Source: Streptomyces sp. NBC_00490 (GTDB taxonomy: Bacteria > Actinomycetota > Actinomycetes > Streptomycetales > Streptomycetaceae). Taken from it: 64,000 nucleotides of DNA. Position 1 is the stretch's first letter; every line of letters begins with the position of its first letter. Below are positions 1 through 64,000 of this stretch, piece after piece. Under the pieces are notes generated by a model. It saw nothing but the letters and a program-made list of their open reading frames with translations. It was not told where the DNA came from and made no database searches. A program made the position numbers and the translations under genes. Location of the stretch: positions 10,230,001 through 10,294,000 of the forward strand of contig NZ_CP107869.1 in assembly GCF_036013645.1 (NCBI RefSeq), read 5' to 3'.

Positions 1-2
1 GC

Positions 3-743
3 GGCGGGCTGGGGTTCGAGCATGTGGGGCGGGCCGAGGCGTACGGGCCGAGGGATTTGTGGGTGAGCGACACGTCGCGGCCCTACGAAGTGCACGTGCC
101 GGCCGGCCTGGGCCGTCAGGTGCTCACCGGGGTGGGCGTGGACTTCCCCAAGGCGCTGTTGCCGCTGGTGCCCTCCCGTGTCCAACAGCTGCTGGGGCGG
201 CGGCTGTCGGGGCGGGAGGGAGTGGGCGCCCTGCTGACGGGATTCCTGACCGGCCTGGAGCAGCAGGCCGACGTCCTTACGCCGTCCGACGCGCCCCGCC
301 TCGGCACTGCCCTGGTCGACCTGTTGTCCGCCTGGTTCGCGCAGATGCTGGAGGCGGAGGACGCGCTGCCGCCGGAGACCCGCCAGCGGGCGCTGACGAC
401 ACGCATCCGGGCCTTCATCCGCCAGAACCTGCACGCCCCCGAGCTGACACCGGCCGTGATAGCGGACGCGCACCACATCTCACTGAGCTACCTGCACCGG
501 ATCTTCAAAGAGGACACCCCCGGTGAGACGGTCGCGGCCTGGATCCGCGACCAGCGCCTCGAAGGCGCCCGCCGCGACCTTACCGACCCCAACCTCGACT
601 CCACGCCCGTCCACACCATCGCCACCCGCTGGGGCCTGGTCCGCGCCCCCGACTTCACGCGAGCGTTCCGCAGCACATACGGGCTGTCGCCCACGGAGTA
701 CCGCGCCCGGGAACTGGCAAGGGCCGCGCAGGGTCCGCAGTAG
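3..743 (+). CDS. AraC-family transcriptional regulator (5' end outside window)
   Basis: DNA-binding regulator, probably about 300 residues when whole; the frame is open to the window edge, so the true start lies upstream. The first visible part (PRDLWVSDTSRPYEVHVP) matches the end of the AraC-type sensing domain, where a conserved 'D-T-x-x-P-Y' segment is usual. The C-terminal 100 residues hold the double helix-turn-helix: helices around SLSYLHRIFKED, then a second repeat ending FTRAFRSTYGLSPTEYR, the normal HTH_18 signature. A GTG at 24 could be mistaken for a start, but coding sense continues upstream of it. Ligand and targets cannot be told from the sequence. It ends about 100 bp before a small secreted protein on the same strand; no shared regulation is evident. 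Confidence 0.85.
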   Translation, partial: GGLGFEHVGRAEAYGPRDLWVSDTSRPYEVHVPAGLGRQVLTGVGVDFPKALLPLVPSRVQQLLGRRLSGREGVGALLTGFLTGLEQQADVLTPSDAPRLGTALVDLLSAWFAQMLEAEDALPPETRQRALTTRIRAFIRQNLHAPELTPAVIADAHHISLSYLHRIFKEDTPGETVAAWIRDQRLEGARRDLTDPNLDSTPVHTIATRWGLVRAPDFTRAFRSTYGLSPTEYRARELARAAQGPQ

Positions 744-849
744 ACGCAGCGGCAACTCACCTGTGCACGCAGGGACAACGACAGCCCAAGAACCCGCCAC
801 TCATACTGGCTGCGCCATCTCACTTAATGCAAGGCAAGAGGAATTGAGA

Positions 850-1254
850 ATGAGAAAGCGCTCCACACTGACCTTTGCCGGCTGTCTGGCGATGGGTATC
901 CTGGCGGCCACCGGAACAGCGCACGCGAACGGCGTTGCGCAATGCTTCACTACAGGTGCCGCCGGCAGCATGGGCTACGACTACCAAGGCGGTGTTACCG
1001 CCCCCATCGATGTGGAGCTTGGTGTCTCCGACACGAGCGCGGACAGTCATCATGTGGCCGTCCGGCTCATAACCAGAGACACTAACGGGGACCGCCACAA
1101 CTGGTCCTGGCATCACTGGTACTCCGGAAAAGACACCGGTAACACCTGGAATACAACGGCGCAAGACACCGATAAGGGCATACGAGACCTGGGAGTTCAG
1201 GCCGCCGTTTTCGAAGGAGACCACCTCCTGAATTCGTGCACTGAGTGGGACTGA
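850..1254 (+). CDS. Small secreted protein, function unknown
   Basis: 134 residues. The N-terminus (MRKRSTLTFAGCLAMGILA...GTAHA) is a Sec signal peptide: basic start, hydrophobic core, and an AHA-N cleavage site near residue 27. The mature part of about 107 residues is rich in Gly, Asp, Thr and aromatic residues and has two cysteines, one near each end (QCFTT and NSCTEWD), which could form a disulfide. No catalytic motif was recognised. The start follows an AAGGCAAGAGGAA purine-rich ribosome site. The base composition is somewhat lower in GC than its neighbours, which may indicate transfer. The family was not recognised; an extracellular beta-rich protein is a guess. Confidence 0.7.
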   Translation: MRKRSTLTFAGCLAMGILAATGTAHANGVAQCFTTGAAGSMGYDYQGGVTAPIDVELGVSDTSADSHHVAVRLITRDTNGDRHNWSWHHWYSGKDTGNTWNTTAQDTDKGIRDLGVQAAVFEGDHLLNSCTEWD

Positions 1255-1689
1255 TGTCGGCGTAGCATAGGGGAGTCACGATCTGGTGCCCCTCCGCGGG
1301 GCGCGGCGTTCGCAGTGCGGGCTGACCGAGTCGGCGACGGTGGCGATGCCGCACCGGCATCTGATCAGGACCCTTGCTGCGACAAGTCCCCGGCCGCACG
1401 TCTCGCGTGCAGGGACGATCGTTCGGCTGAAGCCTGGCATTGCCTTTCGCCGCGTAGGCGACCGCCCTTCACTCCCACACAGCGCAGACGTGGCCCCGAA
1501 GTGACCCCTTCGGGGCCGCGGTGCGTGCCACCGTACTGAGCTACACGATGCACGTCCCACACGCATGGTCGCCTTGCCCGGCCTCACCTGAGATGTAGTG
1601 CCTGGAACCGTCCCCGGGAAGACCGGGTCAGTGCGGCAGACCGGGCCCTACGCTGGACTATTCAGCACGGCTCGGGGCGCGGGGGCGTA
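1255..1689. other. Gene-free stretch with one GC-rich hairpin
   Basis: No coding frame here looks real on either strand. A perfect 10-bp stem (GGCCCCGAAG, loop TGACCC, CTTCGGGGCC) lies at 1492-1517. It has no T-run, so it could be a terminator-like structure or just a palindrome. The rest is unassigned. Confidence 0.4.
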
Positions 1690-2899
1690 ATGGGTGCGGG
1701 TACGGGGGCGTCTGACGGAATGTCGGATCGGCGATGGTTCATCAGTCACGCCGGTGCGGGCCGGGCGTGGGCGGAGTGGGTGGGCTGGCAGCTCCTGGAC
1801 GCCGGGCATGAGATCGAGCTGGATTACTGGGACTGGGGTGCGGGCGACAATTTCGTGCTGAAGATGAATGCGGCCCTGGAGCGGTGCCGGTTGTTGGCGT
1901 TGTTCTCCCCGGCGTATTTCGAGCCGGAGCGGTTCACCACCCCGGAGTGGCCGCCATGATCGCTCGGCGGGAGAAGATCACGCCGGTCCGTATCGTGCGG
2001 ACCACCGTGCCAGCCATCCTGAGCTTCCTCCTGGCTCCGGAGGTGTTCGGGCTGGATGACCACGCCGCTCGTGGGGCGTTGTTGCGGGCGGTCGAGGGTC
2101 CGTCCCGGCCCGTGACGGCGCCGTCGCGGCCGCCGGGGATGCTGGCGCGGGTGGGTGGCGGTAGTGGTCCGCGGCTGCCGGGGAGTGGAATGTGCCGGAC
2201 CGCAACGCGGCCTTCACCGGCCGCGACGGCCTGCTGGTGAAGATCCGCGAAGCGCTCGCGTCCGGTCAGCGGGTGGCGGTCCAGGCCCTCGACGGCCGGG
2301 GCGGGGTCGGCAAGACCCGGCTGGCGATCGAGTACACACACCGGTTCGCGGGCGGGCACGAACTGGTGTGGTGGGTGGCATCGGAAGACCCCGCCCTCAT
2401 TCCCGACCAATTCGCCGCCCTCGCCCTCCACACCGGTGCCGCGCCTGCGGGGACCCCTTCCGCCGACGCGGTCTCCGCGCTGCTCGCCGAACTGCGGACA
2501 CGCTCGCGCTGGCTGCTGGTGTTCGACAACGCCGAAGACCACGACCGCCGGGCCCCGTTCCTGCCCGGCGGCCCCGGGCATGTGCTGATCACCTCCCGCA
2601 ACCCGCTCTGGAACAGCTACGCCGTCAAGCTCGACGTCGACACCCTCTCCCGCACCGAATCGCTGGCGTTGCTGCGTGCCCGGGGCGCGCTACTGGCCGA
2701 CGCGGACGCCGACGACATCGCCGCCACCCTGGACGATCTTCCACTGGCGCTCGCGCAGGCGACCGCCCTGCTGACGGTCCACGGCTTGTCGGCCGCGGAC
2801 CTGAGAGCAGAGCTGGCCCGCAGCACGGCCGAAGTGCTGGATGCGGACCCGCCGGACGGCTACCCCGTCTACGGGCTCCCACCGGATTCGGGTGTTTGA
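1690..2899 (+). pseudogene. Broken TIR-NB-ARC STAND protein
   Basis: Remnant of a TIR/NB-ARC protein of the kind that usually continues into TPR repeats in Streptomyces. The TIR part begins at 1690 (motifs RRWFISHAGAGRAWAEW, DYWDWGAGDNF, CRLLALFSPAYF), hits TGA at 1957-1959, and continues in a second frame (KITPVRIV, FLLAPEVFGLDD). It then shifts again near 2178 into a third frame, giving WNVPDRNAAFTGRD followed by the NB-ARC Walker A (GRGGVGKTRLA) and Walker B (RWLLVFDNAED). The frame ends at 2899 soon after the GxP/winged-helix area, and no TPR region follows. Two frameshifts and the missing C-terminus make a working product unlikely. TIR domains often act as NADases or adaptors in conflict systems; that role is family knowledge only. 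Confidence 0.8.
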
Positions 2900-3011
2900 C
2901 CCGGCGTCGGAATGACTGTCCGCCTACAAGAACGGCACCGGCTGACACGGGCTTCGAAGCATTCCTGGTGGCCACCGTCGCAACGGCGGCCACCAGGTAG
3001 GTCAGCCTGCC

Positions 3012-3488
3012 TCAGACCGGAACTCCCCATCGTTGCCGTTCCGCGTCGGCAAGACGTGCCGAGCGGATCCGGGGGGGGGCGAAGGCGGCCACGGCGACCG
3101 CGCCGACCACCCAGGTGCCGGCGATGAAGTGGAAGACGCTCTGGTAGCCGTGGCCGTTGGAGAGCGCCGCGACGATCAGCGGACCGGCCGCGTTCGACAG
3201 CCGGCCGAGGCCGTAGGAGGCGCTCGTTCCCAGAGAGCGGCTGCGTGTGTCGAAGAGCTCGGGGGAGTAGGCGTAGGCGAGGGCCGTGTAGCCGCGCTCG
3301 AAGAGGTTCACCAGGAAGCCGAAGACGATGATGAAGACAGGGCCGAAGGTGAGCCCGTAGAACAGGCCGCACAGCGCGATGACCGTGCCGAAGGCGACCA
3401 GGCACCATTTGCGTTCGAACCGGTCGGTGACGAGGGACGCCAGATAGCAGCCGAGCGGTGCCCCGGCGCCGACGTTCCCGTACGCCAC
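3012..3488 (-). pseudogene. C-terminal fragment of an MFS transporter
   Basis: Last half of a major facilitator transporter. About 158 residues are visible, with several hydrophobic segments and the loop motif SPELFDTRSRSLGTSASYG typical of the sugar/acid transporter branch (ElfPTxxRsxG). The N-terminal six helices are missing. The fragment stops abruptly at about 3486, where a different gene fragment on the other strand begins, so this is a truncation and not a short protein. No own promoter or ribosome site is apparent. Confidence 0.75.
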
Positions 3489-3928
3489 CTGCCGCTGGCC
3501 GACGCGGTCGACGCCATACGGACGGGCTCAGTGGCCGCTTTGCTCGTTGCGGGCGGTGTAGCGCTACCGGCTCTGTCTGAGCTCGACGACCGTTTCGCTC
3601 TGCGGTTTCTGCCGTTGGCCGGCCTGCTGTTCCGGCCCGGCGGCCAGGGCGGTCGGGCCGGCCCGGGCCTGGAAGAGGTGTCCCTGCCGCAGGGCGCGTA
3701 CCGGGCGGCGTCGCCACCATCGGCGTGTCCAACCTGCTGGTGTGCCGCTCCGACCTCCCCCGCAGCATGGCCGAAGCGCTCACCCGCCTGCTGGTCCTGC
3801 ACGCGACCGCACTCGTTCCCCCCAACGCCGTCGGCGCCCAGTTCCTCGACGTCGGGCGTCTCATCGGCACGGGGGACATCGTCCTGCACCCTGGGGCGGT
3901 CGCGTCGTACCGCTCACTGCACGGTTGA
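3484..3928 (+). pseudogene. C-terminal fragment of a TAXI-family TRAP solute receptor
   Basis: Remnant of a periplasmic-type TAXI solute-binding receptor. Visible parts include PLADAVDAIRTGSVAALLV, the Gly-rich GGVALPALSEL segment, the later SLPQGAYR, and, after a frameshift near 3703, VATIGVSNLLVCRSDLP and LHPGAVASYRSL, the usual C-terminal sequence of the family. The signal peptide and N-terminal lobe are absent. It abuts the MFS fragment tail to head across a sharp junction at about 3486. No TRAP permease gene is nearby. Confidence 0.72.
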
Positions 3929-4256
3929 GCCCTCACAGGGCGTCTATACCGGTCACGCCCCAACTACGACTCTTGCCTGCCCTGACAACTGCCGGGCTCA
4001 ACGGCGGACGCCGGCCACGAGACAGCACTCGGCACGACAGCAACTACCCTGGCCCCGGCGGCATAGCCCGTGTCCAAGATTCTGGAGCGAGGCCCCCGAG
4101 AGCCATCACCGGTCCAGTACAGACACGCCGCCAGCAGCCGCAGATACATGTCACAGCGGGGCAACAGACTCGCCGGAGCAGGCTGAAATGAATATATGGG
4201 GGCACTCGGCCTTCTGCGACATCGATGGATGCCGCTCCAAGAGGAAAGAGAAACTC

Positions 4257-4331
4257 GTGTACATAGGCCTGGGTACCGTCGTCATTATCATCGTCATCAT
4301 CGCTGTCGTCATGATTCTGCGCCGTCGCTGA
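4257..4331 (+). CDS. Tiny single-pass membrane protein (24 aa)
   Basis: A GTG start at 4257 follows a strong ribosome site (GAGGAAAGAG, six bases away) and encodes 24 residues: YIGLGT, an uninterrupted hydrophobic stretch rich in Val and Ile, then MILRRR. One membrane helix with a positively charged cytoplasmic end is the obvious reading. An in-frame ATG at 4188 would add 23 residues (MNIWGHSAFCDID...), but its ribosome site is poor, so the short form is preferred. Similar very short hydrophobic proteins occur in actinobacteria and are often left unannotated. Function is unknown. Confidence 0.5.
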   Translation: MYIGLGTVVIIIVIIAVVMILRRR

Positions 4332-4441
4332 CCATCCCTCGTGAGGCCGGGCGATCAGCCACGACCACGGCCCGCCCCGGATTCCCTTGCCAGGCTCCTC
4401 ACGGACGTACGGCTTTTGACCGCGTCGTAGAGGCCGCGTTG

Positions 4442-4505
4442 GACGGGCTTTCGCGTCGAAGGCGGCCGCCTCCGACGGGCTTTCGCGTCGAAGGCGGCCG
4501 CCTCC
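4442..4505. repeat. Two perfect tandem copies of a 32-bp unit
   Basis: The unit runs 4442-4473 and is repeated exactly at 4474-4505. Each copy starts GACGGGCTTTCGCG and includes the palindrome AGGCGGCCGCCT. It lies just past the 3' end of the broken glutamate-synthase-like gene. No function is evident. Confidence 0.85.
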
Positions 4506-4529
4506 TCGCGCCGGCACTCGACCGTTCAT

Positions 4530-5690
4530 GGATGCCATGATCTGCAGTGCGCTGCCGGCGGTGTCCTCCTGGAGAGGGTGTGCCCACGCGGCCTTGTCGC
4601 CGACGTCCAGCACGCGGGCCCGGCGGGGGTCCTGGGTAGTGACGCCGACGGGCAGGCGTCCGTATGGCAGTGAGCCTGGACGCAGCCGACGGCGAACGTG
4701 ACGGCGTGGGCCGCGGAAGCGTAGTCGGCGCCCTGGATCAGGCGTTTGCCGAGGTCCGTCTCAGTGACGATCTCGCCGCTGGCACCGATCCCGCTCCGGT
4801 CCCACAGGCCCGCGCCGACCAAGGCGTTGTGCACGGTCATCAAACCTTCCGTGATCGGTATGCCGACGTGGCCGGCGAACTCGAGCGGTGTGGTGCCCGT
4901 GCCGTCCTCCGCGCCGTCGGCGAAGCTGCAGTCGGGTGCGGGCCCTCCTCGATCATCGCCGTGCACACGGCGAGGTGCTGGCGCCGTGAACCGGGGGACA
5001 GCTTGAAACCGGCCGCCACGGCGCCGGACAGCTCCCGCATGCGTGCGATGAAACGGACCAGTTCACGAGGCGTGGAAAACGCCCGGTGGCAGGGCGGTGA
5101 GACCACCGTCCGTCCCTCGGGGACGTCTCGCACCCGGGCGATCTCCACGTTCACCGTGGCCCCGGCAGCACACCCCCGATACCGGGCTTGGCGCGCCCTG
5201 CGACAACTTCTCAGACGCTCGCCTGACGCTCTCGCCCGGCGCCTTTTCGGTCGAACTACCCGGCATCGAAGTCCCCGTCCCTGGTCCGGCAGCCGACGCA
5301 GCCGGTACCGATCTCCCGGACCAGGTCACCACCCGGACGCAGGTGGTACTCCGCCAATCCGCCCTCGCCGGTGTCGGGCGCGAAACCGCCTGCCGCTGAT
5401 CCGTACATGTGGCGGGTGCTCGGCCACCGGGCGGGGCCCCATTGAGGGGACCAGGTACTCGTAACCTGCCTGGTAGACGTCACGCTCGGTCACGAACGGC
5501 TCCTCCGCGGCGGTGCCCTTGGCCGGCTCGTAGACGATGCTGCGGATATCCCGGTCGAAGGGCCGTCCGTCGAAGTTCCCCTCGGTGGAGTACTGCCGCA
5601 TCACGCCGATGAACCCGGAGGCACCGCTGCCATCCACCACCAGGACGGCGTCCACGACCACCGCGACGATCCAGTTCTCAGCACGGTCCG
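4530..5690 (-). pseudogene. Decayed FMN-binding glutamate synthase family gene
   Basis: Reading leftwards, pieces of one gene appear in shifting frames: GRPFDRDIRSIVYEPAKG (about 5550), NTGEGGL-like GFAPDTGEGGLAEYH (about 5350), KLSQGA-like ending (about 5200), ISPPxHxAFSTPREL-like VVSPPCHRAFSTPRELVRF (about 5080), LEFAGHVGIPITEGLMTVHNA (about 4850), and the GASGEIVT...QGADY...FAVGCVQAHCHTDACP block (about 4700) ending near ALQIMASM. These are in the order of the glutamate-synthase central/FMN domain proteins of about 500 residues. At least three frameshifts and an internal loss are present, so no product is expected. Confidence 0.8.
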
Positions 5691-5975
5691 CGAGTGGCCC
5701 GCCGGGCGCGTTTCATGCGGACCAGGGCCGGGCCGGAAAACACCCGCATGTTATACGGCAAGGTGGGTAACGCTGATTTTCTGAAGGTGAGTAAAAAGTG
5801 AATCGACGCGACTGTGTTGATTCTTGTACTTCTTGTCGCCTGATATTTACTCATACTCGAAATCAGAAATTGTGTGGGACGGGAAACGGTGGGCACTCGC
5901 CCTGTCGAGGGCCGCCCACCGAAATTTCGGACGGGAGGCTTCCTCGGTATTCACGTGCTACAAGGGGAGGTTTGT

Positions 5976-6326
5976 ATGACGGACAACATGTGGGGTTACC
6001 CGGCCGAGTCGGGCCACCAGACGGGGACGGACCTGACCGGATTCAAGGTCGAGGCGAGTGACGGCTCGATCGGCAAGGTCGACAAGCACTCGGAGGACGT
6101 CGGGGCCGCGTACATCGTCGTCGACACCGGAGTGTGGATCTTCGGCAAGACGGTTCTTCTCCCTGCCGGTGTCATCTCGTCCATCGACGTCGCGGGGCAG
6201 ACGGTCCATGTAGGCCGGACCAAGGACGAGATCAAGAACTCCCCCGAGTTCGACAAGGACAAGCACGTCGGCGACCCCGGCTACCACGAGCAGGTCGGCG
6301 GATATTACGGAGACCACCGAGCCTGA
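5976..6326 (+). CDS. PRC-barrel domain protein
   Basis: 116 residues, intact. Residues about 14-75 form a PRC-barrel-like beta domain (LTGFKVEASDGSIGKVD, AAYIVVDTGVWIFGKTVLL, PAGVISSIDV). A charged tail (TKDEIKNSPEFDKDKH) and a Tyr/Gly-rich end follow, the standard layout of the short PRC-barrel proteins found in many Streptomyces, often linked to stress or storage conditions. The ATG at 5976 is set by a GGGGAGG site five bases upstream. The 200 bp upstream are clearly more AT-rich than the surroundings and probably hold the promoter. A GC-rich hairpin follows the stop codon. The molecular role of these proteins is not established. Confidence 0.85.
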   Translation: MTDNMWGYPAESGHQTGTDLTGFKVEASDGSIGKVDKHSEDVGAAYIVVDTGVWIFGKTVLLPAGVISSIDVAGQTVHVGRTKDEIKNSPEFDKDKHVGDPGYHEQVGGYYGDHRA

Positions 6327-6347
6327 CCGTCACTCCGTGGCACACAG

Positions 6348-6381
6348 GGGCGGGCACCGGCGTTCTGTCGGCGTCCGCCCT
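6348..6381 (+). terminator. Probable intrinsic-type terminator after PRC-barrel gene
   Basis: An imperfect GC-rich stem (GGGCGG...CCGCCC with further pairing inside) begins 22 bp after the stop codon, with weaker pairing extending outside. No strong T-run, as is common in high-GC actinobacteria. Confidence 0.45.
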
Positions 6382-6452
6382 TCGCTGTGCCCGGTCTTCC
6401 CCCGGCACTGGATCTGCTTGATCCGGAGGAAGCGAGAAGACCGCCGACGGCG

Positions 6453-6703
6453 ATGAAGGACTACTCGGACGAGTTCAAGGCCGATGCCGTGGCCCTGTAC
6501 GAGTCCATACCCGGGGCGACCTACAAGAGCATCACCGCTGACCTGGGCATCAACCGGGCGACCTTGCGTAGGTGGTGCTGCGGGACCGCGAACGCCGTGG
6601 CGTCAGTGCCGCGGCTGCGAAGCCGGCCGCCCGGCCTCGGGAGGCGACACCGTCCGGTGATCCGGTTGAGGGTGAGAACCGCGTCATCAGCCGCAAACGG
6701 CGG
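6453..6703 (+). pseudogene. IS3-family transposase OrfA fragment
   Basis: MKDYSDEFKADAVALYES and DLGINRATLRRW are the helix-turn-helix start of an IS3 OrfA. A one-base loss after the RRW codons (about 6575) moves the rest (VLRDRERRGVSAAAAKP) to another frame, ending at a TGA near 6703. No OrfB and no inverted repeats were seen. Dead remnant of an insertion. Confidence 0.75.
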
Positions 6704-6779
6704 TGATCAGTCCTTGGATGGTGATCTTCCTGGGCTGGGCGGCTCGTACACTGCTGACGGAAAGGTCAGTAGCAGGTAC

Positions 6780-7112
6780 GTTTACACCCAGTCGACCGAG
6801 GGATCCTCGTACGGCATCGAGTGGAACACGCATCAGAGCGGGATGAGCCGTCCAGGTCCGACCACTCACATCCCCGGTCTCTACCTCGCCGGGGCGAGCT
6901 GCCGGCCCGGACCCGCGACCGAGGGCGTGCTGCTGTCCGGCATCGCGACGGCGGGCCAGATCCTGGGCCGCGACCTGCTCTCGGAGTTCCGGGCGGGCAG
7001 ACCGCTGGTGCCCGCGGGTGCGATCCCCGCAGTTCCTGCGGGGTGGGCCCCACTCGAGGCGTCGAAGCCGCGCCCGCCGCGTGAGACCGAGGTCGTCGGC
7101 ACTGCCGACTGA
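6780..7112 (+). pseudogene. C-terminal fragment of a phytoene-desaturase-like FAD oxidoreductase
   Basis: About 110 residues with the closing signature of the CrtI/NAD(P)-binding oxidoreductase family: EGSSYGIEW, THIPGLYLAGASCRPGPATEG and VLLSGIATAGQIL, the segment that contacts FAD near the C-terminus. The FAD-binding GxGxxG N-terminus and about 400 residues are missing; the IS3 fragment lies directly upstream. Residual coding, not a functional gene. Confidence 0.7.
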
Positions 7113-7352
7113 CTGACGCCTCGTCACGTTGAGCTCGCGTCGTGTCGCTGACCGGCGCCGACCTGCACCGAATGAGCGCCTTCATGGCAGCCGACCTCAG
7201 CCTCACGGTCGCTCATCACACAGACAACCCAGCACCGCCACCACGAAAAGGATCACCTCATGAAGCAACTCGTGGCGCACGGTCTGCAATGCGGTGAACT
7301 CCGTCTGGCCGCGGAAGACCGCAGCCCGTGCTGTTGCTCGGCTGATGCCGCC

Positions 7353-7408
7353 GCGGCGCGGGTGTTCCGGCTATGACATGTCCGGAGCACCCGCGACACC
7401 CGCGCCGC
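7353..7408 (-). terminator. Long hairpin downstream of sigJ-like gene
   Basis: A perfect 13-bp stem (GCGGCGCGGGTGT at 7353-7365 with ACACCCGCGCCGC at 7396-7408) encloses a smaller TCCGG/CCGGA stem. It lies 45 bp past the stop of the leftward sigma-factor gene and has no T-run. Confidence 0.5.
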
Positions 7409-7452
7409 TGCTACCTGATGAGATGGACCGGTTTGTCGAGTTGTGTCAGCTT

Positions 7453-8271
7453 CTACGGATTGGAAGTCGCGTAGATCCGGGTGATGCGTCCGCTCTCGAT
7501 CACGAGGCTGACCGCGGCCCCTCCACTGTCGGATTCGATCCGGATCGCGGGGGCGCCGTTGAGCCATACCACCCTGGTCTCGAAGGCAGCCCGATCGGTG
7601 CCGGCGAGCATCGTCGCTACGAGTTCGGCGCCGTGGATGGGGGCCAGAGCGGCGGCCGTGATCCCGCCGCCGTCAGCGATGAGAACCACGTCCGGTGCCA
7701 TGATTTCCAGGAGGTCCTGGATGCGCCCGGTGCGCAGCGCGGCGACGAAACGGTCCACCACAATCTTGTGCTCCGACCGGCTCACCTTCACGCGTGGCTG
7801 TCGAACCGCGACGTGGTCCCGGGCCCGCCGGGCGACCTGCCGAACCGCGGCGGGGGTCTTGCCCACGGCCTCGGCGACCTCGTCGTACGGCATGTCGAAG
7901 ACCTCGCGGAGCACGAACACCGCGCGTTCCACCGGTCTGAGCGATTCCAGGACGGTCAGCATTGCGATAGAGACGCTTTCCGCGAGTTCGACGTCGTCGG
8001 CCACATCGGGGTGGGTCAACAGAGGTTCGGGCAGCCATTGGCCCACGTAGTCCTCGCGGCGGCGTGAGAGTGTGCGTATGCGGTTGAGTGCCTGGCGGGT
8101 GACGGCCCGGACGAGGTACGCCCGCGGGTCGTGGACCTGTGACCGGTCGACGCCGGCCCACCGCAGCCAGGTCTCCTGCAGCACGTCCTCCGCGTCGGCT
8201 GCGGAGCCGAGCATCTCGTAGGCGACGGTGAACAGCAGGCTGCGGTGGGCGACGAACGGATCCTCCGTCAT
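7453..8271 (-). CDS. sigJ: RNA polymerase sigma factor, SigJ (ECF41-like) type
   Basis: 272 residues. Region 2 spans about residues 5-70 (SLLFTVAYEMLGSAADAEDV, QETWLRW) and region 4 about 108-165 (LRPVERAVFVLREVFDMPYD, AVGKTPAAVRQVARRAR). A C-terminal SnoaL/NTF2-like domain from about 175 to the end (VDRFVAALRTGRIQDLLEIM, DVVLIADGGG) is characteristic of SigJ/ECF41 sigma factors, where it tunes activity in place of a separate anti-sigma factor. The start ATG overlaps the stop of the upstream CMD-family gene by four bases (ATGA), so the two are translated together. Sigma factors of this type are commonly encoded beside a carboxymuconolactone-decarboxylase-like gene, as here, and often control it. 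Confidence 0.9.
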   Translation of the reverse strand: MTEDPFVAHRSLLFTVAYEMLGSAADAEDVLQETWLRWAGVDRSQVHDPRAYLVRAVTRQALNRIRTLSRRREDYVGQWLPEPLLTHPDVADDVELAESVSIAMLTVLESLRPVERAVFVLREVFDMPYDEVAEAVGKTPAAVRQVARRARDHVAVRQPRVKVSRSEHKIVVDRFVAALRTGRIQDLLEIMAPDVVLIADGGGITAAALAPIHGAELVATMLAGTDRAAFETRVVWLNGAPAIRIESDSGGAAVSLVIESGRITRIYATSNP

Positions 8272-8846
8272 GCCGTGGACTCTACGTGGGACGTCGCCGG
8301 GCGCTTGGCCAGCGGGATCTCGCAGGCGTCGGAGAAGCCCTGCGAGGTGACCCCGTTCGCCACATTCGCCCGGGTCGCCAGGTTGACGTAGGAAACGAAC
8401 GCGGTGAGCTCCACCATCGCCTCTGTCCCGAGCTGCTCCAGAAGGGCGGCATACTGCTCGTCGCTGACAGTCGGCGGCGTGTTCGTCATCGCCTCGGCGT
8501 ACCCCATGACATCGCGCTCCAGCGGCGTGAACACGACCGCCTCCCGCCAGCGCGGCACCTGACTTGCCTTGGTCAGATCCACGTTCTCGTTCTGCGCCTG
8601 GAAATAGCCGACATCCAGACACCAACTGCAGCCGACCTGCGACGCCACGGCCATGTGCGCGAACGACTTCAAGCCCGGGTCGACCGCGTCCCATGCCCCC
8701 ACCTTGGCACCGAACTCCAGGTTGTCCTGCGTCACCCGGGGGCTGTGCCACAGCACCTCGACGTTCTCGGGCACGACGCCCAGCTGCTTGATCATGTTCT
8801 CCTTGAGCTCGGCGGGGAGCTCGGCCTTCGGGAGGCGCAGTGCCAT
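8268..8846 (-). CDS. Carboxymuconolactone decarboxylase / AhpD-like protein
   Basis: 192 residues. The AhpD-type CxxC redox pair is in CSWCLDVGYFQ near residue 70, inside the CMD fold (FGAKVGAWDAVDP, LERDVMGYAEAMT). Family members include alkylhydroperoxidase partners and peroxidases acting with thiol donors; the exact substrate here is unknown. The ATG at 8846 is chosen because AAGGAGAG lies correctly upstream, and in-frame codons further up lack a site. It is first in a two-gene operon, coupled to the SigJ-type sigma factor by an ATGA overlap. Confidence 0.88.
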   Translation of the reverse strand: MALRLPKAELPAELKENMIKQLGVVPENVEVLWHSPRVTQDNLEFGAKVGAWDAVDPGLKSFAHMAVASQVGCSWCLDVGYFQAQNENVDLTKASQVPRWREAVVFTPLERDVMGYAEAMTNTPPTVSDEQYAALLEQLGTEAMVELTAFVSYVNLATRANVANGVTSQGFSDACEIPLAKRPATSHVESTA

Positions 8847-9085
8847 GCTGTCTCTCCTTGTGTGCGTCCTTGTGGGGCTGTTCGGCATGAAGACACCGCC
8901 CGGCCAACGCATGTGACACCTACCGCCGACCCGGCATGCCCCTGCGGCCCGTCCACGCCGTGCGCGTCCTTCTCACTCGGGCGAAGAGCCCCATGCGTTG
9001 CTGCTCTTTCTCGTGAATCTCCACGGGCCCGAAGATCGTCAACTGCTGCCCTCGAGGACATCGTCCGCCAGCACGGCATGCCCTA

Positions 9086-9680
9086 CTCCGGCAGAGGCTG
9101 ACCGCCGGGCCGCCTCCGTCGAGGACGGCGCGCGGCAGCGGTGCGTGTGCGTGGGGGTGGGAGCCGTCCAGGCCGCGCGGCAGGATGGCGAGGGAGGCCG
9201 GGCCCGCTTCGACGGCTGCCCGGTGGGCGGTGGAGTCGATGGCGTAGGCGAGTGTGGCGGTGACCGTGTGACCGGCCTCGGCGAGGGCGGTGGCGAAGTC
9301 GTGCGCGCGGGTGGCGGCCTGCTCGGTGAAAGCCCCGGCTGTCGGTCACGGCGACGGCCGTGCCGGTCAGTTCCGGCAGTCGCTCGCGGCCGTGGACCCG
9401 CAGGCCCAGTGGGCAGTTAGGCCCCAGGTCGGTGAGGGCGGTGGGCCACTCCTTGTCGGAAGGGATGACGAACGAGCAGGTCAGCTCTGCTTGGGCGGGT
9501 TCCTCGCGCGGCCGGTAGGAGGAAAGGAGCCTGCTGGCGTCGTTGCGGACACGCCGCTCTCACACCTCCACTGGGGTGTACTGGCCGAGATCGGCGGCGA
9601 GTTGGCCAGGGGCGAAGTGGGCGGCGAGCGCGGCGCGGCGGCTCGTTCGGGCCGGGCACGGAGGGCGGGCCTTTCGGGCA
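9086..9680 (-). pseudogene. DprA-like (DNA processing) pseudogene, copy 1
   Basis: Reading leftwards: AALAAHFAPGQLAADLGQYTP, an in-frame TGA where Trp is expected, then RRVRNDASRLLSSYRPREE, TCSFVIPSDKEWPTALTDLG, PLGLRVHGRERLPELTG and VAVTDSRG. A frameshift follows, then ATALAEAGHTVTATLAYAID, HRAAVEAGPASLAILPRGL. These match the Rossmann-like core of DprA paralogues found in Streptomyces accessory DNA. A stop, frameshifts and lost C-terminus mean it is dead. Its 5' part is repeated at 44.1 kb. Confidence 0.72.
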
Positions 9681-9759
9681 GGGCGCGGCACCGGCAGGCG
9701 AACCGGTGCCGCGCCGGGGCGGGCGAAGAGGGACGTGGCCAGGGCCGACGAGAAGGGGT
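9602..9759. repeat. Diverged repeat shared with 44064-44233
   Basis: About 160 bp covering the DprA-like 5' end and its leader recur at 44 kb in the same orientation, with long shared words such as GGCGAAGTGGGCGGCGAGCG and GGGCCTTTCGGGCAGGGCGC. Copies differ by small indels. Confidence 0.8.
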
Positions 9760-9793
9760 GAGTGCCGTCGACGGTCGGGGTGCAGGGGCCGTG

Positions 9794-10186
9794 CTAGGGC
9801 CGGTTGGCGGCCTGCTTCTGCTCCCACCAGGCAGGCGGGCGGGAGGTGGCGGCGGGCTGGGGTGCCGGGGGAGCGGTGTACGGGCGGGCGGCGATCGGGC
9901 TGGCCGTTGTTCCACTCTGCGGGGGCCCACCGGTCATGCCTGCCTGAGTTTTCTGTGGCCCCCGCGATGGCGATCGTGGGGCGCCGACCAGCCCTGCCCG
10001 CGACTTCGCGGAACTCCGAGTAGTCGCGAACGGGCCAGGAGCGGGGTGAGGTCTGACCCGTTCGTCGGGCCGGATGAGTCGGGCGGTCTCCGCCTCCCCT
10101 CGCCTCGATGGGTTGGTTCCGCGTCGAGATGGAAGGAGGCACGCGGGCGCGTCAAGGTCAAACGAATTCGGTTCGTATGCGAACAA
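9794..10186 (-). other. Proline-rich open frame, doubtful
   Basis: An open frame ends in a Pro/Ala-rich tail closing with RPPAWWEQKQAANRP, which looks like a natural C-terminus. The upstream half is low-complexity and Arg-rich, as expected of non-coding frames in such DNA. It could be the end of a lost mobile-element gene. Confidence 0.2.
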
Positions 10187-10238
10187 GGAAGCCGCCTGTC
10201 AGACTCATGGATAACGACGTACGTGGAGGCAGCATCTG

Positions 10239-10550
10239 ATGAGTGACCCTGAGGGCGTGCCCCTGGCCGACTACATCCGCGTCCTGCGCGATCAGTTGGA
10301 GACGGCACAGCAGGAAGGGACGGGCCGCGGTGTCACGTTCGGCGTCGGGTCTGTGGAGCTGGAGTTCGAGGTCACGATGACGCGGGAGGCAGGCGGGCGC
10401 GGCGGGTTGAAGCTGTGGGTGGTTGAGGCAGGCGCCGACGGCAAGCGCAGCGGCGGCCGGACACAGCGTGTGCGGATGACCCTTACGCCCACCGACGAGG
10501 CCGGCCGGCCGCTGTCGGTCACTGATCGGCTGCCCGAGCTCCCGCGCTGA
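10239..10550 (+). CDS. Trypco2-domain protein
   Basis: 103 residues. An N-terminal helix (LADYIRVLRDQLETAQQEG) is followed by beta strands (VTFGVGSVELEFEVTMTREA, GLKLWVVEAG, RVRMTLTP). This is the layout of the trypsin-co-occurring domain 2, a small domain found next to trypsin-like protease/NTPase genes in predicted NTP-dependent conflict systems. The ATG follows AGGCAGCATCTG. The gene ends five bases before the GTG of the trypsin-NTPase gene, so the two form an operon. Its precise role, perhaps as a regulatory or sensor partner of the protease, is not established. Confidence 0.82.
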   Translation: MSDPEGVPLADYIRVLRDQLETAQQEGTGRGVTFGVGSVELEFEVTMTREAGGRGGLKLWVVEAGADGKRSGGRTQRVRMTLTPTDEAGRPLSVTDRLPELPR

Positions 10551-10555
10551 GGCCT

Positions 10556-13500
10556 GTGGTGGGGGACTCGCTTGCCGGGCGGTGCGCCGAGGTCCTGGTC
10601 GAGCAGGACGGCGGCACCGGGTACGGCTCGGGGCTGCGGCTGTCGACGTCCTTGGTGGTGACGGCCGGGCATGTGGTCGAGGGCGGTGGTTCGGTCAGGG
10701 TGCGGCTGTCCGGTGGCGGTCCCGAGGAGATTGTCGTCACCGGACGGACGGTGTGGCGAGGTGCCCGGCTGGACGTCGCGCTTGTCGAACTCGCTCGGGA
10801 CGTCCGCCTCGACGAGGTCGCTCCGATGGCTATCGGAGTTGTACCGGACGGGGCTGACGGACGGCTTGGGTTCACCGCGATCGGCTTTCCGCGCCATCGG
10901 AGCTGGACGGACACGGGCACGGCGACCTGGCGCGACAGCGACCAGATCGACGGGGTGATCCCGCTCGGGTCGAGTGTGAAGCGGGGCCGCCTGCTGCTGC
11001 ATCGGGCGGATGGCCGCCGCCTGGAAGCGCGCGACTGGAGCGGTTTCTCGGGCGCGGGCGTCATCTGTGAGGGGTCGGCTGTCGGCGTCGTCGTGGAGTC
11101 GGCCCACTCGGGCGGGCTGGAGGCCGTGCGGCTGGCTGCTGTGATCGGCGCGTACGAGCCGCGCGCGGAAGGCGAGCGGGAGCCGGAGCCGAGTGCCACC
11201 GCGGCACGTGAGCTGCTGGCCTCGCACGGCGTCGTTCCGCAACCCCTGCGCGGGCAGGAGCGGCGCCGCCCGGCCTACGAGGCGATGTTGCGCCAGTACG
11301 CAGCCCGGTGCGCCGAACTGACCGGCCGCGACCGGGAGCTCGCTGGCCTCCTCGCGTTCGCGACCGGGCCGGACCCCTATCTGCTGCTCGTCGCGGGCCC
11401 CTGGGCCGGAAAGACCTCGCTGGTGACCCGTTTCGCGACAGGGTCCCACCCCGGGCTGGACGTGGTGTCGTTCGTCATCTCCCGGCGCGATGGGCAGATG
11501 CGCGTCCAGCAGTTCCATCGGGCCATGTGTGACCAACTCGCCGCCCTGCTGGGCGAGTTCCCGCCCGCCGAACCGGACGCTACCGTCTTTCTCAGCCTCT
11601 GGGAGCGCGCGATGCGGATTCCCGGACGTTCCCTGCTGCTGCTCGTCGACGGCCTGGACGAGAACGACTACCGCGAGCTGGCCGAGCCCAGTATCGCCGC
11701 GCAGCTCCCGACCGCTCTCGGTCCGGCGGCACACGTCCTGGTGACGAGCCGCCATTTCGACGTGCCGCTCGACGTGGACGGCAGCCACCCGCTGCGCACC
11801 TGCCGCCGCCAGGTGCTGACACCGTTCCCCGCGGCGACGAGCCTGCTCCTGCGCGCCCGCCAAGAGCTGGATCAGGTACTCGCCGAACCCGTCCCGCGTA
11901 CCGTCCTGACCACGATGGCGGTTGCCGGCGGCGCGCTGAGCAGCAGGGACATTGCCTCGATCGTCAACGACTCCGCGCTGGCGATCCGCCGGACCCTGGA
12001 ACGGGGGCTTTCCCGGGTCGTGGAGCCGCGCCCCGGTACGCCGACCCGGTACACCCTCGCCCATGACACCCTGGCCGTCGCCGTCCAGGAGGACCTGGAA
12101 CCCGAGGAGTTCACCCGCACCCGCACCGCTATCGACGGCTGGGCCCTCGGCTATGCCGCGGCCGGCTGGCCCGACGACACTCCGGACTACCTGACCGAGG
12201 CGTACCCGACGCTCCTGCTCACCGAAGGCGCAGGCCGGACGCTGGCAGCCCTGGCCTCCTCCGCGCGCCGCGCCCTGCTGCGGCGCCGGACCGACGGCGA
12301 CCTGGCCGCGCTGTCCGAACTGTCGAACGCGGCAAGGCTCCTTGAGGCAGCCCCCGACTGTGACCTCACCCTGCTGACGCGAGTGTCGCTGCTCCGCAAG
12401 CGCATCGAGGACGACAACGTCACCATGCCCTCCACGTATCCGCTGTTGCTGGTACGCCTTGGCCGAGCCGAGGAGGGCATCCAGGTCGCCCGCGCCCTGC
12501 AGAACAACTACGTGCAGGCCGACGCGCTGCTGGCGGTCGGCGAGCACCTGCTGGACAGCCAGCGGACCGCGGCGCGGAACCTCATCCACGAAGCCGTGGC
12601 CGTACCAGGCAGGTTGCCCCTGGAGCAGATGGCACATACGGTGCGCGCAGCCCTCGCGCTCGCGCGGCACGGAGAACCAGGTGCAGCCGACATTGCTCGC
12701 CGAGCCGTCACCGAGAGCGGCGACGAGCGAGGCTGGTCCCTCACCACCGTCGCCGACGCACTGGCCGAGCTCGATGCCGCGCTGGCACGGACCCTCATCG
12801 AGGAGGCCATCGAAGGCGCCGATACGGAGGACCGCCCCGACTTCTGCGGCCTCCTCGCGCCGGCGTTCGCTGTTCTCGGCGATCTTGACCGCCTCCTCCA
12901 GCACCTCGCCGACCTGGACCTGGACGGCAGGAAACGAGCCCTCCTCACCGCCTGCAGCGAGCACGTCGCCAAGGGAGGGCGCCGAAATGTTCCCGAGCCA
13001 CTTCTCACGGCCCTTAACGATGAGTTCGCCGATTCCGAGCTCGTGGAATCGGCCGCCTACCAGGACGGGGACCGGGCCCGCCATCTGCTCGCCCTGCCCG
13101 CCTCGGACTCTCCCGATCTCGATCTCGTGGAGCTCGCCTACACCGCCCTCGCCGCCCACGGTCTCGATCCGCGACAGCCCGGGGCCACGGACGAGCTGCT
13201 CGCCGACGCTGCGGAGTCTGCCCGGGCCAACGACCACCTCTCATTGGCGCTCTCCCTGGCGCAGGACATCGCCAACCCTGGCATCCGTGCGGACCACCTC
13301 ACGGAGATTGCCCTGGCGCTGCTCGACTCCGACACACCCCAGGACGCCGCTCCCGTCGTGCGCGAGGCGGAGGCGGCCCTCGATGAGACCAGGAACACGC
13401 CGCCTCCCACCGTCCTTGCGGCCTTCGCCCGGGCCGCCGGCACCGCCGGACGAACGGACCTGGCCACATCGGCCCTGGCACTGGCCTTGCAAACGGTGCT

Positions 13501-14608
13501 GCAGGCAGGCGAGGACACCCGTGCCACGTGGGAGGCGCGGGCTGTGGCAAGCGCAGCCACGTGGCTAGGCCACCTCGACCACGCCCTGAAGATCGCGGCC
13601 AGGTTCGAGGCAGACCAGATCGACCGCATCGACATCCTCCTGGACGCCGCGAGAGCCCTCGAAGCCCACGGCGACCACCGCTCAGCCGATCTCGACCTGC
13701 TCATCGCCCAGGTGACCGAAGGCATCGAGAAGTCGACGGACCCGAGCGTGTCCGGCTGGCGCACCCGCGTCACTCACGAGCTCATCGACCTCCACCTGCG
13801 AGCCGAGCACGCCGACGCGGCCCTCAATCTGGCACGCCGGCTTGACGAGACAGATCTCTACGGCCGCGCACTCGAGTTCCGCGCGCACCTACTGTCGGAC
13901 GACATCCCCTCGGCGATCTCCCTGATCCGCGAAACGGCCCTGACCATGCCAGCGAGTTCCCCGCAGGACATCGCCCGCCGGCAGGAACAGGCAGCAGCGA
14001 TGATCGTCGAGATGTGCGACGCCGGCCACCAGCCCCTGTGCCGCGACGTCACGGCTCAACTCGCCGCAACCGCAGACCCAGACGTGACGCTGGACAGCGG
14101 CCTGTGGGCCCGCCCCTGGCTCACCGCAGCCTGCCAGGCCACCGGCCTCACCGAGGACTTCACCCGCCTTCTGGACACGCTGCGGCACACCGTCCTGGTC
14201 ACGGGCACCCACTATGCGACGAACACCGTGCCGCTGGAAGCAGTCGTCCGCCTGCGCCTGTGGGATCGCTACCACGCCGAAGCCCTTCGGCTGACCGGGG
14301 TTCTGGCCGAGGGCGTCCTCACCGAGCTGGTCAAAGCGATGCTCGACGCAGGCTTCCTGACCGAGGCCATCCCCCTTATCGACGACCTCCAGGACGACCA
14401 CGCCGACTGCCTGGCCCTTGCCGCGGCCGTTGCCTCCCCGCCGCCCGTCGACCTGGTCAAGCGCTCCCTGGCCCACGGCTTCGCCGAGGACGTCATTGCC
14501 CCACTGGCCGCCCTGGAACCGGCGTGCCTGCAAGAGATCGCAGCCCAGCTCGGGGTGATCCAGCCGCCCGCCGAACAGGTGACGCTTCGAGCCCCCAGGA
14601 ACAGCTGA
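10556..14608 (+). CDS. Trypsin-like protease / STAND NTPase / helical-repeat protein
   Basis: 1350 residues in one frame. Residues about 5-205 form a trypsin-fold serine protease with a complete triad: His39 in VVTAGHVV, Asp73 in RLDVALVE and Ser165 in WSGFSGAG. Residues about 255-500 form a STAND/NACHT-type ATPase with Walker A GPWAGKTS (281-288) and Walker B LLLLVDGLDE (360-369). From about 520 to the end is a long all-helical region with repeated Ala/Leu-rich helix pairs (for instance EGIQVARALQNNYVQADALL, ARTLIEEAIEGAD), a TPR-like superhelix that could sense a ligand or partner. GTG at 10556 (or 10559) starts it, five bases after the trypco2 stop. The architecture fits a conflict system where NTPase switching controls proteolysis; the trigger and target are unknown. 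Confidence 0.88.
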   Translation: MVGDSLAGRCAEVLVEQDGGTGYGSGLRLSTSLVVTAGHVVEGGGSVRVRLSGGGPEEIVVTGRTVWRGARLDVALVELARDVRLDEVAPMAIGVVPDGADGRLGFTAIGFPRHRSWTDTGTATWRDSDQIDGVIPLGSSVKRGRLLLHRADGRRLEARDWSGFSGAGVICEGSAVGVVVESAHSGGLEAVRLAAVIGAYEPRAEGEREPEPSATAARELLASHGVVPQPLRGQERRRPAYEAMLRQYAARCAELTGRDRELAGLLAFATGPDPYLLLVAGPWAGKTSLVTRFATGSHPGLDVVSFVISRRDGQMRVQQFHRAMCDQLAALLGEFPPAEPDATVFLSLWERAMRIPGRSLLLLVDGLDENDYRELAEPSIAAQLPTALGPAAHVLVTSRHFDVPLDVDGSHPLRTCRRQVLTPFPAATSLLLRARQELDQVLAEPVPRTVLTTMAVAGGALSSRDIASIVNDSALAIRRTLERGLSRVVEPRPGTPTRYTLAHDTLAVAVQEDLEPEEFTRTRTAIDGWALGYAAAGWPDDTPDYLTEAYPTLLLTEGAGRTLAALASSARRALLRRRTDGDLAALSELSNAARLLEAAPDCDLTLLTRVSLLRKRIEDDNVTMPSTYPLLLVRLGRAEEGIQVARALQNNYVQADALLAVGEHLLDSQRTAARNLIHEAVAVPGRLPLEQMAHTVRAALALARHGEPGAADIARRAVTESGDERGWSLTTVADALAELDAALARTLIEEAIEGADTEDRPDFCGLLAPAFAVLGDLDRLLQHLADLDLDGRKRALLTACSEHVAKGGRRNVPEPLLTALNDEFADSELVESAAYQDGDRARHLLALPASDSPDLDLVELAYTALAAHGLDPRQPGATDELLADAAESARANDHLSLALSLAQDIANPGIRADHLTEIALALLDSDTPQDAAPVVREAEAALDETRNTPPPTVLAAFARAAGTAGRTDLATSALALALQTVLQAGEDTRATWEARAVASAATWLGHLDHALKIAARFEADQIDRIDILLDAARALEAHGDHRSADLDLLIAQVTEGIEKSTDPSVSGWRTRVTHELIDLHLRAEHADAALNLARRLDETDLYGRALEFRAHLLSDDIPSAISLIRETALTMPASSPQDIARRQEQAAAMIVEMCDAGHQPLCRDVTAQLAATADPDVTLDSGLWARPWLTAACQATGLTEDFTRLLDTLRHTVLVTGTHYATNTVPLEAVVRLRLWDRYHAEALRLTGVLAEGVLTELVKAMLDAGFLTEAIPLIDDLQDDHADCLALAAAVASPPPVDLVKRSLAHGFAEDVIAPLAALEPACLQEIAAQLGVIQPPAEQVTLRAPRNS

Positions 14609-14846
14609 TTGGGCGGCAGACCTCTTCGCCGCGAAGCACAGCCGACGCCTTGAGCCCCTGCACGTTCAATTCAACGACACAGCTAGCAGGATCTTCGCAT
14701 CGCTCTTTTGACCTGGGCTGACCGGCCCGACGACCAGCGGCGGCGCGCATCAAGCAAACTGAGCCCTGCTACCGGCTCGAGCTGGCTGATCCGGCGCCGG
14801 CGCGAAGCCGTCCCCGGAGCCGCCGGCGTTCCGGTAGACGAACGTC

Positions 14847-15176
14847 TCAGAACGCGCCGTGGGTCTCCTTGGGATGCCCGCATCTCACCAACTGGTCTCC
14901 GCCCACACCGCCGTGGTCGGGGAACTCGGTCCGGCAGGGATCGTCGCCACCCGAGCCCCTGTAGCGTCGACACCGGCACCAGTGCGGAGTCGGCGGAGGC
15001 GGCAGCTCTCCGAAACAGCTGAAGTCGAGCGAGTTCCGCTCCGCGGAGCTCAGCTCCAACCCCGACTCGCGGATCAGCGCCGCGGCCTTGTCCTGCGCTT
15101 CGATGAGCAGCGCAGCGGCCTCCGCCAGCATCCGCGACTGCGCGTCGGTCCTGTCGTTCCGCTTCGACTCGGACAT
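14847..15176 (-). CDS. Small Cys-rich protein, DUF6422-like (paralogue 1)
   Basis: 109 residues. An N-terminal helix (SRMLAEAAALLIEAQDKAAA) is followed by a Cys/Gly-rich half (PPPTPHWCRCRRYRGSGGDD, then later Cys-Gly-His). The ATG at 15176 has an excellent AGGAGG site. It is the second gene of a leftward pair, 18 bp after its paralogue, and the same length. The C-terminal part differs from paralogue 1's partner: the TGPDFG motif is missing and the sequence ends VRCGHPKETHGAF. Cys and His clusters suggest metal binding. The family name is from memory of Streptomyces annotation and uncertain; function unknown. Confidence 0.65.
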   Translation of the reverse strand: MSESKRNDRTDAQSRMLAEAAALLIEAQDKAAALIRESGLELSSAERNSLDFSCFGELPPPPTPHWCRCRRYRGSGGDDPCRTEFPDHGGVGGDQLVRCGHPKETHGAF

Positions 15177-15194
15177 GTGCGTCCTCCTGATGGG

Positions 15195-15524
15195 TCAGAT
15201 CTGGGCGTGCTCGGTTTCCGTGTGCTCGCAGGTCCTGGTGGGCGACCCTGTGCCGAAGTCCGGGCCGGTGAAGTCGGTCCAGGTGTTGAGGCAGGGTGCT
15301 TCGCCGCCCGAGCCGCCGTAGTCGCCGCAACCGCAGACGTGCGGGGTCGGCGGGGGGTCCAGTTCGGCTAGGCAAGGGCGGCCGAACCAGTCGCGTTCCT
15401 CGGCGGACAGGTCCGCGCCCGAAGCGCGTACAAGTTCCGCGGCCTTGCGGCGGGCTTCCATGAGCAGGGCCCCCACCTCGGCCAGGGTCCGGTTCTGGGC
15501 TTCTGATCTGCCGTTCCAGTTCAC
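15195..15524 (-). CDS. Small Cys-rich protein, DUF6422-like (paralogue 2)
   Basis: 109 residues from a GTG at 15524. It has the same plan as its downstream paralogue: an amphipathic helix (LAEVGALLMEARRKAAELVR), an acidic ERDWFGRPCLAELD link, then PPPTPHVCGCGDYGGSGGEA and the ending TGPDFGTGSPTRTCEHTETE. Conserved Cys-x-Cys and a late Cys-x-His could bind a metal. The two genes look like a tandem duplication read as one unit. The ribosome site for this GTG is weak, so the start is less sure than that of the second copy. No function is known to me. Confidence 0.62.
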   Translation of the reverse strand: MNWNGRSEAQNRTLAEVGALLMEARRKAAELVRASGADLSAEERDWFGRPCLAELDPPPTPHVCGCGDYGGSGGEAPCLNTWTDFTGPDFGTGSPTRTCEHTETEHAQI

Positions 15525-15714
15525 GGCTGCCGTCCTACCAAGGATCACGGACCAATCCCTCACGGCGCGCCCGCGCGGCGCCTGCGGCCCATCCGTAAGG
15601 AGCCAAGAGAACCAACAGCAAGCGGGCCGTGCCCTACTGGCGGACGAACCTGATAATGCGGCAGCTCGCGCGACGCCCGTCCGAGCGCACGACCTCGTGC
15701 TGAGACAACAGGCG

Positions 15715-15965
15715 TGAGGGGGCGGTGGGCAGGCTGCGCAGTGGTGGCTTCGGTCGCTGCGCAACGGCTGGCCGGTTGCGCAGCCTTTCGGTCGCGGTGA
15801 TTGCGCAGGCCGCTGGCCTGCATGGTCTGGCCTGTGGGCGGGGTGGTCAGTCACCCCGCCGGTGTGTCCAGCTGACCTGCTCCGCGGGGTGGTGACGGGC
15901 CGCCAGATAGGCGCGGAGGGCCCGTCGCGGAGGATGTCGGTGAGGGAGGCGACCAGGATGGGTAT
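15715..15965. repeat. Diverged direct repeat, copy A
   Basis: This copy shares GGTGGGCAGGCTGCGCAG at its left end, GCGGGGTGGTGACGG in the middle and GAGGGAGGCGACCAGGATGG at its right with 17328-17605. Four TGCGCA palindromes lie at 15735, 15758, 15777 and 15802. Read leftwards, the right end encodes HAIPILVASLTDILRD, matched in copy B. No intact gene. The rest of 15525-16227 holds nothing recognisable. Confidence 0.7.
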
Positions 15966-16227
15966 GGCATGCCGACTGCCAGACCCGTCGCAAGCACTCG
16001 ACCATCCCGTCGGAGCGTGCGCCGGCCGACCCTTACACCCGGCTACGGCACGGCTGAAGTCCGACGCTGCAATTCCCATCTGGCTGAAGGCCGAGGTTGC
16101 CGCGTCGAGCAAGTCCTGGTGGGAAAGGTGCTGTTGCACGAGCACGAGTGATCAAGAGCGGTGCGCTGTCGGCGCCGTCTCCTACCCTGCGGTTACGTTC
16201 AGCAGTTCAGATGGGGAGGGGACGACG

Positions 16228-16650
16228 ATGGGCGGCAACGCGTGGAGTCACACGGGCCCGTATCAGCCAGACCTGGCGGTCGCATTCCGGCAGGCTCAGG
16301 AAGAGACCCTGGCACGGGACAACCACGGCTTCGTGGGTCGATCCATCGAAGAACTGTGGCGCGATGCGGAGTGGCAGGAGTACATCTTCACTGGCGGCAC
16401 GTGCACGGTGCTGGACTTCCCCCTCATGATCGACGCCACGGATACCGACGATGGTCCGTTCATGCGTCCGCTGACTGACGATGAAGTACGCGCGTGGGCT
16501 CCCCACGGCCGACCCACATACGAGGAGTGGGACGACGCCCTCGATTCCGAGCGGCTGGCCTTCCCGGGCCGCGCTCAAGGAAACTGCACGGTGCTCTACC
16601 GTGACGGCCGACCCGAGCAGATCGGCTACTGGGGCGTCACGGCCGACTAA
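16228..16650 (+). CDS. Conserved hypothetical protein (GNAWS type)
   Basis: 140 residues. The start (MGGNAWSHTGPYQPDLAVAF) resembles a family of Streptomyces hypotheticals beginning GxNAWxxxxPYxPD and continuing with an arginine/glutamate-rich helix (FRQAQEETLARDN). An acidic middle (DATDTDDGPFMRPL) and a short C-terminal beta part (CTVLYRDGRPEQIGYWGVT) follow. No catalytic motif was recognised. The ATG at 16228 is fixed by a GGGGAGGGG site seven bases upstream. It stands alone, with a broken DUF6233 gene after it. Confidence 0.7.
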   Translation: MGGNAWSHTGPYQPDLAVAFRQAQEETLARDNHGFVGRSIEELWRDAEWQEYIFTGGTCTVLDFPLMIDATDTDDGPFMRPLTDDEVRAWAPHGRPTYEEWDDALDSERLAFPGRAQGNCTVLYRDGRPEQIGYWGVTAD

Positions 16651-16670
16651 GGAACGGGGCCCTCTGCACG

Positions 16671-17011
16671 GTGCGGTCCCTGGATACGTTTCCGAAGGCC
16701 TTCCTGCTCCGTTTCCTGGAGCGGGTGCAGGAGCGGGATCTGGCCCGTACCCGGCGGTGGATCGTTGAGGACGAGCGCCGTGAGGCTGAACGCCGGCGCA
16801 GCGTCGAGGCCCGGCCGCTGGTGCCGGGCTGGCTGGTCGAGCAGAGCATCGGCCATGACGCCCCGCCGGTGTACGTACTGTCGGCGGGTGTCACATGGCG
16901 GGCAGGCGGCCCTAGGGCGCGAGGCGCAAGCAGGCGGTGAGGGCGCTCGCGGACGGCGTGGATCCGTGCCCGCACTGCCGCCCCGATACCGACCTCGGCA
17001 TCCTCGACTAG
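16671..17011 (+). pseudogene. Frameshifted DUF6233-type gene
   Basis: The first frame gives LERVQERDLARTRRWIVEDE, PGWLVEQSIGHDAPPVYV; after a shift near 16885 the sequence continues CHMAGRRP, a TAG, then VRALADGVDPCPHCRPDTDL and LGILD with a natural stop at 17009-17011. That order matches the short DUF6233 proteins common in Streptomyces. One frameshift plus one stop make it non-functional. Confidence 0.72.
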
Positions 17012-17207
17012 CCGCTGCCCGCAGGAAAGTTGAGGGCGTTCGCCTCCCCTCGAGGCTGACGAACATCGGAATGTTCGGGAACCGGCAGCTCACAGCCAGC
17101 AGGCGAAAACCCGACGCTGGCGGTGGCCAGCGTTCGTGCCCGCGCACTGCGTCAGGCCGGGGGGCGGTGCGGCATGGTCCGGCCTCCGGCAGCTGCCTCA
17201 CCGCAGG

Positions 17208-17265
17208 CTGCGCAATCGACGGGCCGGACCTGCGCAATCGACACCGCGGCGACTGCGTAATCGGC
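17208..17265. repeat. Iteron-like repeats with 22-23 bp spacing
   Basis: CTGCGCAATCGAC occurs at 17208-17220 and again at 17230-17242, with a near copy CTGCGTAATCGGC at 17253-17265. The spacing of 22 and 23 bp is about two helical turns. No replication or partition gene adjoins them, so their role is open. Confidence 0.6.
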
Positions 17266-17327
17266 AGTTGCGGCTGCGACGACTGTGCAGACTGTCCCGG
17301 CCAGCCGGGCCCGGGCCGTGCCGGTGA

Positions 17328-17605
17328 GGAGCGGTGGGCAGGCTGCGCAGCTGTGCGCGGTGGTGGCTGGCTCCGGTCGATGCGCCATGGCCGGCCGGTT
17401 GTGCAGCCATTGCGCATCGCCTGCGCCGGGCGTTGACCTGCGTGGTCGGGTTTGTGGCCGGGGGTGGAGGGGTGGATTCGAGGGGTCGTGGTCTCCCCTG
17501 TGGTTGGGCCTGACGTCGGTCGGTGTGGCCATGATCTGTTGCGCGGGGTGGTGACGGTCCGTCAGATGGGTGCGAAGGATGCTGAGGGAGGCGACCAGGA
17601 TGGGC
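17328..17605. repeat. Diverged direct repeat, copy B
   Basis: Partner of 15715-15965, with an extra 30-40 bp inside. Read leftwards it contains an open frame from an ATG at 17649 (MTRPELTEAGFHATGPILVA) whose HATGPILVASLSILR segment matches HAIPILVASLTDILR in copy A. That ATG touches the left inverted repeat of the adjacent IS256 element, so the frame may be the truncated end of a longer gene. Confidence 0.65.
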
Positions 17606-17649
17606 CCGGTGGCGTGGAAGCCGGCCTCGGTCAGTTCCGGCCGGGTCAT

Positions 17650-19065
17650 GTCCCGCGGGGTGGTGTAGTCACGGCAGCTGTTTCGATTCCGGTTGCGGGG
17701 TGATCTGCGGCTCGGGTGGAGTGGGCTGGGTGGTGAGGAGTTCGGCCATGGAGGCTTCGGAGAGGTAGCGGCGGTCGAAGACCTGCCATTCGTCGTGGAG
17801 TTCGGCCAGGACCGCGGCGGCGAGCCGGTCCAGGGCGGCGGGGTTGGGGAAGACCTGGACGACGTCGGCCCGTCGTTTGATCTCCCGGTTCAGCCGTTCC
17901 AGCGGGTTGGTCGACCAGATCTTCTTCCAGTGCGTCGGAGGGAAGTCCGCGAACGCCGTGATGTCCGGTGCGGCGTCCAGCAGCATCTTCTTGACCTGCG
18001 GGAACTGTCGTCCGAGCATGTCGGCCACCACGTCCAGCTGGGTGCGCACCTGCTCGGCGGTGGTCTGCGCGAAGATGGTGCGTATGGTCGCTGCCACCAT
18101 CTCGCCCGAGCCCTTTTCGATCACGCTGAAGACGTCCCGGACGAAGTGAACGCGGCACCTTTGCCAGGCCGCACCGAGGAAGACGGTGCGGATCGCGGCC
18201 ACCAGCCCGCTGTGGCTGTCGGAGATCACCAGCTGGACGTTCTCCAGGCCGCGGGCCCGAAGCGAGCGCAGGAACTTCGTCCAGAACGGCTTCGATTCGC
18301 TGTCGCCGACCATCACGCCGAGGATCTCGCGGTGTCCGGTGGCGGAGATGCCGGTGGCGATGACCACGGCCTGCGAGGCGATCCGGTGGTTCACCCGGGC
18401 CTTGCAGTAGGTGGCGTCCAGGAAGACGTAGGGGAAGACGGTGTGATCCAGCGGCCGTTCCTTGAACGCGGTCAGTTCCTCGTCGAGTTCGCCGCAGATC
18501 CGCGAGACCTCGGACTTGGAGATCCCGGTGTCCGCACCGAGTGCTTTGACCAGGTCATCCACGCTGCGGGTGGAGACGCCGTGCACGTATGCCTCCATCA
18601 CCACGGCGAACAGTGCCCGGTCGATGCGCCGCCGACGTTCCAGCAGCGAGGGGAAGAACGACCCGGTCCGCACCTTCGGGATCTTCAGGTCCAGGTCGCC
18701 GGCCTGGGTGGTCAGCAGACGGTCGCGGTGTCCGTTGCGCCAGGTCGTGCGCGACTCGGAGTGCTCACGCGGGGCGGCACCGATCACCTCGGTGGCCTCG
18801 GCCTCGATGAGCTCCTGCAGGATGCGCTCGCACACCACCCTGATTGCTTCAACTCCATCGGCCCGACGTAGTGACTCCAGCAGCCGCATCAGCTCAGACT
18901 GGGACAAGGCCATCGCGTGCTCCTCCGGTTGAACTGCCCGTTCACCAGGGAGACTTACGCGATGGCCTGCCCTTGTTCAGGGAGCATGCACGGTCAGCGG
19001 ATGCACGCCCCGGGCAGACACCAGCGCGTTCCGCGGCCAAGCCCGGCTACACCACTTCAAGGGAC
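17650..19065 (-). mobile_element. IS256-family insertion sequence, apparently complete
   Basis: The ends carry an imperfect inverted repeat: GTCCCGCGGGGTGGTGTAG at 17650-17668 faces GTCCCTTGAAGTGGTGTAG (complement of 19047-19065). They enclose one intact transposase. No matching target duplication was found by eye, so the outer limits could be off by a few bases or flanks have been rearranged. Confidence 0.7.
17669..18913 (-). CDS. IS256-family (mutator-type) transposase
   Basis: 414 residues, intact. Catalyses cut/copy transposition through a DDE RNase-H-like core: Asp166 in FLDATYCKAR, Asp232 in VISDSHSGL, and the Glu in NPLERLNREIKRR (about 339-344). The signature CRVHFVRDVF lies between the second and third acidic residues. 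The N-terminal part (ATEVIGAAPREHSESRTTWR, RNGHRDR) is the family's DNA-binding region, and IPKVRTGSFFPSLLERRRR is also standard. Length and motifs match active members, and no stop or frameshift is seen, so the element may be mobile. The C-terminal tail (TTQPTPPEPQITPQPESK) is a variable extension. Confidence 0.92.
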   Translation of the reverse strand: MALSQSELMRLLESLRRADGVEAIRVVCERILQELIEAEATEVIGAAPREHSESRTTWRNGHRDRLLTTQAGDLDLKIPKVRTGSFFPSLLERRRRIDRALFAVVMEAYVHGVSTRSVDDLVKALGADTGISKSEVSRICGELDEELTAFKERPLDHTVFPYVFLDATYCKARVNHRIASQAVVIATGISATGHREILGVMVGDSESKPFWTKFLRSLRARGLENVQLVISDSHSGLVAAIRTVFLGAAWQRCRVHFVRDVFSVIEKGSGEMVAATIRTIFAQTTAEQVRTQLDVVADMLGRQFPQVKKMLLDAAPDITAFADFPPTHWKKIWSTNPLERLNREIKRRADVVQVFPNPAALDRLAAAVLAELHDEWQVFDRRYLSEASMAELLTTQPTPPEPQITPQPESKQLP

Positions 19066-19269
19066 GCCATCGCCGGCCGTCCTACGGCAGGCCGGTGGCA
19101 ATGCCCGCCGCGGATCACCCCGCGCGCACCGTACGGAGCCACAGGGTCGTCAACCGGCTCGGTCGGACTGGCTCCGGGGGACGGTCTTTGCACCGGCACG
19201 TCGGCCCTCTGTCCGGTCGGACTGGCTGCGCGCGGTCGACCCTCCGCACCGCCACCGCCACCGCGGCCG

Positions 19270-20283
19270 TCAGGCGCTGGAGCGGACTACCAGGCGGGTC
19301 GGCAGGATCAGGGGGGTGGGGTCCAGGCCATTGACCACCGAGACGAGCATGCGCGCCATCTCCCGCCCCAGGGCCTGTATGGGCTGATGGACGGTGGTGA
19401 GCGGCGGTTCGGCGAACTGTGCGACGGTCAGGTCGTCGAAACCGACCACGGAGACATCGGCGGGGATCGTCCGGCCGGCCTCGCGCAGCGTACGCAGCGC
19501 ACCCGCCGCCATGTTGTCGTTGGCGGCGAACACGGCGTCCACGTCAGGATGGTCCGCCAGCAACGCGGCCATGGCGGCGGCTCCGCTGGACTCGGTGAAG
19601 TCGCCCTCCTGCGGCGGGAGCGGTTCGAGGCCCGCGGCCAGAAGGGCATCCCGGTAGCCGCGGTAACGGGCGCGCCCGGCCTCGGTGTCCTGCCGTCCGC
19701 AGAGCGCGGCGATACGACGCCGACCCCGGGTGATCAGGTGCTCGGTCGCCTCGCGCGCCCCGCCGACGTTGTCGACGTCGACGTACCACCGGGGAGCCGC
19801 GCCCACCGGGCGCCCGCCGAACACCACGGGCATCTGCGCTTCCGCGGTCAGGGGGAACAGCGGGTCGTCCTCACGCAGCGCCATCAGCATGACGCCGTCG
19901 GCGCCTCTGGATCGAAGCAGTTCCGCAACCCGTTTGCGACCCCGGTCGGAAGCGGCCAGACACAGCATCAGATGCAGGTCGGCCTCTTCAAGGGCGGCCG
20001 ACGCCCCGACGATGACCTGGGCGAAGAAGGGATCGGCGAAGATCGACGGATCTTCTCCCGAGATCACTAGGGCGGCCGCTCCCGTCTGCCGGGTGGCCAG
20101 AGCGCGGGCGCTCGGGTTGGGGACGTATCCGAGGTGCCGGACGGCCCGTTCGACGGCCTCACGCTTGGCGCGGCTGACGTGCGGGGCGTTGTTGAGCGCG
20201 CGGGAGGCCACGGAGCGGGAGACACCGGCGCGTTCGGCCACCTCGTCGAGCGTCGGCTGCCGACGTGGCGCATCTTCTGCCAT
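19270..20283 (-). CDS. LacI-family repressor, CebR-like
   Basis: 337 residues. The N-terminal helix-turn-helix and hinge are typical LacI (PTLDEVAERAGVSRSVASRA, NNAPHVSRAKREAVERAV, LGYVPNPSARALATR), and the rest is a periplasmic-binding-like sensor (ALVISGEDPSIFADPFFAQV, VFAANDNMAAGAL, VSVVGFDDL). It is divergent from a secreted GH6 cellulase. Three 14-bp palindromes TGGGAnCGCTnCCA between them match the operator known for CebR, the cello-oligosaccharide-responsive repressor of cellulases in Streptomyces. One of the three lies 46-59 bp upstream of its own ATG, so autoregulation is likely. It is inferred to be a cellulase repressor released by cello-oligosaccharides; it could be a CebR paralogue and not CebR itself. 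Confidence 0.85.
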   Translation of the reverse strand: MAEDAPRRQPTLDEVAERAGVSRSVASRALNNAPHVSRAKREAVERAVRHLGYVPNPSARALATRQTGAAALVISGEDPSIFADPFFAQVIVGASAALEEADLHLMLCLAASDRGRKRVAELLRSRGADGVMLMALREDDPLFPLTAEAQMPVVFGGRPVGAAPRWYVDVDNVGGAREATEHLITRGRRRIAALCGRQDTEAGRARYRGYRDALLAAGLEPLPPQEGDFTESSGAAAMAALLADHPDVDAVFAANDNMAAGALRTLREAGRTIPADVSVVGFDDLTVAQFAEPPLTTVHQPIQALGREMARMLVSVVNGLDPTPLILPTRLVVRSSA

Positions 20284-20328
20284 GGATCGAGAGTCTTTCA
20301 CAGATGAGAAGGCCCCCTGCGCGAATGT

Positions 20329-20342
20329 TGGGAGCGCTTCCA
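20329..20342. promoter_or_regulatory. CebR-type operator 1
   Basis: TGGGAGCGCTTCCA, one mismatch from the perfect palindrome. It is the site closest to the regulator's own start. Confidence 0.8.
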
Positions 20343-20388
20343 GTATTGCTTGGATCGCGTGTTCCCGTACTCGGAGCTGTGCCATCTA

Positions 20389-20417
20389 TTGACACCTTAA
20401 CAAGCCCACCTCACGAT
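20389..20417 (+). promoter_or_regulatory. Possible promoter of the GH6 cellulase gene
   Basis: A consensus TTGACA at 20389-20394 is followed 17 bp later by CACGAT at 20412-20417. Transcription would start among the two downstream operators, fitting repression by blocking. The -10 match is only moderate. Confidence 0.5.
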
Positions 20418-20431
20418 TGGGACCGCTTCCA
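20418..20431. promoter_or_regulatory. CebR-type operator 2
   Basis: TGGGACCGCTTCCA, directly after the proposed -10 box and one base before operator 3. Confidence 0.75.
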
Positions 20432-20432
20432 G

Positions 20433-20446
20433 TGGGAGCGCTCCCA
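20433..20446. promoter_or_regulatory. CebR-type operator 3 (perfect palindrome)
   Basis: TGGGAGCGCTCCCA, a perfect 14-bp palindrome equal to the known CebR consensus, 53 bp before the cellulase start. Confidence 0.88.
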
Positions 20447-20498
20447 ACTCCCGTTGCCCGTCCCCGAGATCCCCCTGCCAGGAAACCGAGGTCTTGTG

Positions 20499-21464
20499 AT
20501 GAGCCGCAGACTCCGCACCCTGGCGGCAGCGCTCTTGGCCCTGCCGCTGGCGCTCGCCGCCGCACCGTCCGCACATGCCGCCGACCCCACCTCCATGACG
20601 AGCGGGTTCTACGTGGACCCCAACTCCACGGCGAAGCAGTGGGCGGCCGCCAACCCCGGCGACGGCCGGGCCTCCGCGATCAACTCCGCCATCGCCAGCA
20701 CCCCGATGGCCCGCTGGTTCGGCTCCTGGAGCGGCACCATCGGCACCGCCGCGGGGGCGTACGTCGGCGCGGCGGACCGGGCCGACAAGCTGCCCCTCCT
20801 CGTCGCCTACAACGTCTACAACCGCGACTACTGCGGCGGCCACTCCGCCGGGGGAGCCTCCTCGCCGCCCGCCTACGCGAACTGGATCGCCCAGTTTGCC
20901 GGCGGGATCGCGAGCCGCCCGGCCGTCGTCATCCTGGAACCGGACTCCCTCGGGGACTACGGCTGCATGACCCAGGCCCAGATCGACGAACGTGAGGCCA
21001 TGCTCAGCGGTGCCCTCGCCGAGTTCAGCCGCCAGGCGCCCAACACCTGGGTCTACATGGACGCGGGCAACCCGGGCTGGACGAACGCGGCGACCATGGC
21101 TCGCCGCCTCCACGAAGCCGGTCTCCGCCAGGCCCACGGTTTCTCGCTCAACGTCTCCAACTACTTCACGACCGCCCAGAACACCGCCTTCGGCGACGCC
21201 GTGAATCGTGAACTCGGCGCCCGCTACGGCTACACCAAGCCCTTCGTCGTGGACACCAGCCGCAACGGCAACGGCTCCAACGGCCAATGGTGCAACCCCT
21301 CCGGCCGCCGCACCGGCACGCCCACCCGAACAGGCGGAGGCGCCGAGATGCTCCTGTGGATCAAGACCCCGGGGGAGTCCGACGGCAACTGCGGCGTCGG
21401 GGCCGGCTCCAGCGCCGGTCAGTTCCTTCCCGAGGCGGCCTACAAGATGATCTACGGCTACTGA
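20499..21464 (+). CDS. Secreted glycoside hydrolase family 6 cellulase
   Basis: 321 residues. A Sec signal peptide (MSRRLRTLAAALLALPLALA...AHAADP, cleavage near 28) precedes a single GH6 catalytic domain that fills the rest; there is no cellulose-binding module. Family marks are FYVDPNSTAKQW, LLVAYNVYNRDYCGG, VVILEPDSLGDYGC (catalytic acid Asp), WVYMDAGNPGW, GFSLNVSNY and LLWIKTPGESDGNC. GH6 enzymes hydrolyse beta-1,4-glucan with inversion. The short form resembles endoglucanases more than processive cellobiohydrolases, but loop lengths would need modelling. ATG at 20499 follows GGAAACCGAGG; a GTG just before it is also possible. Divergent from the CebR-like repressor with three operators in the leader, so induction by cellulose breakdown products is likely. 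Confidence 0.93.
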   Translation: MSRRLRTLAAALLALPLALAAAPSAHAADPTSMTSGFYVDPNSTAKQWAAANPGDGRASAINSAIASTPMARWFGSWSGTIGTAAGAYVGAADRADKLPLLVAYNVYNRDYCGGHSAGGASSPPAYANWIAQFAGGIASRPAVVILEPDSLGDYGCMTQAQIDEREAMLSGALAEFSRQAPNTWVYMDAGNPGWTNAATMARRLHEAGLRQAHGFSLNVSNYFTTAQNTAFGDAVNRELGARYGYTKPFVVDTSRNGNGSNGQWCNPSGRRTGTPTRTGGGAEMLLWIKTPGESDGNCGVGAGSSAGQFLPEAAYKMIYGY

Positions 21465-21587
21465 CGGATCGGGGTGAGCCGGTACGGTCGCCGCACGACC
21501 GCACCCTCGGCCAGCGCGGGTCGCGCGCGGCCGTAGGTGCGGCGCGAAGCCACCGCTCCGACGGCGGCCATGCTGAACGCTCCCGGC

Positions 21588-21944
21588 CTACTCCTCGGGG
21601 ATCAGGCAGACCCCGCGGCGCGCGGCGGCCTCGGCCATTTCCATGAACGCCAGGGCGGCCGGCGTCCTCTCCCACTCGGCCAGGGTCAGCAGCAGGATCA
21701 CCTCGGCGCGGTCCCGTGAGGCGCAGTCCCGTGAGGCATCACAGGGCATCCCAGCCGTCTGCACAGCGGCCGGCAGGTCCGCGGTGGCCAGTTGACCGAG
21801 GCGTTCTGCTGTCTCCCGGTGCAGATCCTGCAGGCCCTGCTGGTACAGCTCGTTCGCCTCGCCCAGGAGCTGCACCAGGTCCTCGTCGTGGCTGGCCGAT
21901 GCTGCTGCAGCGAGGTCGAGGATGCGCTGGGTCGTCATGGTCAT
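21588..21944 (-). CDS. Hypothetical helical protein
   Basis: 118 residues from an ATG at 21944 with a good GGGAGGG site seven bases upstream. It is almost wholly alpha-helical by composition: ILDLAAAASASHDEDLVQLL, then ANELYQQGLQDLHRETAERL, then a short Cys-containing loop (MPCDASRDCASRD) and ILLLTLAEWERTPAALAFME. No known domain was recognised. The start and composition look genuine. Sequence upstream on the same strand is a decayed gene (22.1-22.6 kb), so it may be the last survivor of a lost cluster. Confidence 0.6.
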   Translation of the reverse strand: MTMTTQRILDLAAAASASHDEDLVQLLGEANELYQQGLQDLHRETAERLGQLATADLPAAVQTAGMPCDASRDCASRDRAEVILLLTLAEWERTPAALAFMEMAEAAARRGVCLIPEE

Positions 21945-22127
21945 CGAGTATCCCTCCCGGATGGAGGTGAGCGGCGGTGTGGCGGTCAGCTGCAGCCATC
22001 GCATCCGGCGGCACGGTGCAGCAGCTTGCCAGGCTCGGTACGGGCTTTGGCGTCCCACGTGGGCGGCCTGCGCAAGGCGGCGTGGACGTCGCGCTCCATC
22101 CGCTCGAAGTCCTCGCTCTTCGCCCGA

Positions 22128-22325
22128 GCCGCCATACGTGGCGGTGCGCGCCGCGGTGCCGTACGTTGCGGGCCCCGACCGCGACCAGGGCCTCGCGGAG
22201 CCAGACGGCCGGGTTGCACCCGGCCCGCGGAACCGGAGCCCCGAGCGCGATGAGCTGGGCTTCGGTGTACTGGTGGCCCTGCTCCTGGCGGCGGATCTTC
22301 TGCGCTGTGCGGTCGGAGACGCGCG
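22128..22325 (-). pseudogene. Gene remnant shared with 40590-40790
   Basis: Read leftwards it encodes RVSDRTAQKIRRQEQGHQYT, EAQLIALGAPVPRAGCNPAV and LREALVAVGARNVRHRGAHR with VWRL. The same series, with stops, is found at 40.6-40.8 kb. The frame is not continuous with a good start here; an acidic frame upstream (to 22583) may be its lost 5' part. Protein family not recognised. Confidence 0.55.
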
Positions 22326-22598
22326 CGTTCGCCGATTCTTGCAGTGGCCGACCTCTGAACCCGCGCGTTGTCCCCTGGTGGGTACAGGAACGGGGGCGGG
22401 TTCGTCCGTGCCTGCAGGGGATGAGGGCTCGTACGCGCCGGACTCTTCGGGGGCTGTATCGTCTTCTTGCTCGCCCTGTGACTCTTCGACTCTCCTGGTC
22501 GACGTCGGCGTGCCGCTCACCGAGCCGCTTAGTAAGCTCGGTGAGCCCGGCACCGAGCCTGCCCGAGCCACCCTGGCACTCAAGACATGGCCCGTCCC

Positions 22599-22931
22599 TT
22601 AGAACTGAGTGTCAGGAATGTGTACTTCCATCCCGGCCATGTCGGCTGTCACAGGGATTTGGCAGGTGAGGCGGCTGTTGGAGGTGCGTGACGCCGGTAC
22701 CCCCTCGAGGATCATCTCCTCGTTTTCGTCAGCCGGAGGGAGGAGCGGCAGGTGCTTTTCGTCGATGTAGGCATGACAGGTTCCGCAGGAAGCGCAGCCG
22801 CCGCAGTCGCCGATGATGCCGGGCACGAGATGGTCGAGTGCCGCTTGCTTGAGGCTCTGGCCGACGATGGCCTCCACGGGGTGCGGTGTTCCGTCGGCCT
22901 CGATGAACTTGATCACTGGCACGTCAGGCAC
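22599..22931 (-). CDS. 2Fe-2S ferredoxin, putidaredoxin type
   Basis: 110 residues. Electron carrier between the ferredoxin reductase and P450 encoded just upstream. The cluster ligands are Cys43, Cys49, Cys52 (in GDCGGCASCGTC) and Cys90 (RLTCQI), the C-x5-C-x2-C spacing of vertebrate-type ferredoxins such as putidaredoxin; Cys46 is an extra cysteine in the loop. The acidic EKHLPLLPPADENEE segment is the usual partner-binding face. A GTG at 22931 overlaps the 3' end of the reductase gene by eight bases. It is the last gene of the leftward catabolic operon. Confidence 0.9.
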   Translation of the reverse strand: MPDVPVIKFIEADGTPHPVEAIVGQSLKQAALDHLVPGIIGDCGGCASCGTCHAYIDEKHLPLLPPADENEEMILEGVPASRTSNSRLTCQIPVTADMAGMEVHIPDTQF

Positions 22932-24165
22932 GCCTTTCTGCGGTGGATTGGTGTCGCTTCATCAGTTCGGACAGCGGGAGGTCTTCGGAGGCGGCTTCAT
23001 CCCCGGTCATGGCGGCCCGCGCCGTGACGAGTTGCCGGGCGGCCGTGAAGTCCCGCGGCCGGTTGACCGCGTGCAGGCCGGTGATGATGCCGTTGCGCAG
23101 ATACACCACGCTGAAGGAGTTCGATGACGGGTCGCCGCGGACGACATCTGTGTCGCCGGTCTGCGGCAGGCCGGCCATCTGGATCTTGTGGTCGTACTGA
23201 TCGGACCAGAACCAGGGCGCCGTAAAACGCTCGGTCGGCTTTCCGCACAAGGTCCGGGCCGCGATTCTGGCCTGGTCAGTAGCGTTCTGAACGGATTCGA
23301 GGCGTACGCTGCGGCCGAGGAAACCGTGCCACTGTCGCGTGCAGTCGCCCGCAGCGACGATGTCGGGGTCCGCGGTCCGGGCCACGGCGTCGACCAGGAC
23401 ACCGTCGTCGACGGCCAGTCCCGCGGTGGCGGCGAGGGTGTCGTTCGGAGCGATCCCCACGCCAGTCAGGATCAGGTCGGCTCTGACCACGGTGTCATCG
23501 CTGAGCTCCGCAAGGAGGGCTCCGTCGCGCCGGGCGACGCTGCGCACGGACACGCCTGTGCGCAGATCGACACCGTGATTGCGGTGCTCGCGATCGACGA
23601 AGGCGGAGACGGCCGGTGGGCACGTCCGGGCCAGGACTCGTGGCTGGGCCTCTACGAGCGTCACCGCGATCCCCATGTCGGTCGCGGCGGCCGCCGTCTC
23701 CAGGCCGATGAATCCGCCACCGACGATCAGCAGGGTGCCACCGGACTGCAGTTCCTGCCGCAGCGCGATCGCGTCGTCGAGGTGATGCAGAGTCCTGCCT
23801 GGGACGTGGCCGGAGCCGAATCGGAGAGGACGCGGACTGCCACCGGTGGTGAGAGCCAGCTTGTCGTAGCGCAGCGTGCGCCCGTCGGCCAAGGCGACGG
23901 ATCGTGTCCGGCGGTCAATCCCGACCGCGGCAGTGTCGAGTTCGACCTCGATGCCGGCGTTGGTGTAGGCGTCCAGGGCGCGAATCCGCAGTGCCACCTG
24001 ATCGACTTTGCCGTGCAGGAACGCCTTGGACAGCGGCGGGCGCTGGTAGGGCAGGTGGGGTTCGGCCCCGACGAGCAGGATCCGGTCGCTGAAACCGTTC
24101 TGCCGCAGTGCCACAGCCAGTTCCGAGCCGGCCTGTCCCGCACCGACGATGACGACGGTCTTCAC
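22924..24165 (-). CDS. NAD(P)H-dependent ferredoxin reductase
   Basis: 413 residues, FAD flavoprotein of the putidaredoxin-reductase type. The N-terminal FAD-binding loop is VVIVGAGQAGSELAVALR, the second nucleotide loop is LLIVGGGFIGLETAA (NADH site), and VDAVARTADPDIVAAGDCTR is the FAD-contacting ATG/GD motif. HLPYQRPPLSKAFLHG is the family-specific segment near residue 40. It passes electrons from NAD(P)H to the adjacent ferredoxin for the P450. The GTG start at 24165 overlaps the P450 stop (GTGA), showing translational coupling. Confidence 0.92.
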   Translation of the reverse strand: MKTVVIVGAGQAGSELAVALRQNGFSDRILLVGAEPHLPYQRPPLSKAFLHGKVDQVALRIRALDAYTNAGIEVELDTAAVGIDRRTRSVALADGRTLRYDKLALTTGGSPRPLRFGSGHVPGRTLHHLDDAIALRQELQSGGTLLIVGGGFIGLETAAAATDMGIAVTLVEAQPRVLARTCPPAVSAFVDREHRNHGVDLRTGVSVRSVARRDGALLAELSDDTVVRADLILTGVGIAPNDTLAATAGLAVDDGVLVDAVARTADPDIVAAGDCTRQWHGFLGRSVRLESVQNATDQARIAARTLCGKPTERFTAPWFWSDQYDHKIQMAGLPQTGDTDVVRGDPSSNSFSVVYLRNGIITGLHAVNRPRDFTAARQLVTARAAMTGDEAASEDLPLSELMKRHQSTAERRA

Positions 24166-25451
24166 CGGTGCACCCGTCGGATGGTGACCGGCAACGCCGT
24201 CAGCTGCCGCATCAGGGAGTGGGCCGCCCATTCGTGATCGTCCCCGACCAGTGCGATACCGACATCGGGCGCGGTCAGCGCGGTCACGGCGATCTCAGTG
24301 AGCATCCGGGCCACGTTCCTGCCTGGGCACAGATGGGCACCGCCGCCGAAGGTCGCGCCGTGCTGGATCTGCCGGGTCAGCCGGTAGCTGTCGGGGTCGT
24401 CGAAGACCTCGGGATCGCGATTGGCCGCGGCCCACATCATGAGGACCGGTGTGCCGGCGGGGACAAAGACGCCGTTGTACTCGACGTCCTGCAGCGTCAG
24501 TCGCTGACTGAGCATCAGCGGGGACTCCAGACGTGTGCCCTCGTAGAAGGCACTGGTGACCAACGCCGGGTCGGCACGGACCTGTTCCAGGGCCGTTCCG
24601 TCGCTCAGCATCCGGAAGACCACGTTCTCGATCGCCACACCGATCGTGTGGAAGCCGTCGAAGAAGTTCGAGGCCACCAACGAGCCGATGTCCTCCGGCT
24701 TGCCCTCCATGTCGATCGTGGTGAGTTCGGCCGCCATGTCGTCGAGAAGCGCGTTGCCTCCGTCCGACCAGGCCTTTAGAACGGCTTCTCCGACCACGTC
24801 CATGTACGTCGCCGCAGCAGAGAACAGGCGCTGCGACTGCTCGGGCGTGCGGGTGAGCAGGAACGTCAGGCTCATCTCCTCCATGAGGTGCTGGACGTGC
24901 GCCGCCTGGTCGCTGCTCAGCCCAAGTTGCTCGGCCCAGAAGCGGGTGACGAACCGCCCGGCGAACTCCCGGGAGAAGTCGGTCCGGTCGCGCCCGGCGC
25001 ACTCCTCGACAAGTTCCTGTGCGAGGCGTGCGGCGGCGGGAGCGAAACGGAGGATGTTCCGGGGCAGCAGTTGCCGGACCAGGAGATTACGGTACGGCTG
25101 ATGCAGCGGAGGGTTGGAGGTGAACACCTGGTTCCGCAGGAACCTGCCGTACCCCTCGGTCTGTTCGGGATCCGGTTTGGTCACGGGCCCGGAGCCGAGA
25201 TCCGCTTCGGTGGCCATCCACAAGACGATGTCCGCGGGCACGTTGCCCAACGCCGGATTTGCCGCAAGCGTTCTGGCGTCTTTGTTACGGAGCACGACGA
25301 GACTGTTCATCGGGCCCCGGAGAAAGTCGGTTCCTTCTCGGCCCCGCAACCCCCATGCCGCTTCTACGAAGTTGCGTGAGAAATTGTCGAATGTGATGAA
25401 GTCCTCAATGGCGGGAAGATCTGCCACCGAAGTCAGCTGTGTGGAGGACAT
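24162..25451 (-). CDS. Cytochrome P450 monooxygenase
   Basis: 429 residues. Haem ligand Cys375 lies in FGGGAHLCPGRNVAR; the ExxR motif is EGTR, and the meander is YRLTRQIQHGATF. The I-helix is unusual: where most P450s have A/G-G-x-D/E-T-T, this one reads DGFHTI (in SNFFDGFHTIGVAIEN, about residues 255-270), so the acidic residue before the conserved Thr is replaced by His and the second Thr by Ile. This may change proton delivery or substrate class. It is the oxygenase of a three-component system with the following reductase and ferredoxin genes. The ATG at 25451 lies after AAGGTGG. Substrate unknown. Confidence 0.92.
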   Translation of the reverse strand: MSSTQLTSVADLPAIEDFITFDNFSRNFVEAAWGLRGREGTDFLRGPMNSLVVLRNKDARTLAANPALGNVPADIVLWMATEADLGSGPVTKPDPEQTEGYGRFLRNQVFTSNPPLHQPYRNLLVRQLLPRNILRFAPAAARLAQELVEECAGRDRTDFSREFAGRFVTRFWAEQLGLSSDQAAHVQHLMEEMSLTFLLTRTPEQSQRLFSAAATYMDVVGEAVLKAWSDGGNALLDDMAAELTTIDMEGKPEDIGSLVASNFFDGFHTIGVAIENVVFRMLSDGTALEQVRADPALVTSAFYEGTRLESPLMLSQRLTLQDVEYNGVFVPAGTPVLMMWAAANRDPEVFDDPDSYRLTRQIQHGATFGGGAHLCPGRNVARMLTEIAVTALTAPDVGIALVGDDHEWAAHSLMRQLTALPVTIRRVHR

Positions 25452-25497
25452 GGGTTTGACTACCACCTTTCTGTAATGAGCTGTGGACAGGGCCGGG

Positions 25498-26841
25498 TCA
25501 GTCGCCCAGGACTCGTCGAAGGTATGCGTTGCCGAAGCGCCGATCCGGATCGAGGCGGTCACGCAGTGCGGTGAATTCACCGAAGCGTGGATACGCCGCC
25601 GCGAAGTAGTCGGCGTCACGTGTGTGCAGCTTGCCCCAGTGCGGGCGTCCGCCGTGCGCGGTGAAGATGCGCTCCGCCGCGGCGAAGTACTCACGGAAGG
25701 GCATGCCCTGGTAGGTGTGGACGGCGATGTATCCGCTCTCACGGCCCGACGCCGTGGAGAGGGTGATGTCGTCCGCGGGTGCCGTACGCACTTCGACGGG
25801 AAAGCTGATCCGCAGATCCGAACGGTCAACCATGGCCTTCAACTCGCGCAGGGCGTCGATCAGTGCCTCGCGCGGGAGGGCGTACTCCATCTCGATCATC
25901 TTCACCCGGCGGGGGGATGTGAAGACCTTGTACGGGATGTCTGTGTAGCTGCGGGCGGAAAGAGCCCGGCTCGACACCCTCGCTATGGCCGGGACGGCGG
26001 CGGGCACGGCCCGCCCCAGCGTGTTGGCTGCCTGGAAAACACCGTTGGAGAGAAATTCGTCCTCGAACCAGCCTTTGAAACGGCCCATCGGGGCGAGCGG
26101 ACCTGTGCTGCGGTTGTTTCGCAGGGTGTTGCAGTTTCCGGTGTGCGGGAACCAGTAGAATTCGAAGTGATCGTTGGCCGCGTGGAGTTCGTCGAAGGTC
26201 GCGGTGACCGTGTCGAACGTCATCGGTTCGTCGTGCGCGGTGAGAAGGAACAGTGGTTCCACGGCGAACGTGATGGCACTGACAACCCCGAGCGCGCCCA
26301 GCCCGATGCGTGCAGCGGCGAACACGTCCGGGTTCTTTTTCTCGGAGCACGTGAGCAACGAGCCGTCCGCCGTCACCAGTTCAAGGCCGCGTATCTGGGC
26401 CGCGATCGCTGCCGAGCTGCGGCCCGTGCCATGGGTGCCCGTACTGGTCGCGCCGGCGACGGTCTGCTCCATGATGTCGCCCATGTTGGTGAGCGACAGA
26501 CCTTCCCGGGCCAGGGCGACGTTCAGGTCCCTGAGCCGTGTGCCCGCTTCCACGGTCACGGTTCCGGCCTCCCGGTCGATGGCGCGAATGCCGGTCAGGC
26601 GGTCAGGCCGTATCAGCACGCCCTCGGTCGCGGCAGCGGAGGTGAACGAGTGGCCGCTGCCGACGGGCTTCACCGGCAGGCCGTCCTCGGCCGCCTCGCG
26701 CACAACGGCGCAGAGCTCATCGACCGAGGTGGGTGCGACGTCCCTCACTGGGCGGGCCGTGACGTTCCCGGCCCAGTTCCGCCACACACTCCTGTTCGCG
26801 CGGTTCTTGCCCGTGTGCGCGCTGTAGCGGGTCGTTGCCAC
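25498..26841 (-). CDS. FAD-linked oxidase, D-arabinono-1,4-lactone oxidase family
   Basis: 447 residues. The N-terminal FAD-binding (PCMH) domain holds VKPVGSGHSFTSAAATEGVL and MEQTVAGATSTGTHGTG; the C-terminal ALO domain ends with RPHWGKLHT, the HWGK active-site motif shared by alditol and sugar-lactone oxidases. These enzymes oxidise a secondary or primary alcohol or lactone carbon with oxygen as acceptor, producing peroxide. There is no covalent-FAD His in the usual place that I can assign with confidence. A GTG start follows GGAGGAG. Within the leftward operon between MFS and P450 genes. Confidence 0.9.
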   Translation of the reverse strand: MATTRYSAHTGKNRANRSVWRNWAGNVTARPVRDVAPTSVDELCAVVREAAEDGLPVKPVGSGHSFTSAAATEGVLIRPDRLTGIRAIDREAGTVTVEAGTRLRDLNVALAREGLSLTNMGDIMEQTVAGATSTGTHGTGRSSAAIAAQIRGLELVTADGSLLTCSEKKNPDVFAAARIGLGALGVVSAITFAVEPLFLLTAHDEPMTFDTVTATFDELHAANDHFEFYWFPHTGNCNTLRNNRSTGPLAPMGRFKGWFEDEFLSNGVFQAANTLGRAVPAAVPAIARVSSRALSARSYTDIPYKVFTSPRRVKMIEMEYALPREALIDALRELKAMVDRSDLRISFPVEVRTAPADDITLSTASGRESGYIAVHTYQGMPFREYFAAAERIFTAHGGRPHWGKLHTRDADYFAAAYPRFGEFTALRDRLDPDRRFGNAYLRRVLGD

Positions 26842-26887
26842 GTCCTACTCCTCCTCGGTGAGCTGGGCGGTGGTGCCACGCGCGTAT

Positions 26888-28159
26888 CTAGCGGACGGAA
26901 CGGATGCGGTACACAAGAAGCGCTCCGACGGCGGCGGCCGCACCCACGAGCGCGAAGAGAAGCGGGTAGCCGTGTTGCGAACTGATGATCGCTCCGGCGA
27001 TCAACGGGGCGATTGCCGGGGGAACGACCGAGCCGATGTTCATGATGCCGAGGTCCTTGGCCCGGCTCTCGGCGTCGGGGAGCACTTGTGTGATGAGAGC
27101 CTGGTCGACGGCCATGTACGCACCGAAGCCGCCGCCCATGAGAGCGGATGCCACCATCATGACGGTGAGGCTCGGGGCGCTCGCCAGCAGGAAGCCGGAA
27201 GCAGCCTGGAGCAGCGCCGCCAAGGCGACGAAGATCCGTCGTCGGCCGAGGCGGTCGGACAGCACACCGGCGGCGGCGGTGGCCACAAGGCCGGCCAGGA
27301 GATAGAGAACGGTGCAGACCAGCAGGCTGCCGGCCGGATCGGTGACGTTGAGATCGTCGGTGAGGAAGTAGAGCGTGTAACACGTGCCCAGTGAGTTCGC
27401 CAGATTGACCAGGAGGCGTCCGCCGAAGGCCCAGGCGAATTCCCGGTTCCTGAGCGAGCTGCCCATCGATGCGAGCAGTTCCCCGATGCTGAGCGGCGTC
27501 TCGGCGTTGAAGGCGATGTCGCGATGGGCGGCCAGGAACGGCACCAGGCAGACGATCAGCAGGACCGCGATGACGGCGAACCCGGACATGGGGGAGAGTC
27601 CGAAAGCCGATACGAGGGCGATGCCGACGACCACGCCGAGGGCCTGGGGACCGTAGATGGCGCTGGAGATCATGCCGCGTTGGTCTTCGGGTACGCGGTC
27701 GGCGATGATGGCGGTGAGCCCGGCGGTGGCTGCGCTGAGACCGATCATGCTGGCCGCCCACGCCACGACCACACCGGTCACGGTGGTCTGCGCGCCGGTG
27801 ACGATCAGCCCGACGGCGAAGGCGACAGCGCCCGCCGTGAGCCAGAGTCTGCGCCGGCCGAAGCGGCTGCGGGAGCGGTCGCACAGGGCGCCGCACAGGG
27901 GCAGGGCGACGAGTGCGACCAGCCCGGAGACACCGTTGACGACGGCGAAGTCGTAGACCTTCGAGGCCGGATCGATCGCCTCCAGCTGCTGGGGGAGCAG
28001 CAGTTGGAGGGGGACGAGGTTTGCCATCCAGAAGCCGAACCACACCAGGCCGTACAGACTGGTCCAGCGGCGCGAGACGGGCTCGGCCGGTCCTTGGCCG
28101 GTGGCCGGGCCGAGGGGGCTTGCAAGGGCAGGAGCGGGGGAGTTGAAGTCGGGGAGCAT
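26888..28159 (-). CDS. MFS transporter
   Basis: 423 residues with about 12 hydrophobic segments. After a soluble N-terminus of 30 residues, helices begin at SLYGLVWFGFWMANLVPLQL. The MFS loop 2-3 motif is LCDRSRSRFGRRRLW, and its counterpart in the second half is GVLSDRLGRRRIFVA. Substrate import for the catabolic genes around it is the natural role, but the direction and substrate cannot be read. The ATG at 28159 has GGAAG five bases before. It sits between the ALO-type oxidase and the aldolase-like gene, 42-46 bp from each. Confidence 0.88.
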   Translation of the reverse strand: MLPDFNSPAPALASPLGPATGQGPAEPVSRRWTSLYGLVWFGFWMANLVPLQLLLPQQLEAIDPASKVYDFAVVNGVSGLVALVALPLCGALCDRSRSRFGRRRLWLTAGAVAFAVGLIVTGAQTTVTGVVVAWAASMIGLSAATAGLTAIIADRVPEDQRGMISSAIYGPQALGVVVGIALVSAFGLSPMSGFAVIAVLLIVCLVPFLAAHRDIAFNAETPLSIGELLASMGSSLRNREFAWAFGGRLLVNLANSLGTCYTLYFLTDDLNVTDPAGSLLVCTVLYLLAGLVATAAAGVLSDRLGRRRIFVALAALLQAASGFLLASAPSLTVMMVASALMGGGFGAYMAVDQALITQVLPDAESRAKDLGIMNIGSVVPPAIAPLIAGAIISSQHGYPLLFALVGAAAAVGALLVYRIRSVR

Positions 28160-28201
28160 CGGGCTTCCGGGAGAAGGTGGGCCGCGGATGGGGCAGATGG
28201 G

Positions 28202-29455
28202 TCAGAGGAAGGCGTGTCCTTCACCCCGGTACGTGGGGGCCTGGCCGACGATTTCGCTGCCGGACACCAGGTGGAGGGTGTTCACCCGCTCGCACAGTTC
28301 GCCGGCTTTGGCGTGCCGGAACCACACGTGGTCGCCGAGGCGCAGTCCGTGAGCTGCCGGACCGAGCACCGGTGTCTGCACTTCCCCCGCTCCTTCCAGC
28401 GGGTTCATCCGCAGGCCCCGGGGCCAGCTGAGAGTGGGCAGACGGTCGCGGCCGGGCGGGCCGGAGGCGACCCAGCCGCCCCCGAGTACGGTGGCGATCT
28501 TGTCCGTGGGACGGCGTACGACCGACATGACGAAGTAGGCGGCGGGCCGGGGACGGAAGCGTCGGTAGAAGTCGAACAACCCCGGTCCGTACAGGCCCGA
28601 ACCCGCGCCGATCTCGGTGATGACGTGCTCGGCCGAGGTCTGCTCCACGGAGCCGGTGCCGCCGCCGTTGACGAACTCCAGGGGGGCGACGGTCTGGACT
28701 GCGGCGATCGCGGCGGCGCGCCGGTCGGCCAGTTCACGTGCCGACAGACGCTGCATGGCACGGAGCGCCGCGCGCTTGAGAGGGGATCCGGGCTGGTTGT
28801 CGCCCATGCCGGCGATCTGTCCTTCGTAGGACATGACCCCGGCCAGGTGGAACCCCTGATGGCTCTGGATCGCCCGGGCAAGCGTGGCGGCCTGGTGCGG
28901 GGTGTGCACGGGGGAGCGGTAGGGGCCCAGGTGGATGCGCCCGTCGGCCAGTTCCAGGGAGGCGTCCAGATCGATGCACAGCCGCAGAGGGGGGCGGGTG
29001 GCACCGACGGCCTCGTCGATGAAGTCCAGCTGGGCGACGGAGTCGATCATGAGGGTGATGCGTGAGGCCGCTCGCTCGTCCTTGGCCAGCTGCTGCAACG
29101 CGGTGCGGTCCGCGGTCGGGTAGCCGATGACCACGTCCTCGTGGTCCTCGGCCAGCCACAGGGCTTCGGGCAGGGTGAAGGCGAGGATGCCCCGGTAGCC
29201 CTGGTGCTGGAGGACGCGCTGGATCAGGTGGCGGCTGCGGACCGACTTGCTGGCCAGGCGGATGGTGGCGCTGCCGCCCGTGCGGTGTATGAGATCGCCG
29301 GCGTTGGCGTCGAAGGCGTCGAGGTCCACCACGGCGAACGGCGGGTCCAAGTGCTGGGTGGCCCGCTCCAGTTGGGCCATCCGGACCTCGCTGAAGCCGG
29401 CCATGGTGGAGGCGGCCGATTTCACGTCCGGCCAGGACGCCACATGTGCGCTCAC
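28202..29455 (-). CDS. PLP-dependent amino acid deaminase/aldolase-like (D-threonine aldolase fold)
   Basis: 417 residues. The N-terminal alanine-racemase-like barrel binds PLP through the Lys in IRLASKSVRSRHLI, followed by GYRGILAFTLPEALWLA; the C-terminal part (PTLSWPRGLRMNPLEGAGEV, LGDHVWFRHAKAGELCERVN) holds the conserved HxxxxEL/C metal-ligand pattern known from D-threonine aldolase relatives. Family members cleave beta-hydroxy amino acids or deaminate them. A GTG at 29455 follows AAAGGG. Its place in this operon suggests cleavage of a hydroxylated intermediate, an inference only. Confidence 0.8.
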   Translation of the reverse strand: MSAHVASWPDVKSAASTMAGFSEVRMAQLERATQHLDPPFAVVDLDAFDANAGDLIHRTGGSATIRLASKSVRSRHLIQRVLQHQGYRGILAFTLPEALWLAEDHEDVVIGYPTADRTALQQLAKDERAASRITLMIDSVAQLDFIDEAVGATRPPLRLCIDLDASLELADGRIHLGPYRSPVHTPHQAATLARAIQSHQGFHLAGVMSYEGQIAGMGDNQPGSPLKRAALRAMQRLSARELADRRAAAIAAVQTVAPLEFVNGGGTGSVEQTSAEHVITEIGAGSGLYGPGLFDFYRRFRPRPAAYFVMSVVRRPTDKIATVLGGGWVASGPPGRDRLPTLSWPRGLRMNPLEGAGEVQTPVLGPAAHGLRLGDHVWFRHAKAGELCERVNTLHLVSGSEIVGQAPTYRGEGHAFL

Positions 29456-29516
29456 ATCCGCACCCTTTCTCGGTAGTTCAGTGGACCGGCCTGGTAAGCG
29501 GCGGCCGGGAACCGCG

Positions 29517-30383
29517 TCAGATGGTCGAGCGGTCCGAAGGCCGCGCCGCATCGGACCGGCGGCGGCCCGTGGGGGTGATGATCCGCTCTCGTTGCTTTCT
29601 TCCCTTGGCCTCGGCGAGCGGGATCACCCATCGCATCAGGCGGGGGAAGACGCCGGCGATCCGCTGGACGCGTCCGCCCAGGGGAGGGAACACGACCTCG
29701 ACCGGCTTGGAGACGATCGCGTCGACGACGGTCTTGGCGATCTCCTCTGGTGCGTAGGACTTCTCGGCGAAGGAGATGGCGCAAGCGGGGTCGGCCAGTT
29801 CCTGCTCAAGCATGTCCGTGCGCGTGGACGGGGGATGAATGATCGTGAAGTCCAGTGGCCCGTCGCGTTCCTCCAGGGCCACGCTGTGATGGAAGGCCCG
29901 CAGCCCGTGCTTCGAGCCGCAGTACGTCGCGTATCCGGGCAGCGGGAGGAACGACGTCATGCTGCAGACTGTGATGATGTGGCCGCGGCCCTGCACGGTC
30001 ATCCGCTCGATCGCCGTGCAGGTGCCGGTGATGGCGCCGAGCAGGTTGACCTCCAGGATGTCGCGGTGCTGTTGGGGGCCGAGGTCACTTGCGTGACCGG
30101 TGTGGGTGATGCCGGCGTTGTTGACCAGCACGTCGACGGCTCCGAACGCGGCCTCCGTTGCTTCGAAGGCTTTGACCCAAGCCGCCGGATTCCGGATGTC
30201 CAGGACACAGCCGGCGGCCCGGCTGCCCAGGCTGAGCGCCCTGGCCCGTACCGCCTGCTCGTTGACATCGGACAGCATCACGCGGTGCCCGCGTGCGACC
30301 GCCGACTGCGCGATCGCGGCCCCGATGCCGGAGGCTGCGCCGGTGACGAGAAGGACCCGGCTGTTTTCAGACACTTCGCTCAT
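29517..30383 (-). CDS. Short-chain dehydrogenase/reductase
   Basis: 288 residues. Rossmann loop TGAASGIG, then NNAG, catalytic Ser in VCSMTSFLPLPG and the Tyr-x-x-x-Lys pair in YATYCGSKHG. The Asp at LSDVNE favours NAD(H). The C-terminus (VVFPPLGGRVQRIAGVFPRL) has the extension of the larger SDR-type fatty-acyl or steroid-like group. Oxidises or reduces an alcohol/ketone of unknown identity. The ATG at 30383 follows AGGAGA at a slightly long distance. Second gene of the leftward operon. Confidence 0.9.
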   Translation of the reverse strand: MSEVSENSRVLLVTGAASGIGAAIAQSAVARGHRVMLSDVNEQAVRARALSLGSRAAGCVLDIRNPAAWVKAFEATEAAFGAVDVLVNNAGITHTGHASDLGPQQHRDILEVNLLGAITGTCTAIERMTVQGRGHIITVCSMTSFLPLPGYATYCGSKHGLRAFHHSVALEERDGPLDFTIIHPPSTRTDMLEQELADPACAISFAEKSYAPEEIAKTVVDAIVSKPVEVVFPPLGGRVQRIAGVFPRLMRWVIPLAEAKGRKQRERIITPTGRRRSDAARPSDRSTI

Positions 30384-30459
30384 GGCCAACAGAGTCTCCT
30401 GGTCGTATGTCCAAGTCAACTGTCCGATACGAGATTGTCCTCGGTTGTTACTTGGGGAT

Positions 30460-31431
30460 TCACAGCCGGAGCATCTCGATGCGGCCACCGTTCAGCTCTG
30501 CGGCACGGACGGGATCGTCGGTCGGCACGGTCGCGGCGAACAGGGTGCGCCCGTCTTGACCTGCGACCAGGCAGCTCAGGGTGTTCTGGCTCGTCGTGAC
30601 CCGGTCGAGGACGCGGCCGCCCTCGGCCACGCGCACGCATTCGCCGCGCAGTGCGTTCGCGATCCACATCGTCTCGCCGTCGCTGTGCCAGGCGATGCCG
30701 TCGGGGGCGATCGGTGAGGCGGAGCGCTTGGCGATGGCCGGGTGGTCCAAGAGCGCCGAGATCCTTCGGGCGATCCGGCCGAGAAGCCCCGGATGGTTCA
30801 CCGCATGCCACAGGAACGGTGAGATCAGCGGGGCCCAGGGGCGCGGCTCCCCGAGTGTGCCGTCGGGGAGCACGGGGAAGGCGGTGAGCCGCATGGCCAG
30901 GGTTTCGGCCGCCACCATGGTGGTGCCGTTGCCCGTCAGGACGCAGCCGTTGGGGAAGAGCACCGGCTCGGTCACCCCGAGCAGGGTCCCGTCCGCAGCC
31001 AGGCACGCGATCGGCGCCTTCGTCGGGCCGGGCGGCGCGTAGAGCATGGCGTTCGCGTGCTCGCGGGCGAACGCGTGGTAGTCAAAGCCGAAGTTGCCCA
31101 CGTATGCACGCCCGTGCGGGTCGACGAGCATGTCGTTGACCGGGCCGCCGACAAGGTGCCGCAGATCCGCGTGCTCGACGAGCTCGCCGTCTGCTTCCAG
31201 TCGGTACACGACGCCTCCGTCCATGGAGGCGACGAGCATGCGCCCGTCCGGAAGCCAGCCGAGTCCGCCGGCCCGGCCGGGAACCTTGAGGACCGTCTCG
31301 GCCTCTCCCGTGCCGTCCCAGCGGTGCACCGTGCCGTGTGCCAGGTCGGAGAACCACAGGGCTCCCTGATGCCAGCGCAGTGACTCGGGAACGCCGAAGC
31401 CGCTCAACGCGACTGATGTCGTCCGCTTCAT
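30460..31431 (-). CDS. SMP-30/gluconolactonase-type hydrolase
   Basis: 323 residues, six-bladed beta-propeller. Metal-binding positions are recognisable: Glu in PESLRWHQGALWFSD, Asn in GGPVNDMLVDPHGRAYVGNF, Asn in EPVLFPNGCVLT, and Asp in SPIAPDGIAWHSDG. Family members open lactones or phosphotriesters with a divalent metal. It fits a lactone intermediate made by the ALO-type oxidase. ATG at 31431 has AAGGAG at ideal distance. First gene of the leftward operon, divergent from the aldehyde dehydrogenase with 143 bp between. Confidence 0.9.
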   Translation of the reverse strand: MKRTTSVALSGFGVPESLRWHQGALWFSDLAHGTVHRWDGTGEAETVLKVPGRAGGLGWLPDGRMLVASMDGGVVYRLEADGELVEHADLRHLVGGPVNDMLVDPHGRAYVGNFGFDYHAFAREHANAMLYAPPGPTKAPIACLAADGTLLGVTEPVLFPNGCVLTGNGTTMVAAETLAMRLTAFPVLPDGTLGEPRPWAPLISPFLWHAVNHPGLLGRIARRISALLDHPAIAKRSASPIAPDGIAWHSDGETMWIANALRGECVRVAEGGRVLDRVTTSQNTLSCLVAGQDGRTLFAATVPTDDPVRAAELNGGRIEMLRL

Positions 31432-31495
31432 TCCAGCAGCTCCTTGGTGACGGGCCTTGGGCGTGGTGTCTCTGCCGCACAATAAGTTGGTCATC

Positions 31496-31519
31496 TGTAC
31501 AAGACGCTTGACTTGTACG
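31496..31519. promoter_or_regulatory. Palindromic operator in the divergent catabolic promoter
   Basis: TGTACAAG, eight bases, CTTGTACG: 7 of 8 positions pair. It sits midway between the two divergent operons and suits a dimeric TetR- or GntR-type repressor. Which regulator binds is unknown; the nearby TetR gene has a different palindrome in front of it. Confidence 0.6.
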
Positions 31520-31574
31520 GGTGACCGTCTCATTCTGGGCAGACCGAAGTCAACGTTCCGGCAGGAGTTTTTCC

Positions 31575-33116
31575 GTGGCTCAGACTCGATCGCTCACGCC
31601 CGACGGCGCCCGGGCGGACGCACACATCGCAGTGGACAACCCGGCCACCGGAGCAGTGGTCGGCCACGTCGCAGACGCGTCGGCGCAGGAGGTGGCGCAA
31701 GCGGTTGCACGAGCCCGGCGGGCGCAGCCGGGCTGGGCTGAACTGAGCGCCCGAAGCCGTGCGGAATTCTTTACACGCGGTCGTCGGTGGCTGCTGACTC
31801 ACCGGCAGGAGATCATCGACTCCATCGTCGCGGAGAACGGCAAGGCGGAAGAGGACGCGATCGTCGAGATCGTCTACTGCGTCAGCGCCTTCGCTTACTG
31901 GGCCAAGCGGGCACGGCACTTCCTCGCCGAGACGAAGATCCGCTCGCTCTCGCCGTTCGTGCTCGGGCGCAGCATGTACACCCGGCGGGTCCCCCTCGGT
32001 GTCGTCGGAGTCATCGGCCCCTGGAACAACCCGTTGATCAACTCCTTCGGTGACGCCATCCCGGCCCTGGCCGCCGGCAACGCCGTCGTCCTCAAACCCT
32101 CGGAGTACACACCGCTGACCGCGCTGCTCATGGAGAAGATGACCCGTGAGTGCGGCTGGCCCAAGGACGTCTTCCAGGTCGTGACCGGCGCCGGCGCCAC
32201 CGGCCAGGCCCTGGTCGACACCGCCGACTTCGTGATGTTCACCGGATCCACGAAGACCGGCCGGGCCGTCGCCGCGCGGGCGGGCGAGCGGCTCGTCCCG
32301 TGCTCACTCGAACTCGGCGGCAAGGACGCTCTGATCGTGCTGGCCGATGCCTCGCTGGAGCGGGCGGTGAACGTCACCCTGCACGGTGCTCTGTGCAACG
32401 GGGGGCAGATGTGCACCTCGGTGGAGCGCGTCTATGTCGAGGAGCCGGTGTACGACGCGTTCGTCGCCAGGCTGCGCCAGCGGTTCGAGGAGGTCACCTC
32501 CGGCAGGCCGGCAGGGCTGGGCAGCACCGATGTGGGCGCCATGACCTTCCCGCCTCAGATGCCGATCGTCGAGGACCACGTCAAGGACGCCGTGAGCCGA
32601 GGAGCGCGCGTCCTTGTAGGGGGCCACGCCGCCCCCGGCCCGGGCCGGTTCTTCGAACCCACGCTGCTCGTCGACGTCGACCACACCATGAAATGCATGC
32701 GTGAGGAGACCTTCGGACCCACGCTGCCCGTGATGAAGGTCGCAAGTGCCGAGGAGGCCGTCCGGCTCGTCAACGACAGCACCTACGGCCTGCAGGCCTC
32801 CATCATCAGCTCGAACATGAAGCGTGCCCGACACCTCGCCGAGCGTCTCGAGGCAGGCTGCGTCACCATCAACGACGCCCAGACCAACTACATGGCCTTC
32901 GGCCTGCCCATGGGCGGCTGGAAGGAGTCGGGCCTCGGCGTACGGCACGGCGCCGAAGGAATCCGCAAGTACACCAGGCTCCAGGCCGTCAGCGTGAACC
33001 GCTTCCCGACCCGCCGCGACCTTCACATGATCCCGTTCGACCCCTCGGCCTACCGGTCCATCCTGCGCCTGGTGGACCTCATGTACGGCAACCGCCTGCG
33101 CCGCCGGAGCAAGTAA
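31575..33116 (+). CDS. Aldehyde dehydrogenase family protein
   Basis: 513 residues from GTG 31575, set by GGCAGGAG upstream; an earlier in-frame codon has no such site. NAD(P)-dependent oxidation of an aldehyde to the acid: GVVGVIGPWNNPL and FTGSTKTGR (cofactor), LELGGKDALIV (general base Glu) and CNGGQMCTSVERVYV with the catalytic Cys. The Asn of PWNNP and EETFGPTLPVM complete the set. The C-terminal extension (PSAYRSILRLVDLMYGNRLR) is found in the succinate-semialdehyde-like and coniferyl/steroid-type branch. Leads a rightward operon with a class II aldolase. Confidence 0.92.
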   Translation: MAQTRSLTPDGARADAHIAVDNPATGAVVGHVADASAQEVAQAVARARRAQPGWAELSARSRAEFFTRGRRWLLTHRQEIIDSIVAENGKAEEDAIVEIVYCVSAFAYWAKRARHFLAETKIRSLSPFVLGRSMYTRRVPLGVVGVIGPWNNPLINSFGDAIPALAAGNAVVLKPSEYTPLTALLMEKMTRECGWPKDVFQVVTGAGATGQALVDTADFVMFTGSTKTGRAVAARAGERLVPCSLELGGKDALIVLADASLERAVNVTLHGALCNGGQMCTSVERVYVEEPVYDAFVARLRQRFEEVTSGRPAGLGSTDVGAMTFPPQMPIVEDHVKDAVSRGARVLVGGHAAPGPGRFFEPTLLVDVDHTMKCMREETFGPTLPVMKVASAEEAVRLVNDSTYGLQASIISSNMKRARHLAERLEAGCVTINDAQTNYMAFGLPMGGWKESGLGVRHGAEGIRKYTRLQAVSVNRFPTRRDLHMIPFDPSAYRSILRLVDLMYGNRLRRRSK

Positions 33117-33156
33117 CCGCGCCACCGCCCACCAGATCACGAAAGGCCAGATCCCG

Positions 33157-33963
33157 ATGACCACGACACCCGCCGCCCCGCACATGTCCGTCGGCGCCAT
33201 GCCCGAGGGCGTCACCCTGCCGCTGCCCCAGCAGAACCTGAGCACCGAGGAGGAGCGTCAGGTCCGCAAGCAGGAACTCGCGGCCGCCTTCCGCCTGTTC
33301 GCTCGCTTCGGCTTCTCCGAGGGCGTGGCCGGACACATCACGGCCCGCGATCCGGAGAACCCCTCGGCCTTCTGGGTCAACCCCTTCGGGATGTCGTTCA
33401 GCCAGATCCGCGTCTCCGACCTGATCCTCGTCGACCATGACGGCAAGCTCCTGGAGGGCAAACGCCCGGTCAACAACGCCGCGTTCTGTATCCACTCCGA
33501 GGTGCACCGGGCCAGGCCGGATACGGTCGCTGCCGCACACACCCACTCCCTGCACGGCAAGGCCTTCTCCAGCCTCAGCGTCCCGCTCGAGCCGATCACC
33601 CAGGACGCCTGTGCCTTCTTCGAGGACCACGGCATCTACTCCGACTACCGCGGAGTGGTGAACGACACCGAGGAAGGCCGACGGATCGGTGTGGCGCTGG
33701 GCAAGGGAAAGGCCGTCGTTCTGCAGAACCACGGGCTGCTCACGGTCGGGGCCTCCGTCGCCGAGGCGGCCTGGTACTTCATCACCATGGAACGCTCCTG
33801 CCAGGCGCAGCTGCTGGCCATGGCCGCGGGTGAACCGAAGCTCATCGATGCGGAAACAGCGCGGATGGTGAGGGACCAGATCTCCGGCCCCCTCCCGGGC
33901 TGGTTCCAGTTCCGCCCCCTGTGGGACCAGATCACCGCAGACCAGCCCGACCTGTTCGACTGA
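33157..33963 (+). CDS. Class II aldolase/adducin-family protein
   Basis: 268 residues. Zn-binding His-x-His is in AAHTHSLHGKAFSS, with a third His in VVLQNHGLLTVG; GVAGHITARDPENP and WVNPFGMSFSQIRVSDLILV are standard for the fold. Members cleave or decarboxylate small hydroxylated compounds. The larger-size group with a C-terminal GPLPGWFQFRPLWDQI is often called a dehydratase/decarboxylase-like class II aldolase; the reaction here is not known. Ends 27 bp before a strong terminator. Confidence 0.88.
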   Translation: MTTTPAAPHMSVGAMPEGVTLPLPQQNLSTEEERQVRKQELAAAFRLFARFGFSEGVAGHITARDPENPSAFWVNPFGMSFSQIRVSDLILVDHDGKLLEGKRPVNNAAFCIHSEVHRARPDTVAAAHTHSLHGKAFSSLSVPLEPITQDACAFFEDHGIYSDYRGVVNDTEEGRRIGVALGKGKAVVLQNHGLLTVGASVAEAAWYFITMERSCQAQLLAMAAGEPKLIDAETARMVRDQISGPLPGWFQFRPLWDQITADQPDLFD

Positions 33964-33990
33964 CATGACGCGCTGATCCTAGGAAGCCAA

Positions 33991-34037
33991 GTCGGGTGGG
34001 TGCGGCGGCTGCGGCCGCCGCACCCACCCGACTTTTT
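33991..34037. terminator. Strong rho-independent terminator
   Basis: A perfect 19-bp stem beginning GTCGGGTGGGTGCGG with a four-base loop (TGCG), followed by TTTTT. It lies between convergent genes and ends the class II aldolase operon. Confidence 0.95.
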
Positions 34038-34103
34038 GGTGTGGCCGCCATGCGACGAGGGGGTGGCCAGAGCCGGTGAGCGTGCGCTCACCGGCGACTC
34101 ACC

Positions 34104-34703
34104 TCACGCGTCCTTGGCGGCGAGGCTCATGAGGTGCTCGCCGGTCAGGCGGAGCACCGCGCGGGTGTTCTCGCTGTTACGGTCGGCCAGCCAGCACAGC
34201 GTGACACCGTCCAGCACCGCGTTGAGGTAGCGGGCCAGAACGGGAAGGGGCACCGTCCACTTGATGCCCGCGCTCGCGGCAGCTTCAGCGAGGAGCTGCT
34301 CATGGACTTCCAGGTAATGCTCGTACTGCCGGCGGGCCAGATCCTCAAAGCCCTCCTGACGCAACGCGTAATGGGCGAGTTCGTACCCCACCTGATGCTC
34401 TCCCGGGCTGAGCTCAACTCCCTCCCAGAAGGCGAAGAGGCTCCTGGCGATGCGTGCGCCGAGGTCGCCCTCTCCCTCGAACACGTTCCGGGCCTTTGCC
34501 ACGCCGCTGTCCGTGATACGGGTGATGACTTCCTGGAGGAGTTCCTCACGTGAGTTGAAGCAGTAGTGGAAAACGCCCAGCGGCATCTTCGCCTCGTTGA
34601 CGACAGCGCGTGTCGTGGTCTTGACGACTCCGTCGCGGACCATGACGCGGAACGCCGCGGCGATGAGTTCTTCCCGTCGATCCTTCGCTGCCATGCGAGA
34701 CAT
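34104..34703 (-). CDS. TetR-family regulator
   Basis: 199 residues from ATG 34703 (or 34694). The N-terminal helix-turn-helix (REELIAAAFRVMVRDGVVKT, TTRAVVNEAKMPLGVFHYCF) is the TetR signature; the C-terminal ligand domain (HQVGYELAHYALRQEGFEDL) resembles the BetI-like/TetR_C type. It converges with the class II aldolase and has a palindrome just upstream of its start, so autoregulation is likely. Being next to the P450 island it may control it, but the palindrome in the island's promoter has a different sequence. Confidence 0.88.
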   Translation of the reverse strand: MSRMAAKDRREELIAAAFRVMVRDGVVKTTTRAVVNEAKMPLGVFHYCFNSREELLQEVITRITDSGVAKARNVFEGEGDLGARIARSLFAFWEGVELSPGEHQVGYELAHYALRQEGFEDLARRQYEHYLEVHEQLLAEAAASAGIKWTVPLPVLARYLNAVLDGVTLCWLADRNSENTRAVLRLTGEHLMSLAAKDA

Positions 34704-34723
34704 TCGGTCCACCGTTTCATCAA

Positions 34724-34740
34724 GAGTGAAATGCTCACTC
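34724..34740. promoter_or_regulatory. Palindrome upstream of tetR gene
   Basis: GAGTGAAATGCTCACTC, perfect 6-bp arms around five bases, 21 bp upstream of the TetR start. Probable autoregulatory operator. Confidence 0.65.
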
Positions 34741-34744
34741 CATG

Positions 34745-35317
34745 CTAACCGGCGTCTTGGACGATCGACCAACTGTGATTTCGGTCGTCGGAGTCGATGG
34801 CGTACATCTCGTCCGTGGGCTTCAGCCAGTAGCCGGTGTGGGCCTGGTCATCGATGTCGATGCCCTCGTCCACGAGCCCACGAAGTACTCGTCCTTGCTG
34901 ATGCCGATCCGGTGGCCATCAGCTCCGTGGAGTAGCAGTCCTTGCCGGAGATGCCCGGGTAGCCGTCGGGCCGGGGCCCTGGAGTGGGCTTCACCACCAT
35001 CGGGACCGTGCCGTCGGTCCGGACCAACTGTTCGTCGGTGGTGTCGAGATGGACGCAGACCTGTACGGCCTCCCGGTCGGCGTCGAGGTAGGCGAGCACC
35101 AGGATGCCGGCGATGTCGAGCAGGGCAGGCCCTCATCGTCCGGCCGGTCCGTCGGGTGGAAGTGTGCCGGGCTGTTCGCCGCCGCGCAGGCGTCGGCGAG
35201 GTTGAGGGTGAGGGGCGTGCGCACGTGACGGGAGATGTCGCCGGGGTACGGCGTGTAGCCTGCGTCGCCGTGGTTCTGGTCCGGCCTGTAGTAGAGGTCG
35301 ACGGCCCTCTGGTCGTC
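34745..35317 (-). pseudogene. Broken gene of unknown family
   Basis: Read leftwards: DDQRAVDLYYRPDQNHGD, TPLTLNLADACAAANSPAHF, then after a shift LAYLDADREAVQVCVHLDTT and PMVVKPTPGPRPDGYPGIS, further shifts, GISKDEYFVG, and finally DEGIDIDDQAHTGYWLKPTD ending VQDAG and a TAG at 34745. At least three frameshifts; the N-terminus is missing where it meets the VOC fragment at about 35318. Family not recognised. Confidence 0.6.
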
Positions 35318-35666
35318 GACGCACCGCGCCGAGGGCGACCAGGCGCGCGCACTCGGCCTCGAGGGCGGCGACACGCTCCTCACCCACGAGCCCGGTGCCG
35401 ACCCGCACATCAATATGAACCCGGTTGACGACCTTGCTCTCGGGAACGCGCTGGAAGAACAGTCGCGGACCCGCGCCCTCCGGGTCCATGCAGGCGAACG
35501 CCGCTCCCTGACGCTCAGGTGGCAGTGAGCGATCGAAGTCGTCCCAGGAAGCGAAGCCCTTCGGCGGCGGCGGTAGGACGTACCCCAACACCTCGCACCA
35601 GAGACGAGCCACACGCTCAGGCTCGGCACAGTCGAAGGTGACCTGGATCTTCTTGATCGATGCCAT
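35318..35666 (-). pseudogene. VOC (glyoxalase-like) protein, C-terminus lost
   Basis: Starts MASIKKIQVTFDCAEPERVA, then LWCEVLGYVLPPPPKGF and RLFFQRVPESKVVNRVHIDV, a good glyoxalase/bleomycin-resistance-like half ending at CARLVALGAV. The last strand that normally carries a metal ligand (ExxxxD/E in the GNEF stretch) is absent, replaced by other sequence. No clear ribosome site. Probably non-functional. Confidence 0.7.
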
Positions 35667-35880
35667 CGGATCACCATGGTGGCGCGCGCGGTCCACCGAG
35701 CCTGCGGGACCCACAGCGGCCTCGGGACCGCCCCGCCGCGGGCGCCTCTCATCGCACTCCTGTGGCCGGACGGTGTCTGCCCGGCCCACGCGGCGCAGGC
35801 GGGTCGGCGGGCTGCAGGTAGTATCCCGAGCGCTTCCGGCCCGTTCGGGCTGGTGAACCAGGTGGGTGGGGAATTCCTCG

Positions 35881-37497
35881 ATGACGTTTCGGCTGCGCGC
35901 AGTCCGCGCGTTCGCGCTGCTGCTCGGCTTCTTCCTCATGAGCCTGGCACTGCTGTCGGCCATGGCCGTGCTCGACTGGCTGGTGCTGACCCACCCGGTC
36001 ACCGAGAGGGCGGCGTGGATCGGGGGCACGGTGCTGACGGTCACCGTGCTGCTGGCAGCGGCGATTGTGCGTGGCTTGTTCACGTTCCTACGAGCCGGCC
36101 GGCTGGGACCGGTCCCGGAGGGGGTGCCGGTCACCCCCGAGGACCAGCCCGCGCTGTGGGAGCAGGTACGGGCGGCAGCCGAGGTGACGGGACAGCGGCC
36201 GCCCGACGAGCTCTACCTCGTCGCCGAGGTCAACGCGGCCGTCGCCGAACAGAGCCGCATGCTCGGACTGCTGCACGGACGACGCCGGATGTATCTGGGG
36301 CTCCCGCTGCTCGCCGGACTGACCGTCCCACAGTTGCGCGCCGTCCTCGCCCACGAGTTCGGGCACTACGGCAACCTCGACACCCGGCTCGGAGGCGTCA
36401 CCATGCGCGGCCGCGCGGCGCTCCTGCACACGGTGGAGGCGTTCCAGGAGGGCAGCACTGAGTTCCATCAGGCGATCGGTGCCCTGTACGTCGGCTACGC
36501 GCGGCTGTATCTGCGGACCACCCAGTCCGTGGCTCGCCACCAGGAGCTCGCCGCGGACCGGATGGCGGCCAGGCACGCCGGTCGCGACACGACGGTCGCC
36601 GCGCTACGCGCCATCCCGGTGCTCGCCGACGCCCACACCCACTACCTGGACACCTACGCCGCGAGGGGCATCTCGCTGGGTGCGCTCCCGCCGGTGGGCG
36701 AAGTGCACGGCGGTTTTTGCCGGTTGCTCGCCGCACGCACCGGGGAACGACTCGCCGCCCTCCGCGCCGGACAGCGCCCGCCGCGACCGCACCCGTACGA
36801 CTCGCACCCCCCGACAGCCGAACGCATCGCCCGCCTCGAACAACTCCCGGCAGACGACCGGTCAGAGGACCCCACCGACCAGACCACCGGCCTCGCCCTG
36901 TTGCGCGACACCGACCGGCTGTTCACCGCGCTGGAGGCGCGCACGCTGGCTGGGGAGTCGGCGCAGTTGCGGCGCGTGAGCTGGGACGAACTCGTCATGG
37001 CCCGCGCCATCGCCGACGCCGAGGGCTGGTCCCGACCACTGCGGGTCGCCGTGGCCAGGACACTTCGATCCTCGGCGCGGGGAGCGGGCGGCGCGGTGAC
37101 CGATGCCGTACGCCGGGAAGGCACGACCGGCGAGGTGAGCGGCGACCTCTTGCCCGGCTTGGAGGAGATACTCGACGCGTTCGACCGCGGCCTGCTCTGG
37201 CCGGAGGTCGCCGACCGCATGCCCAAGCCGGACCAGGCGACCCGACTGGTCGGGCAGGCCGCGCGCAACTTCATTCGGCCAAGGATCTTCGACGGCCTCG
37301 CGGGCCTGATCCACCTGCGCCTGGCCGAGTCCGGGCAGGCCAAGCCGGACGTCGGCTGGTCGGAGCAGCCCGGACTGTTGCTCCCCGAGTCGTGGGAGAA
37401 GACCATGGACGACGCCATCGACGCCGCCGTCGCCGACACACCCGACACCCGATCCCTGCGCGCCCTGCTCACCGCGTCCCACCACGCGCCGGCGTGA
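35881..37497 (+). CDS. Membrane-anchored M48-family zinc metallopeptidase
   Basis: 538 residues. Two N-terminal membrane helices (about 9-37 and 46-70) precede the protease domain. Zinc site HEFGH at 158-162 in AVLAHEFGHYGNLD, and the third ligand Glu in RHQELAADRMAARHAG. The remaining 250 residues are helical with DSHPPTAERIARLEQ, a part of the M48 fold seen in large Streptomyces members. Expected to cleave membrane or exported proteins. ATG 35881 is preferred with GGTGGGG upstream; a GTG 15 bases earlier is in frame. Followed at 87 bp by a large SMI1-type protein; a functional link is possible but not shown. Confidence 0.88.
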   Translation: MTFRLRAVRAFALLLGFFLMSLALLSAMAVLDWLVLTHPVTERAAWIGGTVLTVTVLLAAAIVRGLFTFLRAGRLGPVPEGVPVTPEDQPALWEQVRAAAEVTGQRPPDELYLVAEVNAAVAEQSRMLGLLHGRRRMYLGLPLLAGLTVPQLRAVLAHEFGHYGNLDTRLGGVTMRGRAALLHTVEAFQEGSTEFHQAIGALYVGYARLYLRTTQSVARHQELAADRMAARHAGRDTTVAALRAIPVLADAHTHYLDTYAARGISLGALPPVGEVHGGFCRLLAARTGERLAALRAGQRPPRPHPYDSHPPTAERIARLEQLPADDRSEDPTDQTTGLALLRDTDRLFTALEARTLAGESAQLRRVSWDELVMARAIADAEGWSRPLRVAVARTLRSSARGAGGAVTDAVRREGTTGEVSGDLLPGLEEILDAFDRGLLWPEVADRMPKPDQATRLVGQAARNFIRPRIFDGLAGLIHLRLAESGQAKPDVGWSEQPGLLLPESWEKTMDDAIDAAVADTPDTRSLRALLTASHHAPA

Positions 37498-37521
37498 ACG
37501 GGCTTGTGGACAGCGCCGGTT

Positions 37522-37543
37522 GCTAGTGCCGCAGCACACTAGC
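37522..37543 (+). terminator. Weak hairpin after M48 peptidase gene
   Basis: GCTAGTG and CACTAGC pair across an eight-base loop 25 bp after the stop. No T-run. Confidence 0.35.
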
Positions 37544-37584
37544 GGGCGCCCTGGTTGTCAGTGGTGGGTGGCAGCATCGACGGC

Positions 37585-39573
37585 ATGACGGACACCGCGG
37601 TATTCGACTGGCGCTCCTTCCTGCTCCGGTGGAGCGGGGAGTGGGCGGATTCCCTCTCCGACGACGAGACGCGCGGCGCGGACGACGAGGCCGCGCGGGA
37701 GGCGCGGTGGCTGGGGTTCCCGCCCGCCTCCGAGGAGCGCATCGCGGCCATGGAGGAGCGCCTGGGTCGACGGATGCCCCCGTCGTACCGGGAGTTCCTC
37801 AAGGTCAGCGACGGGTGGCGGCATGCGGGCGGGTTCGTGTGGCGGCTGGCGGGGACCGAAAGGGTGCACTGGCACGAGAACGAGTCAGGGCTCGCCGACG
37901 TGTTCGAGGAGTACCTGGACGAGGACGCGGACCCTGAGGAGCAACGGGAGGCGGAGCTGTGGCGGCGCGGGCTCCAGCTGGACGTCGAGTCCGACTCCAC
38001 CTATGTACTCCTGGACCCCGATGACGTGGACGAGGACGGCGAGTGGGCCGTCTACACATGGGCGAGCTGGCGGGCCGCCTCACCCGAACGGCAGGCGAGC
38101 TTCCTGGAGTTCATGCAGGAGATGTACCGCGAGTTCCACCGCCTGCGGTCCCACCGCGGCGAGGGGCAGCCGGTGTTCGTCAACGACACCACGCGCGAGC
38201 TGGACGACCTGGTGGACGCGGCCCGGCTGGAGGCGCTGCGCGGCAACTGGGAACGGGCCGTGCAGCAGTTGGACGAGGCCAAGGCGTACGGCCGACCGCG
38301 GGCTGTCGGGTTGGGCGACCAGATCCGACGCCTGCTCGGACAGACCTCCATGTACTTCGACGGCCTGGCGACGGACCCGCGGTACGCGGCCGAGCTGTTG
38401 CCGTCGCTGGTCGCCGAGCACGCGGCACACTCGTACCGCGACGACTCCATGCTGATGTTCCATCTCCGCGGCGCCGACGAGACCCTGGTGGCAACGGCGT
38501 ACGCGACCCTGGAGCAGGTGCGCGAGGGCACGTACCGGTACGCGCCGGCAGGACCGTTCGGTGAGGCGGTCGAGCAGGCACGGGAGCTGGCGCGGTGGGG
38601 CGACACCGACGGGGCGTGGCGGACACTGACGGCGGCGCTGCCCCTGTGGGAGCCATTGGGGCCCGATCATCTGGCACCGCTGGGATGGGTGGCCGACCCC
38701 GTGCTCGGACCGTTGCTGACCCCGGAGCGGGGGCGCCAGCTGTTGTCCACACCGAGAGCGGGCCAGGCCGGTGGCCCGCCGAGTCCGACGGACGGCCTCG
38801 ACTCGAGCGGCATGGCATGGCTCGCCGTGCCGGACCCGGGCAACAGCCGCACGTCCTACCGGTTCGTCCTGGTGGAGGGGGTGGATCCGCAGGAGTTGGC
38901 AAAACGCCTGGCGGACGGGCGCGACCACGACCGTGGCCAGGAAGACGAGCACGAGCACAGGAGCGTGCTGGACTCGCCCATGACCCTGTGGGAAGCGCGC
39001 CGCAGGTCGGTCAGCGACCAGAGGGAGTTCTCCTCCTTAGACGACAAGGCCCTCATGGCGGTCGGCCGCGCCGGCGCCGGCTGGAGCTTCGCGTTCGACG
39101 GCCAACCCGCGCAGTTCAACCGGCAGAGGTTCATCTCCCCTGCCGAGTGCTCCAGTTCGGGCACCCGCGCGGTGGTGGTGTGGAGCGGCCTCAGGGAACC
39201 GCACCGGGAGCCGTTCTTCCACCTGTCCGTGGCGCAGGACGGTGCCGAGCAGTACGCGTTCACCTACACGGACGGCGAACTCCGGCAAAGCGGAGAGATA
39301 CCCCGCCTCCTGGACCCGACCCGGTTCTTCGGAGCCGCGGAGGTGGAGGGTGCCGAGGTGGAGCGGTCACTGTTGGAAGCCGTTGCCGAGGAGTTCGGCG
39401 CGTCTCTGCCCCGTCACGCCCTCGTGAGCGGACGGCTGCACACGTTCACCACCCGTTCCTGGACGCGTCCGCCCGAGAGCGGCGAGGCGTACGCGGTGAT
39501 CCGGTTGAGCTGGGGAGACACACCCTCGGTGGAGGACGCGGGGGCGGGGGAGGACGGGCCGGGAAGCGGGTGA
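37585..39573 (+). CDS. Large SMI1/KNR4 (SUKH)-type protein
   Basis: 662 residues. Residues about 40-190 form a SUKH/SMI1-KNR4 domain (WLGFPPASEERIAAMEERLG, RRMPPSYREFLKVSDGWR, DVESDSTYVLLDPDDVDEDG), a fold used by many immunity proteins against contact-dependent toxins. The remaining 470 residues are unusual: a helical part (LDDLVDAARLEALRGNWERA, VEQARELARWGDTDGAWRTL) and a C-terminal beta-rich domain (GAGWSFAFDGQPAQFNRQRF, YAFTYTDGELRQSGEIPRLL) reminiscent of DUF6461-type sequences found in other actinobacteria. ATG 37585 is chosen; the ribosome site is weak. No toxin gene is adjacent. Confidence 0.75.
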   Translation: MTDTAVFDWRSFLLRWSGEWADSLSDDETRGADDEAAREARWLGFPPASEERIAAMEERLGRRMPPSYREFLKVSDGWRHAGGFVWRLAGTERVHWHENESGLADVFEEYLDEDADPEEQREAELWRRGLQLDVESDSTYVLLDPDDVDEDGEWAVYTWASWRAASPERQASFLEFMQEMYREFHRLRSHRGEGQPVFVNDTTRELDDLVDAARLEALRGNWERAVQQLDEAKAYGRPRAVGLGDQIRRLLGQTSMYFDGLATDPRYAAELLPSLVAEHAAHSYRDDSMLMFHLRGADETLVATAYATLEQVREGTYRYAPAGPFGEAVEQARELARWGDTDGAWRTLTAALPLWEPLGPDHLAPLGWVADPVLGPLLTPERGRQLLSTPRAGQAGGPPSPTDGLDSSGMAWLAVPDPGNSRTSYRFVLVEGVDPQELAKRLADGRDHDRGQEDEHEHRSVLDSPMTLWEARRRSVSDQREFSSLDDKALMAVGRAGAGWSFAFDGQPAQFNRQRFISPAECSSSGTRAVVVWSGLREPHREPFFHLSVAQDGAEQYAFTYTDGELRQSGEIPRLLDPTRFFGAAEVEGAEVERSLLEAVAEEFGASLPRHALVSGRLHTFTTRSWTRPPESGEAYAVIRLSWGDTPSVEDAGAGEDGPGSG

Positions 39574-39773
39574 GGTCAGTGCCAGAGCCCGGTTGTCCCG
39601 GCCGTCTGCCATCTGGTCGAGCCATCGTTCGTACCAGGCGAGGAAGTCCGGGGCGGAGGAGACGTTCGGGCCCCAGAGGCTGTCGGCGTTGGCGACGCGC
39701 CCGAACCGGCTGATGTTCCAGAAGACGAAGGCTCCCGTGGCAAAGGCCCAGCCCAGGACGGCAGTCTCTTGTG
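39574..39773 (-). pseudogene. SMI1/KNR4-like C-terminal fragment
   Basis: Without a start codon, this frame reads TAVLGWAFATGAFVFWNISR, FGRVANADSLWGPNVSSAPD, FLAWYERWLDQMADG, a typical end of SUKH-like proteins (FxxWYxxWLD). It then runs into the antisense of the upstream gene. Only the C-terminal part of a lost gene. Confidence 0.6.
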
Positions 39774-39789
39774 CTCAGTCAGAGATGAT

Positions 39790-40155
39790 TCAGCCGGTCC
39801 ACGTCTTGATCTGGGCCGCGACCTCGCGTGCCGGGAGTCCGTCTCGGGCGGCCCGGGCCAGGGGGATGACGGTGTTGAGACCGGGGCTGACCGGCAGCCC
39901 GCACGCGGTCAGATATGCGGCGGTCACGGTGGCAGCGAACAGCAGGTTGCGGACCTCCAGGCTTGGCTGCCGCGCCAGCTCGCACAGCAGGGCTGCGGCC
40001 TTGTGGTGCGGCTCGGGGTAGACCTCCTGGCCCAGGATCTCCGCACGGTGGCGGGCCTCGGCGGCGACCGGCACGCCGTAGTCGACGACCTGGGGATCCC
40101 CTGGGATCTGCTGCGCCACCGCCAGGATCCACGCGAGGTCGACCTTCAGGTTCAC
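39790..40155 (-). CDS. Fic/Doc-like toxin with altered active-site motif
   Basis: 121 residues. The sequence resembles the Doc-like toxins of actinobacteria: DLAWILAVAQQIPGDPQVVD, GQEVYPEPHHKAAALLCELA, LEVRNLLFAATVTAAYLTAC. In true Fic proteins the helix reads HPFxxGN(G/K)R; here it is LEVRNLLFAATV, lacking the catalytic His and phosphate loop, so AMPylation or phosphorylation by the usual mechanism is not expected. The GTG start overlaps the antitoxin stop (GTGA), a classic toxin-antitoxin layout. Confidence 0.7.
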   Translation of the reverse strand: MNLKVDLAWILAVAQQIPGDPQVVDYGVPVAAEARHRAEILGQEVYPEPHHKAAALLCELARQPSLEVRNLLFAATVTAAYLTACGLPVSPGLNTVIPLARAARDGLPAREVAAQIKTWTG

Positions 40156-40415
40156 GCGGCGTCCCGCGGCGCGTCCTTCGCCAGCCCGTCCGGGAGCCCT
40201 GGGTAGCGGTCCTCCCCAAGCTCCGCCTCGAACCGCTCCGCGTAGGAGGCCAGGAAGCCGGCGGCACCGGCCATGAACGCAGACCGGGACTCGTTCACGT
40301 CCTGCTCGATCAGATCGGCGACGTACCCCTGCAGGCTCAGCCCGCGCCGCTTGGCCCGCTCCTCGGCCGCCGCCCGCACGGCCTCGTCCAGCCGGATGTT
40401 GGTCTGCTTACTCAT
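40152..40415 (-). CDS. Ribbon-helix-helix antitoxin
   Basis: 87 residues. The beginning (KQTNIRLDEAVRAAAEERAK) is a ribbon-helix-helix DNA-binding domain (short beta strand then two helices to about residue 45); the C-terminal half (SRSAFMAGAAGFLASYAERF, EAELGEDRYPGLP) would wrap the toxin. It lies upstream of and overlaps the Fic/Doc-like toxin, and would repress the pair as a complex. Confidence 0.78.
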   Translation of the reverse strand: MSKQTNIRLDEAVRAAAEERAKRRGLSLQGYVADLIEQDVNESRSAFMAGAAGFLASYAERFEAELGEDRYPGLPDGLAKDAPRDAA

Positions 40416-40509
40416 AGGCCCCAGCCTAGCTAACAGCTGATACCAGTGGCTAGCATCTTGCGGGAGTCAACCGGACGGCTCGGACCAAAGACTCCCGCCC
40501 CCAGTTCGA

Positions 40510-40800
40510 CGCCCTGGTCCGTACCCGGCGGTGGATCATCGATGAGGAACGCCGTGATCTGTTCACGCTCGCGCCGGCTTCGGTGAGCCGCCATACGTAG
40601 CGGTGCGCGCCGCGGTGTCGTACGTTGCGGGCTCCGACTGCGACCAGGGCCTCCCGAGGCCGGACGGCCGGGTTGCGCCCGGCCCGCGGCGCCGGAGCCC
40701 GAGCGCGATGAGTCGGGTGTCGGCGCACCGGTGGCCCTGCTCCTAGCGGCGGATCTTGTGTGCTGTGCGGCCGGTAGCGCGCGAGTTCCAGGAATCTGGG
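40510..40800. repeat. Remnants: DUF6233-like piece and second copy of the 22-kb repeat
   Basis: On the + strand about 40510-40575 reads VRTRRWIIDEERRDLF, like part of the DUF6233 pseudogene at 16.7 kb. From about 40590 to 40790 the DNA matches 22128-22325 at most positions (long shared words GCGCGCCGCGGTG, CGACCAGGGCCTC); the encoded minus-strand frame has TAG stops. Dead DNA. Confidence 0.65.
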
Positions 40801-40867
40801 CAGCCCTTGGCCGCGAACCTCCGTGCAGGTCGTGATTTCGCTGTCGTGTCGGCGCGGGTTCCGGAGC

Positions 40868-41518
40868 CTACGACTGTTCTTCTCGGCCGGCCTGGGCGCG
40901 ATTCGGATGGCGGCTCCCGCGACCAGCGGCTGGAGGGGTGCGCGGCCGCAGGCGCTCGCCCTGCGGTCCGAACATGATCAGGTACTCGACCGGACCGCCG
41001 GGGCTGGCGTTCGCCACCCCGTGCGGGGTGCGGGTGTCGAACTCGGCGACGTCCCCGGGGGTCAGGACGAGGTCTTGGTCGCCGAGCGCGAGCCACAGCC
41101 GCCCGTACAGGACGCACAACCACTCGTAGCCCTCGTGGCAGACCCGCCGCGGCCGCGCGGGCGGACCCTCGATGGCGGGCAGGACGTGCTTGTGGGCGTG
41201 CAGGCCGCCGACGTACCGGGTCAACGGCAGCACCGCTTTGTCATCCCCGAAGCTCAGCGGCGCCGCAGCGCGCGGCTCGGCCGCGGGGGCGGGCGCGGTG
41301 CCGGCCAGCTCGTCCAGGGAGACGCCGTACTCCTTCGACAGCTGCAGCAGCACCTCCAGCGTGGGCTTGCGCCGGCCGGTCTCGATCCGCGACAGGGTGC
41401 TGGTCGAGATGCCGGTCGCGCAGCTGACACCGGCGAGCGTCGCGCCATGCTGCTCGCGCGCGGCCCGCAGCCGGGGCCCCATCGCGGCCAGCGTGCCGTC
41501 CACGTCGTCGACTGCCAC
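40868..41518 (-). CDS. XRE-family regulator with cupin domain
   Basis: 216 residues from GTG 41518, after GGAAGGAG. The N-terminal helix-turn-helix (LRAAREQHGATLAGVSCATG, ISTSTLSRIETGRRKPTLEV) is followed by a linker and a cupin (VCHEGYEWLCVLYGRLWLAL, LTPGDVAEFDTRTPHGV), the common XRE-cupin arrangement in which the cupin binds a small ligand. Divergent from an epoxide-hydrolase-like gene that it probably controls. The C-terminal RGSRHPNRAQAGREEQS is an unremarkable tail. Confidence 0.88.
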   Translation of the reverse strand: MAVDDVDGTLAAMGPRLRAAREQHGATLAGVSCATGISTSTLSRIETGRRKPTLEVLLQLSKEYGVSLDELAGTAPAPAAEPRAAAPLSFGDDKAVLPLTRYVGGLHAHKHVLPAIEGPPARPRRVCHEGYEWLCVLYGRLWLALGDQDLVLTPGDVAEFDTRTPHGVANASPGGPVEYLIMFGPQGERLRPRTPPAAGRGSRHPNRAQAGREEQS

Positions 41519-41656
41519 CTTTCCCGCTCCTTCCCGTGCCACTCCGCCGCTCTGTCCTGCGAGTTTGCCAGAATGGCAAGGCTGATCGCGACGGGCGGGT
41601 GCCGCGCCGCATGATCGATGGGTAGCCGCGTCCGCCCGCGAATCGAGGAGAAGCCC

Positions 41657-42643
41657 ATGCAGCCCGAGCCGACCGCCGAGCTCCGCCACCGCACCGTCGA
41701 GGCCCCGGCCGGGCGCCTGCACCTGGTCGAGCAGGGCGCCGGCCCGCTGGTCCTGCTCGTCCACGGCTTCCCCGAGTCCTGGTACTCCTGGCGCCGCCAG
41801 CTCCCGGCCCTCGCCGCGGCCGGCCACCGGGCGGTGGCGATCGACGTGCGCGGCTACGGCCGCTCCTCCAAGCCGCAGACGCCCGACGCCTACCGGATGC
41901 TCGACCTGGTGGAGGACAACGTCGCCGTCGTGCGCGCCCTCGGCGAGGAGAACGCAGTGGTCGTCGGCCACGACTGGGGCTCCAACATCGCCGCCGCCTG
42001 CGCCCTGCTGCACCCGGAGGTCTTCCGCGCCGTCGGCCTGCTGAGCGTTCCCTACGCGCCGCCCGGAGGGCCCCGCCCCACCGACATCTTCGGCCAGATG
42101 GGCGGCCCGGAGCAGGAGTTCTACGTCTCCTACTTCCAAGAGCCCGGCCGCGCCGAGGCGGAGATCGAGCCCGACGTCCGGGGCTGGCTCGCGGGCTTCT
42201 ACACGGCCCTGTCCGCCGACACCATGCCCGCCCAGGGCGAGCCCGACCCGCACTTCGTCACCCGCGGCGGCCGGTTGCGCGACCGCTTCCCCACGGGTGT
42301 CCTCCCGGCCTGGCTGAGCGAGGAGGACCTGGACGTCTACGCCGGGGAGTTCGAGCGCACAGGGATCACCGGCGCCCTCAACCGCTACCGCAACATGGAC
42401 CGGGACTGGGAAGACCTCGCCCCGCACCGCGGAGCCCCGATCAAGCAGCCGTCCCTGTTCATCGGCGGCGCCCTGGACGCCTCCACCACCTGGATGTCCG
42501 ACGCCATCAAGGCCTACCCCACCACCCTCCCAGGCCTGTCGGCCTCCCACCTCTTGAACGGCTGCGGCCACTGGATCCAGCAGGAGCGCCCCGACGAGGT
42601 CAACCGCCTGCTGACCGACTGGCTCGCCACCCTCCAGGGCTGA
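41657..42643 (+). CDS. Alpha/beta hydrolase, epoxide-hydrolase-like
   Basis: 328 residues. The oxyanion loop HGFPESW (36-42), nucleophile Asp106 in VVGHDWGSN, charge-relay acid in FIGGALDASTTW and base His in GCGHWIQQERP are the epoxide hydrolase set; Tyr residues of the lid (EFYVSYFQEP, FYTALSADT) could protonate the ring oxygen. An Asp nucleophile favours epoxide hydrolysis over esterase action; a dehalogenase is the alternative. ATG 41657 follows GAGGAG. Divergent from the XRE-cupin gene. Confidence 0.88.
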   Translation: MQPEPTAELRHRTVEAPAGRLHLVEQGAGPLVLLVHGFPESWYSWRRQLPALAAAGHRAVAIDVRGYGRSSKPQTPDAYRMLDLVEDNVAVVRALGEENAVVVGHDWGSNIAAACALLHPEVFRAVGLLSVPYAPPGGPRPTDIFGQMGGPEQEFYVSYFQEPGRAEAEIEPDVRGWLAGFYTALSADTMPAQGEPDPHFVTRGGRLRDRFPTGVLPAWLSEEDLDVYAGEFERTGITGALNRYRNMDRDWEDLAPHRGAPIKQPSLFIGGALDASTTWMSDAIKAYPTTLPGLSASHLLNGCGHWIQQERPDEVNRLLTDWLATLQG

Positions 42644-42725
42644 ACCAGGCGGGCAACCTGGGCAGCTTGCGACGGTGTCCAGGCCATCGGTGGTGCTCAG
42701 GCCGGGCAGCGGCGGCGTATAGGTC

Positions 42726-43245
42726 CTACGGATACGGCGGCTCTGACTCCTCGAGGGGCGGGTCGGTCAGCCGCTGGGCGGAGACAACGAGCAGGAGGTC
42801 GTCGGCGGACCACGGGCCGCAGGCCAACCAGGCATCGCCCCGGGAGAGCACCACCAACTCGCCGGGCGCGGTGACGAGACAGCACACGCCGCAGCCGCAC
42901 GACGGGTCGAAGGGTTCGGGTGGGCGATGCAGGGGGTGGTGAAGTAGTCGGCTCCGTGCTCCCCGACCGCAGCCAGGACCAGGTCGCCGTCCGCGACGTC
43001 GCCGGCGCGGGCGACGCGCGCGTGCGGCACAGCGAGCGCGAGACGGGTCTGCGGGCTGTTCACGGCGAGCTGCCCATCGAGCAGGCAGGCGTTGCCGCTG
43101 GAGCGGGCATCGCCGGTGGCGGGTGCGGCGAGCAGGGCCCGGTGGAAGTCGACGGCCGTCTGGGCCGCGTGCCTTGCCCTGACGTGGTCCAGGGCCTTGA
43201 TGAGGCCGCCGCCCGCGCGTTCGCGAGCGACGGGTCGGCGACTGA
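42726..43245 (-). pseudogene. Frameshifted hypothetical gene
   Basis: Coding sense leftwards from about 43240: GLIKALDHVRARHAAQTAVD, FHRALLAAPATGDARSSGNA, LAVNSPQTRLALAVPHARVA, GDLVLAAVGEHGADYFTTP. A one-base shift near 42930 is needed to reach PFDPSCGCGVCCLVTAPGEL, LVVLSRGDAWLACGPWSADD. Cys-rich CGCGVCC is notable. Otherwise unknown. Confidence 0.55.
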
Positions 43246-43387
43246 GAACTCATCTCGTCCGGCCGGAAATCGGCAGCCAAACTTGCGGACCGGCCACCGC
43301 GTTTGCAGGCTTCGCTCCGGGGTGCACACGGTCGCGGATGCGCATCCTCGGATGTGGGGCGGATACCGGCAGGAAGGAAGGCCAACC

Positions 43388-43903
43388 ATGATCCTCCCGA
43401 AGGTCAGAGACCCCCGCTTCGTGACGATCCGCCGCGGTGGGACCCTCACCGATTCGGATCACCGCCTCCTCGCCCTGTGGGCGGCAGCCTGCGCGGAGCA
43501 CGTCCTTGACCTCTTCGAGTCGGCTCAGCCTGAAGACCCACGACCGCGCCAGGCGATCGAGCACGCCCGCGCCTGGGTGCATGGCGAGGTGAAGATGATG
43601 CAGGCCCGCACGGCGGGCGGCCATGCAATGGGCGCCGCTCGAGACCTGCGGGGCGCAGCGCGGCATGCCGCTTACGCCGCCGGCCAGGCCGCAGTCGTCG
43701 CACACGTCGCCGCGCACGAACTCGGGGCAGCCGCCTACGCGATCAAGGCCGCACGCGCTGCCGCGCCACAAGACGAGAGTGAGGCCGCAGGACGACTCGA
43801 GTGCCAGTGGCAGCGCGACCAGCTCCCGGAGGCGATTCGCGAACTCGTCCTTGACGACCAGCGATTGCGCAACGACATCTGCTGGTCGGTGTTTGCCTGC
43901 TGA
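43388..43903 (+). CDS. Imm5-like putative immunity protein
   Basis: 171 residues. LTDSDHRLLALWAAACAEHV, LDLFESAQPEDPRPRQAIEH, ARAWVHGEVKMMQARTAGGH and AAYAAGQAAVVAHVAAHELG, AAAYAIKAARAAA match the helical, His- and Ala-rich family labelled putative immunity protein (Imm5-type). Such proteins neutralise a cognate polymorphic toxin; no toxin gene is next to it, so this is an orphan copy. ATG 43388 follows GGAAGGAAGG. It lies between two pseudogenes. Confidence 0.75.
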   Translation: MILPKVRDPRFVTIRRGGTLTDSDHRLLALWAAACAEHVLDLFESAQPEDPRPRQAIEHARAWVHGEVKMMQARTAGGHAMGAARDLRGAARHAAYAAGQAAVVAHVAAHELGAAAYAIKAARAAAPQDESEAAGRLECQWQRDQLPEAIRELVLDDQRLRNDICWSVFAC

Positions 43904-44039
43904 GGCTGATCCACCGGCACCGTGCCGAAGAGAACGACACCTCACCGGCGACGGCCTCGCCGGAACACCAGCCGGCGGGGCCGTCGCCGCCAGAGTTCGT
44001 CGGCATCGTGAACGCTGCCCTCGTCGGCATTTTCAACGC

Positions 44040-44133
44040 CGGGCAACAGGGTGTACTCGGCGAGGTGGCCGGGGGCGAAGTGGGCGGCGAGCGCGGCGCG
44101 TGCGGCTCGTTCGGACAGGGAGTGTGCGGGCAT
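44040..44133 (-). pseudogene. DprA-like fragment, copy 2 (first residues only)
   Basis: Start MPAHSLSERAARAALAAHFA then PGHLAEYT, the normal N-terminus of the DprA paralogue also found at 9.6 kb. After about 30 residues the similarity ends and unrelated sequence follows. Its start codon is intact, unlike copy 1. Confidence 0.65.
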
Positions 44134-44233
44134 GCAGGGGTGGGCCTTTCGGGCAGGGCGCGGCACCGGCAGGCGGTCCGGTGCCGCGGCGGGGCGGGCG
44201 AAGGGGGACGTGGCCAGGGACGACGGGAAGGGG
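44064..44233. repeat. Diverged repeat shared with 9602-9759
   Basis: Contains the same leader and N-terminal DNA as the copy at 9.6 kb in the same orientation, with small insertions (an extra 12-13 bp around 44120-44140). Confidence 0.8.
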
Positions 44234-44327
44234 AGTGCTGTCGGTACGCAGGACCCGCGCCGATCCAACTCGGCCGTGACGGGCTGCCGTTCTCGTGCGG
44301 TCCTGTGTCGCGGGCTTGTACGACGTT

Positions 44328-44480
44328 GACTTCCTCCCCCGCCTAAAGGCGGGGGATTCCAGCGGTCGCCCGCTGGGGTTCCTGTTTCACCGACGACTGC
44401 CCCGTCCGGGAGGACTCCCGTTGAGGTCTTACACCATCTCCACAGGCAGATGCCGCCAGCTCGGCGGTCAGGATGTTGCG
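44328..44480 (-). ncRNA. Probable omega (right-end) RNA of TnpB
   Basis: In TnpB systems the guide RNA is made from the 3' end of tnpB through the right end of the element. Here the last 40 codons run into the right-end hairpin at 44336-44355, and the stop TAG (44343-44345) lies inside it. The position is inferred from this layout; the scaffold was not folded. Confidence 0.5.
44336..44355. repeat. Right-end hairpin of the TnpB element
   Basis: Perfect stem of eight pairs with a TAAA loop; the tnpB stop codon is inside. Confidence 0.8.
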
Positions 44481-45551
44481 TGCCGCGTTGATGTCGCGGT
44501 CATGCACGACGCCGCAGGCGCACGTCCATTCGCGGACGTTCAGCGGCATCTTCGCCGCGACCGTCCCGCAGTCCCCGCACAGCTTGCTGCTGGGGAACCA
44601 TCGGTCGACCACCACGAGCTCGCGCCCGTACCAGGCGCACTTGTACTCCAGCAGGGAGCGCAGTTGCGTCCAGGCCGCATCGCTGATGGCGCGTGCGAGC
44701 GTGCCGTTCTTCAGCAGGTTCCGGACGCTCAGGTCTTCGATCACGACCGTTTGGTTCTCGCGGACGAGTCGAGTCGACAGCTTGTGCAGGACGTCGCGGC
44801 GCCGGTCGGCGATCCGCGCATGCACACGGGCCACCTTGCGGCGGGCCTTCTCCCGGTTCGCCGAGCCCTTCGCCTTGCGCGACAACTCCCGCTGCGCCTT
44901 CGCCAGGCGGGCACGGTCACGCCTCTCATGCCTCGGGTCGGCGACCTTTTCCCCGGTGGACAGGGTCACCAGGGAGGTGATCCCGGCGTCCAGGCCCACC
45001 GCGTTCGTGGTGGCCGGGGCCGGGGCGATGGTGTCCTGGCACAGCAGGGACACGAACCAGCGCCCCGCCGCGTCTCGGGACACCGTCACCGTGCTCGGCT
45101 CCGTCCCCTCGGGCAGGGGGCGCGACCAGCGGATGTCCAGAGGATCGGCCATCTTGGCCAAGGTCAGCTGTCCGTCGCGCCAGGTGAAGGCGCTGCGGGT
45201 GTACTCGGCCGACGCGCGGGACTTCTTGCGGGACTTGTAGCGCGGGTACTTCGCACGCTGGGCGAAGAAGTTCCCGAACGCCGTCTGCAGATGGCGCAGC
45301 GCCTGCTGCAACGGAACCGAGGACACCTCCGCCAGAAAAGCGAGTTCCTCGGTCTTCTTCCACTGCGTCAGCGCGGCGGAGGACTGCACGTAGGAGATGC
45401 GGCGCTGCTCGCCGTACCAGGCCCGTGTGCGTTCCTCTAGGGCCTTGTTGTAGACGAGGCGGACACAGCCGAACGTGCGCGACAGCTCAGCCGCCTGCAC
45501 GCCGGTGGGGTAGAAGCGGTACTTGAACGCCCGCTTGACCTGCCGCGTCAC
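44343..45551 (-). CDS. tnpB: TnpB RNA-guided nuclease (OrfB)
   Basis: 402 residues from GTG 45551. RuvC triad: Asp188 (AVGLDAGITSLV), Glu272 (VVIEDLSVRNLL) and Asp353 (HDRDINAARNIL). A CxxC...CxC zinc finger (KLCGDCGTV, WTCACGVV) splits the RuvC domain. The N-terminus (AFKYRFYPTGVQAAELSRTF, GCVRLVYNKALEERTRAWYG) is the usual wedge and REC-like part. No substitutions at catalytic sites, so cleavage activity is plausible. The C-terminal tail (GQSSVKQEPQRATAGIPRL) overlaps the predicted guide RNA and is therefore conserved. Confidence 0.9.
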   Translation of the reverse strand: MTRQVKRAFKYRFYPTGVQAAELSRTFGCVRLVYNKALEERTRAWYGEQRRISYVQSSAALTQWKKTEELAFLAEVSSVPLQQALRHLQTAFGNFFAQRAKYPRYKSRKKSRASAEYTRSAFTWRDGQLTLAKMADPLDIRWSRPLPEGTEPSTVTVSRDAAGRWFVSLLCQDTIAPAPATTNAVGLDAGITSLVTLSTGEKVADPRHERRDRARLAKAQRELSRKAKGSANREKARRKVARVHARIADRRRDVLHKLSTRLVRENQTVVIEDLSVRNLLKNGTLARAISDAAWTQLRSLLEYKCAWYGRELVVVDRWFPSSKLCGDCGTVAAKMPLNVREWTCACGVVHDRDINAARNILTAELAASACGDGVRPQRESSRTGQSSVKQEPQRATAGIPRL

Positions 45552-45671
45552 GTCTCACACTTTATCAACTTCCGTATGGGCAGCGGGTGTCGTCCGGTGG
45601 ACGGCGCACGCCGGTCCGTCTGGGCGGCGAACCGGCTTCCCCTGCCCTGCTCCGCAGGAGCTTCGATTCCT

Positions 45672-45691
45672 CCCCGGCCTGAAGGCCGGGG
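45672..45691. repeat. Left-end hairpin of the TnpB element
   Basis: CCCCGGCC-TGAA-GGCCGGGG, perfect 8-bp stem, 120 bp upstream of the tnpB start. Confidence 0.8.
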
Positions 45692-45867
45692 TATCCACGA
45701 AGGACAGACCCGATGAGCGATCTGTCGCCGGGCGGTCTGAGTGAGCGCGGCCAGCCACCGGGACCGGCCGGTGGTCGGCCGCTGGTCCTCAGCCGAGTGT
45801 GGTGCGCCGCGGTGCGGCGGTAGCGTGGCGAGGCGGGCAGAGGTGCGGACGGGCGGGGTGGATTTTC

Positions 45868-47970
45868 ATGCGGATGCGGTACGAAGCCGGGGCCGGAGAG
45901 GAGTTCGAGGCGGCGTGCGGGCTGTTGATCGACCGGTTGGTCCGGTGGGCGGGGGAGCAGGGTCTATCGGCGGACGGGTTCCTGGTGGAGGCGGCGTTGG
46001 ACTACCGGCACCGGGCGACCGCCGACGGTCGGCTCGGGTTGTGGGAGGCGCGGCATGTGGAGGAGTTGCTGCTGTCCTGGCTTCCTCAACAGGTCACTGA
46101 GCTTCCCGGGGAGGAACGAGCCGATGGTCCGGGCACGTTGCGTACTCTCCTGCGCTTTCTGCACGCCGTGCGGTTGGCGGACCCACGTGGTCCCGCCCTC
46201 GATGACTCCCTGGGTGCGGTGGACGCGGCCGCGGAGCGGTATCCGGCGGCAATGGCGGACCGTACCCGCTGGGGTCTGGCGAAGTTCTGGGCCGTAACTG
46301 GTGCTGAGCAGGGGGTGGACGTCATGGACGGGGCGGCGTTTCAGCGGTTCGCGGAGCGCGCTCAGCGTGGGGACGTCGCCTTTGACCAGCGGACCCTTGA
46401 CGCGATCATGGACCGGCGGTTGAACGGCCGCGGGTTGGCGGATGGGGCCCGGGCCGAGCCGCAGTTGCCTGTGGTGTTGCCTTCGGACGGTGAACTGCGA
46501 CGACGGGCCGAGGCGTCGACGATTGTGGTGCAGTTGCGTGGGCTTGCGGAGTGGGTGGGGCGTGAGGGGCGGGTGGTGACGGCCGCGGGGCGGCTGCGGA
46601 TGGCCGACGCCCGCGAGCTGGTGGACGGTTTGGGCACCGGCGACAGGACCGAGGGGGTGCGCTCTTCGAGCGACCTGCCGCGGCTGGGACTGCTGGTGGA
46701 GTGGGCGAAGAAGGCGCGGCTGGTCCGGGTGGCCAAGGGCCGGTTGCACGCGGTGGCCAAGGCCCGGCCGGTGCTGGCCGACCCGCTTCAGCTCTGGTCG
46801 CGCGCCTTCGACGCTCTCTTCGAACTGCGGCAGGCTCTGATCGGGGCGCGCAGCGGCTGGCACGTCGAGTCGATGCTCTTCGACATCTACGACGAGATGC
46901 TGGAGGACGTGCTGAACACGCTCTACAGCCTGCCGTACCCGATGCCCTGGCCTCGTCTGCGTGACTCCGTGCACGTGGGTTATCGGGCACGCTTTCGCCT
47001 GGACGCCGGCCCGGATTTCCAGCACCGGATGTGGTTCCAGCACGCCGACCGGGACCTGCGCGCGGTGCTGGACGCGCTGGAGGACCTGGGTGCGGTCGAG
47101 CGTGAGCAGGGGATGGCCGATCCGGTGTTCCTGGAGGCCGATCTCTTCGATCTCGAAGATTCCGGCCCTGAACTGAGCGCGGGCATGCCGCAGGAGCTCG
47201 GGGAGTTGCTGGGAGTCATGGGGACGGCAGCGGACCCGGCGGCGGCTCGGGACCGTAACCGCCTGTTGCGCGAGGAATTGACGGCCGGGCCCGTCGAACT
47301 CATCCGCCTCACCGAGCTGGGCACCCGGGCTGTACGGCAGCGGCTGCTGGCGGCCGGCCGGGACGCACCGCTGGTTGGTGAGCTGGTCCAGGCGCCAGCG
47401 GCCGGTCTGCTGGGGGTGCTGGCGGAGGACTACGACCCGGATACCGCCCGTATCGAACTGGGCGGCTGGATCTCGGCCCACGGGGAGCGGGATGCCGCAC
47501 TGCGGCAACTGACCGACGCCGTACGGACCATGGCGGATACGGCCTTCCGAACGCGTGCACTGGCGATGCTCGATGTGCTGGCGGCGGCGTTACCCGACGG
47601 CGACGGCGAGCGGCTGCTGCGGGCGCTGCGCGGCGACGACGTAATGGCACCGCTCGCGCTGAGCGCGCTGACACACCGTGAACTGCTGTCCCCCGCGGAC
47701 ATGACCGACGCCGAACATCTGCTGATGCTCGCCGAGAGCCTGCTCCAGCTCGTGGAGCTGTCCGGCGGCTCAGGCAGCGCCGAGGAGGCGCTGCGTGCCC
47801 AGGGCCCCGAGGCCAGAGACGCGGTCGCCGCCGCGCTGGCCTCCGCGCACCCGGATCGGCCTGGACTTGAGGAACTCCGGCACCTGGGTGCCCGGGCCTG
47901 GCGTACGTCGCCCGTTCGCCGCGGGCGCGGGCCTTCCATGGGCCGGGGCGGGCGCAAGCGGCGCCGGTGA
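45868..47970 (+). CDS. Large uncharacterised protein
   Basis: 700 residues, mostly helical. The middle has a segment LRGLAEWVGREGRVVTAAGR, LRMADARELVDGLGTGD, LPRLGLLVEWAKKARLVRVA, KGRLHAVAKARPVLADPLQL that looks like two winged-helix-like units and recurs in other Streptomyces hypotheticals. The N-terminal third (LIDRLVRWAGEQGLSADGFL, ALDYRHRATADGRLGLWEA, LRTLLRFLHAVRLADP) and the C-terminus (KRRR tail) are also family-like. ATG 45868 follows GGGGTGG; the ATG six bases on is possible. No enzyme motif is evident; function unknown. It starts 160 bp from the TnpB element's left hairpin, so its upstream DNA may have been changed by that insertion. Confidence 0.68.
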   Translation: MRMRYEAGAGEEFEAACGLLIDRLVRWAGEQGLSADGFLVEAALDYRHRATADGRLGLWEARHVEELLLSWLPQQVTELPGEERADGPGTLRTLLRFLHAVRLADPRGPALDDSLGAVDAAAERYPAAMADRTRWGLAKFWAVTGAEQGVDVMDGAAFQRFAERAQRGDVAFDQRTLDAIMDRRLNGRGLADGARAEPQLPVVLPSDGELRRRAEASTIVVQLRGLAEWVGREGRVVTAAGRLRMADARELVDGLGTGDRTEGVRSSSDLPRLGLLVEWAKKARLVRVAKGRLHAVAKARPVLADPLQLWSRAFDALFELRQALIGARSGWHVESMLFDIYDEMLEDVLNTLYSLPYPMPWPRLRDSVHVGYRARFRLDAGPDFQHRMWFQHADRDLRAVLDALEDLGAVEREQGMADPVFLEADLFDLEDSGPELSAGMPQELGELLGVMGTAADPAAARDRNRLLREELTAGPVELIRLTELGTRAVRQRLLAAGRDAPLVGELVQAPAAGLLGVLAEDYDPDTARIELGGWISAHGERDAALRQLTDAVRTMADTAFRTRALAMLDVLAAALPDGDGERLLRALRGDDVMAPLALSALTHRELLSPADMTDAEHLLMLAESLLQLVELSGGSGSAEEALRAQGPEARDAVAAALASAHPDRPGLEELRHLGARAWRTSPVRRGRGPSMGRGGRKRRR

Positions 47971-48087
47971 CCGGGTGACACCGATCGGTTCCGCGGGCGC
48001 AGAGACGAGAACCTGCGGGGGTGTGGAGTGGGAATCTGGCGGTGCTTGGTGCTGTGCGGATCGGGGACGCGCGTTAGCGTCGAGGTC

Positions 48088-48834
48088 ATGGCCGAGGGAT
48101 GGGACGAGGACGGGCTGCGGGCCGTGCGCGGCGCGCTGCACGGGCCGGACGGGACGGCGCTGCTTGCCGCACTGCGCCACGGACCCGTGAATGAGGTGCT
48201 GCAGCTGGCCGGTGACGGTGTGGCTGGAGCCGCTGCTCTGGGTCTACCGGGCGCCGTCCGGATGGCGGCCACGTTCCTCGGAGCACTGCGGGAACGCGGT
48301 TTCGGGGGCGATGAGGAGCTGGCGGACCTGTTGGGGGTGTCGGTAGGGCACGCGGTGACCCCCGTCCCTCGTCCGCTCGCAGTCGATCTGGAGATGCTCG
48401 CCATGCTGCTGGAGGGCGATCCGGCCGAGTCCGGGGGGCGGCTCGATCTGTCCACTGGAGAATGCTGGCCTGTCTTCACCGATGAGCTGGAGACCGGGTT
48501 CGAGGAGGCAGAGGCTCCCGACCGATGGCTGTCTGTGCCGACTCTGGGGCCTCGGTACGGCTACCGGGACATGGAGCTGTTCATCGAAGGGCTCGATGAC
48601 GCCGTCCTTGCCGATCGGCTGCGGACCGCTGTGCGTGGCCGAGGCGCCTTCCGGCGGTTCAAGGATGTCCTCGCCCGTGACGAGCTCGCCTGGCGCCGGT
48701 TTCACCGGTTCAGCGAGGAGCGACAGCTCGGTCGAGCCCGCGCCTGGCTGGCCGAAGAGGGCTATCGTCCGAGACTTCCGTACCGCGCCGTCGGACAGGG
48801 CGGCCACCCCAACCGCGCACGAAGCGTGCCGTGA
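48088..48834 (+). CDS. UPF0158-family protein
   Basis: 248 residues. The C-terminal two-thirds follow the UPF0158 plan: GGRLDLSTGECWPVFTDELE, YGYRDMELFIEGLDDAVLAD, RLRTAVRGRGAFRRFKDVLA, DELAWRRFHRFSEERQLGRA and WLAEEGYRP. The N-terminus (LRAVRGALHGPDGTALLAAL, RHGPVNEVLQLAGDGV) is an extra helical domain. ATG 48088 is used; an earlier GTG at 48028 is possible. It lies about 120 bp after the 700-residue protein on the same strand, possibly one unit. UPF0158 function is not established. Confidence 0.78.
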   Translation: MAEGWDEDGLRAVRGALHGPDGTALLAALRHGPVNEVLQLAGDGVAGAAALGLPGAVRMAATFLGALRERGFGGDEELADLLGVSVGHAVTPVPRPLAVDLEMLAMLLEGDPAESGGRLDLSTGECWPVFTDELETGFEEAEAPDRWLSVPTLGPRYGYRDMELFIEGLDDAVLADRLRTAVRGRGAFRRFKDVLARDELAWRRFHRFSEERQLGRARAWLAEEGYRPRLPYRAVGQGGHPNRARSVP

Positions 48835-48892
48835 GCCGCTGGCCCACACGTCCTGTGCGGGCCTCTGGGCGGCCCGATAGACGATGTTCCGT

Positions 48893-49262
48893 TCATGCCC
48901 GCAGAGTGGTCGAGGGAGCGGCGTCAAGAGCGCGGCCGACACAGAGATATGACGGACGCTGTTCCGCCACCTCCGCAACGCACAGGGGTCTGCGGCGTGG
49001 CCGCCCAGGTGAGTGACGGCGTGGGACACCGTGTTCTGACCAGGCCCCTCCCGGAAGCCTGTCGTGGGCACCGGATGCCCGCGGCCGGCGAGTTCCTCGC
49101 ATAACTCGATGATGGTGATCTTGCCGTCGGTCTTGTCGATGCGCCGCTGCAGGTAGGGCTGGTGCATGTCGAGTCGGCTGGCGCGGGAAATGCGTCCGCC
49201 AGCGCTTCCCGCTCCCGGGGTCGCACGACCAAGATGGCGTACACGCAGTGGGACACGGGCAT
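48893..49262 (-). pseudogene. Possible decayed gene
   Basis: From ATG 49262 a frame gives VYAILVVRPREREALADAFP; a second frame gives HQPYLQRRIDKTDGKITIIE, LCEELAGRGHPVPTTGFREG. Both read like protein and would need one frameshift to join. The downstream part (SVRHISVSAALL) is less convincing. Family unknown. Confidence 0.35.
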
Positions 49263-49520
49263 GATCCAACCTCCCTGACCCAGGGGCCTGTTCGGCGTGC
49301 GGGGGCGGGCGCGGCCGGCCGGGCGGCGGTGAGCTCCTGGATGGCGGCTTGTTGGCGGGGATGACGTGGGGGCCCAGGTCGCGAAGCGTGTCGGCGGTGT
49401 CGTCTGTCCTCGGACACCGAACCTGGATGATTTGTCAGGGAAGTTGGGCCACTGCTGTGTACAAGTCGGCCGTCCTCGCCGGAAGCTAGGTGATCCGAAG
49501 CGCCGCGAACGGGGGGTGTC

Positions 49521-49985
49521 ATGGCTTCAGCAGGCATGGTCGTCACGGTGATCGTTGTTCTGATCGCGCTGGCCTGGGTCGTCACCACGGTGCACAGTCG
49601 CCGATGGCGTGGCCGTGAGCAGGCCTACGCAGACCATCTCCGACGCCGCATACAGGCGCGCGAGCAGGGAGAGTACCCGGTCGGTGGATCGCGTCCCGGT
49701 ATAGCTGTGTCGACGCCCGCATCGCCCGCGACGGCCGGCGGCTCGCTGGACGCCCGTACCAGCCAGCTCCTGTCCGAACTGTGTGCGATTGGCCTGAGCA
49801 GGGACTTCTTGACGACGCAAGGGGAGAGAGACCCGCGAACCCGGGAGATCGGTGCTGAACTGGACCGAATGGGCGGTATGCGAAAGATGCTCGATGTGCA
49901 CAGCATGGTGAGGGCCGAGATCGGCCAACTACATGCACGCCATCTGGAGGTGGCTTGGGACAGGATCGGATCGTGGCTGGGTTAG
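49521..49985 (+). CDS. Membrane-anchored small protein
   Basis: 154 residues. One N-terminal membrane helix (MVVTVIVVLIALAWVVTTV), then a basic patch (HSRRWRGREQAYADHLRRRI), a disordered Ala/Ser/Pro linker and a C-terminal helical part (RTREIGAELDRMGGMRKMLD, VHSMVRAEIGQLHARHLEVA). ATG 49521 follows GGGGGGTGTC. Unknown function; the C-terminal helices may be a coiled-coil or oligomerisation part. Confidence 0.68.
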   Translation: MASAGMVVTVIVVLIALAWVVTTVHSRRWRGREQAYADHLRRRIQAREQGEYPVGGSRPGIAVSTPASPATAGGSLDARTSQLLSELCAIGLSRDFLTTQGERDPRTREIGAELDRMGGMRKMLDVHSMVRAEIGQLHARHLEVAWDRIGSWLG

Positions 49986-50156
49986 CTGTGCCGAAAGACG
50001 CCCCCGGAGACCACCCAGGACTCGCGGTTCATCGGCGGACAGCCAACATCACGGATCAGCTCCAGGGCGACTTGCGACCTCCTGGGTCAGGCGTGGAAGC
50101 ACTCGCGGATCAGGAAAGGCGCGTGCCGCAGGAGATATAGGACATCGTCCACGCGG

Positions 50157-50347
50157 CATGATCGGCCTGACCAAGGCCATCGACCGGTTCGAGCTGACCC
50201 GCGAAGTCGAGTTCACCTCCTTCGCCGTGCGTACATTGTCGGAGAACTGAAGCGGCTCTTCCGGACACCTTGTGGGCGGTGCATGTGTCGCGGCGGCCTC
50301 AGGAGGCGCGGGTACAACTGGCCCGCGCCACTGAGGAACTGTGGTGA
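50157..50347 (+). pseudogene. SigB/SigF-like sigma factor, region 2 fragment
   Basis: MIGLTKAIDRFELTREVEFT and TSFAV are the region 2 core of the stress sigma factors; then a shifted frame gives IVGELKRLFR and another TLWAVHVSRRPQEARVQLAR with ATEEL. Two frameshifts in 190 bp. The matching C-terminal piece lies at 52.2 kb. Confidence 0.75.
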
Positions 50348-50497
50348 GACGTGTCTGGCGCCTGCCCCGCCAGTCACGGCGCATGCGCCAGGTCCGGTGC
50401 CAGGGGCCCCGGGTACAGTCGGCTCGCTGCTCAGCCCGCGCCGGACCGGGCATCGCGGCCCGAAGGCATCCTCGTCGTGTTCCGGCAAGGAAATGCC

Positions 50498-51721
50498 ATG
50501 ACCAGTGTCCAGGAACCGCCCGAGTCGGCCGTGCCCCTCACCGGAGCGCCAGGTGAAGCCTCCGCCGAGGACCGCGTGGCGCGGATACGCAGACGTCTGG
50601 AGCGGCTCATCGGGATCGCCGCGACCGAGGGCAATGCGTTGACTGTGCTGCGCAACGGGGACGAGATATTCCCAGCGATGCTGACCGCGATCCGGTCCGC
50701 CGAGCACACAGTCGACATGATGACCTTCGTTTACTGGAAGGGCGACATCGCTCGCGAGTTCGCCCAGGCGCTCGCCGAGCGCGCCCGTGCCGGGCTCAGG
50801 GTGCGACTGCTGCTGGACGGATTCGGCAGCCGGCTGATCGAGACGGATCAGCTTGAGGCGATGGAGCGGGCAGGGGTGCAGGTGGCGTGGTTCCGCAGGC
50901 CGCTCTACCTCTCTCCGCTCAAGCAGAACCACCGCTGTCACCGAAAGGTCCTCGTCGTCGACGAGGAGACCGCCTTCACCGGCGGGGTGGGGATCGCCGA
51001 GGAGTGGTGCGGAAACGCCCGCAACCCGCAGGAGTGGCGCGACACCCACGTCGAGGTCCGCGGGCCGGCGGTGGACGGCATCGCCGCCGCGTTCGCGCAG
51101 AACTGGGCCGAGTGCCACGACGAACTCTTCAACGAGAGGGACCGGTTCATCGGCCACCGCCCGCAGGGGGATGCGATCGTGCAGGTGGTGCGCGGCTCAG
51201 CCAGCTTCGGCTGGCAGGACATGCAGACCCTCATACACGTGATGCTGGCGTCGGCTGAGGAACGCTTCCGCCTGGCCACCGCCTACTTCTCCCCGGACTC
51301 GTACTTCATCGAGCTGCTGTGCGCCGCCGCGCGGCGCGGCGTCGAGGTGGAGATCGTGCTGCCCGGGCCGCACACTGACAAGCGGGTCTGCCAGCTCGCC
51401 GGGCAGCACTTTTACGAGAACCTCACCGCGTGCGGGGTGAAGATCTACCAGTACCAGCCGACGATGATGCACACCAAGGTCATCACCGTCGACCGCGTCG
51501 CCGCCCTCATCGGCTCGACGAACTTCAACCGCCGCTCCCTCGACCACGACGAAGAGGTCATGCTCGCCGTCCTGGACCCGGAGTTCACCGCGACCCTGGA
51601 CGAGCACTTCGACGCTGACGCGGCGGCCAGTGAACTGATCCGGGCGGGCCGGTGGAAGAGACGCTCTGTCCTCCAGCGGGCTCGTGAAGTGGCCGTCCAG
51701 CCCATCCGCCGGTTCCTGTGA
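50498..51721 (+). CDS. Phospholipase D family protein (cardiolipin-synthase-like)
   Basis: 407 residues. Two HKD-type motifs: HRKVLVVDEETAFTGGVGI (about residues 150-167) and MHTKVITVDRVAALIGSTN (about 325-342). These make the active site of the phospholipase D superfamily; family members of this length with no membrane helices act as cardiolipin synthases or as PLD-like enzymes on phospholipids. In both motifs the Lys is present, but the first has CHRKV, where the HxK pair is intact. ATG 50498 follows AAGG eight bases upstream. It lies between pieces of a sigma factor gene on the same strand. Confidence 0.85.
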   Translation: MTSVQEPPESAVPLTGAPGEASAEDRVARIRRRLERLIGIAATEGNALTVLRNGDEIFPAMLTAIRSAEHTVDMMTFVYWKGDIAREFAQALAERARAGLRVRLLLDGFGSRLIETDQLEAMERAGVQVAWFRRPLYLSPLKQNHRCHRKVLVVDEETAFTGGVGIAEEWCGNARNPQEWRDTHVEVRGPAVDGIAAAFAQNWAECHDELFNERDRFIGHRPQGDAIVQVVRGSASFGWQDMQTLIHVMLASAEERFRLATAYFSPDSYFIELLCAAARRGVEVEIVLPGPHTDKRVCQLAGQHFYENLTACGVKIYQYQPTMMHTKVITVDRVAALIGSTNFNRRSLDHDEEVMLAVLDPEFTATLDEHFDADAAASELIRAGRWKRRSVLQRAREVAVQPIRRFL

Positions 51722-52059
51722 CATCCCGCAGGCTCTTGCTGCCAGGTCAGCGCGGCGCCGAGCGAATTCCCGCATAAGAATCCTTAAACGAGCAGGCTTT
51801 CGGGGCATGACGGAATTCTGGCAGGGAAGGCGAGACGGCCAGTCTCGCCCGTCAGGGTGGCTGGCCGTCGAGGATAGGAGTAGTGGCAGAGGTCACCGGA
51901 AGGGAGACCGGGGGCGGTTCATGCCACGTATGGAATTCGTTTATGGCGCCATGTCCCGCAGATCCGGACGGTTCCTGGGCAGTCCGGATCCCGCCATCTC
52001 TTTTTTCTCGTAGGCTAGGAAGTCCAGAGTGCGGTAGAACGCGCGGTTGCGCTTACTCT

Positions 52060-52235
52060 CCGGTGACGACTCGAGGTTGGTGGCAGGAGGAAGTCCCACA
52101 CGGTCACTTCCGCCATCACGCCGGACAGCCGCGACTCCATCAGCACCGCCCGGGAGCGTACTTGCGGGCGGTGCTGATGAACTCGCTGACCACCAGCTGG
52201 GTCAGGTCGCTCGCACGCACGGATACCGGTAGGCC
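52060..52235 (-). pseudogene. RsbW-like anti-sigma ATPase fragment
   Basis: Read leftwards: VRASDLTQLVVSEFISTARK, YAPGR, then MAEVTVWDFLLP, i.e. the N box and following strand of a HATPase_c protein (SELxxNAxKYAPG, VxVWD). The Asn of the N box is replaced by Thr (ISTARK). No N- or C-terminus. It meets the sigma factor fragment head-on at about 52236. Confidence 0.6.
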
Positions 52236-52374
52236 ATGCTCCGCCTGGCACCGGCAAGGGGAAGCGACCCAGGCCCAGATCGGCGAACGGCTCGGCGTCT
52301 CCCAGATGCACGTCTCCCGGCTGCTGTCACGCACCCTGGCCCAGCTCCGCGCGGGCATGCTCACCACCCACTGA
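52236..52374 (+). pseudogene. SigB/SigF-like sigma factor, region 4 fragment
   Basis: QAQIGERLGVSQMHVSRLLS, RTLAQLRAGM is the region 4 helix-turn-helix and normal end of SigB-like factors, here with no upstream regions attached. It could be the other end of the gene broken at 50.2 kb. Confidence 0.72.
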
Positions 52375-52445
52375 CCCCGCCACCTCGTGGCCGTGGCCGT
52401 GGCCGTGGTTCGCCGCACGGCCCTGGCCGGAGGACGCTGGGAGGC

Positions 52446-52670
52446 GTGAGCAGCGCGCCGATCGTCGTCCACCGCCCGTCCCGCACCGGCGGCCGTGGTG
52501 TCTCCGTGCGCTCGCACGGCCGGGCTGAGATCCTCGGCACCGCTTACAGCGATCACGACCTGGTGGTGTTCCTCGAAGCCGCGGGCGTCGACGAGCCCGA
52601 GGGTGTGCTGGATGATCCGCGGTGGGTGGAATGGCGCGGAGGTGGCCCCCACGAGTGGAGCGCGCCTTGA
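52446..52670 (+). CDS. Small conserved hypothetical protein
   Basis: 74 residues from a GTG at 52446. APIVVHRPSRTGGRGVSV, then GTAYSDHDLVVFLEAAGVDE, DPRWVEWRGGGPHEW. I recall proteins with this pattern (APIVVHR...LDDP...WVEWRGG) in many Streptomyces genomes, beside varied genes. No function or catalytic residues known. GGGAGG lies just ahead of the GTG. Confidence 0.65.
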   Translation: MSSAPIVVHRPSRTGGRGVSVRSHGRAEILGTAYSDHDLVVFLEAAGVDEPEGVLDDPRWVEWRGGGPHEWSAP

Positions 52671-53139
52671 GTGTCTGATGCGGGCTGCTCGGAAAGGACC
52701 GCGCGCAGGGTGGCGTCGGGGTACCGAATCGGCTGCACGGTCATCAGGGCGGCGCGGGACTCCGGGGGATGGGTTGTATGTCGCTCCGTCCGTCGGCGTC
52801 GAACTGCCCCCGCCCTCTGGCGTGCGACACGGGTGTCGATGCCGCTCAAGGTCACGCAGGCAGCCCGACCCGCACGGCACCGCTCTCGCGGTCCACCTGT
52901 ACGGCATGACTGGCTTGCGTGAGGATCGCCAGCAGCGCCGACCGCAGAGCAGCGCGAATTCCCTCAAAACTCGGCATCCTCCCGGCCCGCAGGATCCAAT
53001 TCGCTGCCGGGCACCCGTCCCATGTAGTCGCCAAGATGCAAGCGCGTCGGGAGACGACCCGGCTCGGTTTGAAGCCGGAGGACTGGTCGGCCTGGGTCAC
53101 TGCGGTCCGGCTCTTCCGGTAAGTTGACCTATCACTACA
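52671..53139. other. No convincing gene
   Basis: One short minus frame at 52852-52977 (MPSFEGIRAALRSALLAILT and 21 more residues, ending at VGLPA) reads like a small protein, but the ribosome site abuts the ATG. Nothing else stands out. Confidence 0.3.
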
Positions 53140-53529
53140 GTGGCATTCATGCATCGATCACGAATGTACGCGCTGATCGTGGACGCTCCTGAGCGGGAAG
53201 CTTCGGCAGCAGCCCGGTTCTGGTCGTCGGCTCTGGGCGTGCCCGCCCGTGTCGACTCGGCGGAGCCCCAGTTCACGTCGCTGGTCGGTGCTGTGGACGG
53301 ACTGGCTACGGTGGTCCAGTCCGTTGCTGATACTCCCCGTATGCACATCGATATCGAAACCGACGATGTTGATGCCGAAGTCGACCGCCTTGTGGGGCTC
53401 GGTGCCACCGAGGTGTCTTGTTGGCTTCAGTGCCATGTGCTGCGGGCACCGGGCGGACACCTGCTGTGCGTCATCCCCGTCCACAGCGATCCGGATCTCT
53501 TCGCGGCGACCGCCCAGACCTGGAGGTGA
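53140..53529 (+). CDS. VOC-family (glyoxalase-like) protein
   Basis: 129 residues. Two beta-alpha-beta units: MYALIVDAPEREASAAARFW, SSALGVPARVDSAEPQFTSL, VADTPRMHIDIETDDVDAEV, GATEVSCWLQCHVLRAPGGH, LLCVIPVH. This is the single-domain VOC fold; metal ligands are not complete (the last acidic residue of GNEF-type motifs reads GGHLLCVI), so it may bind rather than convert a small molecule. The start is uncertain: GTG 53140 or ATG 53149, neither with a clear ribosome site. Confidence 0.75.
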   Translation: MAFMHRSRMYALIVDAPEREASAAARFWSSALGVPARVDSAEPQFTSLVGAVDGLATVVQSVADTPRMHIDIETDDVDAEVDRLVGLGATEVSCWLQCHVLRAPGGHLLCVIPVHSDPDLFAATAQTWR

Positions 53530-54054
53530 CCCGTCCACCGCTGCCTCGTCTGCTGCCCTGGTGGAGATGAAGGGCGCGCTCGTCCGATCGGGAGGGAGCC
53601 GCAGCCGGTGACAACTGTCGTGCTGTCCGAACCGGTGGTGACAAGCAGCTTGCTGACCTGGTGATAGCCACCGTGCCTCGACGCCGACAATCGGCAGATC
53701 AGCCGCTCTGGTCAGTGACGACTGTCGTGCTTCGGCTCAAGCGCATGCATCACCTGGCCCTCGTCCGCATGCCGTCCGCCGGTACGCCCTGGCCGCGCCG
53801 GGCTGTTCGGGATCGCTCGGTGGTGTTCGCCGAACAGCACCGGACATCGCTGAATACAGCCGAGGGGACCGCGAGCGCCGCGCGGGGGAAAGCGATGAAG
53901 CGGCTCGTTTTCCAAGGCCTACTGCGGGGGCTCGTACAGGAACCCGTCACCCGGAGGCCGCAGAGCCAGCCTGACAGCAACTCGGCCCGTTCCCCATCGA
54001 CACCCGTGCCGTCCTGACGTCCCAGCACGGCAACGCCGGCCTGGCCTGAGCGCC
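53530..54054. other. No gene recognised
   Basis: Open frames on both strands are low-complexity and match nothing I know. The remains of an IS630 transposase lie just downstream; the stretch may be part of the same decayed insertion. Confidence 0.3.
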
Positions 54055-54180
54055 GTTGGAGGCGACTCGGCGTCTGCTCCAGGGTGCGGACCACGACCTC
54101 TTCCACCTGGGCATCGGTGATGGTCCGCGGCACCCCGGGCCGCGACTCGTCGGCGAGTCCGTCCAGTCGTCGGGCAAGGC
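54055..54180 (-). pseudogene. IS630-family transposase fragment
   Basis: ARRLDGLADESRPGVPRTIT, DAQVEEVVVRTLEQTP matches the N-terminal part of IS630 transposases (RLDGLxDEPRPGxPRT...VExVxxxTLExxP). No DDE core remains. Confidence 0.65.
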
Positions 54181-54251
54181 TGGCGTGCGCGAACGGCTGG
54201 AACAACACCGTGGTCGCCGCGCCACTCGGTGTCGGCAGAGAGGCGCCGTTC

Positions 54252-55154
54252 CTAGCGCATCAGCAGTCCCTGCATCCCCAGCCCGTAGTGCACGCGCAGC
54301 CGGTGCAGCTCCCACAGGCCCACCGCTGTGACGGAGAGCGGGGCGCCCAGGATGAACACGTACCGGATCACCGTCGGCACGCCCTCGTGGGCGCCGGTGA
54401 ACATGTCGATCAGTGCCATCTCCCACGCCAACGCCATGATCAGCAGCGGCGGTACCGTCTCGTGGATGTCCGCGGTGCGGAACACGTGCTGGACGGCGAG
54501 TCCCACGCCCCAGACGACGAACGGTGTCACCCAGAAGAGGACGAAGAGGGTGAACGCGAGGATGAGGCCCTTCGTCACGGTGAAGTGGCCCTCCACGAGG
54601 GGTTCCTGGCCCTCGAAGAACCCTGAGAGCACGGTGATCGGGAAGACGGAGGCCGCTGCCATCATGGCCGCGATCGCGCCGAAGCACCGCCCCGCCCGGC
54701 GCAGCAGGTCCCGTCGCGCCGCCGGAGCGGCCAGGCCGTACAGGACGCCGACGACGACCGGGAGGGTCGCCGCCAGCACCAGGGCGCTGGTCCACGACTT
54801 GTCGACCTGATCGTCCGCCGCATCGCTGAGCTTGGGGGCGAGCTTGTAGGCGTAGGACATCCACAGGAACGCGCCCACGCCGACCAGGGTCCTGATCTTT
54901 CGCATCCGCGCCACCTCAGGATCCGAGACGATGCCCGGCCGTGACGGGGTGAAGACCCTGCGCGCGGTGTGGATGGGGCCGATCCGCCGCCGCAGCTGGG
55001 TGATCGGTCCGTCCGGTGGCGGCACCGGCGGCCCCGGGTAGGGCGGCTGGGGCTGTGGCGGCACGTAGGGCTGGGGCGGATAGGGCTGAGGTGGCTGCGG
55101 CTGGTAGGGCTGCGGTCCCTGGGGCGTCTGTCCGCCCGGGTTCCAGTTGCTCAT
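54252..55154 (-). CDS. Membrane protein with Pro/Gln-rich N-terminal tail
   Basis: 300 residues. The first 50 are low-complexity Pro/Gln/Tyr (QPYQPQPPQPYPPQPYVPP), followed by ITQLRRRIGPIHTARRVFTP and a membrane part of five or six helices (IRTLVGVGAFLWMSYAYKLA, ALVLAATLPVVVGVLYGLAA, GLILAFTLFVLFWVTPFVVW, LGAPLSVTAVGLWELHRLRV). No transport motif was recognised. ATG 55154 follows GGGGGAC. Probably a cell-envelope protein of Streptomyces; unknown role. Confidence 0.72.
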   Translation of the reverse strand: MSNWNPGGQTPQGPQPYQPQPPQPYPPQPYVPPQPQPPYPGPPVPPPDGPITQLRRRIGPIHTARRVFTPSRPGIVSDPEVARMRKIRTLVGVGAFLWMSYAYKLAPKLSDAADDQVDKSWTSALVLAATLPVVVGVLYGLAAPAARRDLLRRAGRCFGAIAAMMAAASVFPITVLSGFFEGQEPLVEGHFTVTKGLILAFTLFVLFWVTPFVVWGVGLAVQHVFRTADIHETVPPLLIMALAWEMALIDMFTGAHEGVPTVIRYVFILGAPLSVTAVGLWELHRLRVHYGLGMQGLLMR

Positions 55155-55450
55155 CGTTCGTCCCCCGATATGCGAGTGTGCGCCATGGTGGGCGCGATCG
55201 CCGAGTGTATTGAGCACGTAGGGTCCGCGCAGCTCTCGCCCCGGGCCGTGCACCGAACGGCCACAATTACGCAAGCATGCTTGCTTGTTTTCTTCGGCGC
55301 TGCCATGTCCGAGGGGAGCGTCGCGTGTCCGATCCGACGCTCGTGTTCGACCTGGGCGAGGAGAGCTTGGAACTCGACCGGCTGGTGGGGGAGTTGGGAG
55401 TGCCGGAAGGCCAGCCCGGCCATCCGGGATTCCTGACGAAGTCAAGTCAA

Positions 55451-55477
55451 GGGTCCGCCGGCCTGGTCGGCGGACCC
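55451..55477 (-). terminator. Hairpin after carboxylesterase operon
   Basis: GGGTCCGCCG, loop of seven, CGGCGGACCC: a perfect 10-bp stem just downstream (leftwards) of the carboxylesterase stop. Read leftwards it is followed by TTGACTT. Confidence 0.65.
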
Positions 55478-55491
55478 TGACCTGTCCGTGG

Positions 55492-57054
55492 TCATTCGAG
55501 GGGGTTCCAGAACATGCAGTGGTGGCGGGAGTGCGCCGTGCGGGTGGGGACGATGTGGTCCGGCGCCAGGGACAGCACCGTCTGGCGGGGCCAGTGCGGG
55601 GACGACGGGCCGTTGGGGTCGGCGGTGCGGGCGAAGCGGGTCCAGTAGTCGATCATGGTGTCGGCCAGCCGGTGCTGTGCCGCGGTCAGGTCGCGGGGGC
55701 GGCCGCCCAGGTCGAACAGGTAGGGCAGTTCGCTGGCGTGCGGTGCACCGAGCGGGAACGGTGGTGTGCCCGGGGTGAGCGGCGGGGCGTCCTCGTCGGC
55801 GAACTCGTAGCGCCAGACGGGCACATGGGCGGCGAGCAGGCCGTCGGTGCGCGCCGTCGGGCAGGCGAAGTCGGCGTCGCCGATGACCGCGCCGAGCACC
55901 GGGCCCCCGTCGGTGCGATGTACCGGGTACTCGCGGACGATTGCCTTGGCCTGCCCCGGGGAGGGGAAGAAGGAGGCCGCGACGTCGGGCCAGGTGTCGG
56001 GAGTGACAGGATGGCCGGCCTGGATGATCCCGGCGGCCCAGCCGTTGCCCTCGTCGTGGTTGTTGCCGATGAGCACGGGGACGCGGTGAAAGCGGCCGGC
56101 CGTGATCGCCGCTGCTGGGTCACGGGGCAGCAGCGGGGTGGCGTACGCGGGCTGTTGATCGATGTCCTGAGACGCGAGCAGACGCGAGACGTCCACACGC
56201 CGCAGGCAGGCCATCACGTCGCGGGCCATGCCGCAGCCGACTTTCGCCGTGAGGCCCGCGCCTGCGGAGCGCGCCGCGGACAGGGGAACGGAGGACGGGG
56301 CGAAGGGCCGGTCGGGGCGGCCTGTGCATGGGCCGCTCTCGATGATCGCCCGGTCGAAGAGCCCCGCGGCGGCGGGCGAGGCGAGTTGGGCGCAAACGCT
56401 GTAGCCGCCCGCCGACTCGCCGGCCAGCGTCACGTTGTGCGCGTCGCCGCCGAAGGCGCCGATCTCGGCGCGGACCCAGCGCAGCGCCGCCTGCTGGTCG
56501 GCCAGGCCGAAGGTGCCGGAGCCGGGCAGCCCGCTGTGCGCGAGGAAGCCCAGGGCCCCGAGGCGGTAGTTGACGGTGACGACCACGACGTCGCTGCGGG
56601 TGGCCATGCGGTGGGCGTCGTAGGAGCTGCCCGCTCCGGTGGTGAAGCCGCCGCCGTGCAGCCATACGATCACCGGCCGGGGGCGCGCGGGTCCCGCGTC
56701 GTCGGGCGTGGTGACGTTCAGGTGGAGGCAGTCCTCGTCGGTGCTGCCGCCGGGCACCTCGCCGGCCGGTTGCGAGCAGGCGCTCGCGGGCCGGGTCGCG
56801 TCCTGTGTTCCGGGCCAGGGGGCCGGGCGACGCGGGGGCTCCCAGCGCAGCCTGCCGATCGGCGGCGCCGCGTAGGGGATGCCCTCGAAGGTCCGGTAGC
56901 CGGCGTGGGCGGCGCCCCGAACCAGGCCGTCGTGGATACGTACCGTCGAGGCGGGTGGCCGGGCGGGCTGGGTCGGTGGCGCTGCGGACCAGGCCGTTGC
57001 GAGCACGGCGGTCAAGGCGCAGCCCAGGGTGGTCAGGACGCGGTGCATGCTCAT
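55492..57054 (-). CDS. Secreted type-B carboxylesterase
   Basis: 520 residues. A signal peptide (HRVLTTLGCALTAVLATAWS, cleavage near 24) precedes an esterase of the alpha/beta-hydrolase type-B family: DGLVRGAAHAGYRTFEGIPY, oxyanion HGGGF (133-137), nucleophile Ser214 in GESAGGYSV, acid likely Asp/Glu in NNHDEGNGW, His in the last quarter. EDCLHLNV is the EDCLYLN signature. Extracellular hydrolysis of carboxylic esters. Second gene of an operon with GPP34, 14 bp apart. GGGGGGACC precedes the ATG. Confidence 0.92.
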   Translation of the reverse strand: MSMHRVLTTLGCALTAVLATAWSAAPPTQPARPPASTVRIHDGLVRGAAHAGYRTFEGIPYAAPPIGRLRWEPPRRPAPWPGTQDATRPASACSQPAGEVPGGSTDEDCLHLNVTTPDDAGPARPRPVIVWLHGGGFTTGAGSSYDAHRMATRSDVVVVTVNYRLGALGFLAHSGLPGSGTFGLADQQAALRWVRAEIGAFGGDAHNVTLAGESAGGYSVCAQLASPAAAGLFDRAIIESGPCTGRPDRPFAPSSVPLSAARSAGAGLTAKVGCGMARDVMACLRRVDVSRLLASQDIDQQPAYATPLLPRDPAAAITAGRFHRVPVLIGNNHDEGNGWAAGIIQAGHPVTPDTWPDVAASFFPSPGQAKAIVREYPVHRTDGGPVLGAVIGDADFACPTARTDGLLAAHVPVWRYEFADEDAPPLTPGTPPFPLGAPHASELPYLFDLGGRPRDLTAAQHRLADTMIDYWTRFARTADPNGPSSPHWPRQTVLSLAPDHIVPTRTAHSRHHCMFWNPLE

Positions 57055-57068
57055 GGTCCCCCCGTGGG

Positions 57069-57710
57069 TCAGCTGCCGCCCATGCCGCCCTGCGCGGCGA
57101 TCATGGTCGTCGGCAGAGTGCGTACCGCTTGCTCCAGGCCCGGCGCGAAGGTGGCGAGATGCCTTGTGCAGCCGTCGATACGGGCCCGGAAGGTCTTGTG
57201 GTCCCGCCGTGAGACAACCGACCGGATGCCGCCCGCCGCGGCCAGTGCCAACAGCGCGGCGTCGGCGGCGGGGATCTCGGTCACGGGGCCGTCCCCGTGC
57301 AGTGCCACAACGACGCGGGCCCGCAGTGCGGCGGGCACGGCGGGGTCGCTCACGGTCAGCCGGCGTGTGCCGAAGCGGGTGCGGGGCGCCTTCACGGTGA
57401 GAACTCCCGCCGCGGCGAGCCGGTCCTCCACCTGGGGCAGGGTCTGCTTGCGGTGGCGGCGCACGAGGCGCTTCCAGCCGTGCCCGGCGGCGGCATCGCG
57501 CAGCACGCCGTCCAGGACCGGGTCACCGGTCGGTTGTGCGCCGGACACCGTGACCGTGCCGCCGCCATCCTCCTTCAGCCGGCCGCGCCAGGCGAGGTCG
57601 ATCAGGGCGGCGGTCCGGACCAGCAGCTGGGTGCGGGAACGGTCGTAGGGGCCTTCGGCCGCGTCGTCGTAGGCGAGCAGATACATGAGGCAGGCCAGGT
57701 CGTCGTTCAC
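57069..57710 (-). CDS. GPP34 (GOLPH3-like) family protein
   Basis: 213 residues. The helical GPP34 fold is read from CLMYLLAYDDAAEGPYDRSR, LLVRTAALIDLAWRGRLKED, DAAAGHGWKRLVRRHRKQTL and VEDRLAAAGVLTVKAPRTRF. Eukaryotic GOLPH3 binds phosphatidylinositol-4-phosphate; the role of bacterial members, common in Streptomyces, is not settled. It is the first gene of the carboxylesterase operon. Confidence 0.85.
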   Translation of the reverse strand: MNDDLACLMYLLAYDDAAEGPYDRSRTQLLVRTAALIDLAWRGRLKEDGGGTVTVSGAQPTGDPVLDGVLRDAAAGHGWKRLVRRHRKQTLPQVEDRLAAAGVLTVKAPRTRFGTRRLTVSDPAVPAALRARVVVALHGDGPVTEIPAADAALLALAAAGGIRSVVSRRDHKTFRARIDGCTRHLATFAPGLEQAVRTLPTTMIAAQGGMGGS

Positions 57711-57797
57711 ACCTCGACGCTATGGCCGGGCACCCCGGCCCCGGATCGGCCACGGGAACGGAATGGCACTGGGAACGCAGGAGGACCGTGGCCCGGT

Positions 57798-57815
57798 CTC
57801 CTCCTTGAGGAGGAG
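57798..57815 (-). terminator. Short hairpin after response-regulator gene
   Basis: CTCCTCC-TTGA-GGAGGAG, perfect 7-bp stem, 20 bp past the stop of the leftward response regulator. Weak terminator candidate. Confidence 0.4.
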
Positions 57816-57835
57816 GCTGTGAGGAGGCGGCGTTG

Positions 57836-58495
57836 TCAGGGGCGGCGCGGCTGCACGAGGCCGTGGTCGTAGGCGGCGACGACGGCCTGGATGCGATCGC
57901 GCAGACCCAGTTTGCGCAGCACCGCGGTGACATGGTTCTTGACGGTGGCCTCCGACAGACGCAGCCGCTCGGCGATCTCCGCGTTCGACAGCGCCTGGCC
58001 GATCAGGGTGAGCACCTCCCGCTCGCGTCCGGAGAGGTCCCGCAGGGAGGGCGGCGGCGCCGCGTCGGGCGTGGTGCGCAGGAACCGGTCGAGGACGCGG
58101 CTGAGCACGGCCGGCGCCAGCAGCGCGTCGCCGCGCGCGGTGAGGCGGATCGCGTCGACGAGTTCGGTGGGGCGCATGTCCTTGAGCAGGAAGCCGCTCG
58201 CCCCGGCCCGCAGCGCGGCGACCACGTGCGCGTCCACGTCCCAGGTGGTCAGCACAAGCACCCGGGCTCCACTACCCGACTCCGCGATCTGCCGGGTTGC
58301 CTCGATGCCGTCCACGACGGGCATGCGTACGTCCATCAGCACCACGTCGGGCGCCAGTTCCCGCGTCAGCCGCACCGCCTCCCGGCCGTCGGATGCCTCA
58401 CCGACCACCTCAAGATCGTCCCGGGCGTCGATGATCATGCGGAATCCGGTACGGACCAGGGCATGGTCGTCGGCCACCACCACGCGCAGCGTCAT
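57836..58495 (-). CDS. LuxR/NarL-type response regulator
   Basis: 219 residues. Receiver domain with acidic pocket Asp9, Asp10 and phosphorylation site Asp55 (VVLMDVRMPV), Thr in VLTTWD and Lys in FLLKDM. C-terminal LuxR-type helix-turn-helix (LSGREREVLTLIGQALSNAE, LRLSEATVKNHVTAVLRKLG). Overlaps the kinase stop by one base (TGATG), so kinase and regulator are translated together. Targets unknown. Confidence 0.93.
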   Translation of the reverse strand: MTLRVVVADDHALVRTGFRMIIDARDDLEVVGEASDGREAVRLTRELAPDVVLMDVRMPVVDGIEATRQIAESGSGARVLVLTTWDVDAHVVAALRAGASGFLLKDMRPTELVDAIRLTARGDALLAPAVLSRVLDRFLRTTPDAAPPPSLRDLSGREREVLTLIGQALSNAEIAERLRLSEATVKNHVTAVLRKLGLRDRIQAVVAAYDHGLVQPRRP

Positions 58496-59661
58496 CACGC
58501 GCCCTCCACCGGCAGCCGCGCAGCCACCTCGAACCCGCCTTGGGGCAGCGGACCGGCGCGCAGGCTGCCGCCCACGAGCCGTGCGCGCTCCTTCATCCCC
58601 ACCAGACCTCGTCCGGCCCCCGCTGCGGCCGAACGGCTTTGCGGCGTACAGCCGTTGTCGACCACCGTGACCTTCACGCACTCCCCTTCGACTGTCACGC
58701 GCACGCTCACCTTGTCGGCGCCGACCGCGTGACGCAGCGTGTTGGTGAGGGCCTCCTGGACGATCCGGTACGCCGCCAGATCCACCGCGGCCGGCAGCCC
58801 GCCGGTGGCGCCCTCGCGGTGCAGGTGCACGGTCATCCCGGTCGCGCGCACGATGTCCGCCAACTCGTCAAGGCGCGCGAGCGAGGGCCCCGGCTCGCGC
58901 TGCTCCCCGGCTCCGTCCTCCCCTGCGTCGGGCCGGAACGCACGCAGCAGCAGGCGCAGCTCGCCCAGCGCCGAGCGGGCGCCCGTCTCGATGGCCCGCA
59001 GCGCCTGACGGGCCTGTTCGGGCTGCTGGGTGAACACGTCGTCCGCAGCGCCTGCCTGAATGACCATCACCGACAGAGTGTGCGCCACGACGTCATGCAC
59101 CTCGCGCGCGATCCGCGCGCGCTCCTCCGCCACAGCCCGGCGCATCTCCGCCCTCATCCGCGCCTGCTGCGCCCTGCGCCACTGCCCCGCGGTCCACGCC
59201 AAAATTACCGTCAGCAGATAGACCGTCAGACCCGCGGGACCACCCGCCCCGAACGCCGGTGGCGCCAGCAGGCACAGCGCCGCCAGCGCCCCCACCGACG
59301 CCCTCCGCGGCCTGGTGGCCGACAACACGCACAACGAGACCTGCGCCGCGAGCAGCGCTCCTGTCAAGGTCACCGCAGGCAGCAACGCCCACACCGCGAG
59401 CCCCGTCGCCGCGTTCACGGCCAGCACGGCAACCGGGGCACACGCCTGCCACCGCAGCGCACAGACCTGCACAAGAACCATGGCCACGGCCACGAACAGT
59501 CGCCAGCCGCGCTCCGCCCCGGCGACGAGCACGGAGGTGCCCAGGACAGCGAGCACCAGACCGGCCGACCCCCACCAGAGGGCCCGGGCAGCCCGGGCCG
59601 ACACCTCCCCCCGCGCTTCCCCGGCGAAGACGTCGTCCGACTGTCTGTTGCAGCGATACAC
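58495..59661 (-). CDS. Sensor histidine kinase, NarL-type family
   Basis: 388 residues. About four to five membrane helices in the first 160 residues with almost no extracellular loop, then DHp domain with His189 (EVHDVVAHTLSVMV) and a HATPase_c domain (YRIVQEALTNTLRHA as N box, VVDNG, GRGLVGMKERA). This layout senses membrane-state or intracellular signals. Paired with the response regulator that follows. GTG 59661 lacks a strong ribosome site, so a later start is possible. Confidence 0.9.
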   Translation of the reverse strand: MYRCNRQSDDVFAGEARGEVSARAARALWWGSAGLVLAVLGTSVLVAGAERGWRLFVAVAMVLVQVCALRWQACAPVAVLAVNAATGLAVWALLPAVTLTGALLAAQVSLCVLSATRPRRASVGALAALCLLAPPAFGAGGPAGLTVYLLTVILAWTAGQWRRAQQARMRAEMRRAVAEERARIAREVHDVVAHTLSVMVIQAGAADDVFTQQPEQARQALRAIETGARSALGELRLLLRAFRPDAGEDGAGEQREPGPSLARLDELADIVRATGMTVHLHREGATGGLPAAVDLAAYRIVQEALTNTLRHAVGADKVSVRVTVEGECVKVTVVDNGCTPQSRSAAAGAGRGLVGMKERARLVGGSLRAGPLPQGGFEVAARLPVEGA

Positions 59662-60165
59662 GCCCCGACCCTAACCAGGCTCGTGGGCCTGGCCGCCCAG
59701 CCGTGGGCCAGACCCACGAAATGTGGAACAGGCACCGAGCGTCACACCCTCCACATGGAGGGCCCCAAGCGTTCAGCTGTGGGCAACGGACAGCATCAAA
59801 CCCTGTCGATGGCTTGGGCTGCGCCGCCCACCCTGCAGGCAGCGCGGGGTTGTTGACCGGCACGGCGTGCATCGGCTCGGGCAGCGAGCCGGGTGACGGT
59901 GAGGGCATGGTCGAATTCTTCCGCCCCGCGGCCGCGGCGCTGCACGCCGTCTGCCAGACGGCCGAGAAATGCGCTCGCCCGCGCGAGGGTTGGAGACCGT
60001 CGCGCACTCCGCTGCCACCGGCCGGCTCGGGGCTTGGGGGCTGTCCTCAGCGTGACGACCATGCACGCCGCCGCCGTCAAGCAGGAACAACTGACCGAGG
60101 GCGCCTGGGGCGCTGTACGCCCCGGGCGCCTTCGGTCGTTCGAGGACCTCCCCGCCAGTGCGGTG
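59662..60165. other. Intergenic stretch without recognised gene
   Basis: Divides the two-component system from the sigma factor pair. Short open frames on both strands look random. It must hold the promoter of the leftward kinase gene at its left end. Confidence 0.35.
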
Positions 60166-61125
60166 TCAGCCGATCTTGTCCGTGAAGCCCACCGACAGGT
60201 ATGTCTGATGGGTGGCCTTGCCCTTGCTGGCTCCCGCCGTCCAGGTGAAGGTGTACTCCAGAATGGAGCTCGTCTTTGGGTCGACGATCACCCGGCCGAC
60301 GCTCTTGGCCTCCGCGAACTCCAGGGCGGTCCCGCCGCGCCCGGTGCTGTCCTTGACGGTCCCGACGAGTTTGACGCCCTTCAGCCCTGCCATCGCTTTG
60401 AACAGCCCTGCCCGTAGTTTCGGGCTCGCCGGGGACCCGCCGAGCAGGGTGACCGCCTGGTCGAAGGGGGAGATGCTCTTGGGCCTCGGAGGAGTCTGGA
60501 GCAGCTGGAGCAGCTTCGCCGGGTCCGTGGTCAGCTGGTCAAGGCCCTTCCAGTCGAGGTCCTTCGGCCCGAACTGCCAGTCGGGCTGGCGCCCCTTCTT
60601 GTAGGCCTTGCCGCCGTTGACGACGTAGAAGTCCATGGACTGCGAGAGGTAGGAGTCGCCGACCGTCAGATGCGTCTTCCAGTACTTGCCCGAGGAGAGC
60701 GACTGGGTGGCGGCCACCGTGGCAATGTCGTTGAGGAAGACGGACGCGGTGTTCGCGCGTGCCTCGCTCCGCGTGCCCGTGGGTGTCACAGTGTTCGCGT
60801 ACGTCACCACGCCGGCCGCGACCGCGGCGGCGGTGAACAGGCCGACGAGGGCCCGGCGGCGCCCGGACATCCCCCGCAGCGGTGCGCTCCCCACAGCACC
60901 CTTCTTGCGCCCGGCGGCGTGCCCGGCCTCCTGCGTGGCCACCGCCGCCTCGATCCCCGCCAGCGCCCTGGCCAGCGCCTGTGCCGACGGCGGCTCGACC
61001 CGCCCTGCGGCCACCAGTTCATCGGCGCCGGGGAAGTCCAGCAACTCCGCCCGCTCGGTCATACCGGTCTCCTCCACGTCCTGCGTACTCATGCCGGTCC
61101 GCTCCACGTCGTCGTAGGTACTCAT
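60166..61125 (-). CDS. CU044_5270-type membrane protein, sigma-factor partner
   Basis: 319 residues. A cytoplasmic N-terminus of about 85 residues (LLDFPGADELVAAGRVEPPS, ALARALAGIEAAVATQE), one membrane helix (ALVGLFTAAAVAAGVVTY) and an exported domain (VFLNDIATVAATQSLSSGKY, YLSQSMDFYVVNGGKAYKKG, VTLLGGSPASPKLRAGLFKA) typical of the CU044_5270 family. Members are usually encoded right after an ECF sigma factor and are thought to regulate it. Start ATG 61125 overlaps the sigma stop (ATGA). Confidence 0.85.
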   Translation of the reverse strand: MSTYDDVERTGMSTQDVEETGMTERAELLDFPGADELVAAGRVEPPSAQALARALAGIEAAVATQEAGHAAGRKKGAVGSAPLRGMSGRRRALVGLFTAAAVAAGVVTYANTVTPTGTRSEARANTASVFLNDIATVAATQSLSSGKYWKTHLTVGDSYLSQSMDFYVVNGGKAYKKGRQPDWQFGPKDLDWKGLDQLTTDPAKLLQLLQTPPRPKSISPFDQAVTLLGGSPASPKLRAGLFKAMAGLKGVKLVGTVKDSTGRGGTALEFAEAKSVGRVIVDPKTSSILEYTFTWTAGASKGKATHQTYLSVGFTDKIG

Positions 61126-61742
61126 GCCACGTCTCCCGTCACGCTCAGGTGCCGTCCGGCCGGGCGGGTTGGTGCGAGCCGGTCGCGCAGCCGGCCCCGT
61201 GCCCGGTGCAGCCGCGAGCGGGCGGTGCCCGCCGGGATGCCCACGGCGGCGGCCGCCTCGGCGGGGGTGAGCTGTTCCCAGCTGACAAGCAGCAGCACCT
61301 CCCGCTCCTCGACGGGCAGTTCGGCCAGCGCCCGGCGCAGCGCGGGGGCCAGCGCGGCCGCGTCGAGCCGCTGGTCCACCGCCTGCCAGGGATCGGTGAT
61401 CTCCACTCCCGGTACGGCCTCCTGCCGCCCCGCCCGCCGCAGGTGTTGGGCCAGTACGTTGCGGGCCACCCCGAACAGCCAGCCCCGCGCCGAGCCGCGC
61501 GAGGGGTCGAACGTGCGCCGCGCGGCGAACGCCTGCAACCACGCCTCGGCCAGCAGATCGTCCGCCGCGCCGGGCATGCGCCGGGCGAAGTAGCCGTGCA
61601 GGGCGGGCGAGTACGCCTCGACCAGCGGGGTGAACGCCGCCGCGTCCCCCGTCGCCGACCGTGTCAGCTGGGCGTCGCTGTCGCCGTCACGGTTGGGGGC
61701 GCCGTCGCTGCGCTCCTCGTGTTGCCGGGTATCCGGTTTCAC
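61122..61742 (-). CDS. ECF sigma factor
   Basis: 206 residues from GTG 61742, with GGAGA just upstream; a GTG at 61814 would extend it by 24. Region 2 (YSPALHGYFARRMPGAADDL, AEAWLQAFAARRTFDPSRG) and region 4 (LAELPVEEREVLLLVSWEQL, AVGIPAGTARSRLHRARGRL) are complete. Forms a translationally coupled unit with the CU044_5270-type protein. Target genes unknown. Confidence 0.87.
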   Translation of the reverse strand: MKPDTRQHEERSDGAPNRDGDSDAQLTRSATGDAAAFTPLVEAYSPALHGYFARRMPGAADDLLAEAWLQAFAARRTFDPSRGSARGWLFGVARNVLAQHLRRAGRQEAVPGVEITDPWQAVDQRLDAAALAPALRRALAELPVEEREVLLLVSWEQLTPAEAAAAVGIPAGTARSRLHRARGRLRDRLAPTRPAGRHLSVTGDVA

Positions 61743-62097
61743 GTATCTCCGTCTCCGACCGCCGGACGACGGTCTCACCCTGTACTTGTCATCAAGTCGC
61801 GGATCCGTTCGCACCCCCTGCCAGAGTGGCTCCCCGTCGGAGTGGCCTCGTCTTTTGTTGGCGCGGCTCGAACGCGTGCATCATTGCTCAGCCGTTGTCA
61901 ATGAAGCTGGCGAATGACGGATGGCGCGGCTTGCTGGCGACGGCGATGCCCCGTGCAGGCGCTCTGAACCCGCAGTCTGGGCGCGACACCTCCGCCACGT
62001 GGTGCCGACAGACGGCATACCGATAGCGGCGGTCCACCTTCGATGAGGCCAACTCACGTGTGACGGCGGGAATGCCCTACTCATATGGGATCTGTTC
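61743..62097. other. Region between sigma factor and ISL3 element
   Basis: No coding sense. It probably holds the sigma operon's promoter and the left end of the ISL3 element, but no convincing inverted repeat was found. Confidence 0.3.
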
Positions 62098-63695
62098 GTG
62101 CTGAAGGACGTACTGTTCTCGAACTCCGTGGGGATGGTGCTGGACCGGTTGACCGAGGTGGGCGGGGTGGTTGTGGCCGAAGCCCACAGCGCCGTACCTG
62201 AGTTGAGGTGCCCGGACTGCGCAACCGCCTCACATCGGGTGTACAGCCGGTACGGGCGGCGGCTCGCCGAGTACCCAGTCGGCGGGCGCCGCGTGGTGGT
62301 GAAGTTGGAGGTCCGGCGGTTCTTCTGCGACGCACCCGATTGCGGGCGGCGCACGTTCGTCGAGCAGGTCGAGGGTCTGACCACGCGTTATGCCCGTGCC
62401 GGGCCCGGCGTGAAGACGCTGTGGCGGTCTGTCGCGCTGACAGCAGGCGGCCGACCGGGTATGCGGCTGTGCCGCTCGCTGGCCGTGCCCACCGGCCGGG
62501 CCCGGCTGCTCGGCCAGCTGCACGCGCCCGACGTTCCCGCCCACAGCCCGCGGGTGCTGGGTGTCGACGACTTCGCTTTTCGCCGCTCGCGCACCTACGG
62601 GACCATCCTGCTCGACGTCGAGACCTCCACCCCCATCGACCTGCTGGCCGACCGCACCAGCGAGACGCTCGCCGCCTGGCTCACCGCACACCCAGGCGCC
62701 GAGATCGTCTGCCGGGACCGCGACAGCGGTTACAGCCGTGCGATCAAACAGGCGGCACCGGACGCGACCGAGGTGGCCGACCGCTGGCACATGCTTCAGA
62801 ATCTGTCGGCCGCGATCGAGAGGACCTGCCACCAACACCGCGCCTGCCTGCACAAATACGCCCTGGACGACGTGGGCGCACCCCCGTCGGCGACCGCACC
62901 GCCAACGGCACTGCTGCCGCTGGCGCCGCCACTCGACAACATCCCCGCCACCCCGCTCATGCAGCGGGTGACGGAACGGCATGCGGCAATCCACCGATTA
63001 CGGGAGGCGACGTGGACGATCAGCGCCATCGCCCGCCGGTTCGGACTGGGCCGTGAGACCGTCCGCCGCTACCTGACCACCGATCTCGACGTGCTGATCG
63101 CCTCGGACCGCGACCGCCGCCCCCGCGAACTCGACCCCTACCGCCCCTACATCCAGCAGCGGTTCACCGACGGCTGCACCAACGCCGCCCAGCTCTACCG
63201 CGAGCTCCACGAGCACGGCTACCGCGGCAACCATCAGGCCGTCCGCCTCTGCATCCGCTCCATGCGCGGCGGCACCGCCGCGGCCGAGCCTCCCCGTCCC
63301 ATCCCCACACCGCGCAAGATCACCTCATGGATCATGAGACCGCGCGACGGGCTCAGCCGTGAGGAACAAGACCAGCTCGACGAGGTGCGCATCGCCTGCC
63401 CGGACATCGCCACCGCCTGCGACCTGGCCCGCGTCTTCACCGGCCTAGTCCGCGACCGGCGAGGACATCTCCTGGCCACCTGGGTCCGCGAGGCCGAGAC
63501 CACCGGGCCCGGGCCCGTGCGGGGCTTCGCCGGATTCCTCCGCCAGGACTGGGACGCCGTCCTCGCCGGCATGACTCTCGACTACAGCTCCGGAGTCGTC
63601 GAGGGACACGTCAACCGTTTAAGACGATCAAGCGGCAGATGTACGGCCGAGGCTTCTTCCGGCTCCTTCGCACGCGTGTCCTGCTGCGATCGTGA
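62098..63695 (+). pseudogene. ISL3-family transposase with frameshift near C-terminus
   Basis: Coding sense from GTG 62098: N-terminal zinc ribbon (LRCPDCATASHRVYSRYGRR, VVVKLEVRRFFCDAPDCGRR), then DDE core (HSPRVLGVDDFAFRRSRTYG, EIVCRDRDSGYSRAIKQAAP, ATEVADRWHMLQNL) and a HTH insert (WTISAIARRFGLGRETVRRY). The family ends SGVVEGHVNRxKxxKRQMYG; here one base is lost at about 63620, so the true tail KTIKRQMYGRGFFRLLRTRV ... LLRS, stop 63693-63695, is in another frame. The reading frame instead runs into flanking DNA. Probably inactive. Confidence 0.85.
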
Positions 63696-63803
63696 CCGTC
63701 ACGAAATTCCGACCAGACCCTTGAAAATCCCCAGGGCCGCTAATCTTCTGCACTTGGTTGATGTGGTAACCAGCACGGATTCGTCGCCAGTCGGCCGGGA
63801 TGG

Positions 63804-64000
63804 TCAGCCGAGCAGCGCGTGCAGCGCCGTCTCTGCGACTTGGCTCAGTTCGTCGCGGGTGCGCCCCGCGGCGGCCTGGACGGCGATGCCGTCGGAGATC
63901 GTGTGGACGAGGGCGGCGAGGTCGGCTGGCGTGTAGCCGGGCGGCAGGTCGTGTGCCTGCTCCAGGCGGCGGCGCAGGGCCATCTCCCCGGCCTTGCGCA
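63804..64000 (-). CDS. TetR/AcrR-family regulator, 3' part only
   Basis: About 65 residues are visible at the window's edge, reading leftwards: MALRRRLEQAHDLPPGYTPA, DLAALVHTISDGIAVQAAAG, RTRDELSQVAETALHALLG. This is the last two helices of a TetR-type C-terminal domain (TetR_C family with ISDGIAVQAAxG). The DNA-binding N-terminus lies beyond 64000. Confidence 0.72.
   Translation of the reverse strand, partial: RKAGEMALRRRLEQAHDLPPGYTPADLAALVHTISDGIAVQAAAGRTRDELSQVAETALHALLG

Follow-up and report, generated by a model that had tools for sequence, protein, structure and literature searches.

Trypsin-co-occurring domain 2 (Trypco2) has a published gene context beside VMAP genes (PMC7159879), and the accessible part of that paper pairs Trypco with trypsin and sets this apart from the caspase pairing. 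A further source, PMC10907252, reports, in its available portion, a Trypco2 from a locus in which the DGR target contains a caspase-like CHAT domain. In Avs1 and protease-Hachiman systems, as described in the accessible text of PMC12799240, a pro-nuclease is encoded directly 5′ of a trypsin fusion. Among STAND proteins, the PADLOC STAND_TPR entry comprises an ATPase fused to Xre-HTH and TPR, associated with a cas1-less I-E system in Streptomyces. Here, we describe a trypco2-containing cassette within a 64,000-nt stretch of DNA from Streptomyces sp. NBC_00490 (hereafter, the window), in which the protease partner of Trypco2 is part of a large NTPase-repeat protein.

Layout of the cassette and its two proteins

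A first-pass annotation of the window, made from the letters alone, had described a trypco2 gene five bases upstream of a gene joining a triad protease, an NTPase, and repeats. This anatomy was borne out by profile matches, models, and alignments, and the features are as follows:

10075..10238, + strand: conserved upstream region, probable promoter, by homology with 8 Streptomyces orthologous loci
10171..10184, no strand assigned: palindrome GTTCG-TATG-CGAAC, candidate operator, genome-unique, 55–68 bp 5′ of trypco2
10225–10229: ribosome-binding GGAGG
10239..10550, + strand: trypco2 gene, 103 aa, Trypsin-co-occurring domain 2, by PF19631 match
10556..14608, + strand: protease-STAND NTPase-helical repeat gene, 1350 aa, start GTG 10556 or GTG 10559
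10601..11170, + strand: Trypsin/V8-like protease domain, ~residues 16–205, by model match and triad
10670–10672, 10772–10774, and 11048–11050, + strand: protease triad codons H39, D73, and S165, respectively
11273..12100, + strand: STAND NTPase core and winged-helix region, ~residues 240–515, by fold matches and invariant residues
11393–11416, + strand: Walker A, residues 280–287
11633–11662, + strand: Walker B, residues 360–369
12101..14605, + strand: TPR/PPR-like alpha-helical superhelix, ~residues 516–1350, proposed sensor, by helical model and profiles

The large frame (10556–14608) is intact and without stops, and its alternative start, GTG 10559, appears to be the one used in the records of several relatives. 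The 103-aa protein matched PF19631 at 101.9 bits (cut-off 24.2) over 78/78 positions, which places it in the Trypco2 family. Its AlphaFold2 model is of moderate confidence (mean pLDDT 74.5), with a helix-strand-strand-strand order for which we found no relatives in the PDB. The invariant or near-invariant residues (L9, R17, L20, A23, F34, E42, V61, and L82) are mostly hydrophobic, and no enzyme, pore, or nuclease features were recognised in the protein.

The N-terminal domain of the 1350-aa protein is a trypsin-like (Trypsin_2/S1) peptidase by model match and its conserved His-Asp-Ser triad; the residues proposed in the first pass, H39, D73, and S165, are invariant across 63 aligned sequences, as are the key NTPase residues. 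Weak PADLOC matches of this domain were noted to Avs1b (2.5e-4, residues 19–180), HamA (0.0026), and LmuA (0.016). The following region, with limits (~240–515) taken from the structure model, is a STAND NTPase by its P-loop, Walker B, winged helix, and the effector-NTPase-repeat plan of the protein, and the PADLOC STAND_TPR model matches the NTPase and the start of the repeats at 1.8e-66. Fold matches of the NTPase span residues 240–624, the best being a maltose-regulator chain, with another to Apaf-1. Foldseek matched the protein to a STAND-TPR protein (E 2.5e-8) and Avs3 (E 3.8e-8), both at low TM-scores. The NACHT model (PF05729) scored 21.8 bits, below its cut-off of 26.7, and we have therefore treated the protein as a remote STAND member rather than a NACHT protein. 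Among the family names proposed earlier, Trypco2, trypsin, TPR-like, and STAND (by fold and the STAND_TPR model) were thus retained, and NACHT fell below the Pfam cut-off; that score aside, the test set in advance against the annotation (a missing profile match or misaligned catalytic residues) was run and did not overturn it. The tail is modelled as helical up to residue 1195, and its profile matches TPR/PPR chains at profile positions of about 665–1300.

Evolutionary rates differ along the cassette. Using the window and 8 Streptomyces orthologues (9 sequences; 3 orthologues of other genera were set aside), Trypco2 was the slowest-evolving part (omega 0.157), followed by the NTPase core (residues 241–430, 0.179), the protease domain and residues 431–700 (0.336 each), residues 701–900 (0.30–0.42), and residues 901–1350 (0.42–0.69), the fastest-evolving part. 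Given that omega is below 1 everywhere, the faster evolution of the repeat tail may reflect relaxation rather than positive selection.

Extent of the unit and its upstream region

A scan of genome contigs for relatives of the NTPase, limited to those fitting two peptide patterns, returned 41 loci, 11 of which are orthologous to the cassette (8 Streptomyces, 1 Nonomuraea, 1 Microtetraspora, and 1 Sphaerisporangium). In all 11, trypco2 lies 5′ of the large gene by 5–13 nt, and the copies, at 66–94% identity across four genera, sit in different flanks. DNA homology with the 8 Streptomyces loci sets in between positions 10075 and 10187 and runs to the stop codon, breaking off at its last base or ≤35 bases from it; in a blastn comparison of window positions 1–25,000 with these loci, the sole other common DNA was an 89-bp stretch in one of them (L020). 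Other neighbouring genes recur in at most 3 of the 11 loci, and those that do belong to common families at 28–53% identity. These boundaries, together with the lack of a widely recurring third gene, indicate a two-gene unit, and the cassette looks self-contained.

The palindrome at 10171–10184, GTTCGYATRCGAAC, has a single match across the whole genome. Exact GTTCG-N4-CGAAC occurs 67–68 bp 5′ of trypco2 in 5/11 orthologous loci; of the other six, L020 carries one mismatch and five lack the palindrome, and it was found in 0/80 other trypco2 upstream regions. It is a possible operator of some regulator.

The cassette lies outside any obvious defence island. The scanned neighbours include an ECF sigma factor, a carboxymuconolactone decarboxylase, a Mutator transposase, a LacI-type fragment, and a GH6 enzyme, and the frames neighbouring the cassette are fragmentary. 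We also noted a 235-aa frame (window 2192–2899) with weak, sub-threshold STAND/NB-ARC matches, probably the remnant of another STAND gene, and a minus-strand frame just 3′ of the cassette (window 15195–16145) matching DUF6422 (35.4 bits, cut-off 25). Elsewhere in the genome, a second trypco2 copy (L145, G000:C1:10120117-10120275) sits 120 kb away from the cassette; it is broken, and a protease was not detected within the surrounding 14 kb. An NTPase-repeat paralogue in the same genome (L146:3543-6974) has ~55 residues before its NTPase, with neither Trypco2 nor protease found beside it within a 9 kb stretch.

Trypco2 and its protease partners

Trypco2 was present in 64/101 genomes of the same genus and in 4/246 genomes across the phylum, three of these four again being from the genus. 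There were 105 matches, two in the genome studied here, and 80 of the other 103, mostly the stronger ones, were analysed as loci, with adjacency defined as domains <500 bases apart. A trypsin-like protease gene adjoins Trypco2 in 75 of these 80 loci, lying downstream in 61, divergent in 12, upstream in one (L112), and tail-to-tail in one (L065); the last two were added by separate inspection, and a fragmentary protease (L062) was counted as adjacent. The five loci without an adjacent trypsin comprise three with a VMAP gene next door, one with two NNH1-NACHT genes, and one with a TPR-Trypco2 fusion. The VMAP loci number at least three, the post-protease families having been read for 25 of 36, with no VMAP among them, and standalone protease genes resembling that of the cassette lie ~9 kb from two of the three (G003 and G011). 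Segments following the protease (n = 69) are dominated by NTPase-type domains, with overlapping counts for NACHT (36), AAA_16 (38), and nSTAND5 (21). The neighbour survey proposed with the first-pass annotation thus found that the usual neighbour of Trypco2 in this same-genus sample is a trypsin-NTPase gene and not VMAP, and this prevalence is unusual. In five divergent loci (L064, L084, L096, L099, and L121), the trypsin-like protease has a protein kinase as its fusion partner in place of an NTPase, with PknG-like TPR in two.

Relatives sharing the NTPase allow the two possible partners of Trypco2 to be separated. Trypco2 lies directly upstream in 19 of the 20 protease-bearing relatives (the exception being L023) and in 0 of the 21 protease-less relatives, within the stretch around each and with short or cut flanks or frames in three of them (L037, L039, and L045), indicating that Trypco2 belongs to the protease and not to the NTPase. 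The N-terminal part is swapped on the same NTPase chassis among these relatives. In 9 of the 21 protease-less relatives, the N-terminus was scanned: two from Nocardia (L031 and L036) carry a caspase domain above cut-off and no Trypco2, from which not every protease needs Trypco2; one from Streptomyces (L038) has a sub-threshold helix-turn-helix (22.2 bits, cut-off 23); and no recognised N-terminal effector was found in the rest.

Pairwise distances were compared after dropping 20 of the 80 loci (seven with no adjacent protease by script and 13 short or split). Among the remaining 60, 55 carry the P-loop pattern and, with the window, give 56 pairs; the other five are all divergent and hold a kinase. 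Trypco2 distances correlate with protease distances at Spearman 0.51 (0.48 given the NTPase) and with NTPase distances at 0.26 (0.18 given the protease), and 0/500 permutations reached either. Nearest-neighbour agreement, in 33 of 56 for Trypco2/protease, 28 for Trypco2/NTPase, and 37 for protease/NTPase, shows a weaker contrast than the correlations.

The cassette group itself is rare, with a best identity of ≤41% in the other 198 genomes of the genus (3 candidates scored per genome). A similar pair, trypco2 with a trypsin-STAND-TPR gene, is flanked by a relaxase and a transposase on a plasmid of Rhodococcus that was typed as mobilizable; the large protein of this pair matches Trypsin_2 and NPHP3_N above cut-off and NACHT below, with TPR in the cut C-terminal half.

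The survey also added a second protease fold to the neighbours of Trypco2. A caspase-family gene lies immediately upstream of Trypco2 in 3/3 long-fusion loci examined, with His and Cys kept (L150:6185-9011, L187:1453-3766, and L182:4659-6846). In L150 and L187, it directly precedes a TPR-Trypco2 fusion; in L182, from Embleya, no Pfam TPR was found in the Trypco2 protein, and its N-terminal part aligns with the other two fusions. Among homologues of the L150 fusion, TPR and Trypco2 occur together in 9 protein clusters. Separately, an MBL-fold hydrolase gene follows the fusion in L150, reminiscent of caspase-nuclease loci.

As these three fusions adjoin a different protease fold, the partner role appears independent of fold, and Trypco2 is, judging from gene neighbourhoods, probably a general protease partner, an adaptor or cofactor. 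More tentatively, it might serve bacterial NLR-like systems in general as a module for protease docking, licensing or positioning both trypsin-like and caspase-like folds, a reading we hold to be somewhat less probable than its negation. Under such a scheme, a protease joined to the sensor NTPase would have a separate Trypco2 as its partner, and a free protease would go with a Trypco2 joined to a sensor-like part. If true, such a module would be a counterpart of the adaptor domains coupling animal NLRs to caspases, and an adaptor role, if it holds, would let a single domain account for how proteases are recruited in STAND, kinase, VMAP, and caspase contexts.

Proposed function and relation to known systems

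We propose, with a probability of about 0.5, that the cassette is a self-contained, two-gene, NLR-like conflict system, probably anti-phage. The first-pass annotation had named a conflict system, and the claim gains indirect support from the N-terminal swaps on a shared NTPase chassis, the faster-evolving tail, the sporadic distribution, the similar pair on a mobilizable-typed plasmid, and the structural likeness to STAND sensors; the Trypco2-protease linkage and the autonomy of the pair point the same way. In this proposal, the large protein would be cytoplasmic and in an off state at rest, and its variable C-terminal superhelix would sense a signal that comes from an invader or from damage. 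Oligomerisation would then follow nucleotide exchange in the STAND core, and the clustering would switch on the N-terminal trypsin/V8-like protease. Trypco2, as a dedicated, slow-evolving partner, may dock on the protease as an adaptor or cofactor, positioning or gating it. The active protease would cut a target not encoded next door, either a host factor or Trypco2 itself, leading to growth stop or cell death. This order from tail to switch, clustering, and protease is modelled on established STAND proteins and on the protease-fusion systems in the available part of PMC12799240.

Adaptor or cofactor is our favoured role for Trypco2, with substrate and inhibitor as live rivals. By analogy with the pro-nuclease of Avs1 and protease-Hachiman, Trypco2 could be a pro-effector cut on activation, given the same gene position and order as in the nuclease-protease pairs (PMC12799240, accessible part), the weak protease matches to Avs1b, HamA, and LmuA, and the absence of a widely recurrent third gene. 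We consider this unlikely, as Trypco2 has no recognised enzyme, pore, or nuclease feature, conserves mostly hydrophobic residues, occurs next to proteases of two unrelated folds, and in the caspase loci is joined to a sensor-like part. An inhibitor or antitoxin that silences the protease until activation would fit the rarity of an intact protease without Trypco2 (1/20), the persistence of Trypco2 where the adjacent protease gene is split or short (e.g., L062, L092, L095, and L138), and its strong constraint. This too is doubtful: occurrence beside serine and cysteine proteases alike argues against an active-site inhibitor, the genes are not in one operon in the divergent loci (12/80), and draft-genome frameshifts may inflate the split-protease count.

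Alternatively, the protease of the pair may act in development or stress signalling and not in immunity, as hinted at by the helix-turn-helix of L038 and the HTH fusion described for PADLOC STAND_TPR, the maltose-regulator fold match, and the genome-unique upstream palindrome. The sporadic occurrence in the genus, the closely similar copies (66–94%) in differing flanks of four genera, and the tail being the fastest-evolving part make this quite improbable. That the large frame is a non-functional remnant in an eroded chromosome region, as its fragmentary neighbours and the broken, protease-less Trypco2 copy 120 kb away might suggest, is very improbable, since the frame, as first annotated, is intact, with no stops, all catalytic residues kept, and omega <1 throughout.

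Returning to the conflict-system proposal, STAND proteins armed with a protease are close counterparts in bacteria of inflammasome and apoptosome logic, and many genomes of the genus carry cassettes of this class. Being two genes, intact, and well bounded, the cassette makes it directly testable whether Trypco2 is an adaptor, an inhibitor, or a substrate. Its parts are known, and the pairing of stand-alone Trypco2 with a protease-NTPase looks common and little described in the open literature (subscription papers and preprints aside). Beyond the prevalent trypsin-NTPase partners, the autonomy of the pair and the caspase neighbours are the unusual points.

The VMAP-MoxR-vWA ternary systems (Kaur et al. 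2020, PMC7159879, accessible part) likewise have Trypco2 next to a trypsin-like protease, and plasmid examples (Azospirillum and Methylosinus) are annotated with trypco2, a serine protease, a MoxR ATPase, and a further large gene. In the cassette, however, the protease shares one chain with an apparently active STAND NTPase of its own and a repeat tail, and neither the 1350-aa protein nor the 20 distinct flanking frames scanned (window 24 to 24,114) yielded a VMAP, MoxR, or vWA component. The three Trypco2-fusion loci beside a caspase-family gene also set the genus sample apart from that paper, which, in its available text, pairs Trypco with trypsin. The nuclease-protease pairs of Avs1, Hachiman, Lamassu, DRT, and caspase-nuclease (canu) loci, as presented in the accessible part of PMC12799240, similarly recur as a protease-partner pair across chassis; here, the partner is Trypco2 and not an MBL nuclease, and the protease is weakly similar by profile. 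Membership in Avs1 (AVAST type 1) was rejected, as Avs1b matched only at model positions 15–165 of 1924, the NTPase had no match to that model, and the upstream gene is trypco2. PADLOC STAND_TPR has the NTPase and repeat start in common with the cassette protein, which differs in carrying a protease and not Xre-HTH at its N-terminus (the model matched from position 75), and the cassette adds a trypco2 gene. Compared with Avs3 and STAND sensors of the Apaf-1/NLR type, to which its sequence relation is remote, the cassette combines a protease effector in the same chain with a separate Trypco2.
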